This document shows, piece by piece, positions 1-41,168 of a stretch of DNA of 41,168 nucleotides; position 1 is the stretch's first letter, and every line of letters begins with the position of its first letter. The translations under genes were made by a program, and so were the position numbers. The notes below the pieces were generated by a model, which saw nothing but the letters and a program-made list of their open reading frames with translations, ran no database searches and had not been told where the DNA came from. The DNA comes from Thiotrichaceae bacterium (GTDB lineage: Bacteria; Pseudomonadota; Gammaproteobacteria; Thiotrichales; Thiotrichaceae). Where the stretch lies: positions 1 through 41,168 of the forward strand of contig JALSJU010000120.1 of NCBI GenBank assembly GCA_026989145.1, read 5' to 3'.

Positions 1-164
1 AATAGGCTTAAAAATGTAAGTATTAAGGTAAAAATAGAGAAGAACTAGCGATTGATTTGATGTTTTTTTAACATCCAACTCAATTATCAGAATAAATTGG
101 AAAATGAGATCTCATGCAAAGGTCTCAGTATACAAGTTAAGAAAGTATTTAGGAGTACTTTGAA

Positions 165-800
165 ATGAGAAAGTCATTATTATTTATATTTACGCTTGCA
201 GCGTGTTTTACACAGTCAGTGGTATTTGCCAATGAAGCATCGAAAGAGCATGTAAAAGGTGATGCAACGAAAGGAAAAGCGCTTAGTGCTGTTTGTGCAG
301 CTTGTCATGGTGCTGATGGTAATAGCACAAACCCTGATTGGCCAAAGCTAGCAGGTCAAGGTGAGGCTTACATTATCAAGCAATTACATGACTTCCGTGC
401 TGATAAACGAGCAGAGGCAACTATGACGCCAATGGCGAAAGGTATTGCTGCGGACGAAGATGTACTTCATTTAGCTGCTTATTTCTCTAGTCAGAAAACT
501 AAGCCTGGTACTGCTAATAAAGATAAGGTCGAGTTGGGAAGAGCTATCTATAAAGGTGGTGTAATGGATAGCGGTGTTGCAGCTTGTTCTGCGTGTCATG
601 GGCCTACTGGCATGGGGAATTGGCCAGCAAAGTATCCAAAAGTTTCTGGCCAGCATGCAAAGTATATAGTGACTCAGTTAAAGAATTTTAAAAGTAGTAC
701 GCGAAATAATGATGCCGGTAAAATTATGCGAAATATCGCACTAAAAATGACAGATGCTGAAATGGAAGCAGTGGCTGAATATATGTCTGGCTTGCAATAA
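165..800 (+). CDS. Diheme cytochrome c4
   Basis: Periplasmic diheme electron carrier of the cytochrome c4 family, which passes electrons from the bc1 complex towards terminal oxidases. Residues 1-22 form a signal peptide (hydrophobic stretch ending VFA). Two heme sites are visible: CAACH at 44-48 and CSACH at 141-145, each followed by a c4-type half domain with a candidate distal methionine (M90 in the TPM stretch, M188 in KIMRN). The length of 211 aa is usual for c4. An AGGAG ribosome-binding site lies at 151-155, about nine bases before the ATG. A second c4-like gene, dsbA and coq7 follow on the same strand; a c4/dsbA neighbourhood is common in gammaproteobacteria. A terminator-like hairpin follows the stop, so the gene may be transcribed alone. 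Confidence 0.95.
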   Translation: MRKSLLFIFTLAACFTQSVVFANEASKEHVKGDATKGKALSAVCAACHGADGNSTNPDWPKLAGQGEAYIIKQLHDFRADKRAEATMTPMAKGIAADEDVLHLAAYFSSQKTKPGTANKDKVELGRAIYKGGVMDSGVAACSACHGPTGMGNWPAKYPKVSGQHAKYIVTQLKNFKSSTRNNDAGKIMRNIALKMTDAEMEAVAEYMSGLQ

Positions 801-820
801 TAATTTAAGTATTTAGTATG

Positions 821-853
821 AAGGGTGGTGCTTAAAGTGCTGCCCTTTTTTTT
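821..853 (+). terminator. Rho-independent terminator after cytochrome c4
   Basis: An 11-base arm at 821-831 pairs with 837-847 across a five-base loop, using several G·U pairs and one mismatch, and is followed by a run of eight T. It ends 13 bases before the next gene, so that gene probably depends on read-through or its own promoter. Confidence 0.75.
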
Positions 854-865
854 GATTGATTTTTT

Positions 866-1543
866 ATGATGAAGTGGTTTTTAATTTTATGTTTAGGTTG
901 GTCTTGTGTCGCTCTAGCTGATAGTGCTAGCACTAATCGAAATAATCATTCGGTTAAAAATATAGTGATGAGCCAATGCGCAAGTTGTCATTCAGCTGAT
1001 GGAAATAGTCAAAATAGCCTTTGGCCAAATATCGCAGGCTTGAAGCAAAGTTATATTTTAAAACAATTAAAAGACTTTAAAGGTGGCTTGCGTGTTAATA
1101 AGGATGTGGAACGTATTACTAAATCTTTAACTTTTAAAAATTTAACCGCCTTATCTTATTTTTTTTCTCAACAGAAATTCAGCTCCTTAACCAAGCCTAA
1201 AAAATTATCTGAAAGTAGCGAGCTTGTAAACCTTAGTTTAGGTGAAGAGATTTATACCGGTAAGCGGATTGAATACGGGATTCCTGCTTGTGCTAGTTGT
1301 CATGGTGAGAGAGGTCAAGGTGGACTGGATAGAAAACGTGGTTATATTTATCCGCGGTTAGCACGCCAATATAAACAATATTCTATCAAACAATTGCAAC
1401 TATTTAGAGAGTCTAAACGTAGTAATGATTCTCCTGCGATGATGAGAAATATTTCCTTGTTAATGGATGATGAAGATATTGAGTCTGTGATGGCTTATGT
1501 TGCCACGTTTAATTCTAATTTAAAGTCTGAGATCCTAAAATAA
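866..1543 (+). CDS. Divergent cytochrome c4-like diheme protein
   Basis: Secreted diheme c-type cytochrome of 225 aa, related to the cytochrome c4 just upstream. A signal peptide covers about residues 1-18. Heme motifs are CASCH at 38-42 and CASCH at 142-146. The C-terminal half keeps the c4 pattern, with a methionine pair at 192-193 as candidate distal ligand. The N-terminal half aligns with c4 over KQL.DF, but the stretch carrying the distal methionine in c4 reads VERITKSL here; the only methionine in that half of the mature protein is M35, just before the heme motif. The N-terminal heme may therefore have another ligand or an open site. The start could be ATG 866 or 869; no strong ribosome-binding site is visible. 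It probably arose by duplication of c4. Its partner is unknown. Confidence 0.85.
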   Translation: MMKWFLILCLGWSCVALADSASTNRNNHSVKNIVMSQCASCHSADGNSQNSLWPNIAGLKQSYILKQLKDFKGGLRVNKDVERITKSLTFKNLTALSYFFSQQKFSSLTKPKKLSESSELVNLSLGEEIYTGKRIEYGIPACASCHGERGQGGLDRKRGYIYPRLARQYKQYSIKQLQLFRESKRSNDSPAMMRNISLLMDDEDIESVMAYVATFNSNLKSEILK

Positions 1544-1581
1544 GTGGCTTTCATCATTAAGGAAGAATATACGATTCAAGG

Positions 1582-1610
1582 TTCAAGCCATAAAAGAACT
1601 TTGTTATACT
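1582..1610 (+). promoter_or_regulatory. Sigma-70-like promoter for dsbA
   Basis: A TATACT -10 box at 1605-1610 lies 17 bases after a weak -35 (TTCAAG, 1582-1587). It is placed about 60 bases upstream of the dsbA ATG. Confidence 0.45.
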
Positions 1611-1677
1611 CAACCTGTCATAATTTCAATCGAGTTTAAAACGTCTATTTACTTAAAAATTAAAAGGTTAAGAAAAA

Positions 1678-2463
1678 ATGAAGATAAAATTAAAAAGAAT
1701 TTCATTGGTCATTTCAACAGTGGTTGCACTATCTGCCTGTGACTCTGCATCTTCCGATGCTAAACGTGTGGATATCGCCCCTACTGAGCCAGAAGCAATC
1801 GTAGATAAAGCTAAAACAGATATATCGGCGATTCCTGACAATCTTATAGCTAAAGCGGAATCAGCTCCAGTTGCTAAATCAGTAGTTTCAAGTGCCTCAA
1901 AATATGTGAAAGGTAAGCATTACATAGAAATTTCTCCTGCAATGCAAACAGATGCAGTAGAAGGAAAAGTAGAAGTAGTTGAATTGATGTGGTTGGGATG
2001 CCCTCATTGTTATTCCTTAGAGCCGACAATGAATAGGTATAAAGAGAACCATCCAAAATATGTTGAGTTTAAGCAAGTACCAGCCATGTTAAACCCTGGC
2101 TGGGCTAAAGATGGAGAAACCTATTATATTGCAGAAATTTTAGACTCAAATGGAGAGAAAGAACTCATTACAAAGGTTTTTCAAGCCATTCATGAACAAA
2201 AAAGACGCTTGAATCGTCCCTCGGCAGCTAAGCGCTTTTTTGTAGAACAAGGTTTTACCGCTGAGCAAGTCGATAATGTGAAAAGCTCTATGGCGTTTAA
2301 AGCTAAGGTAAGACGGGCACAAGAAATTAGCGCTGGTTCACAAGCACAATCAGTTCCTACGGTCATTATTAACGGTAAGTATAGAACGAGTCCTTATATG
2401 GCAGGTAGTGAAAAGAACTTGATGGAAATCATTGATATGCTTGCTAAAAAAGAGCGTAAATAA
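1678..2463 (+). CDS. dsbA: Lipid-anchored thiol:disulfide interchange protein DsbA
   Basis: DsbA-family oxidase that introduces disulfide bonds into exported proteins. The active site CPHC is at 108-111 in a thioredoxin-like fold, and the cis-proline loop (SVPTVI) follows near the C-terminus. The N-terminus is a lipoprotein signal ending in the lipobox LSAC, with Cys21 as the lipidated residue and Asp at +2, which in enterics favours inner-membrane retention. Residues 22-80 form a low-complexity A/S/K-rich tether. At 261 aa it is about 50 aa longer than soluble E. coli DsbA, and the tether explains the difference. The neighbouring c-type cytochromes need controlled thiol redox for heme attachment, so the context fits. 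No dsbB is in the window. Confidence 0.9.
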   Translation: MKIKLKRISLVISTVVALSACDSASSDAKRVDIAPTEPEAIVDKAKTDISAIPDNLIAKAESAPVAKSVVSSASKYVKGKHYIEISPAMQTDAVEGKVEVVELMWLGCPHCYSLEPTMNRYKENHPKYVEFKQVPAMLNPGWAKDGETYYIAEILDSNGEKELITKVFQAIHEQKRRLNRPSAAKRFFVEQGFTAEQVDNVKSSMAFKAKVRRAQEISAGSQAQSVPTVIINGKYRTSPYMAGSEKNLMEIIDMLAKKERK

Positions 2464-2489
2464 ATTCGTTATCCATTTAGGTGGTAGTT

Positions 2490-3128
2490 ATGAGAAAGCA
2501 AAGTCTTATTGACTCATTGATAACCGAAGTCGATCAGGCTTTGCGAACAGTACATACTTTAGCACCGACCACAGAGCGTAGTAATCCTGCGAATAATATT
2601 TCCTCTGAACTGTCTGATACTGAGAAGAAACAGTCAGCTTCATTGATGCGGATTAATCACGCCGGGGAAGTATCTGCACAAGGCTTGTATCGTGGTCAAG
2701 CCTTAACCGCAAAGCGTGAAGATATTCGTGAGCAGATGGCTCGCTCTGCGATGGAAGAGAATGATCACCTCAACTGGTGTGAAACACGTCTTAATGAATT
2801 AGATGACCATAAAAGCTACTTAAGTCCATTGTGGTATCTCGGATCTTTTGGTATCGGTGCTGCAGCAGGTTTAGTGGGCGATAAATGGAGCTTAGGTTTT
2901 GTTAAAGAAACAGAAGATCAAGTCGTCAAGCACTTGGATGAGCATTTAGGAAAGCTTCCTGCTAGTGATAAGACAAGTCGTGCTATTCTTGAGCAAATGA
3001 AAATCGATGAGGCGCACCATGCTGATGTTGCTGTAGAGGCAGGGGCTGCTGAGTTACCCGCACCCATACGCAAGGTTATGATGCCTTTAATGTCTAAATT
3101 GATGACATCTATTTCTGGGAAGTTATAG
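2490..3128 (+). CDS. coq7: 2-polyprenyl-3-methyl-6-methoxy-1,4-benzoquinone hydroxylase Coq7
   Basis: Diiron hydroxylase for the penultimate step of ubiquinone synthesis (demethoxyubiquinone to demethylubiquinone). The di-iron ligand set of the COQ7 family is visible: E60, E90 with H93, E142, and E174 with H177 (numbering from ATG 2490). The reading frame is open from a GTG at 2481, but AGGTGG at 2479-2484 is well placed as ribosome-binding site for ATG 2490, giving 212 aa. It follows dsbA by 26 bases and may be cotranscribed. It is one of three ubiquinone genes in the window, with ubiK and ubiA. Presence of Coq7 implies this lineage uses the diiron enzyme rather than the flavin enzyme UbiF for this step. 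Confidence 0.93.
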   Translation: MRKQSLIDSLITEVDQALRTVHTLAPTTERSNPANNISSELSDTEKKQSASLMRINHAGEVSAQGLYRGQALTAKREDIREQMARSAMEENDHLNWCETRLNELDDHKSYLSPLWYLGSFGIGAAAGLVGDKWSLGFVKETEDQVVKHLDEHLGKLPASDKTSRAILEQMKIDEAHHADVAVEAGAAELPAPIRKVMMPLMSKLMTSISGKL

Positions 3129-3157
3129 AAGTAATAAGAGAAATCTTTGCACGAAAG

Positions 3158-3194
3158 GTATGACGAATAAAATGGTTTGTTTTATTTCGCATAC
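3158..3194. terminator. Foldback between convergent coq7 and sel1 genes
   Basis: GTATG at 3158-3162 pairs with CATAC at 3190-3194, and the inner A/T-rich arms (CGAATAAAA against TTTTATTTCG) extend the stem with small offsets. Lying between two convergent genes and A/T-rich on both sides, it may terminate in both directions. Confidence 0.5.
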
Positions 3195-3205
3195 TCTATT
3201 TAAAA

Positions 3206-4798
3206 TCACTTGGCTGCTTGTTTTTTCAAAACCTCTAAAGCCGCTTTACCCTTTTCACTGCCATTTTTAGCTGCCTTTTCAAACCATTGTTTAGCTTCTT
3301 TCATATCTGCTTTAGTGCCATAACCATTAGCAATCATCGCGCCAACGCTGTACTGTGCCGCGGGTAGGTTCTGTGCTGCCGCTTTTTTATACCATTTGAG
3401 TGCTTTTGAATGGTTTTTAGCAACGCCGATACCATCAACATATAAGTCACCTAAGAAGTATTGTGACAGAGGGAATCCTTTCTTAGCTGCTTTATTAAAC
3501 CAACTAAAGGCCTTTTCAGGACTTTTAGTAACCCCAAGTCCTTGTAGATAGGAGAGCCCTAGATTGTGTTGTGCAAGCGGGTTACCTTTATTTGCTGATT
3601 TTTTATACCATTTTAATGCAGCTTTAGGGTTCTTTTTTGTGCCTAGCCCTTGGCTATACATTGAGGCGAGGTCGTAATATGCATCAGGGTTTTTTCTTTT
3701 AGCAGCTTTCTTAATGAGCTTAAAGGCCCTTGATGGGTTTTTCTTGGTGCCAATACCATTTGCATAAAGTATGCCTAGCAAATGACTGGCTGTCGGGCTT
3801 CCAGAGCGTGATGCAAGTTTTATATATTTAAAGGCTTTGCTTGGATTCTTTTTAACACCTAAGCCCTTTAAATAACGTTCGCCCAGCATTAGCTGAACAT
3901 CTGTCATACCTTTGTTTGCAGCTTGTTCGTAGTAACGCATGGCTTTTGACATGCTTTTGCTAACACCTTGGCCGCTTTCATACATAATGCCTAAGCTACG
4001 TAGTGCATCGGGAATGCCACTCTTAGCGGCTAATTTATAGTACTTAGCTGCTTGGCTGAGGTTCTTTTTTGTACCTTTTCCGACAGCGTACAAGGAGCCT
4101 AATAAAAACTGTGCTCCAGGGTGGTTTTTGGCGGCTGCTTTGTTAAACCAGTTGAAGGCTTGTTGCGGGTTTTTGCGTTGCCCTTGACCTAGTAAATAAA
4201 GTTGACCTAGAACATATTGGGCAGCAGGGTCACCCTTTTTAGCATAGGGTGATGCAATTTTATAAACTGCAGCATAGTCTTTTCGTTTATAGGCTTGTTG
4301 TAAGGCATTATTATCATTTTTATTCGTTACCGCGCCACGTGAGGGGTGTTGCTTAGTGTTAGCACGAGGCTTTAATTGTGTGTTTGTAGATGAGGGGGAT
4401 ATTGGACGATTACTGGCGATATTTCTAGTTGCTTGTCCTAGCGCCCCATTACCATGCTTGTGTTGTACACCTTGTGTAGGTGGCAGAGGGTGGCTGTGTA
4501 TACGGCCTGAATGTGAATGTTGATTGCCTTGTAGGGAAGTGCTACTTTTACTTCCTTTGGCAAGTGATGGTCTTGTGTTTTTTGTGCGTGTTCTCGTTAC
4601 TTGCTGGACTCTGCGCTTAACGGGTTGAGGTGTTAAGTCAAAACTAAAGGCGTCTTTATGAGTGGATGATGAGGCAGGTATCTTTGGTTTTTGTACGGCA
4701 GTCTTGTTCGTATTTTTAAATATAAAAGTCTCTGCATTTACCAATGAAGCGTATGCAAGTGTCGTTATACTGATGAAAACAACTGAAATTAATTTCAT
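3206..4798 (-). CDS. Exported Sel1-repeat protein with histidine-rich linker
   Basis: Predicted secreted or periplasmic protein of 530 aa. Residues 1-22 are a signal peptide. Residues 25-160 are low-complexity, S/T/K/P-rich, and contain a histidine cluster (H94, H96, H101, H103, H113, H115). From about residue 165 to the end there are nine Sel1-like repeats of 36 residues, each with the A...LG..Y..G.G core. Sel1 repeats are alpha-helical protein-interaction scaffolds; no catalytic domain is present. The ATG overlaps the ubiK stop by four bases (ATGA), so translation is probably coupled to the gsp/ubiK run upstream. The partner is unknown; a role at the cell envelope beside the secretion platform is inference from position only. 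Confidence 0.85.
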   Translation of the reverse strand: MKLISVVFISITTLAYASLVNAETFIFKNTNKTAVQKPKIPASSSTHKDAFSFDLTPQPVKRRVQQVTRTRTKNTRPSLAKGSKSSTSLQGNQHSHSGRIHSHPLPPTQGVQHKHGNGALGQATRNIASNRPISPSSTNTQLKPRANTKQHPSRGAVTNKNDNNALQQAYKRKDYAAVYKIASPYAKKGDPAAQYVLGQLYLLGQGQRKNPQQAFNWFNKAAAKNHPGAQFLLGSLYAVGKGTKKNLSQAAKYYKLAAKSGIPDALRSLGIMYESGQGVSKSMSKAMRYYEQAANKGMTDVQLMLGERYLKGLGVKKNPSKAFKYIKLASRSGSPTASHLLGILYANGIGTKKNPSRAFKLIKKAAKRKNPDAYYDLASMYSQGLGTKKNPKAALKWYKKSANKGNPLAQHNLGLSYLQGLGVTKSPEKAFSWFNKAAKKGFPLSQYFLGDLYVDGIGVAKNHSKALKWYKKAAAQNLPAAQYSVGAMIANGYGTKADMKEAKQWFEKAAKNGSEKGKAALEVLKKQAAK

Positions 4799-5037
4799 TT
4801 TTTTGTCTCTAACTCGGCTACAATTTTTTCTAGTGCTTCAAGCTTTTCGCGTGTGCGAAGAAGAACTGCGGTTTGTATATCAAACTCTTCCCTCGTGACC
4901 ACATTCATTTTGCGTAAACCACTTTCTAAACCACCCCTCATATTCTTTTCAATATCATCTTGTAAATTTTTTAAAGAGGGGGGTAAAAAGCCTGCAAGCT
5001 TTTTTGCTAAATCATCAATTTGAGTATTCTTATCCAT
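4795..5037 (-). CDS. ubiK: Ubiquinone biosynthesis accessory factor UbiK
   Basis: Small (80 aa) coiled-coil protein of the YqiC/BMFP family. UbiK binds UbiJ and helps the aerobic ubiquinone synthesis complex. The family pattern is clear: an N-terminal amphipathic segment with the LA.....PPSL core, then a C-terminal coiled coil with VVTREEFD and LLRTREKLEALE. The length is typical. It lies 25 bases after gspN and overlaps the following sel1 gene by four bases. In other gammaproteobacteria ubiK often sits alone or by unrelated genes, so its place at the end of a type II secretion run is noteworthy. Confidence 0.92.
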   Translation of the reverse strand: MDKNTQIDDLAKKLAGFLPPSLKNLQDDIEKNMRGGLESGLRKMNVVTREEFDIQTAVLLRTREKLEALEKIVAELETKK

Positions 5038-5062
5038 ATTTGCCTGTCCGTGTTTGGATTAT

Positions 5063-5812
5063 CTATCGTCCAATAAAAGGGCTTAAATCACCGGTATTTT
5101 TAAAAGCAAAGCTACCGTCAGCTTGTTGTTTTCCGGTGAATTTTAGCATTGAATTCAAGCCTTTATCACTTGCTTTTACAATCAAATTGGAATTATATCT
5201 CCAATCCTTTTTGAGTGTAATATCACCATTAAGTTCAGCAGGTGCATCACTTGAGGTTAATTTTATCTTTAAGTCACCAGATTCTGGTGTAATGATGGCA
5301 TTATAATTACCTGCGGGTAATTTAATTGGGGAGTTTAGTGCGCCTTCCTTCCAGTCAATTATGCCATCAATGATGGGTAGGTTTTTATTGTGAATTTCGG
5401 CGTACTTTAGTTTGCCTTGAATTTCGCCACTTAACTTGGCTTTGTTTTGCAATGAATTAATAAAAACAGCATCCACTTCAAAGTCTGTATTGTTTAAGGT
5501 GATTTTTTTGTTTGCTGAAATTGCAATATTTCCCTGCGCTTTGATTTCATCACCACTGAGCTGAAAATCAGACTTTAAGGATAAGGCGAGCAAACTTTTA
5601 AGTGGTTGAATTTGCCAGTCTAACTTTCCTAGAGGAATATTATTGACAGTAACGTCTTTTGCAGTTCCTCGCCAGAGGCTTCCGCTGGTTTCTCCCAAAC
5701 TAACCTTGCCTTGTGTTAGTTTTTCAATGTGAGGTTTAGCGTAAGATAATGGAAGTTGCCAAATTGCAGCGAGTAAAAAGGATAGTAATCCTATAAATAG
5801 TATTTTTTTCAT
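5063..5812 (-). CDS. gspN: Type II secretion system protein GspN
   Basis: GspN-family bitopic inner-membrane protein, an optional part of the type II secretion platform. The 249-aa protein starts with a single membrane segment (residues 3-20) followed by a periplasmic beta-rich domain with the family's LWRGTA and GKLDWQI-type motifs near residues 46-70. It follows gspM by 29 bases. GspN is not essential in all systems; its role is thought to be assembly or stability of the secreton. No start ambiguity: the ATG is directly before the membrane segment. Confidence 0.88.
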   Translation of the reverse strand: MKKILFIGLLSFLLAAIWQLPLSYAKPHIEKLTQGKVSLGETSGSLWRGTAKDVTVNNIPLGKLDWQIQPLKSLLALSLKSDFQLSGDEIKAQGNIAISANKKITLNNTDFEVDAVFINSLQNKAKLSGEIQGKLKYAEIHNKNLPIIDGIIDWKEGALNSPIKLPAGNYNAIITPESGDLKIKLTSSDAPAELNGDITLKKDWRYNSNLIVKASDKGLNSMLKFTGKQQADGSFAFKNTGDLSPFIGR

Positions 5813-5841
5813 GGCTGTTAATATTCGTTAGTTATGTGAGG

Positions 5842-6327
5842 TTAATCAGCTTTGACGGTTAAGCGTACATCGATAAGTCCGGTTTCTTTGTTATTTGTGT
5901 TGATGGTTAGATTACTAATTATTAGGCCGTGTTTGTTTTCTAAGTTAGCAATTAGTCGCATCGTACGATCAGCATTGGCATTTTTTAAAATAACGTTAAC
6001 ACCATTTGAGCCTTGAGACTGCATGCGATCTAAAGCAGGTTTTAAACGTAAGGTTTGGAGTGCGCTTTCTATAATTTGTTGTGGGCTTTGGTTGTTCGTT
6101 TGTTCAGGTTTAGTAGCCTGTTGTTGTAGCTGTTTAACCTGAATGCTTTGTTTTTGCATGATTTTTAAAGCGGTGCTTTTACTGTCGATAATTTTATTGA
6201 GTTTTTTATTATTTTCGAACAAGGGCTGTACAATAAATAAACCCAGTATCATTAAACCCGCAAGGAAAGAACCATATGTAACGAGGTTACGCTCGCGTGG
6301 GTTGAGTGTATTAAACCAGTCCTTCAT
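5842..6327 (-). CDS. gspM: Type II secretion system protein GspM
   Basis: GspM-family inner-membrane protein that pairs with GspL in the secretion platform. The 161-aa protein begins with the typical cytoplasmic W...L.PRER motif, one membrane helix (about residues 18-35), a coiled-coil stretch (about 38-70) and a C-terminal ferredoxin-like periplasmic domain. The ATG overlaps the gspL stop by four bases (ATGA), so the two subunits are translationally coupled, as expected for a stoichiometric complex. Confidence 0.9.
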   Translation of the reverse strand: MKDWFNTLNPRERNLVTYGSFLAGLMILGLFIVQPLFENNKKLNKIIDSKSTALKIMQKQSIQVKQLQQQATKPEQTNNQSPQQIIESALQTLRLKPALDRMQSQGSNGVNVILKNANADRTMRLIANLENKHGLIISNLTINTNNKETGLIDVRLTVKAD

Positions 6328-7649
6328 GCTTTATTCTCCATCGCTTGTTGCTTGCTGTTAGAGGAAAGTGGGCTAATGATAACGTTAGCTTCAACTTTAT
6401 TTGCCGTTGTGCTTGAATCTTTAACTTTTACATTTAAACCTGCACTTTCTTTTGCTTCTTTTTTAAATGCATTTAGGCGTGATAAGTTTGGTGTGTTTAG
6501 TTTTAATAACAGCTCGCCATCTTGGTAGCGCAATTCATTTAAGGTGATGTCTTTGTGCTTTTTTAATAAAGGTGCAATATCTGCAATCAAGGGGATAACG
6601 GAGTCGGACGTTTTGCCAGTTTTCTGTTGCAATGCAGTTAATTTGTTTTTCATTTCCGGCAGCATGATAGAAACATCAATACGGCTTTCTGGGAATGTAT
6701 CCGTATAGACTTTGGCGATTGATTTACTCAAGTTATTAGATTGCTGTTTTAAATGGTTATTCTGTATACCTAAAATAGCTACCCAAGTGGTAGCTAAGAG
6801 ACCACCAATGAGCATAGCAGGGCGCCACGCTTTCCAATTTATTGAGCTGGTCGCGCCACCTTTTTGTATGTAGCCTGTTAGCAGGTTAAGAGCAAGCCCT
6901 TCGGTTGCACTTTTATAGTTGATGAGATTCGCATCCAGTTGTTTGAACTCACACTCTTTTAGTTCATCTGAAAATTCTGTTTGCTCCAGATTTGTATAAA
7001 TATGCTGTGTAGGATGAGATTCAAAATGTTCTACTAAAAATAAATTTAGTAAATTTTTATGACTGTTAAAGCCTGAGAACACGCCAGTTCTTACACTGAT
7101 GTCATTCTCGATTTTATTGAGTGCAATGACCTTATCTTCAAGAGTTTGCTTATCTGAGTTGATTGCATGAACCACTCTTTCACTAGCATCAGATTGAGGT
7201 GTCTCTTTTTTTAAGACCGACCAAGAGTCCTTTTGGTAATGTTGTGCTAACAATTGTGGTAGCACATAATAAGGCGTAATTTTATGTTCGCGTAACAATG
7301 CCGTATACATCCCTAAACGCTGATGATTAATTACGGCAACATTTGTTTTATCAGAGTTGCTTTGTTTATGGATAGCGAAGTGTAAATTTTCTAAATCTTC
7401 GGCTAAAGAATCTTCTAAAGCAAAGGGAACAGCACGTAACAATTGTTTTTTATTGGTACTAGGGATTGTTAGTGTGCTTAGCATGACATCGTTATTAGGA
7501 ATAACGAGCAATACACGTCTACCTCGCGTCAGGGAGCTTATCTTCTGCCAGTTCGAAGGTGTGAAGCGATCTTCGGCCTGATTTTTCCCAAGCAAAGCAT
7601 ATTCAGGTATTGACTGAATTGAGTTAAGTTTTATAACAAGAAGTTGCAT
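6324..7649 (-). CDS. gspL: Type II secretion system protein GspL
   Basis: Bitopic platform protein that links the cytoplasmic ATPase GspE to the inner-membrane complex. Residues 1 to about 265 form the actin-like cytoplasmic domain (early VLLVIPNNDV and the RAVPFALEDSLAED motif near residues 87-100). One membrane helix lies around 275-292, followed by a coiled coil and a C-terminal ferredoxin-like periplasmic domain. The 441-aa length is in the family range. It begins three bases after the gspK stop and overlaps gspM by four bases. gspE and gspF, its expected partners, are not in the window. Confidence 0.92.
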   Translation of the reverse strand: MQLLVIKLNSIQSIPEYALLGKNQAEDRFTPSNWQKISSLTRGRRVLLVIPNNDVMLSTLTIPSTNKKQLLRAVPFALEDSLAEDLENLHFAIHKQSNSDKTNVAVINHQRLGMYTALLREHKITPYYVLPQLLAQHYQKDSWSVLKKETPQSDASERVVHAINSDKQTLEDKVIALNKIENDISVRTGVFSGFNSHKNLLNLFLVEHFESHPTQHIYTNLEQTEFSDELKECEFKQLDANLINYKSATEGLALNLLTGYIQKGGATSSINWKAWRPAMLIGGLLATTWVAILGIQNNHLKQQSNNLSKSIAKVYTDTFPESRIDVSIMLPEMKNKLTALQQKTGKTSDSVIPLIADIAPLLKKHKDITLNELRYQDGELLLKLNTPNLSRLNAFKKEAKESAGLNVKVKDSSTTANKVEANVIISPLSSNSKQQAMENKA

Positions 7650-7652
7650 GTT

Positions 7653-8807
7653 TTAGTTCTTTTTAGATGTTTTAATTTTTTGTGGATTACTAAAGTCGCG
7701 CATTATGACAGAAACTTTACCCCTTTTCCGCTCTAAAAGTGAATTTACAAATAAACGCGCGTGATTAATTCGTACCATTCCTTGAAGTAAAAAATAACTA
7801 CTTTTTACGTCAAGATCTTCTTTACTTAGGTGTCCGGTGAGTTGGCTAGGTGTTAAAGCGAGGCGTACATCATCAAAATCTAAAAAAGAGTTAATGGTTT
7901 GAAAAGGCTCTTCTTCTCGTTTCTTTATGATATTACTGACTGTTTGTTCATCAAACCCAATAGCTTTTAATATTTCTTCTTTTGCTGTATTTACATTAAT
8001 TGGGGTTTTTAATCTAATTGGTAAGGTTGAAATAAGTTGATCACCGAGGAGTTTTTTATAAACTTTTTTATTCATATCCTTTAGTAAACGTAACTCTGTA
8101 GGGCTGACTAATAAAGTGTCTGCACTAAAGTAAGGCTTCTCTAATGATTGATAATAAGGGCTTTCTGCACCGAAGCCACTGCCAGCACTGTGTGGCTTTA
8201 GGTTACCATTGGTCTGATCTTTATCGATCCAATCTTTGACAATATCAGAAAAGTTTTCCGCAGGACCCATTTCTTCATCAGGGTCGATAGTTTTTCTCAT
8301 TAAGCTGGTTATTCTATTGCGAGTGATTTGTGCAATATCGATAACTTCTTCTTGTCTGCGTTGCTGGTTGGGGTTGGGCTGCCTGTTTGGTGAACGGTTC
8401 GTGCCTTGGTTGTTGTTTTGATTATTATTTTGATTCTGCTGGCGTACTCTGATTGGTTTACGATTTAATGAATTTAAATTAATACGCGCTTGCAAATCAA
8501 ACAGTTGCCCATTCATTACGCCACCAGGAATAGGGATCGGGGGAAGTAACACCGCCCAATCATCTTTTAATGAGTCATAACCAGGGTGTTTTTTATAGGA
8601 TTTTTCTAAAAAAGTACCCGCCCAATCTTCCATACCGTTGGCGTATAAATAAGCTTGCTCCACATGCGCGATATTGCCAGAAAAGCGAATGTGAATTTGC
8701 TGGCGATACATCACCGTTGCGGCTAGAGAAACTGCAATCGCGGTTATAATTAATGCCGTGATTAAGGCGATTCCTTGTTGTCGGGAGGTTCTATTTAACG
8801 CCTGCAT
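7653..8807 (-). CDS. gspK: Type II secretion minor pseudopilin GspK
   Basis: Largest minor pseudopilin, which caps the type II secretion pseudopilus. The prepilin cleavage site is visible as QG|IALIT at residues 11-16, followed by the hydrophobic helix to about residue 35; note that the usual Glu at +5 is Thr/Ala here, as is normal for GspK. The body shows the GspK helix-hairpin pattern with NVNTA (about 275) and LDFDDV-like stretches. Residues 123-152 form an unusual N/Q/P/R-rich low-complexity insert. The ribosome-binding site AGGAGG lies inside the end of slt, and the ATG directly abuts the slt stop codon (TAAATG), so translation is coupled to slt. Confidence 0.92.
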   Translation of the reverse strand: MQALNRTSRQQGIALITALIITAIAVSLAATVMYRQQIHIRFSGNIAHVEQAYLYANGMEDWAGTFLEKSYKKHPGYDSLKDDWAVLLPPIPIPGGVMNGQLFDLQARINLNSLNRKPIRVRQQNQNNNQNNNQGTNRSPNRQPNPNQQRRQEEVIDIAQITRNRITSLMRKTIDPDEEMGPAENFSDIVKDWIDKDQTNGNLKPHSAGSGFGAESPYYQSLEKPYFSADTLLVSPTELRLLKDMNKKVYKKLLGDQLISTLPIRLKTPINVNTAKEEILKAIGFDEQTVSNIIKKREEEPFQTINSFLDFDDVRLALTPSQLTGHLSKEDLDVKSSYFLLQGMVRINHARLFVNSLLERKRGKVSVIMRDFSNPQKIKTSKKN

Positions 8808-10730
8808 TTAAAGGTTTCCTCCTATTGGGTGAAGCCGTTCTGACAAACGTAAATTCTTGCCTGTTTTATGGTTTAATTTATAATCGTAAATGGTGGTGTA
8901 GGACATAACAGCACGCACATAGTTACGGGTTTCATTAAAGGGGATGCTTTCAATCCAACGTGGCGCAACTATTGGAAACACTGGTGTCCACTTAGGAATA
9001 CGATGTGGCCCAGCATTATAACTTGCCGTTGCTTTGGCAAAATTACCATTAAATTTTTTTAACATTTGACTGAGATAAGCCGAGCCTAAACGAGCATTCT
9101 TTTCAGGGATTAATAGATCGGATGTTTTGTGACTTTTAATCCCTAGTTTGCGGGCGACCTCTTTAGCGGTACGGGGTAGAATTTGCATTAAACCTTTGGC
9201 GTTGGCGCTGGAACTGATTTGAGAATCAAAGGCGCTTTCACGACGCATAATGCCGTAAACCCACGCAGGATCGATGTTCTGACTGTTAGCACTTTTGATA
9301 ACAAGGTTTTTATATTTCATAGGAAAGCGTAAACCAACTTGGTTCCAATCTTTAGTTTGTGAAATGGTGATAATAGCCAAGAAAGGTTGATTGATTTCGA
9401 GCGCGTAAGCGGCAGCGACTAACTTATCATGATGACTGAGCTGTTTAAGTTCCCACATCCATTCCTTGCGGGCTAGTTTGGTCAGCCCTAACGTATAAAG
9501 TTCAACTGCACGTTGGAAACCTGCTGTTTTTTTTATTTCGGGAATAAATTGATCCCAGTCAGGCTCTTCTTTTTGCAGTCGCTCATAGGGTGCTTTAAGC
9601 TGGTCTGCCGCTAGAAAACCATAGAAAGATGCATCTTTAGATAATTCATAATAGTCTTCAGGAGTATTTTTTTTGCCTAATCGATGCTTTGCATAGGTGC
9701 GCCAGTATGTCCAAACATCCTGTTTCTTTTCATCATGGCTCATCGGTTTAATGGCATTTAAAACTTCCTGCCAGCGACCTCGGCGTATTGCACTTCGAGC
9801 CATCCAGACATTTGCTTCTTTCGTGCGTTTTTCACTCGGGATTGCCATAAGTTGTTCTAGCGCATCAGGTTTATGGTCAACCGCATCTCGGGTTGCGATA
9901 TAGCTATCTACATCCGCCTTTTCGTCACGCGTAAAACCGTGGGTTTGTTGTAATTTTCTCCACTTTTTCTTGGCTTTGTCGGTATCTTTACGAGCGATAC
10001 GTTTTACCGCATAAGTCATTAAGTGGCGGGTTTTAGAGGTGCTTTTTTGTAAGAGTTTATGATTAAGATGTTTGGCTGGTTTTTTTCGTAATTTCACCCA
10101 TAAAGACACTAGTTTTTGATGCTTGCTATTTTTAGCTAAACTTTTCGCTAGGCGGGTTTTTCCTTTTTCCATAGCTTTAGAAATGCGTAGCCAAAGGTCG
10201 TTATCATTGATCATTTTATTTTTATGCAGCAAATCAATGACGGCATTGCATGCTTTCGAGGCAGCTTTTCCCTTTAGCCAATAACGCTTCGCAGCTAAGA
10301 GGGCTACTTGTTTTGATTTACCTTCTGAGGTATTAATTTGGGCGTTAAGAATAGGGCACTTAGCTTTGCTTCCTCCACCCTCTACTTTTTCCGCAAGTGT
10401 TAAAATGTCCTGCCACTTTTGTTGGTTAGCTAAACGCGTTAAGCGTTCGATCGTTAATTTATTCGCAAGGTATGATTTAGGATTGGCGTGGATAAAATCA
10501 TCCAGTGCTTGGTCAGAAGTTTGTTTCAAATGCTGGTTAATACGCTCAAAATCAAGATAACTTGCTAGCGCATAGTCTTTAAGATGAGAACCAGAAAAAG
10601 CCCCACCTTTGTGTAAAATATCATAGGCTTCAATAAAATCTTTGCGCTGGGCATCAAGGCTCTTTGCAAAGCTTTGGAATGGTACTAATGCGAGTACTGG
10701 TATGCAGAAAAAAAGTAGTTTATAGGTCAC
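8808..10730 (-). CDS. slt: Soluble lytic murein transglycosylase
   Basis: Periplasmic exo-lytic transglycosylase that cleaves peptidoglycan between MurNAc and GlcNAc, leaving 1,6-anhydroMurNAc. The 640-aa length matches E. coli Slt70. A signal peptide occupies residues 1-22, a long alpha-helical superhelix about 25-470, and the catalytic SLT domain the C-terminus: the catalytic glutamate is E498 in MRRESAF, followed by GLMQI and the N-A-G-P-H motif. The start codon is GTG (10728-10730); no better start precedes the signal peptide. It heads the gsp run and its stop touches the gspK start. A murein hydrolase here could open peptidoglycan for secreton assembly, but that is inference; general cell-wall recycling is the known role. 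Confidence 0.93.
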   Translation of the reverse strand: MTYKLLFFCIPVLALVPFQSFAKSLDAQRKDFIEAYDILHKGGAFSGSHLKDYALASYLDFERINQHLKQTSDQALDDFIHANPKSYLANKLTIERLTRLANQQKWQDILTLAEKVEGGGSKAKCPILNAQINTSEGKSKQVALLAAKRYWLKGKAASKACNAVIDLLHKNKMINDNDLWLRISKAMEKGKTRLAKSLAKNSKHQKLVSLWVKLRKKPAKHLNHKLLQKSTSKTRHLMTYAVKRIARKDTDKAKKKWRKLQQTHGFTRDEKADVDSYIATRDAVDHKPDALEQLMAIPSEKRTKEANVWMARSAIRRGRWQEVLNAIKPMSHDEKKQDVWTYWRTYAKHRLGKKNTPEDYYELSKDASFYGFLAADQLKAPYERLQKEEPDWDQFIPEIKKTAGFQRAVELYTLGLTKLARKEWMWELKQLSHHDKLVAAAYALEINQPFLAIITISQTKDWNQVGLRFPMKYKNLVIKSANSQNIDPAWVYGIMRRESAFDSQISSSANAKGLMQILPRTAKEVARKLGIKSHKTSDLLIPEKNARLGSAYLSQMLKKFNGNFAKATASYNAGPHRIPKWTPVFPIVAPRWIESIPFNETRNYVRAVMSYTTIYDYKLNHKTGKNLRLSERLHPIGGNL

Positions 10731-10768
10731 AGTTTATTAAAATAATATAGAAAGCCCGATCAGGGGAA

Positions 10769-10777
10769 ATTATACCA
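10769..10777 (-). promoter_or_regulatory. Extended -10 promoter for the slt-gsp-ubiK-sel1 run
   Basis: On the minus strand the sequence reads TGGTATAAT, an extended -10 element, about 40 bases upstream of the slt GTG. No good -35 is visible, which is typical of extended -10 promoters. No other convincing promoter was seen within the run. Confidence 0.5.
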
Positions 10778-10812
10778 AAAATTGACTAATAAATGTGAGT
10801 AATTGCTAGGGG

Positions 10813-11727
10813 TTAAGTTTCTAAGCTCTGTAAAGCTTGAATATAACGGTGATAGCGCTCTTGTGTAATATCGCCTTTATCAACAGCTGTTCTCACTGCG
10901 CACTTTGGTTCATGATTGTGACTGCAGTTGTTAAAATGGCAGAGTTCTTTGAAAGGCGCAAACTCGATATAGCCATCACTTAACTGTTGTTCGGTCATGT
11001 CACTCACCGCATAGTCGCGTACTCCGGGTGAGTCGATAAGGTAGCCATCTTGTTGGTTGTTGGGGTTTAAAGGGTATAACATCGCGGTGGTTGTTGTGTG
11101 TTTGCCTTCGCCAGAGTCGGATATTATTCCAACGGTTATGTCGGCCGTGTTAGATAATAAAACATTGGCTATGGATGATTTTCCAACCCCAGAACGACCG
11201 CTAAATATACTGGTTTTATCGCGCATTAAGCTTTTGAGTTGATCGACGCCTTCGCCGGTGAGTGCGTTCATCTGTAATACATCGTAACCAATCTTTTGGT
11301 ACGTTTTCATCGCTTGCCAATCTTCATCAACTGCATGTTGATCGGCTAAATCACTCTTGTTCATCACAATGACTGCATTAGCATTAAGTTGCTGCGCTGC
11401 AATTAAATAACGATCCACTAAATCCCATGAGGTTTCAGGGAGCCATGAATTAACGACCACCAGTTGATCAATATTGGCGGCAATGGTACGCGGGCGACCG
11501 CGATAACCGGGACGAGTTAAAGCATTTTTGCGTGGCAGTAAGTCATCCACGGTTGCATTGCCATGCTCATTGCCATGCCAGGTAATCACATCGCCACAAA
11601 CAATGGTGTCGAATTTCCGTTTTGCGGTACAGCGAATAGGGGGAAGAGAGGGTTTTTCTGGGTTTTCGACCAGAAGCTCGGCACCAAAGCGAATGATTAC
11701 ACGCCCAGTGTGAAGGGTATTGTTCAA
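10813..11727 (-). CDS. rsgA: Small ribosomal subunit biogenesis GTPase RsgA
   Basis: Circularly permuted GTPase that checks late 30S maturation and releases RbfA. An OB-fold domain (about 5-70) precedes the permuted G domain in the order G4 (NKSD, 123-126), G1 (GRSGVGKSS, 177-185), G3 (DSPG, 232-235). The C-terminal zinc knuckle has C263, C268, H270 and C276, with the same spacing as E. coli. The frame begins at a TTG (11725-11727) with AAGGT as ribosome-binding site; an in-frame stop lies just upstream, so TTG is the only reasonable start. The E. coli N-terminal extension is absent. It shares its strand with the cytochrome and M48 genes upstream and lies near orn, a common gammaproteobacterial grouping. 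Confidence 0.95.
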   Translation of the reverse strand: MNNTLHTGRVIIRFGAELLVENPEKPSLPPIRCTAKRKFDTIVCGDVITWHGNEHGNATVDDLLPRKNALTRPGYRGRPRTIAANIDQLVVVNSWLPETSWDLVDRYLIAAQQLNANAVIVMNKSDLADQHAVDEDWQAMKTYQKIGYDVLQMNALTGEGVDQLKSLMRDKTSIFSGRSGVGKSSIANVLLSNTADITVGIISDSGEGKHTTTTAMLYPLNPNNQQDGYLIDSPGVRDYAVSDMTEQQLSDGYIEFAPFKELCHFNNCSHNHEPKCAVRTAVDKGDITQERYHRYIQALQSLET

Positions 11728-11788
11728 GAAGTTACCTTGCTAATCAGAGGTAACAGTTTTGGAAGGCATTGGGTAAATTTAAAAGAGA

Positions 11789-11915
11789 GTAGCACGTGTA
11801 GATTTTGTTTCAGAACAAGGCGCGCACCGCACGGAGAATGTTGAGCATACAATAGTATGTGATCATTCGAGTACGCTGCGCAACGCAGTAATGAGACAAA
11901 ATATGCATGTGCTAC
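11789..11915. mobile_element. MITE-like palindromic element with terminal inverted repeats
   Basis: GTAGCAC at 11789-11795 is mirrored by GTGCTAC at 11909-11915, and the similarity continues inwards for about 23 bases (ATTTTGT.TCA in both arms). Inside are a central hairpin (CATAC-AATA-GTATG) flanked by GAATG/CATTC and a side hairpin (CTGCG-CAA-CGCAG, 11876-11888). The whole 127 bp can fold on itself. It has no coding capacity. No clear target-site duplication is visible. The right terminus overlaps the 3' end of the cytochrome gene at 11912-12208 and supplies its stop codon. It could be a MITE, a REP-like element or a strong terminator structure; only one copy is in the window, so repetitiveness is not shown here. 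Confidence 0.65.
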
Positions 11916-12208
11916 TTGAATTTGTAGAATTTTTTGTTTAGATGAGCAGTTACATCTAAAATTTCATCATCAAACCAGTTGGTATTCAGATTTGAATCAC
12001 AACGACGAACCTGTGCTTCTAAACCCTTTAAATCTTTTACTTTACGGTCAGTGCGGGTAAAAACCTCTGTGCCGTGACATTTGTCACACTTAGAGCCTGA
12101 AAACAGTTTTTGACCATTGCCTGCGTCTCCTGCAGCCATTGATGCGCCTGAAACCAGCAAGCCCGCTGTTGTTGTGAGAGTTAGTAATATTTTATTGAAT
12201 AGTTTCAT
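11912..12208 (-). CDS. Small monoheme c-type cytochrome
   Basis: Secreted cytochrome of 98 aa. Signal peptide about residues 1-26 (cut after SMAAG or nearby), one heme motif CDKCH at 41-45, and a conserved-looking C-terminus rich in W, F, D. After the signal peptide there is no methionine at all, so the sixth heme ligand cannot be Met; H89 (TAHLN) and C70 (RRCD) are the candidates. AGGAG lies just upstream of the ATG. The TAG stop lies within the terminal inverted repeat of the adjacent palindromic element, so the C-terminus may have been altered by the insertion. Redox partner unknown. It lies between the M48 protease gene and rsgA on the same strand. Confidence 0.85.
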   Translation of the reverse strand: MKLFNKILLTLTTTAGLLVSGASMAAGDAGNGQKLFSGSKCDKCHGTEVFTRTDRKVKDLKGLEAQVRRCDSNLNTNWFDDEILDVTAHLNKKFYKFK

Positions 12209-12237
12209 TGTTTAAGTCTCCTGTGACTCATGTTTAT

Positions 12238-13482
12238 CTAGTTACCTACCGATCTTAAATGCGCTATGCGTATCGAGGCGGGTGGGTGAGAATCATAAAA
12301 CGCCGAATATAGTGGGTCTGGCGTTAATGTTCCTGCGTTCTTTTTATATAGACTAACCAGTGCAGTAATAAGTTCCCCTGCATCTGACTGTTGGGCAGCA
12401 AATTCGTCTGCCTCAAATTCATGTTTGCGCGACCAGCGTGCCATCATAGGTCCAATGAAGAAGGTAAATGCAGGCGACACGAGCATAAAGATGATTAAAG
12501 CCATATAAGTTGAAGGCTCTGAAATGCCAAAAGCGGTATAAAACCAAGCTTGCTTCATTAACCATGCAAGTACCGCAAAACCAATAAAGGTCATTGTAAT
12601 CGAAGCGATCATACCTTTAAACACATGTTTGCGTTTAAAATGTCCTAATTCATGCGCCAGAACGGCTTCGACCTGAGTTGGGCTTAAATGCTTTAATAAA
12701 GTATCAAAAAATACAATGCGCTTGGTTTTACCAAAGCCTGTGAAGTAAGCGTTCCCGTGACTAGAGCGGGTAGAACCATCCATAACAAACACGCCGTCGG
12801 AGTTAAAACCGGTGCGTTTTAAAAGGCTGGTTAAACGATCCAACACTTCGCCTTCTTCTAAAGGCTTGAATTTATTAAACAACGGTGCGATAAATTTAGG
12901 GTAGGCCCACATCATCAGGATAGAAAAACTGGTTAATGCCAGCCAAGCGTATAACCACCAAGGTTCACCTGCGGATTCCATAAGCCATAAAATGAGCATG
13001 ATCAAAGGTATACCAATTACTAGGGATAACGCTGTGCCTTTAAACATATCGATAATAAATGTTTTTAAGGTGGTTTTGTTAAAGCCGAATTTTTCTTCAA
13101 TCACAAAGGTACTGTAAAGTGATGCGGGAATATCAACGAGGCTTGAGATAAGAGTAAAACTTAATAAAACGGCAACCCCTGTTGCTAAAGGCCCCCAGTT
13201 AGCTTCACGCCATAATTGGTCGAGCCATTCTAAGCCGCCAAGCAATGTCCAAATAAATAACACGGCTGTACCAATAAATAACTGTAAACGCCCAAATTTA
13301 CCTTTGGTTAAGGTGTAATCGGCGGCTTTTTGGTGTTCTTCTAAGGTGATTTTATCTTGGAATTCTTCGGGTACGGCCGCGCGGTGTTTGCTAACATGCG
13401 CTGCTTGTCGAAAGGAAAGCCAAAGTTGCATGCCCATTGTGACAACAACCATTAAGATAAAAATATAAGTAAAAGTATGCAT
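12238..13482 (-). CDS. M48-family membrane metalloprotease (Ste24/CAAX-protease-like)
   Basis: Integral-membrane zinc protease of 414 aa. The HELGH motif is at 277-281, with the third zinc ligand glutamate in the later EFEADEF stretch, as in Ste24/HtpX relatives. Several membrane helices are evident (about 5-22, 66-85, 100-120, 150-170, 176-195, 288-310, 325-350). Length and layout fit the Ste24-type M48A group rather than the shorter HtpX. In bacteria the likely job is membrane-protein quality control; substrates are unknown. The gene ends 29 bases before the small cytochrome gene and diverges from orn across 52 bases. Confidence 0.9.
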   Translation of the reverse strand: MHTFTYIFILMVVVTMGMQLWLSFRQAAHVSKHRAAVPEEFQDKITLEEHQKAADYTLTKGKFGRLQLFIGTAVLFIWTLLGGLEWLDQLWREANWGPLATGVAVLLSFTLISSLVDIPASLYSTFVIEEKFGFNKTTLKTFIIDMFKGTALSLVIGIPLIMLILWLMESAGEPWWLYAWLALTSFSILMMWAYPKFIAPLFNKFKPLEEGEVLDRLTSLLKRTGFNSDGVFVMDGSTRSSHGNAYFTGFGKTKRIVFFDTLLKHLSPTQVEAVLAHELGHFKRKHVFKGMIASITMTFIGFAVLAWLMKQAWFYTAFGISEPSTYMALIIFMLVSPAFTFFIGPMMARWSRKHEFEADEFAAQQSDAGELITALVSLYKKNAGTLTPDPLYSAFYDSHPPASIRIAHLRSVGN

Positions 13483-13534
13483 ATGCGTATAAAATAAGGG
13501 TTAATTTTTAATTATAAAGGTGTGATTATAACCC

Positions 13535-14080
13535 ATGAGCCAAGACAAGAATAATCTCATTTGGATTGATCTGGAAATGACCGGTTTGGACACGGTAAAA
13601 GACGTGATTATTGAAATCGCCACGATAGTAACGGACAAAGATTTAAATACAATTGCCGAAGGCCCTGTGATTGCAATTCATCAGCCTCAAAGCTTGCTCG
13701 ACGGTATGGATGAATGGAACCAAACACATCATGGTGGTTCAGGGCTTATCAAGCGCGTGCAAGAAAGTGCCTACAGCATGGCGCAAGCCGAAGCTGAAAC
13801 CATCGCTTTTTTAGAACAATACGTACCTAAAGGTGCATCGCCAATGTGTGGTAACAGTATTTGTCAAGATCGTCGATTTATGGCGCGTGAAATGCCTGCT
13901 TTGGAAGATTTCTTTCATTACCGTAATTTGGATGTGAGTACACTAAAGGAACTTGCAAGGCGTTGGAAACCTGAGCTTTTGGGGGGCTATACTAAAAAGA
14001 ACGTGCATTTAGCTATGGATGATATTTTAGAGTCGATTGAGGAGTTGCAGTACTATCGAAAGGTTATGTTATCGGTTTAA
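13535..14080 (+). CDS. orn: Oligoribonuclease
   Basis: 3'-to-5' exoribonuclease of the DEDDh family that degrades 2-5 nt RNAs and pGpG. D12 and E14 of the first motif (IDLEMTGLD), the NSICQDRRF motif with its aspartate, and the last HLAMDD motif are present. The 181-aa length is typical. It is divergent from the M48 gene and convergent with the P450 gene, the two stop codons being only three bases apart. orn near rsgA is a common gammaproteobacterial arrangement. Confidence 0.96.
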
Positions 14081-14083
14081 GGT

Positions 14084-15466
14084 CTAGTCTTTTATTATTT
14101 CTAGCTTCATCGGTAATTTACCCTTAGGTCGTAACGTCAAGCGGCACTCATGATCCACACTGGTTTCAGGGGGCAAAGTTAAGCGAAATTTTTGCGCGAT
14201 AATGGCGATAGCAAGCACTGACTCGGTTACGCCAAAGTTTTTTGCGATACAAACTCTAGGGCCTATACTAAATGGAATATAACTAAACTTTTTAGGTTTT
14301 GTTGCATCTGGCATAAAGCGCTCAGGGATGAAGTGGTCAGGGTTTTTCCATAGTTTTTTATGGCGGTGCAACAGCCATGGAACGATTAACATGAGTGAGC
14401 CTGCGGGGACTTTTCTACCGCGAATTTCATCATCTTTTTGAGCTTGCCGTGAGAGTACTGGTACGGGTGGATATAAACGCATCGTTTCATCCAAAATAGC
14501 ACGTGTGTAAGGTAGCTTTTCAATATCATCAAATTCTGGTGGGCGATTGCCAAGTACATTACTAAGCTCTGCATGTAGCTTTTTTTCTACATCAGGTGAT
14601 TGTGAGATTAAGTACCACACCCATGCAAGTACATTGGCGGTGGTTTCATGGCCTGCCATAAATAACACAATAATTTCATTGCGAATTTGTTTGCGGGTCA
14701 TTAAGTCTGTGCCGCTTTCTGACTTATTTGCGTTTATTAATTCGGCAACCATGGTGCCTTGGTGGCCTTCTTCTTCGGCAATGGCGATAATGGCATCGAC
14801 GGTTTGGTGAATAGTTTTGGCGGCTTTTCTGGCTTTGCCTACTTTTGCATTTACATTGGGTAACCAATCGGGCAAGCCCAAAAAGCTAAATATCGCCATT
14901 TGTTTAACAACTGATTGATAGTCAGCAAATGCACTGACGACTTTTTCACTATTTTGTGCGCCAAGTTTTTCACCAAATAGGGTTCGCGCGATAATTTCAG
15001 CGGCAAGTTTACCCATTTCAGTGTGTACATCAATGGTGTCGGTGGCGTTTTTCTCTTTATGTCCCCCCCAGTTATTAGTCATTTCTGTAACGGTGTTAAC
15101 CATCACTTTGCTGTACATTTTAATGTGCTGGCTATCAAACATCGGGGTTTGGATTCTGCGCCGAGATGCCCATGTTTTCCCATCGCTTATGAATAAACCG
15201 TCGCCAAGTAAAGGTTCTAGTGCACGAATCATTTGTTTGCTTTTGCGTTCGTAATTCTCTTTGTTTTCAACCATAACATAGCGAATGATGTCGGGCGCAT
15301 TAACAATAAAAACATGTTTTTTGAAAATCTTTTGCGACATAAGCTCAAACTTAAATGCGGACTCTTCCCAAATCGAAAGTAAGTCTTTTTGTGCGTAGTA
15401 CAGCGCTTGAAACGGGTTGAGCTTCTTGGTATGGCGTTTAGGATAAGGTGGCTTAAAAGCACTCAT
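14084..15466 (-). CDS. Cytochrome P450
   Basis: Heme-thiolate monooxygenase of 460 aa without visible membrane anchor. Key motifs: I-helix oxygen-binding AGHETT (271-276), K-helix ETMR (E327, R330), the meander PERF (381-384), and the heme-binding loop F-S-I-G-P-R-V-C with C406 as heme ligand, followed by I-A rather than the usual x-G. The overall pattern resembles the CYP4/CYP102-like class of bacterial P450s, often fatty-acid or hydrocarbon hydroxylases, but the substrate cannot be read from sequence. No ferredoxin or reductase gene is adjacent, so electrons must come from elsewhere. It converges on orn with a three-base gap. Upstream (15467-15556) no clear promoter was found. Confidence 0.92.
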   Translation of the reverse strand: MSAFKPPYPKRHTKKLNPFQALYYAQKDLLSIWEESAFKFELMSQKIFKKHVFIVNAPDIIRYVMVENKENYERKSKQMIRALEPLLGDGLFISDGKTWASRRRIQTPMFDSQHIKMYSKVMVNTVTEMTNNWGGHKEKNATDTIDVHTEMGKLAAEIIARTLFGEKLGAQNSEKVVSAFADYQSVVKQMAIFSFLGLPDWLPNVNAKVGKARKAAKTIHQTVDAIIAIAEEEGHQGTMVAELINANKSESGTDLMTRKQIRNEIIVLFMAGHETTANVLAWVWYLISQSPDVEKKLHAELSNVLGNRPPEFDDIEKLPYTRAILDETMRLYPPVPVLSRQAQKDDEIRGRKVPAGSLMLIVPWLLHRHKKLWKNPDHFIPERFMPDATKPKKFSYIPFSIGPRVCIAKNFGVTESVLAIAIIAQKFRLTLPPETSVDHECRLTLRPKGKLPMKLEIIKD

Positions 15467-15556
15467 AGAATGATTCTGTAATAAACAAGTATTTGAATTA
15501 TGCGGATGCTGATTAAGAATAGAAAGTAAAAGTTGTAAGAACTTGATTTAGGTTAG

Positions 15557-15862
15557 TTACTTTAGGTGTTGTTTGATAACGGCAGGGAGTTTTTGTGGGG
15601 ATTCAATACGTAGCTGCTTGTGAATGCTGGTTTGACCGAAGACAACGGTAATGGCAGACCTCTTAACAGCAAATTCTTTGCTTAAAAACTTCACCATATA
15701 GTTAGTGGCTTTACCATCTTCAGGTGATGCTGTGACACTCACTTTAAGTTGATTGCCACGCGGCTTGAGAATTTTGTCTTGTTTGGCTGAGGGTGTGCCT
15801 AAGATATTTAAGACGAGTGTGTTTTGATCCCAGTAACAAAAGGAATTGTTATTATTTTTCAT
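15557..15862 (-). CDS. yggU: YggU/DUF167 family protein
   Basis: Small protein (101 aa) of the DUF167/YggU family, whose biochemical role is not established. The family core is visible: G..K..L.VSV.A.PEDGKAN, followed by L.......K..I.VV.G.....K...I. In many proteobacteria the gene follows yggT beside proC, but no yggT is present here. It lies between the CBS-domain gene and the P450 gene on the same strand. Confidence 0.88.
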   Translation of the reverse strand: MKNNNNSFCYWDQNTLVLNILGTPSAKQDKILKPRGNQLKVSVTASPEDGKATNYMVKFLSKEFAVKRSAITVVFGQTSIHKQLRIESPQKLPAVIKQHLK

Positions 15863-15881
15863 ATGCTAAATGTGCGTAGTT

Positions 15882-15918
15882 CCTGATTAAACCTGTAATT
15901 TTACAAGGCTTAATCAGG
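15882..15918. terminator. Strong stem-loop between CBS-domain and yggU genes
   Basis: CCTGATTAA at 15882-15890 pairs exactly with TTAATCAGG at 15910-15918, and the stem continues imperfectly through CCT/AGG and TAA/TTA. No T-run follows on either strand, so termination is possible but not certain; an mRNA-stabilising or processing hairpin is the alternative. Confidence 0.45.
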
Positions 15919-15942
15919 TTTAAGGCTGAATAAGCTATATTA

Positions 15943-16515
15943 CTAAGACAGTGCTTTATTGAGCTGTGCAAAGCTTTCGGCACGTTGACTAGCAGAAATT
16001 TCTACGCCCAATGAACGAGAAACTTGCGAGGATGAAATCAAACCACGAATATTGGTATTATTACCATTTTTCTCTATAACGAGCATGTGATGGCGTCGAG
16101 AATGGCGACAAACTTCGATAATATCACCTACTGTGGCGGCTTGAATTTTTGCAAGTTCAATGCCTTCAAGCTTCCCAATGGGTGTCATAATATCACGTGC
16201 TTCGATATCATTACGTGTGCCACCATGAATTTGTATGTGTAAGAGAGGTTTTTCACCTAAAAGGTCAAATGAGGTTAAAAGCCCCACCATCTTCTGGGCG
16301 TCATCATGAACAAATAGCAAGCGCACACCAGCAGAAACCATCTTTTCATGTATATCTTCTAAACTTGCACTGGCACTAACTTGAAATGGCTTTACATGGC
16401 TAAAGTCGGTCATGACCATAACAGCAGGAGAGCTTTCTGAAATTTTCTCATTACTATCGCCAGATGAGATGCTGACATCGCCACTAATTATTTCAGGTGT
16501 TAGATTGGTACTCAT
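15943..16515 (-). CDS. CBS-domain protein
   Basis: Protein of 190 aa consisting mainly of a tandem pair of CBS domains (about residues 38-100 and 108-180), a Bateman module that usually binds adenosyl nucleotides and regulates a partner. The first domain shows FVHDD...VGLLTSFDLLG and the second ARDIMTP and RRHHMLVIE. No catalytic or DNA-binding domain is attached, so it would act on another protein. The N-terminal 35 residues are S-rich and probably flexible. It diverges from the ABC-F gene across a 261-base gap. Confidence 0.85.
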   Translation of the reverse strand: MSTNLTPEIISGDVSISSGDSNEKISESSPAVMVMTDFSHVKPFQVSASASLEDIHEKMVSAGVRLLFVHDDAQKMVGLLTSFDLLGEKPLLHIQIHGGTRNDIEARDIMTPIGKLEGIELAKIQAATVGDIIEVCRHSRRHHMLVIEKNGNNTNIRGLISSSQVSRSLGVEISASQRAESFAQLNKALS

Positions 16516-16776
16516 AAATATTATCCTCTTTTGCGGTTAGAATTTTTATCATACTCTTTCAGCCACGAAGTACACATTCTGATTTTTATCACTAGTATAG
16601 ATAAATATTATGTTAGCCAATACTAATGTAATGATGAAGTTTGTTTGCCAACAGTCATATTGTATGTTTTTATTACAATTTTGTGAGACATTTGCGTGAA
16701 AGTTAGGTGAAAGAAAAACTAAAGTATTATTCGGTATTCTTTCGCGAAAAAGTCTCTTTATTATAGATGCAACGCC

Positions 16777-18684
16777 ATGATTGTTCTTTCTGATGTCACG
16801 CTACGCCGCGGTTCACAAAAGCTATTATCTGATGTAAATATAAGTATCCACCCAGGCTATAAAGTGGGTCTTACGGGTGCGAATGGTACCGGTAAGTCGA
16901 GCTTGTTTGCAATGTTATTGGGCTTACTGGGCCAAGATGAGGGGAATTTAAGTATTCCGCCAAACTGGGCTGTTGCGCATGTTGCACAAGAAACACCTTC
17001 TTCAGAAATTAGTGCTTTAGACTATGTACTGCAGGGTGATACTGAATACATTGAACTGCATAAAAAGCTACTAACGGCTGAGGGTGCGTTGTTGGGGGAG
17101 TTGCACGCACAGTTAGATGCTATTGATGGTTATACCACTGAGAGCAGGGCGGCAACGTTATTACATGGCTTGGGCTATAGTAATGAACAAATTAATAACC
17201 CAGTAAATAGTTTTTCAGGCGGCTGGCGGATGCGTTTGAATTTGGCGCAAGCATTGATGTGCCGGTCAGATTTATTATTGTTGGATGAGCCAACGAATCA
17301 TCTTGATTTGGACGCAGTTATTTGGTTGCAAGACTGGTTGATTAAATATGCAGGGACATTGATTTTAATCTCTCATGACCGTGAGTTTTTAGATGCTGTG
17401 GTTCGACACATTGCACATATTGAACACACCAAGCTTACACTCTATGCTGGAAATTATTCATCGTTCGAAAAAGTACGTGCTGAGCGTTTGGCACAACAAC
17501 AAAGCGCTTTTGAAAAGCAACAACGTGAGCGCGCCCATATGCAGGCTTATGTCGACCGCTTTCGAGCACAAGCAACTAAGGCAAAGCAAGCACAAAGTCG
17601 TTTAAAAGCATTAGGTAGAATGGAAGAAATTTCAGCCGCGCAGATTGATTCACCCTTTAATTTTCAGTTTTTTGAGCCAGAAAAAATCCCAGAGCGTTTA
17701 CTCAATATTGTCGATGCCAGTATCGGTTATGGTGAGACGATAATCGTGAAGGGTTTAAAAATGCAGTTGTTGCCGGGGCAGCGAATGGGTTTAATTGGGC
17801 CAAATGGTGCAGGTAAGTCGACACTAATCAAATTCTTAGCGGGTGAGCTTGAATCACAATCGGGCGAATCATGGCAGGCACAAGATTTGAAAATTGGCTA
17901 TTTTGCCCAACATCAGTTGGAGCAGTTGAATCCAGAGCTTACGGCTTTAGAGCAATTACGCGATCTTGATAATCTGCAAGAGAATAAAGCGCGCGAACAG
18001 GATTTACGGAATTACTTAGGTGGGTTTGGTTTTAAAGGTGAGCGTGTAGATGAGCCGATTGCACCTTTCTCAGGGGGCGAAAAAGCACGTTTAGTGTTGG
18101 CTCTTTTAGTGTACCAAAAACCAAATTTATTATTGTTAGATGAGCCTACCAATCATTTAGATTTACAAATGAGGCATGCGCTAAGTGTGGCTTTACAAGG
18201 TTTTTCAGGTGCTATGGTGATTGTATCTCATGATCGTCACTTATTAAAAACCGTTACTGATGAGTTAGTCATAGTGCATGATGGTAAAGCTGAGGCTTTT
18301 AACGGTGACTTGGATGACTATGCTAAATATATATCTGACTTTATAAAAGATGAGGTAAGGCAAAATATCACTCTTAATGGTTCAGATATGTCAGGTAAAG
18401 TTTCTAAAAAAGAACAGCGGCAATTAGAGGCGGAGCGCAGAAAAAGATTACAACCATTACGTAATAAAATAAATAAGTTAGAAAAGCAACTTGACCAGTT
18501 TACTGAAGAGCAAGCAACGCTAGAATCTACATTAGCTGACTCTGATATTTACTTAGATGAAAATAAGGATAAATTAAAGCAAGTTTTACTGAATAAAAGC
18601 AAGTTAGATCAAAAATTAGTAGGCGTTGAATCCGAATGGATGGAGCTGAGTGAGCTCTACGAAAAAGGAGCTGTAAATGAATGA
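16777..18684 (+). CDS. yheS: ABC-F family ATPase YheS
   Basis: Tandem ATPase of the ABC-F translation-factor family, soluble and ribosome-associated rather than a transporter. Domain 1 has Walker A at 34-42 (GANGTGKSS) and a signature SGG at 147; domain 2 has Walker A at 341-349 (GPNGAGKST) and SGG near 432; both have LLLDEPTNHLDL Walker B segments. The linker (about 235-300) carries the charged P-site tRNA-interacting helices, and residues 530-635 form a charged C-terminal coiled coil. The 635-aa length matches E. coli YheS. The stop overlaps the start of a small membrane protein gene by eight bases, so the two are coupled. Confidence 0.9.
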   Translation: MIVLSDVTLRRGSQKLLSDVNISIHPGYKVGLTGANGTGKSSLFAMLLGLLGQDEGNLSIPPNWAVAHVAQETPSSEISALDYVLQGDTEYIELHKKLLTAEGALLGELHAQLDAIDGYTTESRAATLLHGLGYSNEQINNPVNSFSGGWRMRLNLAQALMCRSDLLLLDEPTNHLDLDAVIWLQDWLIKYAGTLILISHDREFLDAVVRHIAHIEHTKLTLYAGNYSSFEKVRAERLAQQQSAFEKQQRERAHMQAYVDRFRAQATKAKQAQSRLKALGRMEEISAAQIDSPFNFQFFEPEKIPERLLNIVDASIGYGETIIVKGLKMQLLPGQRMGLIGPNGAGKSTLIKFLAGELESQSGESWQAQDLKIGYFAQHQLEQLNPELTALEQLRDLDNLQENKAREQDLRNYLGGFGFKGERVDEPIAPFSGGEKARLVLALLVYQKPNLLLLDEPTNHLDLQMRHALSVALQGFSGAMVIVSHDRHLLKTVTDELVIVHDGKAEAFNGDLDDYAKYISDFIKDEVRQNITLNGSDMSGKVSKKEQRQLEAERRKRLQPLRNKINKLEKQLDQFTEEQATLESTLADSDIYLDENKDKLKQVLLNKSKLDQKLVGVESEWMELSELYEKGAVNE

Positions 18685-18883
18685 AGTGACATTATTGTGG
18701 AGTGTATTGTTTGGTGGAATTGGTGTAGGTTTCTTTAGTTATGGGCGCAAACAAAAATCAATTGTACCGCTATTAACGGGTATCGCGCTTTTTGTTTTTC
18801 CTTACTTTATTTCCAATACAACCTTACTGGTCTTTGTAGGAATTTTCCTTATGCTTGTCCCTTACTTGGTAACATTTTTTTAA
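18677..18883 (+). CDS. Small two- to three-helix membrane protein
   Basis: Hydrophobic protein of 68 aa with predicted membrane segments at about 6-22, 30-45 and 48-66, and a positively charged loop (GRKQK) between the first two, which fits a cytoplasmic loop. AAGGAG lies at a good distance before the ATG, inside the end of yheS, and the genes overlap by eight bases. Similar short proteins occur in gammaproteobacteria, sometimes labelled amino-acid transport protein without evidence. I cannot assign a function. Confidence 0.75.
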   Translation: MNEVTLLWSVLFGGIGVGFFSYGRKQKSIVPLLTGIALFVFPYFISNTTLLVFVGIFLMLVPYLVTFF

Positions 18884-19021
18884 GGGTTCTAAATGTTGTT
18901 TGAAGTCGTTGAATTAGATTTACCTGTTCTTATGTAATTCCTGCTTGTATGAACTAAGCTTAAGCTATTATGGTTTGAAGTTCACTTTCTTAGGAGGGTC
19001 AGTCTTTTACTTTAGGGTTGA

Positions 19022-19182
19022 CCAAAATCCACACTTAGAAACACGAATACAACACAAGTATTTGATTCCATAGCATACCCAATAAATGCCCGCTTAACCT
19101 ACGAGTGAAGCTAAGATTTATTGAATACACTATGAAACCAATTACATGCACTTTATTTCGCTTTTCTAAGTGCAGATTGGGG
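19022..19182 (-). ncRNA. Long foldback, candidate structured RNA or MITE
   Basis: The left arm 19022-19087 aligns with the reverse complement of 19116-19182 with one gap; well-conserved blocks are CACTTAGAAA, CATAG and CAATAAAT. Nine transition differences between arms can be counted, and all nine are in the direction (C against T, or A against G) that gives G·U pairs if the minus strand is transcribed; none is in the opposite direction. The central 28 bases include a further GCTT/AAGC pairing (19092-19095 with 19108-19111). This suggests selection for a minus-strand RNA fold. A decayed MITE is the alternative. No promoter on the minus strand was established. Confidence 0.4.
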
Positions 19183-19231
19183 TTGAACTTGGTTTAGACA
19201 AGCCTGTCGAAAAAATATATCAGTATTCTTT

Positions 19232-19239
19232 GCTATAAT
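19232..19239 (+). promoter_or_regulatory. Extended -10 promoter
   Basis: The sequence TGCTATAAT (19231-19239) is an extended -10 with a perfect TATAAT hexamer at 19234-19239. No clear -35 is seen. It lies about 49 bases before the ATG of the Rap1a-like gene, and may also serve nhaA. Confidence 0.6.
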
Positions 19240-19287
19240 TTACCTATTAGCATGCTATTTTTGTTTATAAACCGCCTAGGAGAAATT

Positions 19288-19755
19288 ATGAAAAATAACA
19301 GCGTCTTTTTTATTGTTATCGCTTTAAGCTTAGTGCTTATCTCTAACAAAACCGATGCAATAGAGCCTTTATCAACAAAAGAGTTAGCTTTGCACTGTTC
19401 TTCTTATGCAAGTGAGCCAAAGGGTGTTGATGCAGCTTTTTGCGTTAGATATATTCAGGGATTCATCGATGGAGCTGTGGCGACTGATGATAAAGTTCTT
19501 GAGAATGCATTGGATAATCTCAATAGTAGAGAAACATTCTCTGAACGTGCTATTCGCCTTAGAAAGGCACGTCGAATTTCAAATAGTCCTACCTACTATG
19601 CAGATTTTTGTTTAGGTTCGAGTGAGCCTTTAAAAGTGATCGTTGAGAAAATAATTAGTCGTTTTAGTCAGCGTAAGTTTAACTCTAAAAATGTTCCTGC
19701 CCGTGAAGCTGTCTATCAGATTTTACGAAATGAATACCCTTGCTCAATAAACTAA
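19288..19755 (+). CDS. Rap1a/Tai-like secreted protein
   Basis: Predicted exported protein of 155 aa. The frame opens at 19252, but AGGAGA before ATG 19288 and the signal peptide directly after it (residues 1-24, ending TDA) fix the start at 19288. The mature part has four to five cysteines and the pattern C..YI.GF.DG followed later by F.CLG, which matches the Rap1a/Tai domain. That fold includes immunity proteins for type VI secretion effectors but also many proteins of unknown role, and no effector or T6SS gene is near, so immunity should not be assumed. It lies 26 bases before nhaA and is probably cotranscribed. Confidence 0.75.
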   Translation: MKNNSVFFIVIALSLVLISNKTDAIEPLSTKELALHCSSYASEPKGVDAAFCVRYIQGFIDGAVATDDKVLENALDNLNSRETFSERAIRLRKARRISNSPTYYADFCLGSSEPLKVIVEKIISRFSQRKFNSKNVPAREAVYQILRNEYPCSIN

Positions 19756-19781
19756 AATTATTAGAGAGTTAAACGTTTTAT

Positions 19782-20966
19782 ATGAAAATAAGTACGATCC
19801 ACACTTTCTTACAAAGAGAGTCGTCGGCAGGCATACTATTAATATTTATTACTCTTTTTGCATTAATCTTGCAAAATAGTGGTTTATCAGAAGCTTACAA
19901 TAGCTTTTTACATACGCATGTGGAAATTCGTTTTGGGAAGCTTCAAATCGCAAAGCCGCTACTACTTTGGGTTAATGATGGTTTAATGGCTGTGTTCTTT
20001 TTTCTTATTGGTTTAGAAGTAAAAAGAGAGGTATTAGAAGGACAGCTTTCTTCGTTAAGCCAAATTGCCTTGCCTGGAATAGCCGCGATAGGTGGTATGG
20101 CTGTTCCTGCATTATTTTTTGTCGCATTAAATCAAGGAGATCTTTTTGCGTTGCAGGGCTGGGCAATACCAACGGCTACTGATATCGCATTTGCTTTGGG
20201 TGTTTTATCACTTTTGGGTAAGAGGGCGCCTTTATCTTTAAAGATATTTTTATTAGCGCTAGCTATTATTGATGATTTAGGGGCAATTATTATCATTGCG
20301 CTATTTTATACAACAGATTTGTCGGCTATTTCAATTGTTGTTGCATCCGTAACATTGGTGGTTTTGTTTCTATTAAATAGATTTGGCGTGGCCACTAAAG
20401 CGCCTTACATTGTTCTTGGTATAATTCTTTGGGTGAGTGTTCTTAAGTCAGGTGTACATGCAACATTAGCTGGTGTTGCTCTCGCTTTCATGATTCCCCT
20501 TTACTCAAGAGATGCTTCAAGCAAGAGATTTTCCATGAGCAAAGAAATGGAGCATGGTTTACATTATTGGGTTGCTTTTATGATTTTACCGTTATTTGCT
20601 TTTGTAAATGCCGGTGTGGATTTAAGAGGAATTTCATTAGGTGAAATGTTTAACCCAGTGCCTATGGGGATCATGTTAGGTTTATTTCTGGGTAAGCAGA
20701 TCGGCGTTTTTGGCTTTAGTTGGGTGGCGATTAAGTTAGGCTTGGCGAAGATGCCAGAGGGAGCAACTTGGACCCAATTATACGGTGTGTCTGTTTTAAC
20801 AGGTATTGGTTTTACAATGAGTTTGTTTGTAGACTCGTTGGCTTACAATGATACTGAGCTTTTTCAGTACACTGATAAACTTGCCATTTTGTTAGGTTCC
20901 TTTCTATCTGGATTACTTGGTTACCTTGTATTGAGGTTTTCAAAGGAATCAAAGAATTCTAGCTGA
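19782..20966 (+). CDS. nhaA: Na+/H+ antiporter NhaA
   Basis: Inner-membrane electrogenic antiporter that exports one Na+ for two H+. The 394-aa length fits the family. The catalytic aspartate pair is D164-D165 in LAIIDDLGAI, and the TATDIAFA motif (131-138) of the broken helix is intact. About 12 membrane helices are seen. E. coli-type N-terminal amphipathic segment is present (residues 1-14). Likely cotranscribed with the Rap1a-like gene. NhaA fits growth in saline or alkaline water. Regulators such as nhaR are absent from the window. Confidence 0.96.
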   Translation: MKISTIHTFLQRESSAGILLIFITLFALILQNSGLSEAYNSFLHTHVEIRFGKLQIAKPLLLWVNDGLMAVFFFLIGLEVKREVLEGQLSSLSQIALPGIAAIGGMAVPALFFVALNQGDLFALQGWAIPTATDIAFALGVLSLLGKRAPLSLKIFLLALAIIDDLGAIIIIALFYTTDLSAISIVVASVTLVVLFLLNRFGVATKAPYIVLGIILWVSVLKSGVHATLAGVALAFMIPLYSRDASSKRFSMSKEMEHGLHYWVAFMILPLFAFVNAGVDLRGISLGEMFNPVPMGIMLGLFLGKQIGVFGFSWVAIKLGLAKMPEGATWTQLYGVSVLTGIGFTMSLFVDSLAYNDTELFQYTDKLAILLGSFLSGLLGYLVLRFSKESKNSS

Positions 20967-21062
20967 GGGTAGTCATTTTATCTCATATGGTTGTATTCTA
21001 TTTCTTAGATAGAAAACACTATGTATGATAGTACAAGCCTCTGATTTTATAGAACATCGGAA

Positions 21063-21109
21063 ACACTCAATTACACAAAAGCATAATTGAGTGTAGTAGT
21101 GCTCACTAC
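21063..21109. repeat. Two adjacent perfect hairpins downstream of nhaA
   Basis: ACACTCAATTA (21063-21073) pairs perfectly with TAATTGAGTGT (21084-21094) across a ten-base loop. One base later GTAGTG (21096-21101) and CACTAC (21104-21109) form a near-palindrome with a two-base centre. The first could protect or end the nhaA transcript; the second looks more like a protein-binding dyad. Confidence 0.6.
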
Positions 21110-21315
21110 AGCTAGGGGTGAAATTGGGCTTATCGTTGTTCAAATGGTCAATACAAACCCTGTATAGCTTTTCAAAAATCCTATGAAACCAAAGAGTCTT
21201 GCTATTTGATTCGTGTTCCTACATGGGATTAGGGTGTATTGTTACTTTTTATATAAGCGTAACTGATGAGTCAATGAGTTTAGATCAGTTTATCGCTTAA
21301 TACCTTGTATTCACA

Positions 21316-21347
21316 CTTGTTTTTCGGAACTTTCCCCCCAATATGAT
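21316..21347 (+). promoter_or_regulatory. Promoter for the Bax-inhibitor-1 gene, heat-shock-like
   Basis: TATGAT at 21342-21347 would serve as a sigma-70 -10 box. Overlapping it, CTTGTT (21316-21321), a 14-base spacer, and CCCCAATAT (21336-21344) resemble a sigma-32 promoter (CTTGAA, then CCCCAT-T). AGGAGG lies just before the ATG downstream. Confidence 0.4.
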
Positions 21348-21396
21348 AGACTAAGTAAGTAACCTTATTTTAATAATATAATTTTAGGAGGCTCAA

Positions 21397-22113
21397 ATGA
21401 GTCAGTTGGATATTGGTACAGGAAAAATAGTTGCAAACGCAGCAGAGAGTGAGCGTGCAAGTTTTATTAAGCGTACTTACGTACATTTAGCCGGTGCGAT
21501 AGCCGCATTTGCAGTGGTTGAAACGTTATTACTGCAGTCTGGTGTTGCAGATTCTTTTATGCAAATGTTATCTGGGTCGAAGTGGAGTTGGTTAATCGTA
21601 CTTGGTGCATTTATGTTGGTCTCTACGGTTGCTAATAATTGGGCTCACTCGGGTATTTCACGTGAAAAACAATACATGGGTTTAGGTCTGTTTGTTTTAG
21701 CGGAAGCAATCATCTTTATGCCATTAATCTATATGGCATTAGCGCGTGACCCAAGTGGCACATTGTTGCAAAATGCTGCAGTGGTAACCGCGGCTCTCGT
21801 TGGCGGTTTAACGTTTACAGCATTTTCTACCAAAATTAACTTCTCCTTTATGGGGCGTTTTTTAATGATTGGTGGTTTTATCGCTATGGGAATGATTGTG
21901 GCAAGTATGCTATTTGGTTTCTCACTGGGACTTTGGTTTTCTGGAGCGATGATTTTGTTTGCAGCGGGTTCAGTACTTTACAGTACATCAAATATCATTC
22001 ATGAGTATCATACCGAGCAACACGTAGCAGCTTCGCTATCATTATTCTCAAGTGTTGGATTATTATTCTGGTATATCCTTCAGTTTATGATGAGTATGGG
22101 GGGGGATGACTAG
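21397..22113 (+). CDS. Bax inhibitor-1/YccA family membrane protein
   Basis: Multi-spanning inner-membrane protein of 238 aa with about seven helices, of the BI-1/YccA (TMBIM) family. Members include YccA, a substrate and modulator of the FtsH protease, and BsYetJ, a pH-sensitive calcium leak. The family signature is seen near the N-terminus (F....Y.H..GA) and the end of the domain (NIIHEYHTEQH..A). AGGAGG precedes the ATG. The gene stands alone between a gene-free stretch and a strong bidirectional terminator. Confidence 0.88.
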   Translation: MSQLDIGTGKIVANAAESERASFIKRTYVHLAGAIAAFAVVETLLLQSGVADSFMQMLSGSKWSWLIVLGAFMLVSTVANNWAHSGISREKQYMGLGLFVLAEAIIFMPLIYMALARDPSGTLLQNAAVVTAALVGGLTFTAFSTKINFSFMGRFLMIGGFIAMGMIVASMLFGFSLGLWFSGAMILFAAGSVLYSTSNIIHEYHTEQHVAASLSLFSSVGLLFWYILQFMMSMGGDD

Positions 22114-22128
22114 TATTCATTGATTTAG

Positions 22129-22176
22129 CCAGACACAAAAAAGCCCGAGTCATAGCCCGGGCTTTTTTGTGTCTGG
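22129..22176. terminator. Bidirectional rho-independent terminator
   Basis: A perfect 19-bp stem (22129-22147 with 22158-22176) encloses a ten-base loop; the stem has a GC-rich inner part and A6/T6 runs on its outer side, so it can terminate both the BI-1 gene (+) and fabA (-). Confidence 0.93.
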
Positions 22177-22193
22177 TATTTTCTGAGTCTATT

Positions 22194-22712
22194 TTAAAAG
22201 TCTTCTGTAGAAGTGAATAGCCCAACCTTTAAGTCTGTGGCAGAATAAATCTCTTTCCCGTCAACTTCCATAGTGGCATTACCTACGCCCATTACTAGTT
22301 TGCGCTGTATTAGTCGTGATATTTCAATTTTGTAAGTGACTTTTTTTGCTGTTGGTAGAACTTGCCCAAAGAACTTAACTTCGCCAGCACCGAGAGCGCG
22401 CCCACGTCCAGGATTGCCAAGCCAACCTAGATAAAACCCAATGAGTTGCCACATAGCATCCAGGCCTAAACAGCCAGGCATAACTGGGTCGGTAGGGAAA
22501 TGACAGTCAAAAAACCAAAGATCGGGCTTAATATCTAGCTCGGCAATCATTAGTCCCTTGCCAAACTCCCCACCTTCAGCATCAATTTTAATTACACGAT
22601 CCATCATTAGCATGGGTGGAATAGGCAGGCGAGCATTACCTTCGCCAAAGAGTTCGCCATTACCGCATTGGATTAATTCTTCGTAAGTGAAGGAGCTTTT
22701 TCTTTCTGTCAT
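22194..22712 (-). CDS. fabA: 3-hydroxydecanoyl-[ACP] dehydratase/isomerase FabA
   Basis: Hot-dog-fold enzyme that dehydrates 3-hydroxydecanoyl-ACP and isomerises trans-2- to cis-3-decenoyl-ACP, the branch point for unsaturated fatty acids. The active-site pair H71 ([11 protein letters not shown]) and D85 (GLDAMWQ) is intact; the 172-aa length equals that of E. coli. No fabB is next to it, although fabA-fabB pairing is frequent in gammaproteobacteria. It lies 29 bases after ubiA on the same strand and ends in a shared terminator, so ubiA and fabA may be cotranscribed. Confidence 0.96.
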
Positions 22713-22741
22713 AAGTGTTCCCTTATTGAGCTTAATATTTG

Positions 22742-23614
22742 TTACAGTGGTTTTGATGTTACTAGAAAATCCAAGGCGATGCCGATAAAAATCACCATTC
22801 CGACCCAGTTATTGTTTAGAAAGGCGCGTAAACACTTTTCTGGTTGGCGATTTTTTGTCAAATAATATTGATAAGAAAAAAATACGATGGTGATTAAAAT
22901 ACTACTGTAAAAAATAATTCCACGTTGATTTAAAAAACCTACATAAGTTATTAAGCTGATGAAGAATAATTGTAAAAAAACATTGATTAAATTGTCATAA
23001 CGTCCAAACAGAATGGCAGTTGATTTTACGCCGATTTTTAAATCATCATCACGGTCGACCATACCATATTGGGTGTCGTAAGCGGTTGTCCAAGCCATTG
23101 CAGCTACAAAGAGCAACCAGGCATCAAGTGGTGGTGCTCGGTTGGTGATAGCGGTGTATGACATGGGGATAGCCCAAGCAAAGGCAGCACCAAGATGTAC
23201 CTGCGGAAAGTGGTGGTAGCGTTTCATAAAAGGGTAACTAGCAGCTAGAATTAATGCAACGATTGAAAGTAGTAGAGTATCTAGGTTTAATTGGGTGGCG
23301 AGCAAAAATGCAACTAGTGACAGCAGTGCAAATACGGCAAGTGCCTCATTAGCTGTGATTCTACCAGAGGTGATTGGGCGGTTTTTGGTGCGTGCAACAT
23401 GTAAGTCGATATTACGATCTGCATAATCATTGATTGCGCAACCTGCTGATCGCATTAAGCCTACACCTAGCGAAAAGATAATTAAAATTTTAAGGTCAGG
23501 CACGCCTTGTGCGGCAAACCATAGTGCCCATAAAGTCGGCCATAAAAGTAAATAAATGCCAATCGGACGGTTGAGTCTTATTAACTCCGCATAAAGTTTT
23601 AGCTTTTCTAGCAT
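22742..23614 (-). CDS. ubiA: 4-hydroxybenzoate polyprenyltransferase UbiA
   Basis: Membrane prenyltransferase that joins the polyprenyl tail to 4-hydroxybenzoate in ubiquinone synthesis. The two Asp-rich motifs that bind Mg-diphosphate are visible: NDYADRNID at 62-70 and [13 protein letters not shown] at 179-191. About eight to nine membrane helices; 290 aa is typical. The usual partner ubiC (chorismate lyase) is not adjacent; a ferredoxin gene precedes it by 14 bases and fabA follows. Confidence 0.96.
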
Positions 23615-23628
23615 TGAATCAAGTTGCT

Positions 23629-23949
23629 TTATATTTGAGCATCAATAAGTAAGCGCTCGACCTTGTTGCCTTTAATCAGGTGCTCTTCAATAATTTCATC
23701 AATATCTTCTTTATCTACATAGGTATACCATGTTTCATCAGGGTAAACGACAATCACGGGGCCTAACTCGCAGCGGTTTAAACAACCTGCGGTGTTTACT
23801 CGTACCTCGCCAGAGCGAACTAAGCCTAATTCTTTGCTGCGCTGTTTCATGTAGTTTCTCATGTCAAGTGCCAGTGTGTTGCCACAGCATTGGCTGCCAT
23901 CTTTGCGTTGGTTGGTACAAAAGAACAGGTGGTTTTTATAATAAGACAT
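23629..23949 (-). CDS. Thioredoxin-like 2Fe-2S ferredoxin
   Basis: Small protein of 106 aa of the thioredoxin-like [2Fe-2S] ferredoxin family. Cysteines C11, C21 or C22, C56 and C60 give the C-x(9-10)-C...C-x3-C cluster pattern, with the G-C-x3-C-E-L-G-P turn typical of the family. The physiological partner is unknown; relatives are found in diverse bacteria, including nitrogen fixers. It is upstream of ubiA in the same direction with a 14-base gap, so the protein might be co-expressed with ubiquinone synthesis. The upstream gene is divergent. Confidence 0.9.
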   Translation of the reverse strand: MSYYKNHLFFCTNQRKDGSQCCGNTLALDMRNYMKQRSKELGLVRSGEVRVNTAGCLNRCELGPVIVVYPDETWYTYVDKEDIDEIIEEHLIKGNKVERLLIDAQI

Positions 23950-24030
23950 AGTTTTTATTAGCGGTTGATATTGGAGTGATCTAAAAGTTATGCGATTATG
24001 CCTTATTTTTTTGAAGTGAGAAATGTGAAT

Positions 24031-25122
24031 ATGTCAAAATCATTTGAAGCGCCACGTTTTGATAGTATTAGTCACTTTTTACAGTCGGGTGGTTTTGATT
24101 ACCGTATTTATGATATGGGGCGGAAAGTTACTTTACTCTCACGTAATGAGTTTAAACAAATTGAGTCTCAGCAACAGCTTTACCCCTATCCTTTTCAGAG
24201 AAAAGCATCGCTAGCCTTACTATTATGGCAGCAGGATAACTCAAGTATAAATTATATAAATGAACCCGTTATTTGGTTTTTACAATTCCCTATCGATGAA
24301 CTTGGATATTTACAACAGGAGTCTCGTGATGGGTTTTTATTGGGCTTATTAGAGCAGGTGGGGAAAAATATTGAGTCTACTTTGAAAGGTTTGATTAAGT
24401 CGGATGATATGTCCGAATCACCTTTTGCATTCAAGCCTGTAGAAGAGCGCTTGGCGATGCTTCACGCCCTGGCAACATTGGATCTGGGTCAGCAACCATC
24501 ACATTACTATCAAGCGACTCGTGAATATTTAAAAGGTAGTTTAGGCTACGAGCAGTGGCAATTTTTAGGGTTACAGGGTATTGCTGATGTGGTGGCGCGA
24601 TTAGGTGGTACGGATAATGAGGAACTGCTAGATAGTGCTTTGCCGCAGTTACCTGAAGTTCCTTTAGAGAGTATTTGCTTAATGCTCGAAAATACTCAGC
24701 CTAAAGTATTACTGGCAAAAACGCTAATTGATCTGCTTAAAGAGCAAGCTGCTAGCGATGATCCAAATATTAGATTAGCAACAGCATTGTTGAGGGCGCT
24801 TTCTGGGGTTGGGGCTGATATTGAGAGGAGAACCTTTTTGCTAGACTTGTTAACACAGAGGGTGCCAAATAAATTGGTGCAAAATATTGAATGTTTAGTC
24901 GCTATTTCTGGGCGTTGTTGGTTAGATTTAAAGAGCGAAAAGTTACTAGAGGCTTTTATTGAGAACTTGATAATACAAGATCAAATAGCATTTAATGCTG
25001 TATTATCAGATTTAATGATGTTGCCAAATATGAAAGAAAAGATATTGGTTATTTTAAAGGGTGAAAATAAAACAAAGGGTTTATCTAAAAGGGTTGAATC
25101 ATTTTTGCATGATTTTTATTAA
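24031..25122 (+). CDS. DUF3549-like conserved protein
   Basis: Soluble protein of about 363 aa with no signal peptide, membrane segment or known catalytic motif. The N-terminus (SHFL...G....YDMGRKV) and the later helical, leucine-rich part fit the DUF3549 family, found mainly in gammaproteobacteria; I am fairly but not fully sure of this. The frame is open from an ATG at 23998, but ATG 24031 has a better upstream GTGAGAA and starts at the point where the conserved part begins. The C-terminal half (about 200-360) has repeated alpha-helical segments reminiscent of HEAT-like folds. Function unknown. It diverges from the ferredoxin gene and ends in a bidirectional terminator. Confidence 0.8.
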   Translation: MSKSFEAPRFDSISHFLQSGGFDYRIYDMGRKVTLLSRNEFKQIESQQQLYPYPFQRKASLALLLWQQDNSSINYINEPVIWFLQFPIDELGYLQQESRDGFLLGLLEQVGKNIESTLKGLIKSDDMSESPFAFKPVEERLAMLHALATLDLGQQPSHYYQATREYLKGSLGYEQWQFLGLQGIADVVARLGGTDNEELLDSALPQLPEVPLESICLMLENTQPKVLLAKTLIDLLKEQAASDDPNIRLATALLRALSGVGADIERRTFLLDLLTQRVPNKLVQNIECLVAISGRCWLDLKSEKLLEAFIENLIIQDQIAFNAVLSDLMMLPNMKEKILVILKGENKTKGLSKRVESFLHDFY

Positions 25123-25137
25123 AATTATTAGGCGTAA

Positions 25138-25165
25138 CAAAGCACCTGAAGAAACAGGTGCTTTG
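25138..25165. terminator. Bidirectional terminator
   Basis: CAAAGCACCTG (25138-25148) pairs perfectly with CAGGTGCTTTG (25155-25165) across a six-base A-rich loop, between two convergent genes. T-runs are short, so efficiency is uncertain. Confidence 0.75.
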
Positions 25166-25175
25166 GTGTAACTAA

Positions 25176-25574
25176 TTAGTTACTGTGGTTTTCTTTAACG
25201 GCCTCTACAGCTGCGCCAGTTGCATCTTTAGCATCTTCAGCAACTGATTTAGCACCATCAACAGCAGCTTCAGCAGCATCTTTAACGCCTTCAACGGCGC
25301 CTGTTGCTGCATCTTTAACGCCGTCTACAGCACCAGCGGCCGCATCCTTGACTCCATCAACTGCGCCAGCTGCCGCATCTTTAACTGCATCAGTAACACT
25401 GCCACCAGCTTCCATTGTTGCTGAACCGGCGTCTTTGGCTTTATCCATTGCTGATCCTGCAACATCACCGGCGGCATCTTTAGTTGCATTCATTGCATCT
25501 TTTGCTTTATCACAAGCAGTAAGTGTCAGGGCTGAGGCAGCAACTAATGTTGCAAGAATTGTACGTAATTTCAT
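25176..25574 (-). CDS. Alanine-rich 11-residue-repeat lipoprotein, LEA-like
   Basis: Predicted lipoprotein of 132 aa. The signal peptide ends in the lipobox LTAC with Cys21 lipidated and Asp at +2. The rest is A/K/D/V/G-rich. Residues 64-107 hold four tandem copies of an 11-residue unit, V-K-D-A-A-x-x-A-V-D/E-G, flanked by degenerate copies. The 11-residue amphipathic period resembles group 3 LEA proteins and apolipoprotein-like helices, which bind membranes or protect under desiccation and osmotic stress. No catalytic residues. It stands alone, with its own ribosome-binding site (GGAGA), and a small dyad (GAACC-N6-GGTTC, 25642-25657) in its upstream region that could be an operator. Confidence 0.8.
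   Translation of the reverse strand: MKLRTILATLVAASALTLTACDKAKDAMNATKDAAGDVAGSAMDKAKDAGSATMEAGGSVTDAVKDAAAGAVDGVKDAAAGAVDGVKDAATGAVEGVKDAAEAAVDGAKSVAEDAKDATGAAVEAVKENHSN
25254..25385 (-). repeat. Four tandem 33-bp coding repeats
   Basis: These bases encode residues 64-107 of the lipoprotein as four 33-bp units. The first two units encode identical peptides; the third and fourth differ at two or three residues. The number of units could change by slippage. Confidence 0.8.
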
Positions 25575-25829
25575 TTATGGTCTCCTATCCAATAATATGA
25601 ATGCTTTAAAAATTTAAAAGTAAGCGTTAAGTTGACAAGATGAACCAGAATTGGTTCCCTTATTTAAATAACTATCTGCTAATATATCAATATAACTTGC
25701 CATTAATCAAGAAAACTCATTTTTATGAGTAGAGATGTATATAAGTGGTGTATTAAGGGTTGTTTAATTTTGTTGGTAGTATAGTTGTTGTTTTTTTATG
25801 TATTTAATTAATTAAGGATAGATAGATAG

Positions 25830-26525
25830 ATGGGAGAGGAGAAAATACTAAAAAAATTTATGCGTCCAGTGCGTAGCTTTGTTTTGCGGCAAGGTAGATT
25901 AACTAAAAGTCAGGCAATAGCGCTTAAAAATGAGTGGCCAGTTTATGGTTTAAATGGTGGTGAGGGAGGTCTTGACTTTAAAGAAATTTTTGGCAATAAC
26001 TCTTCGGTTACATTAGAAATCGGTTTTGGTGATGGTGTGTCCTTGGCATCAATGGCGGCGCAATCACCAGAAAAAAATTTTTTGGGTATTGAAGTTCATC
26101 GGCCCGGAGTGGGTCGATTGCTACACTTAATTAAAGTGAATGGATTGACTAACGTTCGGGTGATGGATGAGGATGCTGTCGAAATAATACAAAACCGTGT
26201 TCAAAAAAACTCATTAGACCGCGTACAGTTGTTTTTTCCTGACCCTTGGCATAAAAAGCGTCATAATAAACGTCGTATCGTGCAGCCTGATTTTATTGCT
26301 TTGATTGCTTCGAGGTTAAAGCTTGGAGGGGTGTTTCATCTAGCAACAGATTGGGAGCCTTATGCTGAACATATGGCAGAATTAATGCTAGCATCCGGCG
26401 AATTCAAATCTTTGTCGAAAGGGGCGTATTCGCCAAAGCCCAGTGATCGACCAACCACGAAGTTTGAGAATCGTGGCATAAGGCTAGGGCATGGTGTATG
26501 GGATTTGCTATTTGAGAAGGTGTGA
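25830..26525 (+). CDS. trmB: tRNA (guanine-N7-)-methyltransferase TrmB
   Basis: SAM-dependent enzyme that forms m7G46 in the tRNA variable loop. The SAM-binding GFGDG is at 65-69 and the family signature [14 protein letters not shown] at 136-149; the C-terminal T.FE.RG motif is also present. The 231-aa length is typical. It converges on the ugd-like gene with a seven-base gap. The upstream 255 bases (25575-25829) separate it from the divergent lipoprotein gene and hold no gene. Confidence 0.96.
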
Positions 26526-26532
26526 ATAATTG

Positions 26533-27861
26533 TTAATTTTCTCCACGCCCAATCGCAAGGTATTTAATCCCGAGTTCTTTAAGGTGGCTGGGGTTGTAGA
26601 GGTTACGGCCATCTACAATTACAGAGTCGGATAACTCCGCTTTGATTGTGTCAAAATCTGGTGAGCGAAATTCTTGCCACTCGGTAGCAATGACTAAGGC
26701 ATCTGCTCCTGTTAGCGCATCTTCAGCAGTTAGGCAAAGTGTTAGATCATCTCGTTTGCCGTAGATGCGATGGCATTCTTTGCTGGCAATAGGGTCATAA
26801 GCCTTCACATGAACGCCGAGCTTCCAGAGTGACTCCATTAAGACGCGGCTGGATGCATCATGCATGTCATCCGTATTGGGTTTAAATGATAGTCCCCATA
26901 ATGCAATTGTTTTGTCTTTTAATGATTCGCCATAATAACGTTGTAATTTTTCAAATAAGATGCCCTTTTGACGTTCATTAATGGATTCTACAGCTGAGAG
27001 TAGCTCAGCGTTGTACCCTATATCCATTGCAATACGTTTTAATGCTTGTACGTCTTTTGGAAAATAAGATCCGCCGTAGCCGCAGCCTGGGTAAATGAAA
27101 TGGTAGCCAATACGTGGGTCTGAGCCGATGCCTAATCTAACTTCTTCAATATCAGCGCCTAGAAGCTCGGCCATATTGGAGAGTTCATTCATAAAACTAA
27201 TTTTTGTAGCAAGTAATGCGTTAGCTGCAAATTTGGTAAGTTCAGCTGAGCGAATGCTCATTTCAACGATACGGTCACGGCTACGATTAAAAGGTGCGTA
27301 TAGTTCGCGCATTAATTCGCTTGTTCTAGGGTTGTTAGCTCCGATGATAATGCGGTCTGGTTTCATGAAATCATCAATCGCAGCTCCTTCTTTTAAAAAC
27401 TCTGGGTTGGATACTACGTCAAAATCGGCTGTTCTTTGTAGGAGTTTAAGTTCATTTTTTACTGTCACTGAAATTTTATCTGCTATTCCAACAGGAGCAG
27501 TAGATTTACTAACAATAATGCGGTATTGCTTAAGATGTTTGGCAATGGATTTTGCGGTTGTTATGATATTACTCGTATCTGTTATACCGTTATCATCAAT
27601 GGTTGCACCGACGGCAATGAATTGATAAATACCATGCTCAACACCAGTTTTGGCAGAGGTAGTAAAAACTAAACGACCTGAATTTATATTTTCTTGAATA
27701 ATTTGTTTTAAATTAGGCTCAAAAAAAGTGATGTCACCATTTTGGATGGCGTGTGTTTTATTCTCATCGGTATCTACAATTAAAATATCATTGCCAGCTT
27801 GTGCCATGCAGGCGCCAGTGATTAGGCCAACAAAGCCGGAACCATAAATCGTAATTTTCAT
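26533..27861 (-). CDS. ugd: UDP-glucose 6-dehydrogenase family protein with altered active site
   Basis: Member of the UDP-glucose/GDP-mannose dehydrogenase family (442 aa), which oxidises a nucleotide sugar twice to its uronic acid, feeding capsule and exopolysaccharide. All three domains are present: the N-terminal NAD-binding Rossmann (GSGFVG, 8-13), the central dimer domain (SNPEFLKEGAA 151-161; catalytic-region lysine 220), and the C-terminal UDP-binding domain (FKPNTDDM). The usual catalytic cysteine motif G-G-S-C-F-P-K-D reads G-G-S-Y-F-P-K-D, with Y266 at the cysteine position; the nearest cysteine is C260. One G-to-A change would account for it. The enzyme may be dead, may do only a partial reaction, or the base may be an error. 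No other polysaccharide genes are adjacent. Confidence 0.88.
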   Translation of the reverse strand: MKITIYGSGFVGLITGACMAQAGNDILIVDTDENKTHAIQNGDITFFEPNLKQIIQENINSGRLVFTTSAKTGVEHGIYQFIAVGATIDDNGITDTSNIITTAKSIAKHLKQYRIIVSKSTAPVGIADKISVTVKNELKLLQRTADFDVVSNPEFLKEGAAIDDFMKPDRIIIGANNPRTSELMRELYAPFNRSRDRIVEMSIRSAELTKFAANALLATKISFMNELSNMAELLGADIEEVRLGIGSDPRIGYHFIYPGCGYGGSYFPKDVQALKRIAMDIGYNAELLSAVESINERQKGILFEKLQRYYGESLKDKTIALWGLSFKPNTDDMHDASSRVLMESLWKLGVHVKAYDPIASKECHRIYGKRDDLTLCLTAEDALTGADALVIATEWQEFRSPDFDTIKAELSDSVIVDGRNLYNPSHLKELGIKYLAIGRGEN

Positions 27862-27968
27862 AAGCTAAATCAACTATATATTTAATTAACATAGATCTAT
27901 TATAGTAGCACTTAATTAAGGTTGACTTAACAAAACAAATAAAACTGTGAAAATAGTTTGATTTATTG

Positions 27969-27997
27969 TTGACACCGCAAGGGCAATGCCTCAAAAT
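27969..27997 (+). promoter_or_regulatory. Promoter of the tRNA-Tyr/Gly/Thr-tuf cluster
   Basis: A perfect TTGACA at 27969-27974, a 17-base spacer, and CAAAAT (27992-27997) precede tRNA-Tyr. The discriminator after the -10 is GC-rich (TCGGCGC), as in stringently controlled stable-RNA promoters. Confidence 0.75.
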
Positions 27998-28012
27998 TCG
28001 GCGCTTGATTTT

Positions 28013-28096
<84 letters not shown>

Positions 28097-28119
28097 TTTT
28101 TTTGTAGGTGTTAAATCAA

Positions 28120-28193
28120 GCGGGTGTCGTATAGTGGTAATACCTCAGCCTTCCAAGCTGATGCTGCGAGTTCGATTCTCGCCACCCGCTCCA
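28120..28193 (+). tRNA. tRNA-Gly (TCC)
   Basis: 74 bases; acceptor GCGGGTG pairs with CACCCGC (28083+100 region, 28183-28189), anticodon TCC at 28152-28154, CCA encoded. Second in the cluster. Confidence 0.96.
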
Positions 28194-28249
28194 AATTTGT
28201 TGTGGAGCTTTGGCTGGGTAGTATGATTTTCACTGCGTTTATTGCGCAT

Positions 28250-28325
<76 letters not shown>

Positions 28326-28411
28326 AATTGTCGTTAGTGCCGTTAGAGAAGAAGTTGGTACTGATATTTATTTTAAAAAATAGTTTTTACATTTTATAGA
28401 AGGGTATTGTC

Positions 28412-29596
28412 ATGTCCAAAGAAAAATTTGAACGTAATAAGCCCCACGTCAACGTGGGCACAATTGGTCACGTAGACCATGGTAAAACAACCTTAACTGC
28501 CGCGCTTACGAAAGTAATGGCGGAAAAAATGGGTGGTGAAGTTAAGGCTTTTGATGAAATTGATAATGCGCCAGAGGAAAAGGCACGTGGTATCACAATC
28601 TCTACGTCTCACGTGGAGTATGAGTCAGATACACGTCACTATGCTCATGTAGATTGCCCGGGTCACGCTGATTACGTAAAGAATATGATTACAGGTGCTG
28701 CGCAGATGGATGGTGCTATTCTTGTTGTTTCTGCAGCAGATGGTCCGATGCCTCAAACACGTGAGCATATCCTGCTCTCGCGTCAGGTTGGTGTTCCATA
28801 TATCGTGGTTTTCATGAATAAAGCCGATATGGTTGATGATGAAGAGTTACTTGAACTTGTAGAAATGGAAGTGCGTGAGCTATTGGATATGTACGAGTTC
28901 CCAGGTGATGATACACCTATTATTACAGGTTCTGCTCTTAAGGCGCTTGAAGGTGATGAGAAGTATGTGGAAAAAATTGTTGAGCTAGTAAGTGCGCTTG
29001 ATACATATATTCCTGAGCCAGAGCGTGCAGTAGATGGTGATTATTTAATGCCTGTTGAGGATGTGTTTTCGATTTCAGGACGCGGGACAGTTGTAACTGG
29101 TCGTATTGAGCGTGGTATCGTACACGTAGGTGATGATATTGAGATCGTAGGGATCAAGGATACGCAAACATCTACTTGTACGGGTGTTGAAATGTTCCGT
29201 AAATTGCTTGATGAAGGTCAAGCGGGTGATAATGTTGGTGTTCTGCTTCGTGGTACAAAACGTGAAGATGTTGAGCGTGGCCAGGTTCTTTGTAAGCCGG
29301 GATCGATTACTCCGCATACAAAATTTGAAGCAGAAGTATATGTATTGTCAAAAGATGAGGGTGGTCGTCACACACCATTTTTCGATGGGTATCGTCCGCA
29401 GTTCTATTTTAGAACAACTGATATTACGGGAGCCTGTGATTTGCCTGAAGGAACAGAAATGGTAATGCCAGGTGATAATGTAAAAATGGTGGTAACACTG
29501 ATTAATCCGATAGCAATGAATGATGGTTTGCGTTTTGCGATCCGTGAAGGTGGTCGTACGGTTGGTGCAGGTGTTGTTGCTAAGATTGTTGAGTAA
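28412..29596 (+). CDS. tuf: Elongation factor Tu
   Basis: Delivers aminoacyl-tRNA to the ribosome in a GTP-dependent way. 394 aa. G1 GHVDHGKT at 19-26, G3 DCPGH at 82-86, G4 NKAD at 137-140 (many gammaproteobacteria have NKCD), followed by the two beta-barrel domains. The tRNA-Tyr/Gly/Thr genes upstream and tRNA-Trp, secE and nusG downstream mark this as the tufB-type copy; a second copy would normally lie in the str operon outside the window. It is probably cotranscribed with the upstream tRNAs. Confidence 0.98.
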
Positions 29597-29640
29597 GTTG
29601 TAGAGCTCAAGAATAGGTGTTGGAAATCAATGGTGGTTTG

Positions 29641-29668
29641 TTGAGTAATCAATTTATTCTGCTATACT
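29641..29668 (+). promoter_or_regulatory. Promoter for trpT-secE-nusG
   Basis: TTGAGT (29641-29646), 16-base spacer, TATACT (29663-29668), followed by a GC-rich discriminator. It lies about 90 bases before the tRNA-Trp gene. Confidence 0.65.
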
Positions 29669-29756
29669 CCGGCACCTTCGAGGAGCGAAGTGTGATTTTT
29701 TTGCTAAATTACATTTCGTTCTTTTGTTGTTTCAGAAGATAGGGTTTGCAAGATAT

Positions 29757-29833
29757 AGGCTAGTAGCTCCAATTGGTAGAGCACCGGTTTCCAAAACCGA
29801 TTGTTGGGGGTTCGAGTCCCTCCTGGCCTGCCA
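29757..29833 (+). tRNA. tRNA-Trp (CCA)
   Basis: 77 bases; acceptor AGGCTAG pairs with CTGGCCT (29823-29829) with one T·G pair, G73, encoded CCA. Anticodon CCA. The D-loop has one base more than in E. coli. The first pair of the anticodon stem, 27-43, is C·A and does not pair; the other four pairs are intact. Located between tuf and secE, as in many gammaproteobacteria. Confidence 0.93.
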
Positions 29834-29922
29834 TTCTGAATCAAATTATAGAATTAAATAAGTCATGGATAGGCTGTGTGCTAGTTGACTAGTGGAAAAC
29901 CACAAGCTGAAGATAGTGTAAT

Positions 29923-30300
29923 ATGGCAGTAAATACAGAAACACAGAGTTCATTTTTCGATACGGTGAAATTGTTATTAGCGCTTATAGTGCTATTAGGC
30001 GGTATTGCAGGGTTTTATTATTTTGCCGAAGAATCGTTATTATATCGTGTGCTAGGTTTGTTGGCCGTGGTGGGTGTTGCTATCGGTATATCCTTGATGA
30101 CTGTGAAGGGTCGCAATTTAATCGGTTTTTTGGGCTCTTCTCGAACGGAAGTTCGAAAAATGGTTTGGCCAACTCGTGCTGAAACAATGCAGACAACGTT
30201 AATGGTTTTTATACTTGTGGTTATTTTGGCAATTTTTCTGTGGTTTGTGGATATGTTGCTCGGTGCTGGTGTAAAAGCGTTGCTGTCGGTAGGTGGTTAA
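29923..30300 (+). CDS. secE: Preprotein translocase subunit SecE
   Basis: Inner-membrane subunit that clamps SecY in the SecYEG channel. 125 aa with three membrane helices, as in E. coli: two N-terminal (about 13-30 and 37-55) and the essential C-terminal helix (about 92-115) after the cytoplasmic amphipathic segment with [10 protein letters not shown]. Its stop is one base before the nusG ATG, so the two are coupled. Confidence 0.95.
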
Positions 30301-30301
30301 T

Positions 30302-30835
30302 ATGTCGAAGCAATGGTTTGTAGTGCATGCTTACTCAAATTATGAAATGAAAGTTCGTGAAGCTTTGCAGGAGAGAGTTGAGCGACTAGGGTTGCAAGAA
30401 TTTTTTGGTGAGATTTTGATACCTACCGAAGAAGTAGTTGAGATGCGTGAAGGGCAGAAGCGAAAAAGTACGCGTAAATTTTTTCCTGGGTATATTTTGG
30501 TCGAGATGGAGCTTAATGATGAAAGTTGGCATCTTGTAAAAAATACGCCAAGAGTTTTGGGCTTTATTGGTGGTACTAGTGATAGGCCTGTGCCAATTAC
30601 TGAAAAAGAAGCCAATGCGATAATGAATCGAATGGAGGAGGGTGTGGAAGCGCCTCGTCCTAAGGTTTTGTATGAGGTTGGTGAAGTGGTTCGGGTTACT
30701 GATGGGCCATTTAATGATTTCAACGGTTCTGTTGAAGAAGTGAATTATGAAAAAAGCACTTTGCGAGTAGCTGTGCAGATATTTGGTCGCTCTACACCGG
30801 TAGAGTTAGAGTTTTTTCAAGTGGAAAAAGCTTGA
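30302..30835 (+). CDS. nusG: Transcription termination/antitermination protein NusG
   Basis: Universal RNA polymerase elongation factor that links to Rho or to ribosomal S10. The NGN domain occupies about residues 3-115 (W-F-V-V-H-A-Y-S near the start, F-P-G-Y-I in the middle) and the KOW domain the last 50 residues ([11 protein letters not shown]). An upstream in-frame GTG at 30293 exists, but ATG 30302 gives the family's M-S-x-x-W start, 177 aa. The secE-nusG pair is the usual arrangement. Confidence 0.97.
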
Positions 30836-30877
30836 TTTAAGTTTGTTTTTATTTATTTATTTTAACTTAGTATCGAG

Positions 30878-30921
30878 GAGTTTGAGAGCTGTTGTTAGCT
30901 TGTTGATAAACGTTTGAACTC
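30878..30921 (+). promoter_or_regulatory. Possible L1 autoregulatory leader upstream of rplK
   Basis: GAGTT (30878-30882) pairs with AACTC (30917-30921), and inside it AGCT-GTTGTT-AGCT (30887-30900) forms a second hairpin, ending 13 bases before the rplK ATG. L1 represses the L11 operon by binding the mRNA at this place in E. coli. The specific L1-binding bases were not verified. Confidence 0.35.
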
Positions 30922-30933
30922 GTGGAGTACAAA

Positions 30934-31368
30934 ATGGCAAAGAAAGTTGAGTCTTATCTCAAATTACAAGTGCCTGCAGGTGAGGCTAATCCAAGTCCTC
31001 CTGTGGGTCCGGCGCTGGGTCAGGCGGGAATTAACATTATGGAGTTCTGTAAAGCCTTTAATGCGGAAACGCAAAGTGCTGAGAAGGGGATGCCTATTCC
31101 AGTAGTTATTACGGTTTATAATGATCGGAGTTTTACCTATATCACGAAAACCCCGCCTGCTTCTATTTTGTTAAAGAAGGCGGCAGGGATTCAGAAAGGA
31201 AGTGGTGTCCCTAATACAAATAAGGTTGGTAAGGTTACACGTGCTCAAATGGAAGAGATTGCAAAAACGAAAGAACCTGACTTAACAGCAGCTGATATGG
31301 ATGCGGCTGTTAGGACTATAGCAGGTAGTGCTCGTAGTATGGGTATTGAGACGGAGGGTGTTCTGTAA
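30934..31368 (+). CDS. rplK: Ribosomal protein L11
   Basis: 50S protein of the GTPase-associated region, 144 aa from ATG 30934; the frame is open from a GTG at 30922 but the L11 sequence begins M-A-K-K-V and GGAG precedes this ATG. The proline-rich hinge (P-P-V-G-P-A-L-G-Q) and the C-terminal rRNA-binding domain are typical. It overlaps rplA by one base (TAATG). Confidence 0.98.
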
Positions 31369-32063
31369 TGGCTAAATTATCTAAACGTCAAAAGGCCATT
31401 GCTGAGAAGGTTAAGATTGATCATGTTTATACGTCAACTGAGGCTTTTGAATTATTAAAAGATTTTCCTAAAGTTAAATTTACAGAAAGTGTTGATGTAA
31501 GTGTAAACTTGGGGATTGATGCGCGTAAATCTGATCAAGCTGTTCGTGGTTCAACGGTTTTGCCTAATGGTACAGGTAAAACTGTGCGTGTTGCTGTGTT
31601 TACACAGGGTGATAACGTAGAGAAGGCAAAAGCTGCAGGTGCGGATATTGTTGGTATGGATGACCTTGCTGAAGATGTGAAGAAGGGTAATATGGACTTT
31701 GATGTTGTTATAGCGAGTCCCGATGCAATGCGTGTTGTAGGTCAGTTAGGTCAGGTTCTAGGGCCGCGAGGCTTAATGCCAAATCCAAAAGTAGGGACGG
31801 TAAGCGCGGATGTTGCAACTGCTGTTACAAATGCTAAAGGTGGTCAAGTTCGTTATCGTACAGATAAAGCAGGTATTATTCATTGTCGTATTGGTACGGT
31901 TGATTTTGATAGCAAGGCATTACAAGAAAATCTAAATGCCTTGGTTGTAGATTTAGTGAAAGCTAAGCCAACTTCCGCAAAAGGTGTTTACCTGAAAAAA
32001 GTTACTGTCTCTAGTACAATGGGTGCAGGTTTGTCTGTGGATACGGCTTCGTTAGAGTACTAG
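31368..32063 (+). CDS. rplA: Ribosomal protein L1
   Basis: 50S stalk protein of 231 aa and translational repressor of the L11 operon. The L1 core [13 protein letters not shown] is intact. The start overlaps the rplK stop by one base, giving tight coupling. A 264-base leader region follows before rplJ. Confidence 0.98.
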
Positions 32064-32149
32064 TAATGAAATATAAGAATTTGGTGTAGTTTGCCAATAG
32101 CTTTGCTGCTTTTAGGGGGTAAAGTGATGATGAATATACTTAATTGTAT

Positions 32150-32226
32150 GTCGTCAGAGACCGTAGGTGATTGATCGGTTTTGTTTGATGGATCTTAATA
32201 TCCTGCGTAGATGACGTAACCTAAAA
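32150..32226 (+). ncRNA. L10 leader (autoregulatory mRNA element)
   Basis: The segments AGACCGTAGGTG and CTTAAT..CCTGCGTAGA.GACG..ACCTAA match the E. coli L10 leader closely, with outer pairing CGTCA/TGACG. L10 or the L10-L7/L12 complex binds it to repress rplJL translation. It sits about 100 bases upstream of rplJ, as expected. Confidence 0.88.
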
Positions 32227-32327
32227 CAGTTAGTTTGGGGCGCGTCGTTTAAGATGTTTGGCTCATGTTATGGGGCAAGTATTTGATTAAACGGTGGTTT
32301 TTCCGCCGAACAAAAGAGGTAGAAATT

Positions 32328-32852
32328 GTGGCGTTAACTTTACAAGAGAAGAAGAAGATTGTCTCTGAAGTTGCTGCGGTTGCTACAGAAGCTCATTCCG
32401 CGGTTGCTGCAGAGTACCACGGTCTTAGTGTAGGTGAAATGACTGAATTGCGTGTTAAGGCACGTGAAGGTGGCGTTTACTTGCGTGTGGTAAAAAATAA
32501 TTTGGCGAAGATTGCCCTTGCTGATACTGATTTTTCATGTATGAGTGATGGCTTTGTGGGTCCGTTAGTATTGGCGTTTTCGCAAGAAGATCCCGGTGCG
32601 GCGGCTCGTGTCATAAAAGATTTTGCTAAAGAGCATGACAAGCTGGAAGTGAAAATGCTCTCCGTTGGTGGGGAGTTATTGGCTGCTTCTGAATTAGATC
32701 GTTTGGCTAAGTTGCCTACTCGCGATCAGGCTCTGGCTATTTTGGCTGGAACACTGAGAGCCCCAGTAGAGAAATTGGCGCGTACTTTCAAAGAAGTTCC
32801 TGGAAAGCTTGTTCGTACTGTTGCAGCTGTTAGTGATTCAAAAGCGGCCTAA
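32328..32852 (+). CDS. rplJ: Ribosomal protein L10
   Basis: Stalk-base protein, 174 aa from a GTG at 32328. The frame is open further upstream (to 32265), but GAGGT precedes this GTG and the L10 family begins with the A-L-x-L-x-x-K-K pattern seen right after it; the upstream stretch has no family match. The helix at the C-terminus that binds L7/L12 dimers is present. Regulated by the L10 leader. Confidence 0.95.
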   Translation: MALTLQEKKKIVSEVAAVATEAHSAVAAEYHGLSVGEMTELRVKAREGGVYLRVVKNNLAKIALADTDFSCMSDGFVGPLVLAFSQEDPGAAARVIKDFAKEHDKLEVKMLSVGGELLAASELDRLAKLPTRDQALAILAGTLRAPVEKLARTFKEVPGKLVRTVAAVSDSKAA

Positions 32853-32952
32853 TCCATTTTGGATGTGGTGGTTTTTATTAGACAGTTTGATTTTAATATT
32901 AATATACAAAGTCGCATAAGCGATTAACTGATTTAGGTTTAGGAGAAATATA

Positions 32953-33333
32953 ATGGCTATTTCAAAAGATGATATTCTCGAAGCAATATCAAATATGAGT
33001 GTAATGGAGGTTGTTGAACTAATCTCTGATATGGAAGAAAAGTTTGGCGTGTCAGCAGCTGCTGCTGTCGCAGCAGTACCTGCAGCTGGTGGAGATGCTG
33101 GTGGAGATGCTGCTGCTGAGCAGTCTGAGTTTGATGTTGTAATGACTAGTTTTGGTGATAATAAAATATCTGCAATCAAAGCTGTTCGAGCAATCACAGG
33201 TCTTGGATTGAAAGAAGCAAAAGAAATGGTGGAGAGTGTTCCTGCTACCGTTAAAGAAGGCGCGTCTAAAGACGAAGCTGAAGAAACGAAGAAGCAACTA
33301 GAAGAAGCAGGCGCTACTGTAGAACTAAAGTAG
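32953..33333 (+). CDS. rplL: Ribosomal protein L7/L12
   Basis: Multi-copy acidic stalk protein (126 aa). N-terminal dimerisation domain (1-32), alanine/glycine-rich hinge (about 35-55), and C-terminal domain with the conserved K-I-x-x-I-K-x-V-R and G-L-G-L-K-E-A-K factor-binding surface. Preceded by AGGAGA. An attenuator-like hairpin follows before rpoB. Confidence 0.98.
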
Positions 33334-33378
33334 TCCTATTTTATGAATGTAGATAGACTATCTCTTTCATAATAGACA

Positions 33379-33404
33379 GGCTGACAGTGTATTCACTGTC
33401 GGCC
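33379..33404 (+). terminator. rplL-rpoB attenuator hairpin
   Basis: GGCTGACAGTG (33379-33389) pairs with CACTGTCGGCC (33394-33404) with one G·U pair and a four-base loop, followed by a short T-run (TTTCG). The weak T-run fits partial termination, as known for the rplL-rpoB interval in E. coli. Confidence 0.75.
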
Positions 33405-33540
33405 TTTCGTCGCTTTGCTGTGAAATGACCCCTATTTCATAGTAAACGACCAAAGAATTTTAGAGGTTCCTTGATGATATTAAGGGATTTCTTGTACTTG
33501 CTGTGCATATATGCTGAACAGGTTTCAGAAGAGGAAAATT

Positions 33541-36500
33541 ATGGCTCTGACTTTCACTGAGAAAAAACGTATCCGTAAGGATTTTGGTAAACGCCAACAA
33601 GCTTTAGATATACCCTATCTTTTAGCTATTCAACTTGAGTCATATCGTGGGTACTTGCAAATAGGCATCCCTGTTGAAGAAAGAAAAGATAAGGGCTTGC
33701 AAGGTGCCTTTAACTCAGTTTTTCCTATAGTAAGTTATTCAGGATTTGTGATGCTTGAATACGTTGATTACAAAATTGCTGAACCAGTATTTGATGTGCG
33801 GGAATGTCAACAACGTGGCTTAACATACGCGGCATCATTGCGAGCAACAATGCGGTTGGTAATTTATGATAAGGATGCTCCGAAGAAAACGAAAGTCGTA
33901 AAAGATATAAAAGAGCAAGATGTCTATCTTGGTGAAATGCCATTAATGACTGAAAAAGGTACTTTTGTTATTAATGGTACTGAGCGAGTCATTGTATCTC
34001 AGTTGCACCGTTCTCCTGGTGTTTTCTTTGATCATGATAAGGGTAAAACTAATACTGCCCGTAAGTTACTTCATAATGCACGAGTTATTCCCTATCGTGG
34101 TTCTTGGTTAGATTTTGAGTTTGATCCTAAAGACTCTGTCTTTGTGCGTATCGACCGTCGAAGAAAGCTCCCTGCAACGGTGTTATTGCGTGCCCTCGGT
34201 ATGGAAACAGAGCAAATTATTGACTGTTTCTTCGAAAAAATATCAATAAACTTGCAAAAGACGAAAATACAAATGGCGCTAGACCCATCACGCCTACGTG
34301 GAGAACTTGCTTCATTTGATATTGAGATAAATGGTAATAAAATTGTTGAGTCGGGTCGTCGAATTACGGCTAAACACATTAAATTGCTAGAAAAAGAAAA
34401 TATTAAGAAGCTAGAGGTTCCTGAAGAGTATATGCAAGGCAAGGTTCTTGCGCATAATATTGTTGATGAATCGACGGGCGAATTTCTGGTTGAGGCGAAT
34501 GCCGAACTTACTGAAGAGTTGATCGAACTTTTACGTGAAAATGATATTAAGAAATTTGATGTTATTTATACCAATGAGCTCGATCGAGGGCCATTTATAT
34601 CGAATACTTTAAGGATTGATTCCTCTACAACTGCTCTTGAAGGGATGGTAGAGATATATCGCATGATGCGCCCTGGGGAGCCGCCAACTAAGGATGCTGC
34701 TGAAAATTTATTTCATAATCTGTTTTTCTCAGAGGATCGTTACGACTTATCTGGTGTGGGTAGAATGAAATTTAATAAGCGTCTTGAGTATGATCATGAA
34801 ACTGGACCAAGTATTTTATTTGATTTAGATTACCTTTCAGCTCGTAAGGACGCAGCTTCCAAGGCGCTTGTAGAGGAGCATGGTGCAGTCTATGAAGAGC
34901 TTAAAAAAAGTGGAAAAGCCAGTTCTGATATTGTAAATGTTTTAAAAACTTTGATTGATATTCGTAACGGTAACGGTGTTATTGATGATATTGATCATTT
35001 AGGAAACCGTCGTATTCGAAGTGTTGGTGAAATGGCAGAAAATGCCTTTCGCATTGGTTTGGTTCGCGTCGAGCGTGCTGTAAAAGAGCGTCTAACCGTG
35101 GCAGAAAGTGAAGGTTTAATGCCGCAAGATATGGTTAATGCGAAGCCTGTTTCAGCTGCTGTTAAAGAGTTTTTTGGTTCAAGTCAGCTGTCTCAGTTTA
35201 TGGATCAAAATAATCCTCTTTCAGAAATCACGCATAAGCGTCGTATCTCAGCTTTAGGACCTGGCGGATTGACGCGCGAGCGAGCTGGTTTTGAGGTGCG
35301 TGACGTGCATCCTACTCACTACGGTCGAGTATGTCCTATCGAAACTCCGGAAGGTCCAAACATTGGTTTAATTAACTCATTGGCGGTGTTTGCAAAAACT
35401 AACGATTATGGTTTTTTGGAAACGCCTTACCGTAAGGTTAAAGATGGTAAAGTCTCAACAGATATAGATTATCTATCTGCAATTGAAGAATCGCGATTTG
35501 TTATTGCGCAGGCGAATGCAGACCTTGGGGAAAATGGTGAGTTTATAAATGATATGGTTTCATGTCGTTACCAAAATGAATTTATGGTTTCACCTGCGTC
35601 GGATGTGCAATACATGGATGTTTCCCCGAAGCAGATTGTATCTGTAGCTGCATCGTTGATTCCTTTCTTGGAGCATGATGATGCTAACCGTGCTTTGATG
35701 GGTTCAAACATGCAGCGTCAAGCTGTGCCATGTTTGATAGCACAAACTCCAGTTTGTGGTACGGGTATGGAGCGCGTTGTGGCTGTTGACTCAGGTTCGA
35801 CAGTTGTGGCTAAACGTGGAGGAGTTGTCAGTGCGTCAGAGGCGGCTCGTATTGTTATTCGTGTAAATGATGATGAGGCACAAGAAGGTGGTGTCGATAT
35901 TTACAATTTGATCAAATATACCCGATCGAATCAAAATACTTGTGTTAACCAAAAACCGATTGTTAAAGTTGGTGACGTGATTGCCCGTGGTGATGTTTTG
36001 GCCGATGGCTCTTCGACTGACTTGGGTGAACTGGCATTAGGTCAAAACATTAAAATCGCCTTTATGCCATGGAATGGGTACAACTTTGAGGATTCAATCC
36101 TTGTGTCAGAGCGTGTAGTAGAGGAGGATCGTTTTACATCAATTCATATTGAAGAGATTAGTTGTTTAGCGCGTGATACTAAGCTAGGTGCCGAAGAAAT
36201 TACTGGTGATATTCCGAATGTCAGTGAGCACTTGCTCTCAAAATTAGACGAGTCAGGCATTATTCATGTCGGAGCAGAAGTTAAACCAGGTGATATTTTA
36301 GTCGGTAAAGTTACTCCAAAAGGCGAAACTCAACTCACTCCAGAAGAAAAGTTACTACGTGCAATTTTTGGTGAAAAGGCATCAGATGTAAAAGATACGT
36401 CTTCGCGTGTTAAATCAAGTATGTTTGGTACCGTAATTGATGTGCGTGTCTTTACTCGTGAAGGTGTTGAGAAAGATGCACGGGCAATTGCGCTTGAAGA

Positions 36501-37722
36501 AGAGGCTTTATCAAAAGTACGAAATGATTTACGAGATGAATTGTTGGTTGTTGAAGACGATTTGTTTGCTCGTGTTGAAGATCTAGTGCTTAATAAAGTT
36601 GCTGATGGTGGTCCAGCTGGAATCAAAGCAGGTGGAAAGATTACCAAGGCTTACTTGGCTGATTTGGATAAGAAAGATTGGTTTGCACTTCGTTTGAAGA
36701 ATGCGGATGCTAATAAGCAATTAGAAAATTTAGCTAAACTATTAGCAGAAAAGAAATCTCATTACGAAGATCGTTTACAAAAGCAGAAAGATAAAATCAC
36801 TGCTGGTGATGATCTGGCACCAGGTGTGCTTAAGGTTGTAAAGGTTTATGTGGCGGTTCGTCGTCGTATGCAACCGGGTGATAAAATGGCAGGTCGTCAT
36901 GGTAACAAGGGTGTTGTTTCACGTATCGTGCCGGTTGAAGATATGCCGTATGACGAACATGGCGTACCGGTAGATATTTGTTTGAACCCCCTAGGCGTAC
37001 CGTCTCGAATGAATGTTGGGCAGGTGCTAGAAATGCATCTTGGCTGGGCTGCTAAAGGTCTAGGTGAGAAAATTGGCAGAATGGTTGATGCTAAAGCTAA
37101 GATTGATGAATTGCGTAAGTTTTTGACTGAAATTTACAGTGAAGGTGGTAATCCTGAGCAAGGTGATCTTAGTGAAATGACGGATGATGAAGTAATAGAA
37201 ATGGCTTCAAACCTTCGCAAAGGTGTACCAATGGCTACGCCAGTATTTGATGGTGCGGCCGAAACCGAAATTAAGCGAATGCTTAAATTAGCTGAACTAC
37301 CAGAGTCGGGTCAAACAACATTGTATGATGGTCGTACTGGTGTTCCATTTGAACGTAAAATTACAGTTGGTTATATGCATATGTTAAAATTAAATCACTT
37401 GGTTGATGATAAAATGCATGCGCGTTCTACGGGTCCATACTCGTTAGTAACTCAGCAGCCATTAGGTGGTAAAGCGATGTTTGGAGGACAGCGCTTCGGT
37501 GAAATGGAGGTCTGGGCATTGGAAGCTTACGGAGCAGCTTATACGCTTCAAGAAGTACTCACAGTGAAGTCGGACGATGTGCAAGGACGTAATCGAATGT
37601 ACAAAAATATTGTTGATGGAAATCTTCACATGGAAGCTGGGATGCCTGAATCCTTTAATGTGTTGATGAAAGAGATTCGTTCGTTGGGTCTTCATATTGA
37701 ACTTGAAAAAGACAACAAATAG
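33541..37722 (+). CDS. rpoB: RNA polymerase subunit beta
   Basis: Catalytic-core subunit of RNA polymerase, 1393 aa from ATG 33541, which has AGGAAAA upstream and begins with the conserved [11 protein letters not shown]; the frame is open to 33511. All conserved regions are present, including the rifampicin-binding region with wild-type residues ([18 protein letters not shown]) and the C-terminal [15 protein letters not shown]. It is about 50 aa longer than E. coli RpoB: one insert of roughly 30 aa near residues 423-462 and a smaller one of about ten aa near 1025-1045. rpoC follows 11 bases later. Confidence 0.98.
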
Positions 37723-37733
37723 GTGGTGATGAA

Positions 37734-40700
37734 ATGATGAATAAAGGCATGGGAGATCTGCTTAATATTTTTAAGCAGCAGTCCGATACAGAAGAGTTCG
37801 ATGCAATACGCATTGGTTTAGCATCACCGGAAGTTATTCGTTCTTGGTCGTTTGGAGAAGTTAAAAAGCCAGAAACTATCAACTATAGAACTTTTAAACC
37901 TGAGCGTGATGGTCTCTTTTGTGCCAAGATATTTGGTCCAGTTAAAGATTATGAGTGTCTGTGTGGGAAATACAAGCGTTTAAAGCATCGAGGTGTTGTG
38001 TGTGAAAAGTGTGGTGTTGAAGTTACCAATACCACTGTTAGACGCGATCGTATGGGTCATATTGATCTTGCTTGTCCAGTTGCGCATATTTGGTTTTTAA
38101 AATCATTGCCTTCACGTATTGGCTTGTTTCTTGATATGACTTTACGTGATATAGAGCGTGTTCTGTATTTTGAAGCATTTGTAGTTACAGAACCCGGCAT
38201 GACAACTTTGGAGCGTGGACAGTTATTAAGTGATGAAGCTTATTTAGAGGCACTTGAAGAGTTCGGTGATGAATTTGATGCAGCGATGGGTGCGGAAGCT
38301 GTTCTTGAGATGTTGAAATCAGTTGATGTGGAAGAAGCATTGATTGATCTAGAAGAGGAGGCAAAATCTACAAACTCTGAGACAAAACTCAAGCGTATTA
38401 GTAAACGTACTAAATTAATGGAGTCGTTCCGCTCTAAAAAGAATGACCCTAAGTCATCAGGTAATAAACCTGAATGGATGATTTTAACTGTGCTGCCCGT
38501 GTTACCACCTGATCTTCGTCCGTTAGTGCCTCTGGAGGGCGGGCGTTTTGCTACTTCTGATCTAAATGATCTTTATCGCCGAGTTATCAATCGTAACAAT
38601 CGTTTGCGTCGTTTGTTGGATTTAAATGCGCCAGATATAATTGTCCGTAATGAAAAGCGTATGTTACAAGAATCTGTTGATGCCTTGTTAGATAATGGTC
38701 GTCGCGGCCGTGCAATTACTGGTTCTAATCGACGACAGCTAAAGTCATTGGCTGATATGATTAAAGGTAAGCAAGGTCGTTTCCGTCAGAATCTATTAGG
38801 TAAACGTGTCGATTATTCGGGACGTTCTGTAATTGTTGTTGGTCCTGCTTTGAAATTGCATCAATGTGGCTTACCTAAGAAAATGGCGCTTGAGTTATTT
38901 AAGCCTTTTATTTTTGGTAAATTACAACGTCGTGGTTTAGCGACGACAATTAAAGCGGCTAAGAAACTGGTTGAGCGTGAAACACCAGAGGTTTGGGATA
39001 TTCTTGCTGAAATTATTCGTCAGCATCCAATTATGTTAAACCGTGCACCAACACTGCATCGATTAGGTATTCAAGCCTTTGAGCCTGTGTTAATTGAAGG
39101 TAAGGCCATTCAATTGCACCCACTTGTATGTTCAGCATTTAACGCTGACTTTGATGGCGATCAGATGGCGGTGCATGTACCACTGTCATTAGAGGCGCAA
39201 ACCGAAGCGCGTGTTTTGATGATGGCATCTAACAATGTGTTATCACCAGCAAATGGTGAGCCGATTATTGTACCCTCACAAGATATTGTTTTGGGTTTGT
39301 ATTACATGACACGTGAAAGTATCAATGCAAAGGGCGAAGGTATGATCTTCGCTGATGTAGAGGAGGCTAAACGTGCTTACGATACGCATCAGGTTTCTTT
39401 GCATGCAAAAGTAAAAGTACGTATCACCGATAGTGAATACAATGAAAATGGTGAGTTAGTTGAGCAGACACGTTTAATGGATACAACTGTTGGGCGTGCC
39501 ATAGTTTCTGAAGTTTTACCAAATGGAATGCCATTTGAACTCGTAAATGTGGTGCTAAAGAAGAAGGCTATTTCAGGGCTTATTAATGAAGGTTATCGCC
39601 GTATAGGTCTTAAAGATACTGTGATTTTAGCTGATCAGTTGATGTATACAGGTTACCGATACGCTACTTTGGCAGGCGTATCATTCTGTGCAGATGATAT
39701 GGTCATTCCTGAAGAAAAAGCTAGAATCATAGGTCGTTCAGAAGATGATGTAAGAGAGATTGAAAATCAATACGCTTCCGGTCTTGTTACCCAGGGTGAG
39801 CGTTACAATAAAGTAGTTGATATCTGGGCGCGTACTAATGACCAAGTTGCTAAAGCAATGATGGATGGTATGGGTGCTGAAGATGTTATTGATGCAAAGG
39901 GTGATACTGTAAGTCAAGAATCGTTTAATTCTATCTATATGATGGCAGATTCTGGTGCTCGTGGCTCTCCAGCACAGATCCGTCAGTTAGCTGGTATGCG
40001 TGGTTTGATGGCGAAACCAGATGGTTCTATCATTGAGACGCCGATTACCTCAAATTTCCGTGAAGGTCTTAACGTATTACAGTACTTTATTTCTACTCAC
40101 GGAGCACGTAAAGGGCTTGCTGATACAGCGCTTAAAACAGCAAATTCAGGTTACTTAACACGTCGTTTAGTTGATGTATCGCAAGATATGGTAGTTACAT
40201 TGGATGACTGTGGAACAACTAATGGCTTGCTCATGAAGCCAATCATTGAAGGTGGTGATGTTGTTCAACCATTAGGAGAAAGAGTTCTAGGTCGTGTTAC
40301 TGCAATAGATGTTGTAAACACCAAGGGTGAGGTTGTTATCCCTGCTAAAACCCTAATGGATGAAGCTTGGGTTGCCAAGCTAGAAGACTTAGGTGTTGAT
40401 GAAATGATTGTTCGATCAGCAATAAGTTGTGATACCAAAAAAGGTGTATGTCGTTATTGTTACGGACGTGATTTAGGTCGCGGTCACCTTGTCAATCAAG
40501 GTGAGGCAGTTGGTGTTGTGGCTGCGCAATCTATCGGTGAGCCCGGAACTCAGTTGACCATGCGTACCTTTCATATTGGTGGTGCTGCAAGTCGTGCAGC
40601 TGCCGATAATAATATATCCGTTAAATCAAAAGGTAATGCACGTTTATCCAATGTTAAAACTGTTACAAATAAAGATGGAAATTTAGTCACGGTTTCACGT

Positions 40701-41168
40701 TCAGGTGAAATTAGTGTGGTTGATGATCAGGGTCGTGAGCGTGAGCGTTATAAGCTACCTTACGGTGCGGTAGTTACAATTAAAGATAATGATGATGTAG
40801 ATGCTGGTCAAGAAGTAGCAACTTGGGATCCGCATACACACCCTATTGTTACAGAAGTTGCTGGTACGGTTGATTTTGTAGATTTCCTCGATGGGCAAAC
40901 TATTAATACCCAGATCGATGAGGTGACGGGGTTGAGTTCAACGGTTGTGACAGACCCTGCAGCTCGTGGAGCGGGTTCAAAAGAACTTAACCCAATGATT
41001 CGTTTGTTGGATGATAAAGGTGAAGTACTGTTCTTTGATAATACTGAAATTCCTGTTCAATATCCTTTAGCTGGTGGAGCTGTTGTTGGCTTAACTGCGG
41101 GCTCAAAAGTTGCGGTAGGTGATGTTTTGGCTCGCTTAGCGCAGGAGTCATCTAAGACGCGTGATATT
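37734..41168 (+). CDS. rpoC: RNA polymerase subunit beta' (partial, runs off the window)
   Basis: The first 1145 codons of the beta' subunit; no stop before the window end. The N-terminal zinc-binding motif (C-L-C-G-K...C-E-K-C-G) and the catalytic magnesium motif N-A-D-F-D-G-D-Q-M at 470-478 are intact. The start is ATG 37734 or 37737 (two in tandem), with AGGTGG at 37721-37726 as ribosome-binding site overlapping the rpoB stop. Expected full length is about 1400 aa. Confidence 0.98.

Follow-up and report, generated by a model that had tools for sequence, protein, structure and literature searches.

A dispersed MITE from a Thiotrichaceae genome belongs to a family that keeps one strand foldable

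Why should the two arms of a short foldback differ by transitions that preserve pairing on one strand and not on the other? The question is raised by a stretch of 41,168 nucleotides from a Thiotrichaceae bacterium (contig JALSJU010000120.1, assembly GCA_026989145.1), hereafter the window, in which a first-pass annotation had described a foldback at 19022-19182 and had counted nine transition differences between its arms, all keeping G·U pairs on the minus strand. The foldback is real, with arms that pair over most of the length of 19022-19181, and its coordinates were correct to within one base (Table 1). The bias had been understated by that count of nine, since realignment of the exact element gave 50 matches, 7 transversions and 2 gap columns together with 14 transitions that yield G·U on the minus strand and none that does so on the plus strand; in an alternative alignment, whose ends and trimming differ slightly, the count is 14 to 1. 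For nine of nine transitions the two-sided p is 0.004, and for 14 of 15 it is 0.001. The transversions, which had been placed in a single internal cluster, are instead spread, with one near the outer end, four mid-arm and two near the apex in an alignment judged by eye. For positions 19015-19190 folded as RNA, the minus strand reaches -70.8 kcal/mol (z -9.9) and the plus strand -46.1 kcal/mol (z -6.1), and on either strand none of 200 shuffles folded as well.

Table 1. Features of the window copy and its insertion site
Feature	Position	Strand	Remark
Whole element, 160 bp, CC...GG	19022-19181	- (strand kept foldable)	
Target-site duplication, left copy, GTTGA	19017-19021		exact 5 bp
Target-site duplication, right copy, GTTGA	19182-19186		exact 5 bp
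Terminal inverted repeat, left, CCAAAATCC	19022-19030		subfamily A
Terminal inverted repeat, right, GCAGATTGGG	19172-19181		
Apical stem-loop, GCUUcACUcguaGGUuAAGC on minus strand	19092-19111	-	
A/T tracts either side of apical stem-loop	about 19081-19087 and 19116-19122		

The element is a non-autonomous transposon, a MITE, with terminal inverted repeats, many dispersed copies and a duplication of fixed length. Among the 144 of 178 copies used for the count, an exact 5-bp direct repeat flanks the CC...GG ends in 99, against a mean of 4.34 and a maximum of 11 after shuffling, and the flanks match at four or more of the five positions in 123. The duplicated site is AT-rich, mostly with T first and A last. 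A 3-bp target duplication, seen in 66 of 97 copies (drawn from 128), was superseded by that of 5 bp once the ends were set at CC..GG, and a search of 1.14 Mb for a longer element with the same ends and a 3-bp duplication gave a sole match, which joins two neighbouring MITEs. The core measures 158-164 bp in 141 of the 144 copies, with one each of 149, 154 and 166 bp. At the left terminal inverted repeat other copies read CCCAAATCC, CCCTAATCC or CCTGAATCC, and the sequence of the apical stem-loop is among the best conserved of the family. An Rfam search of the whole window returned four tRNAs and nothing else, and over nine loci with copies the best match to an element had an E-value of 0.88, at 24 bits against a gathering score of 86.

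The copy-number search that the first-pass annotation had proposed gave 39 blastn matches in the genome of origin, which marks the element as a dispersed repeat. A covariance model based on 17 copies from three subfamilies found at least 78 matches on both strands of the same genome (150 of 1149 candidates scored), which a hand count assigned to at least 45 distinct places, weak ones included. By blastn the element is present in 6 of 39 genomes, namely its own and five others, of which four belong to the genus and one to the family; the covariance model detects it in 20 genomes when 274 of the class are sampled and in 23 when 398 of the phylum are, the genome of origin being counted both times. 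All 22 other carriers in the phylum sample lie outside the class, one of them (G673) by a weak and partial match. The core pattern occurs in at least 115 stretches of named genomes; the 80 matches listed include Thiotrichaceae, Chromatiales, Sedimenticola and Methyloprofundus, and among the matches listed there are also a Bathymodiolus methanotrophic symbiont, unclassified gammaproteobacteria, a Desulfobulbus MAG and an Aquificaceae-labelled MAG. The last (QOAQ01) carries many copies, for example L115, L121 and L130, and its bin or label may be mixed. The end CCTGAATCCGT has 313 copies in G009 and 142 in G087, with none of the reversed pattern in either, and collections of plasmids, phages and E. 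coli gave no match to the element.

Several variants were noted among the copies. G009 repeatedly carries a longer variant, about 214 bp in size (as at C136:6441-6655 and C144:7487-7701), two copies in the genome of origin (L026 and L015) have extra sequence at the apex, and L101 (G099:C116) sits inside a tandem repeat resembling tRNA genes. Short deletion derivatives are found at L222-L241 and L242-L255, such as the 22-bp CCTGAATCC...TTCAGG; some of these remnants keep the target duplication, as judged by eye, and they seem to have arisen by deletion between short direct repeats of the arms. A search for empty sites with 284 joined-flank queries gave 11 junction-spanning matches, some of them the same copy twice, and none of the 4 inspected alignments showed a clean empty site.

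Which transposase might move such an element? The commonest MITE end, CCTGAATCCGT, is also the end of autonomous IS1380-family insertion sequences in other genomes, and IS1380 elements such as ISEcp1 have ends and duplications of this kind. An autonomous element with ends of the CCTGAATCCGT subfamilies is complete in G158 and, in the carrier G087, is cut off by the end of a contig. Of 17 insertion sequence loci in G158, 15 have both ends in CCTGAATCCGTG, spaced 1686-1762 bp apart; nine of these 15 have flank repeats (three over all 5 bp, six over the 4 bases that the locus shows) and six do not, the repeat at L352 being AGTTT. In the MITE-rich G087, CCTGAATCCGTAACTTGG precedes a transposase fragment of 61 residues that runs off the contig, with 71% identity to the full IS1380 transposase of G173. 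This fragment scores 22 bits with NF033539; the transposases of G158 and G173 score 335 and 337 bits, over a cut-off of 180. The insertion sequence of G173 ends in CCTGAATCCGTAACTTAG and CCTGAATCCGTATTTTCG and has flanks without a repeat, and three plasmid IS1380 elements end in CCTGAATCGGTGA, CCTTAGTCCGTG/CCTGAATCCGTG and CCTGAATCCGTGA, with a 5-bp repeat (TTACT) in the second and none in the other two.

No IS1380 transposase over the cut-off was found in the fragmented assemblies of the genome of origin (G000) and of G009 with its hundreds of ends. Some IS1380 match is present in 6 of 14 carriers, over the cut-off in G075 only; the IS1380-like matches of G075 and G201 have no recognisable ends, and G272, inspected by eye, also has such a match. 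Used as a query against the 14 carriers, the G173 protein matched in G087 and G234 only, in the latter over a stretch of 37 residues. The weak IS1380 match in the genome of origin (G000:C44) proved to be an IS4-family transposase (249 bits). The ends of the window subfamily (CCAAAATCC, CCCAAATCC) differ from CCTGAATCCGT, and in these fragmented assemblies no autonomous partner was found for the ends of subfamily A, that of the window, or B. Single CCTGAATCCGT ends in G087, G010, G009 and G153 were considered as autonomous elements; those inspected are deletion remnants or decayed or truncated copies, although some, such as L249 and L253, fit none of these. L222 consists of two ends around another gene, with ORFs judged by eye. 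IS982, considered as a partner from its ends and duplication, had a transposase over the cut-off in none of six genomes and weak matches in two.

Bacterial MITEs are usually seen as insertion sequence remnants whose working parts are the ends. In this family, strand-biased pairing is conserved among relatives. Covariation was assessed across relatives, as the first-pass annotation had suggested, in an alignment (A5) of 33 representatives chosen by hand and not fitted to a structure, from which L088, L091, L096 and L105 (truncated or rearranged) and L098 (reversed) were left out. In the consensus fold 90.5% of cells are paired, and two-sided changes are seen at 46 of 59 pairs; covariation scores 0.541, compared with 0.198 (sd 0.009) for shuffled alignments, a value that none of 500 shuffles reaches, and sliding the partners by one to three columns lowers pairing to 51% or less. 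The same alignment holds 277 G·U cells and 53 A·C cells. The hairpin strand is the more stable in all 33; it forms 276 G·U pairs and the opposite strand 37, and G·U differences number 7-14 in 27 of the representatives and 5-6 in the rest. Uninterrupted Watson-Crick pairing runs at its longest for a median of 12 pairs, or 18 when G·U is counted.

The bias extends to relatives with quite different arms. Loci outside the class have other arms and mostly another apex, with the exact 5-bp duplication in 11 of 19, and their G·U pairs number 7-15 on one strand against 0-4 on the other; all 19 favour the same strand, a count that, like those for the 33 representatives and the 178 of 178 for all copies, is partly circular because copies were oriented by their better covariance-model strand. 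Within the class the model strand is the more stable at 26 of 27 loci, and the bias is reversed in L098, a weak class match (E 4e-4). An apical CACC motif, whose placement is independent of pairing, stands on the hairpin strand only in 23 of the 33 representatives, on both strands in 6 and on neither in 4, and never on the other strand alone. The first-pass annotation had set a plain MITE, with many copies and a target-site duplication, against its own reading; copies and duplication are indeed present, but the relatives keep the strand bias, so the element is a MITE though not a plain one.

On balance we favour the reading that this is a MITE with IS1380-type ends that is moved in trans and whose hairpin strand is needed for its spread. 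An IS1380-family transposase would cut at CC...GG in trans and duplicate 5 bp of AT-rich target, and the element would need the hairpin of one strand while spreading, as selection in the source lineage, discussed below, would suggest. A transcript of the hairpin strand would fold into one long rod, and the G·U pairs in it could spare the DNA a perfect palindrome, with its expected tendency to be deleted, at no cost to the stability of the RNA. As a guess, the RNA might act in cis or in trans in mobilisation, for example by binding the transposase or a host factor; an equally conjectural role would be to keep passing transcription from disturbing the ends.

That the folding molecule is RNA seems to us an even call. 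We think it unlikely that single-stranded DNA of one strand folds instead, during transposition or lagging-strand replication, with G·T tolerated and A·C not. In DNA, too, G·T costs less than A·C: under DNA energy parameters the hairpin strand remains the more stable in 32 of 33 representatives, and the deletion remnants suggest that the palindrome misbehaves in DNA; the strand difference is, however, larger with RNA parameters (median -22.5 vs -9.6 kcal/mol), and the 5-bp duplication points to ordinary staggered double-strand insertion. Moreover, wobbles are not just tolerated: across classes they recur at the same positions, among them U·G and G·U pairs that adjoin each other. In a second alignment (A6), of 35 representatives chosen by hand and leaving out L392, L402 and L403, U·G is found in 29 at columns 51/121 and in 27 at columns 36/136, and wobbles fixed at given positions suit RNA better. 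A terminator-like match at the apex of the window copy on the minus strand (one found, 0.2 expected) could mean that transcripts seldom cover the entire hairpin, and the lack of a promoter-like site near this copy in a consensus scan counts against the favoured reading.

We also regard as improbable, although it is a main rival, that the family is an ordinary MITE without function, its strand bias being an accident of one ancestor combined with template-switch repair from one arm to the other. Stable hairpins are common in the transcripts of MITEs (PMC10969869, PMC2229807), private mutations are unbiased, and arm-to-arm correction alone could create two-sided changes. Yet such correction would erase G·U differences, of which 5-14 are kept in all 33 representatives, and these differences persist although 46 of the 59 pairs show two-sided changes. 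In subfamily A, two copies that fold poorly, L013 (3:6) and L017 (7:7), have lost the bias, so that it is not kept without renewal.

Where, then, does selection act? We counted mutations in the 178 distinct copies of 150-172 bp. Private transitions in Watson-Crick pairs, taken over five clusters, went 42 times to G·U and 43 times to A·C. The ratio is 29:23 for the four small clusters together and 13:20 for the large one, which comprises 92 copies joined by single linkage at 90% and mixes genomes and sublineages. Shared polymorphisms are only weakly biased towards pairing, at 38 to 27 (p 0.21). Judged by its private changes, an inserted copy seems free to lose its fold. Orientation was scored in 101 copies with an ORF on both sides and 12 that overlap an ORF, of 128, genes being taken as mechanically called ORFs no shorter than 90 codons. 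In 25 of the 101 the hairpin strand is sense to its two neighbours, and in 28 it is antisense to them. Since inserted copies drift freely and orientation is unbiased, the fold is probably under selection in the source lineage, which gives rise to new copies, and not in host transcripts.

These counts make it very improbable that selection works at the level of the host, with the hairpin stabilising, terminating or, through RNase III, cleaving neighbouring messages: neither a sense or antisense preference nor preserved pairing in individual copies was seen. A host role would fit the mostly intergenic location (12 of 113 copies overlap an ORF), the excess of divergent over convergent neighbours (32 to 16 among the 101 copies) and the terminator-like match at the apex of the window copy on the minus strand. 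It has reported parallels in Correia and ERIC elements, and Correia-bearing transcripts are cleaved by RNase III (PMC10969869).

Of the proposal in the first-pass annotation that a selected structure lies antisense to the next gene, the conserved minus-strand pairing stands; that an antisense RNA specific to this locus regulates the gene beginning near 19290 is hardly credible, even though the element lies just upstream of that gene, as the element is a mobile repeat, dispersed and flanked by a target-site duplication of its own, the family has no preference for antisense to its neighbours, and a consensus scan lists no promoter-like site near the window copy or at 19222-19300. By eye, TTGCTATAAT is followed by ATGAAAAATAAC near 19290, within 19222-19300; with TTGCTATAAT ahead of ATGAAAAATAAC, the gene listed at 19252 may start at 19290, and the element may lie just upstream of the promoter of that gene.

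Strand-biased folding may be a broader property of bacterial MITEs. The genome of origin holds a second, unrelated MITE of 159 bp (L363-L374) with ends GAGCCTGTCCG and, in two inspected copies, CTAG on both sides; one of its copies is nested in the apical loop of L008. It is strand-biased in 12 of 12 copies, with 5-8 G·U pairs against 0-4, and its consensus folds at -74.0 vs -49.3 kcal/mol, its private transitions going 11 times to G·U and 8 times to A·C. As this second MITE is also strand-biased, the cause may be general; a third insert of 172 bp in the same genome showed no strand bias (8 against 7).

The portions of the open-access literature covered (PMC4853749, PMC10969869, PMC2267715, PMC6382973, PMC2229807 and PMC4133298 among them) describe no IS1380-derived MITE of this kind and no G·U strand bias in MITEs. 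Across several bacterial classes the fold of one strand outlasts nearly all of its sequence, whereas single copies decay without restraint; the spread of a DNA transposon would thus seem to need the folded strand, which is directly testable. The family is also a large mobile family without an Rfam entry.

How does it compare with known systems? Its commonest end is shared with IS1380-family insertion sequences (NCBIfam NF033539), which carry terminal CCTGAATCCGTG in G158 and ends of the type CCTGAATC(C/G)GT on one or both sides in G173 and on three plasmids. The window element differs from them in that it has no gene, is 160 bp long and, by eye, has an interior unlike theirs. REP and REPIN sequences are non-autonomous palindromes thought to be moved in trans, by RAYT transposases. 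The window family is likewise non-autonomous and palindromic, but its 160 bp and 5-bp duplication set it apart from REPs, which measure 20-40 bp (PMC3733652). ERIC, Correia/NEMIS, YPAL and bcr1 elements are also short, palindromic and mostly intergenic, with a predicted RNA hairpin, as described in portions of PMC2267715 and PMC2229807; unlike these, the present family keeps one fold across classes despite near-total change of its arms. The comparison by sequence covered ERIC: one ERIC copy has a mild strand bias (-51.9 vs -42.6 kcal/mol, G·U 3 vs 0), and L080, a relative from the class, gave no blastn match to E. coli genomes that carry ERIC. Finally, we put forward as a tentative possibility, which we would not yet back, that the family is a long-lived, phylum-wide MITE lineage with its own structured RNA of nearly constant length, about 160 nt, whose fold is required in cis or in trans for mobilisation by IS1380-family transposases; it would be a bacterial counterpart of SINEs in that the fold of the RNA, and not only the ends of the DNA, would define the mobile unit.
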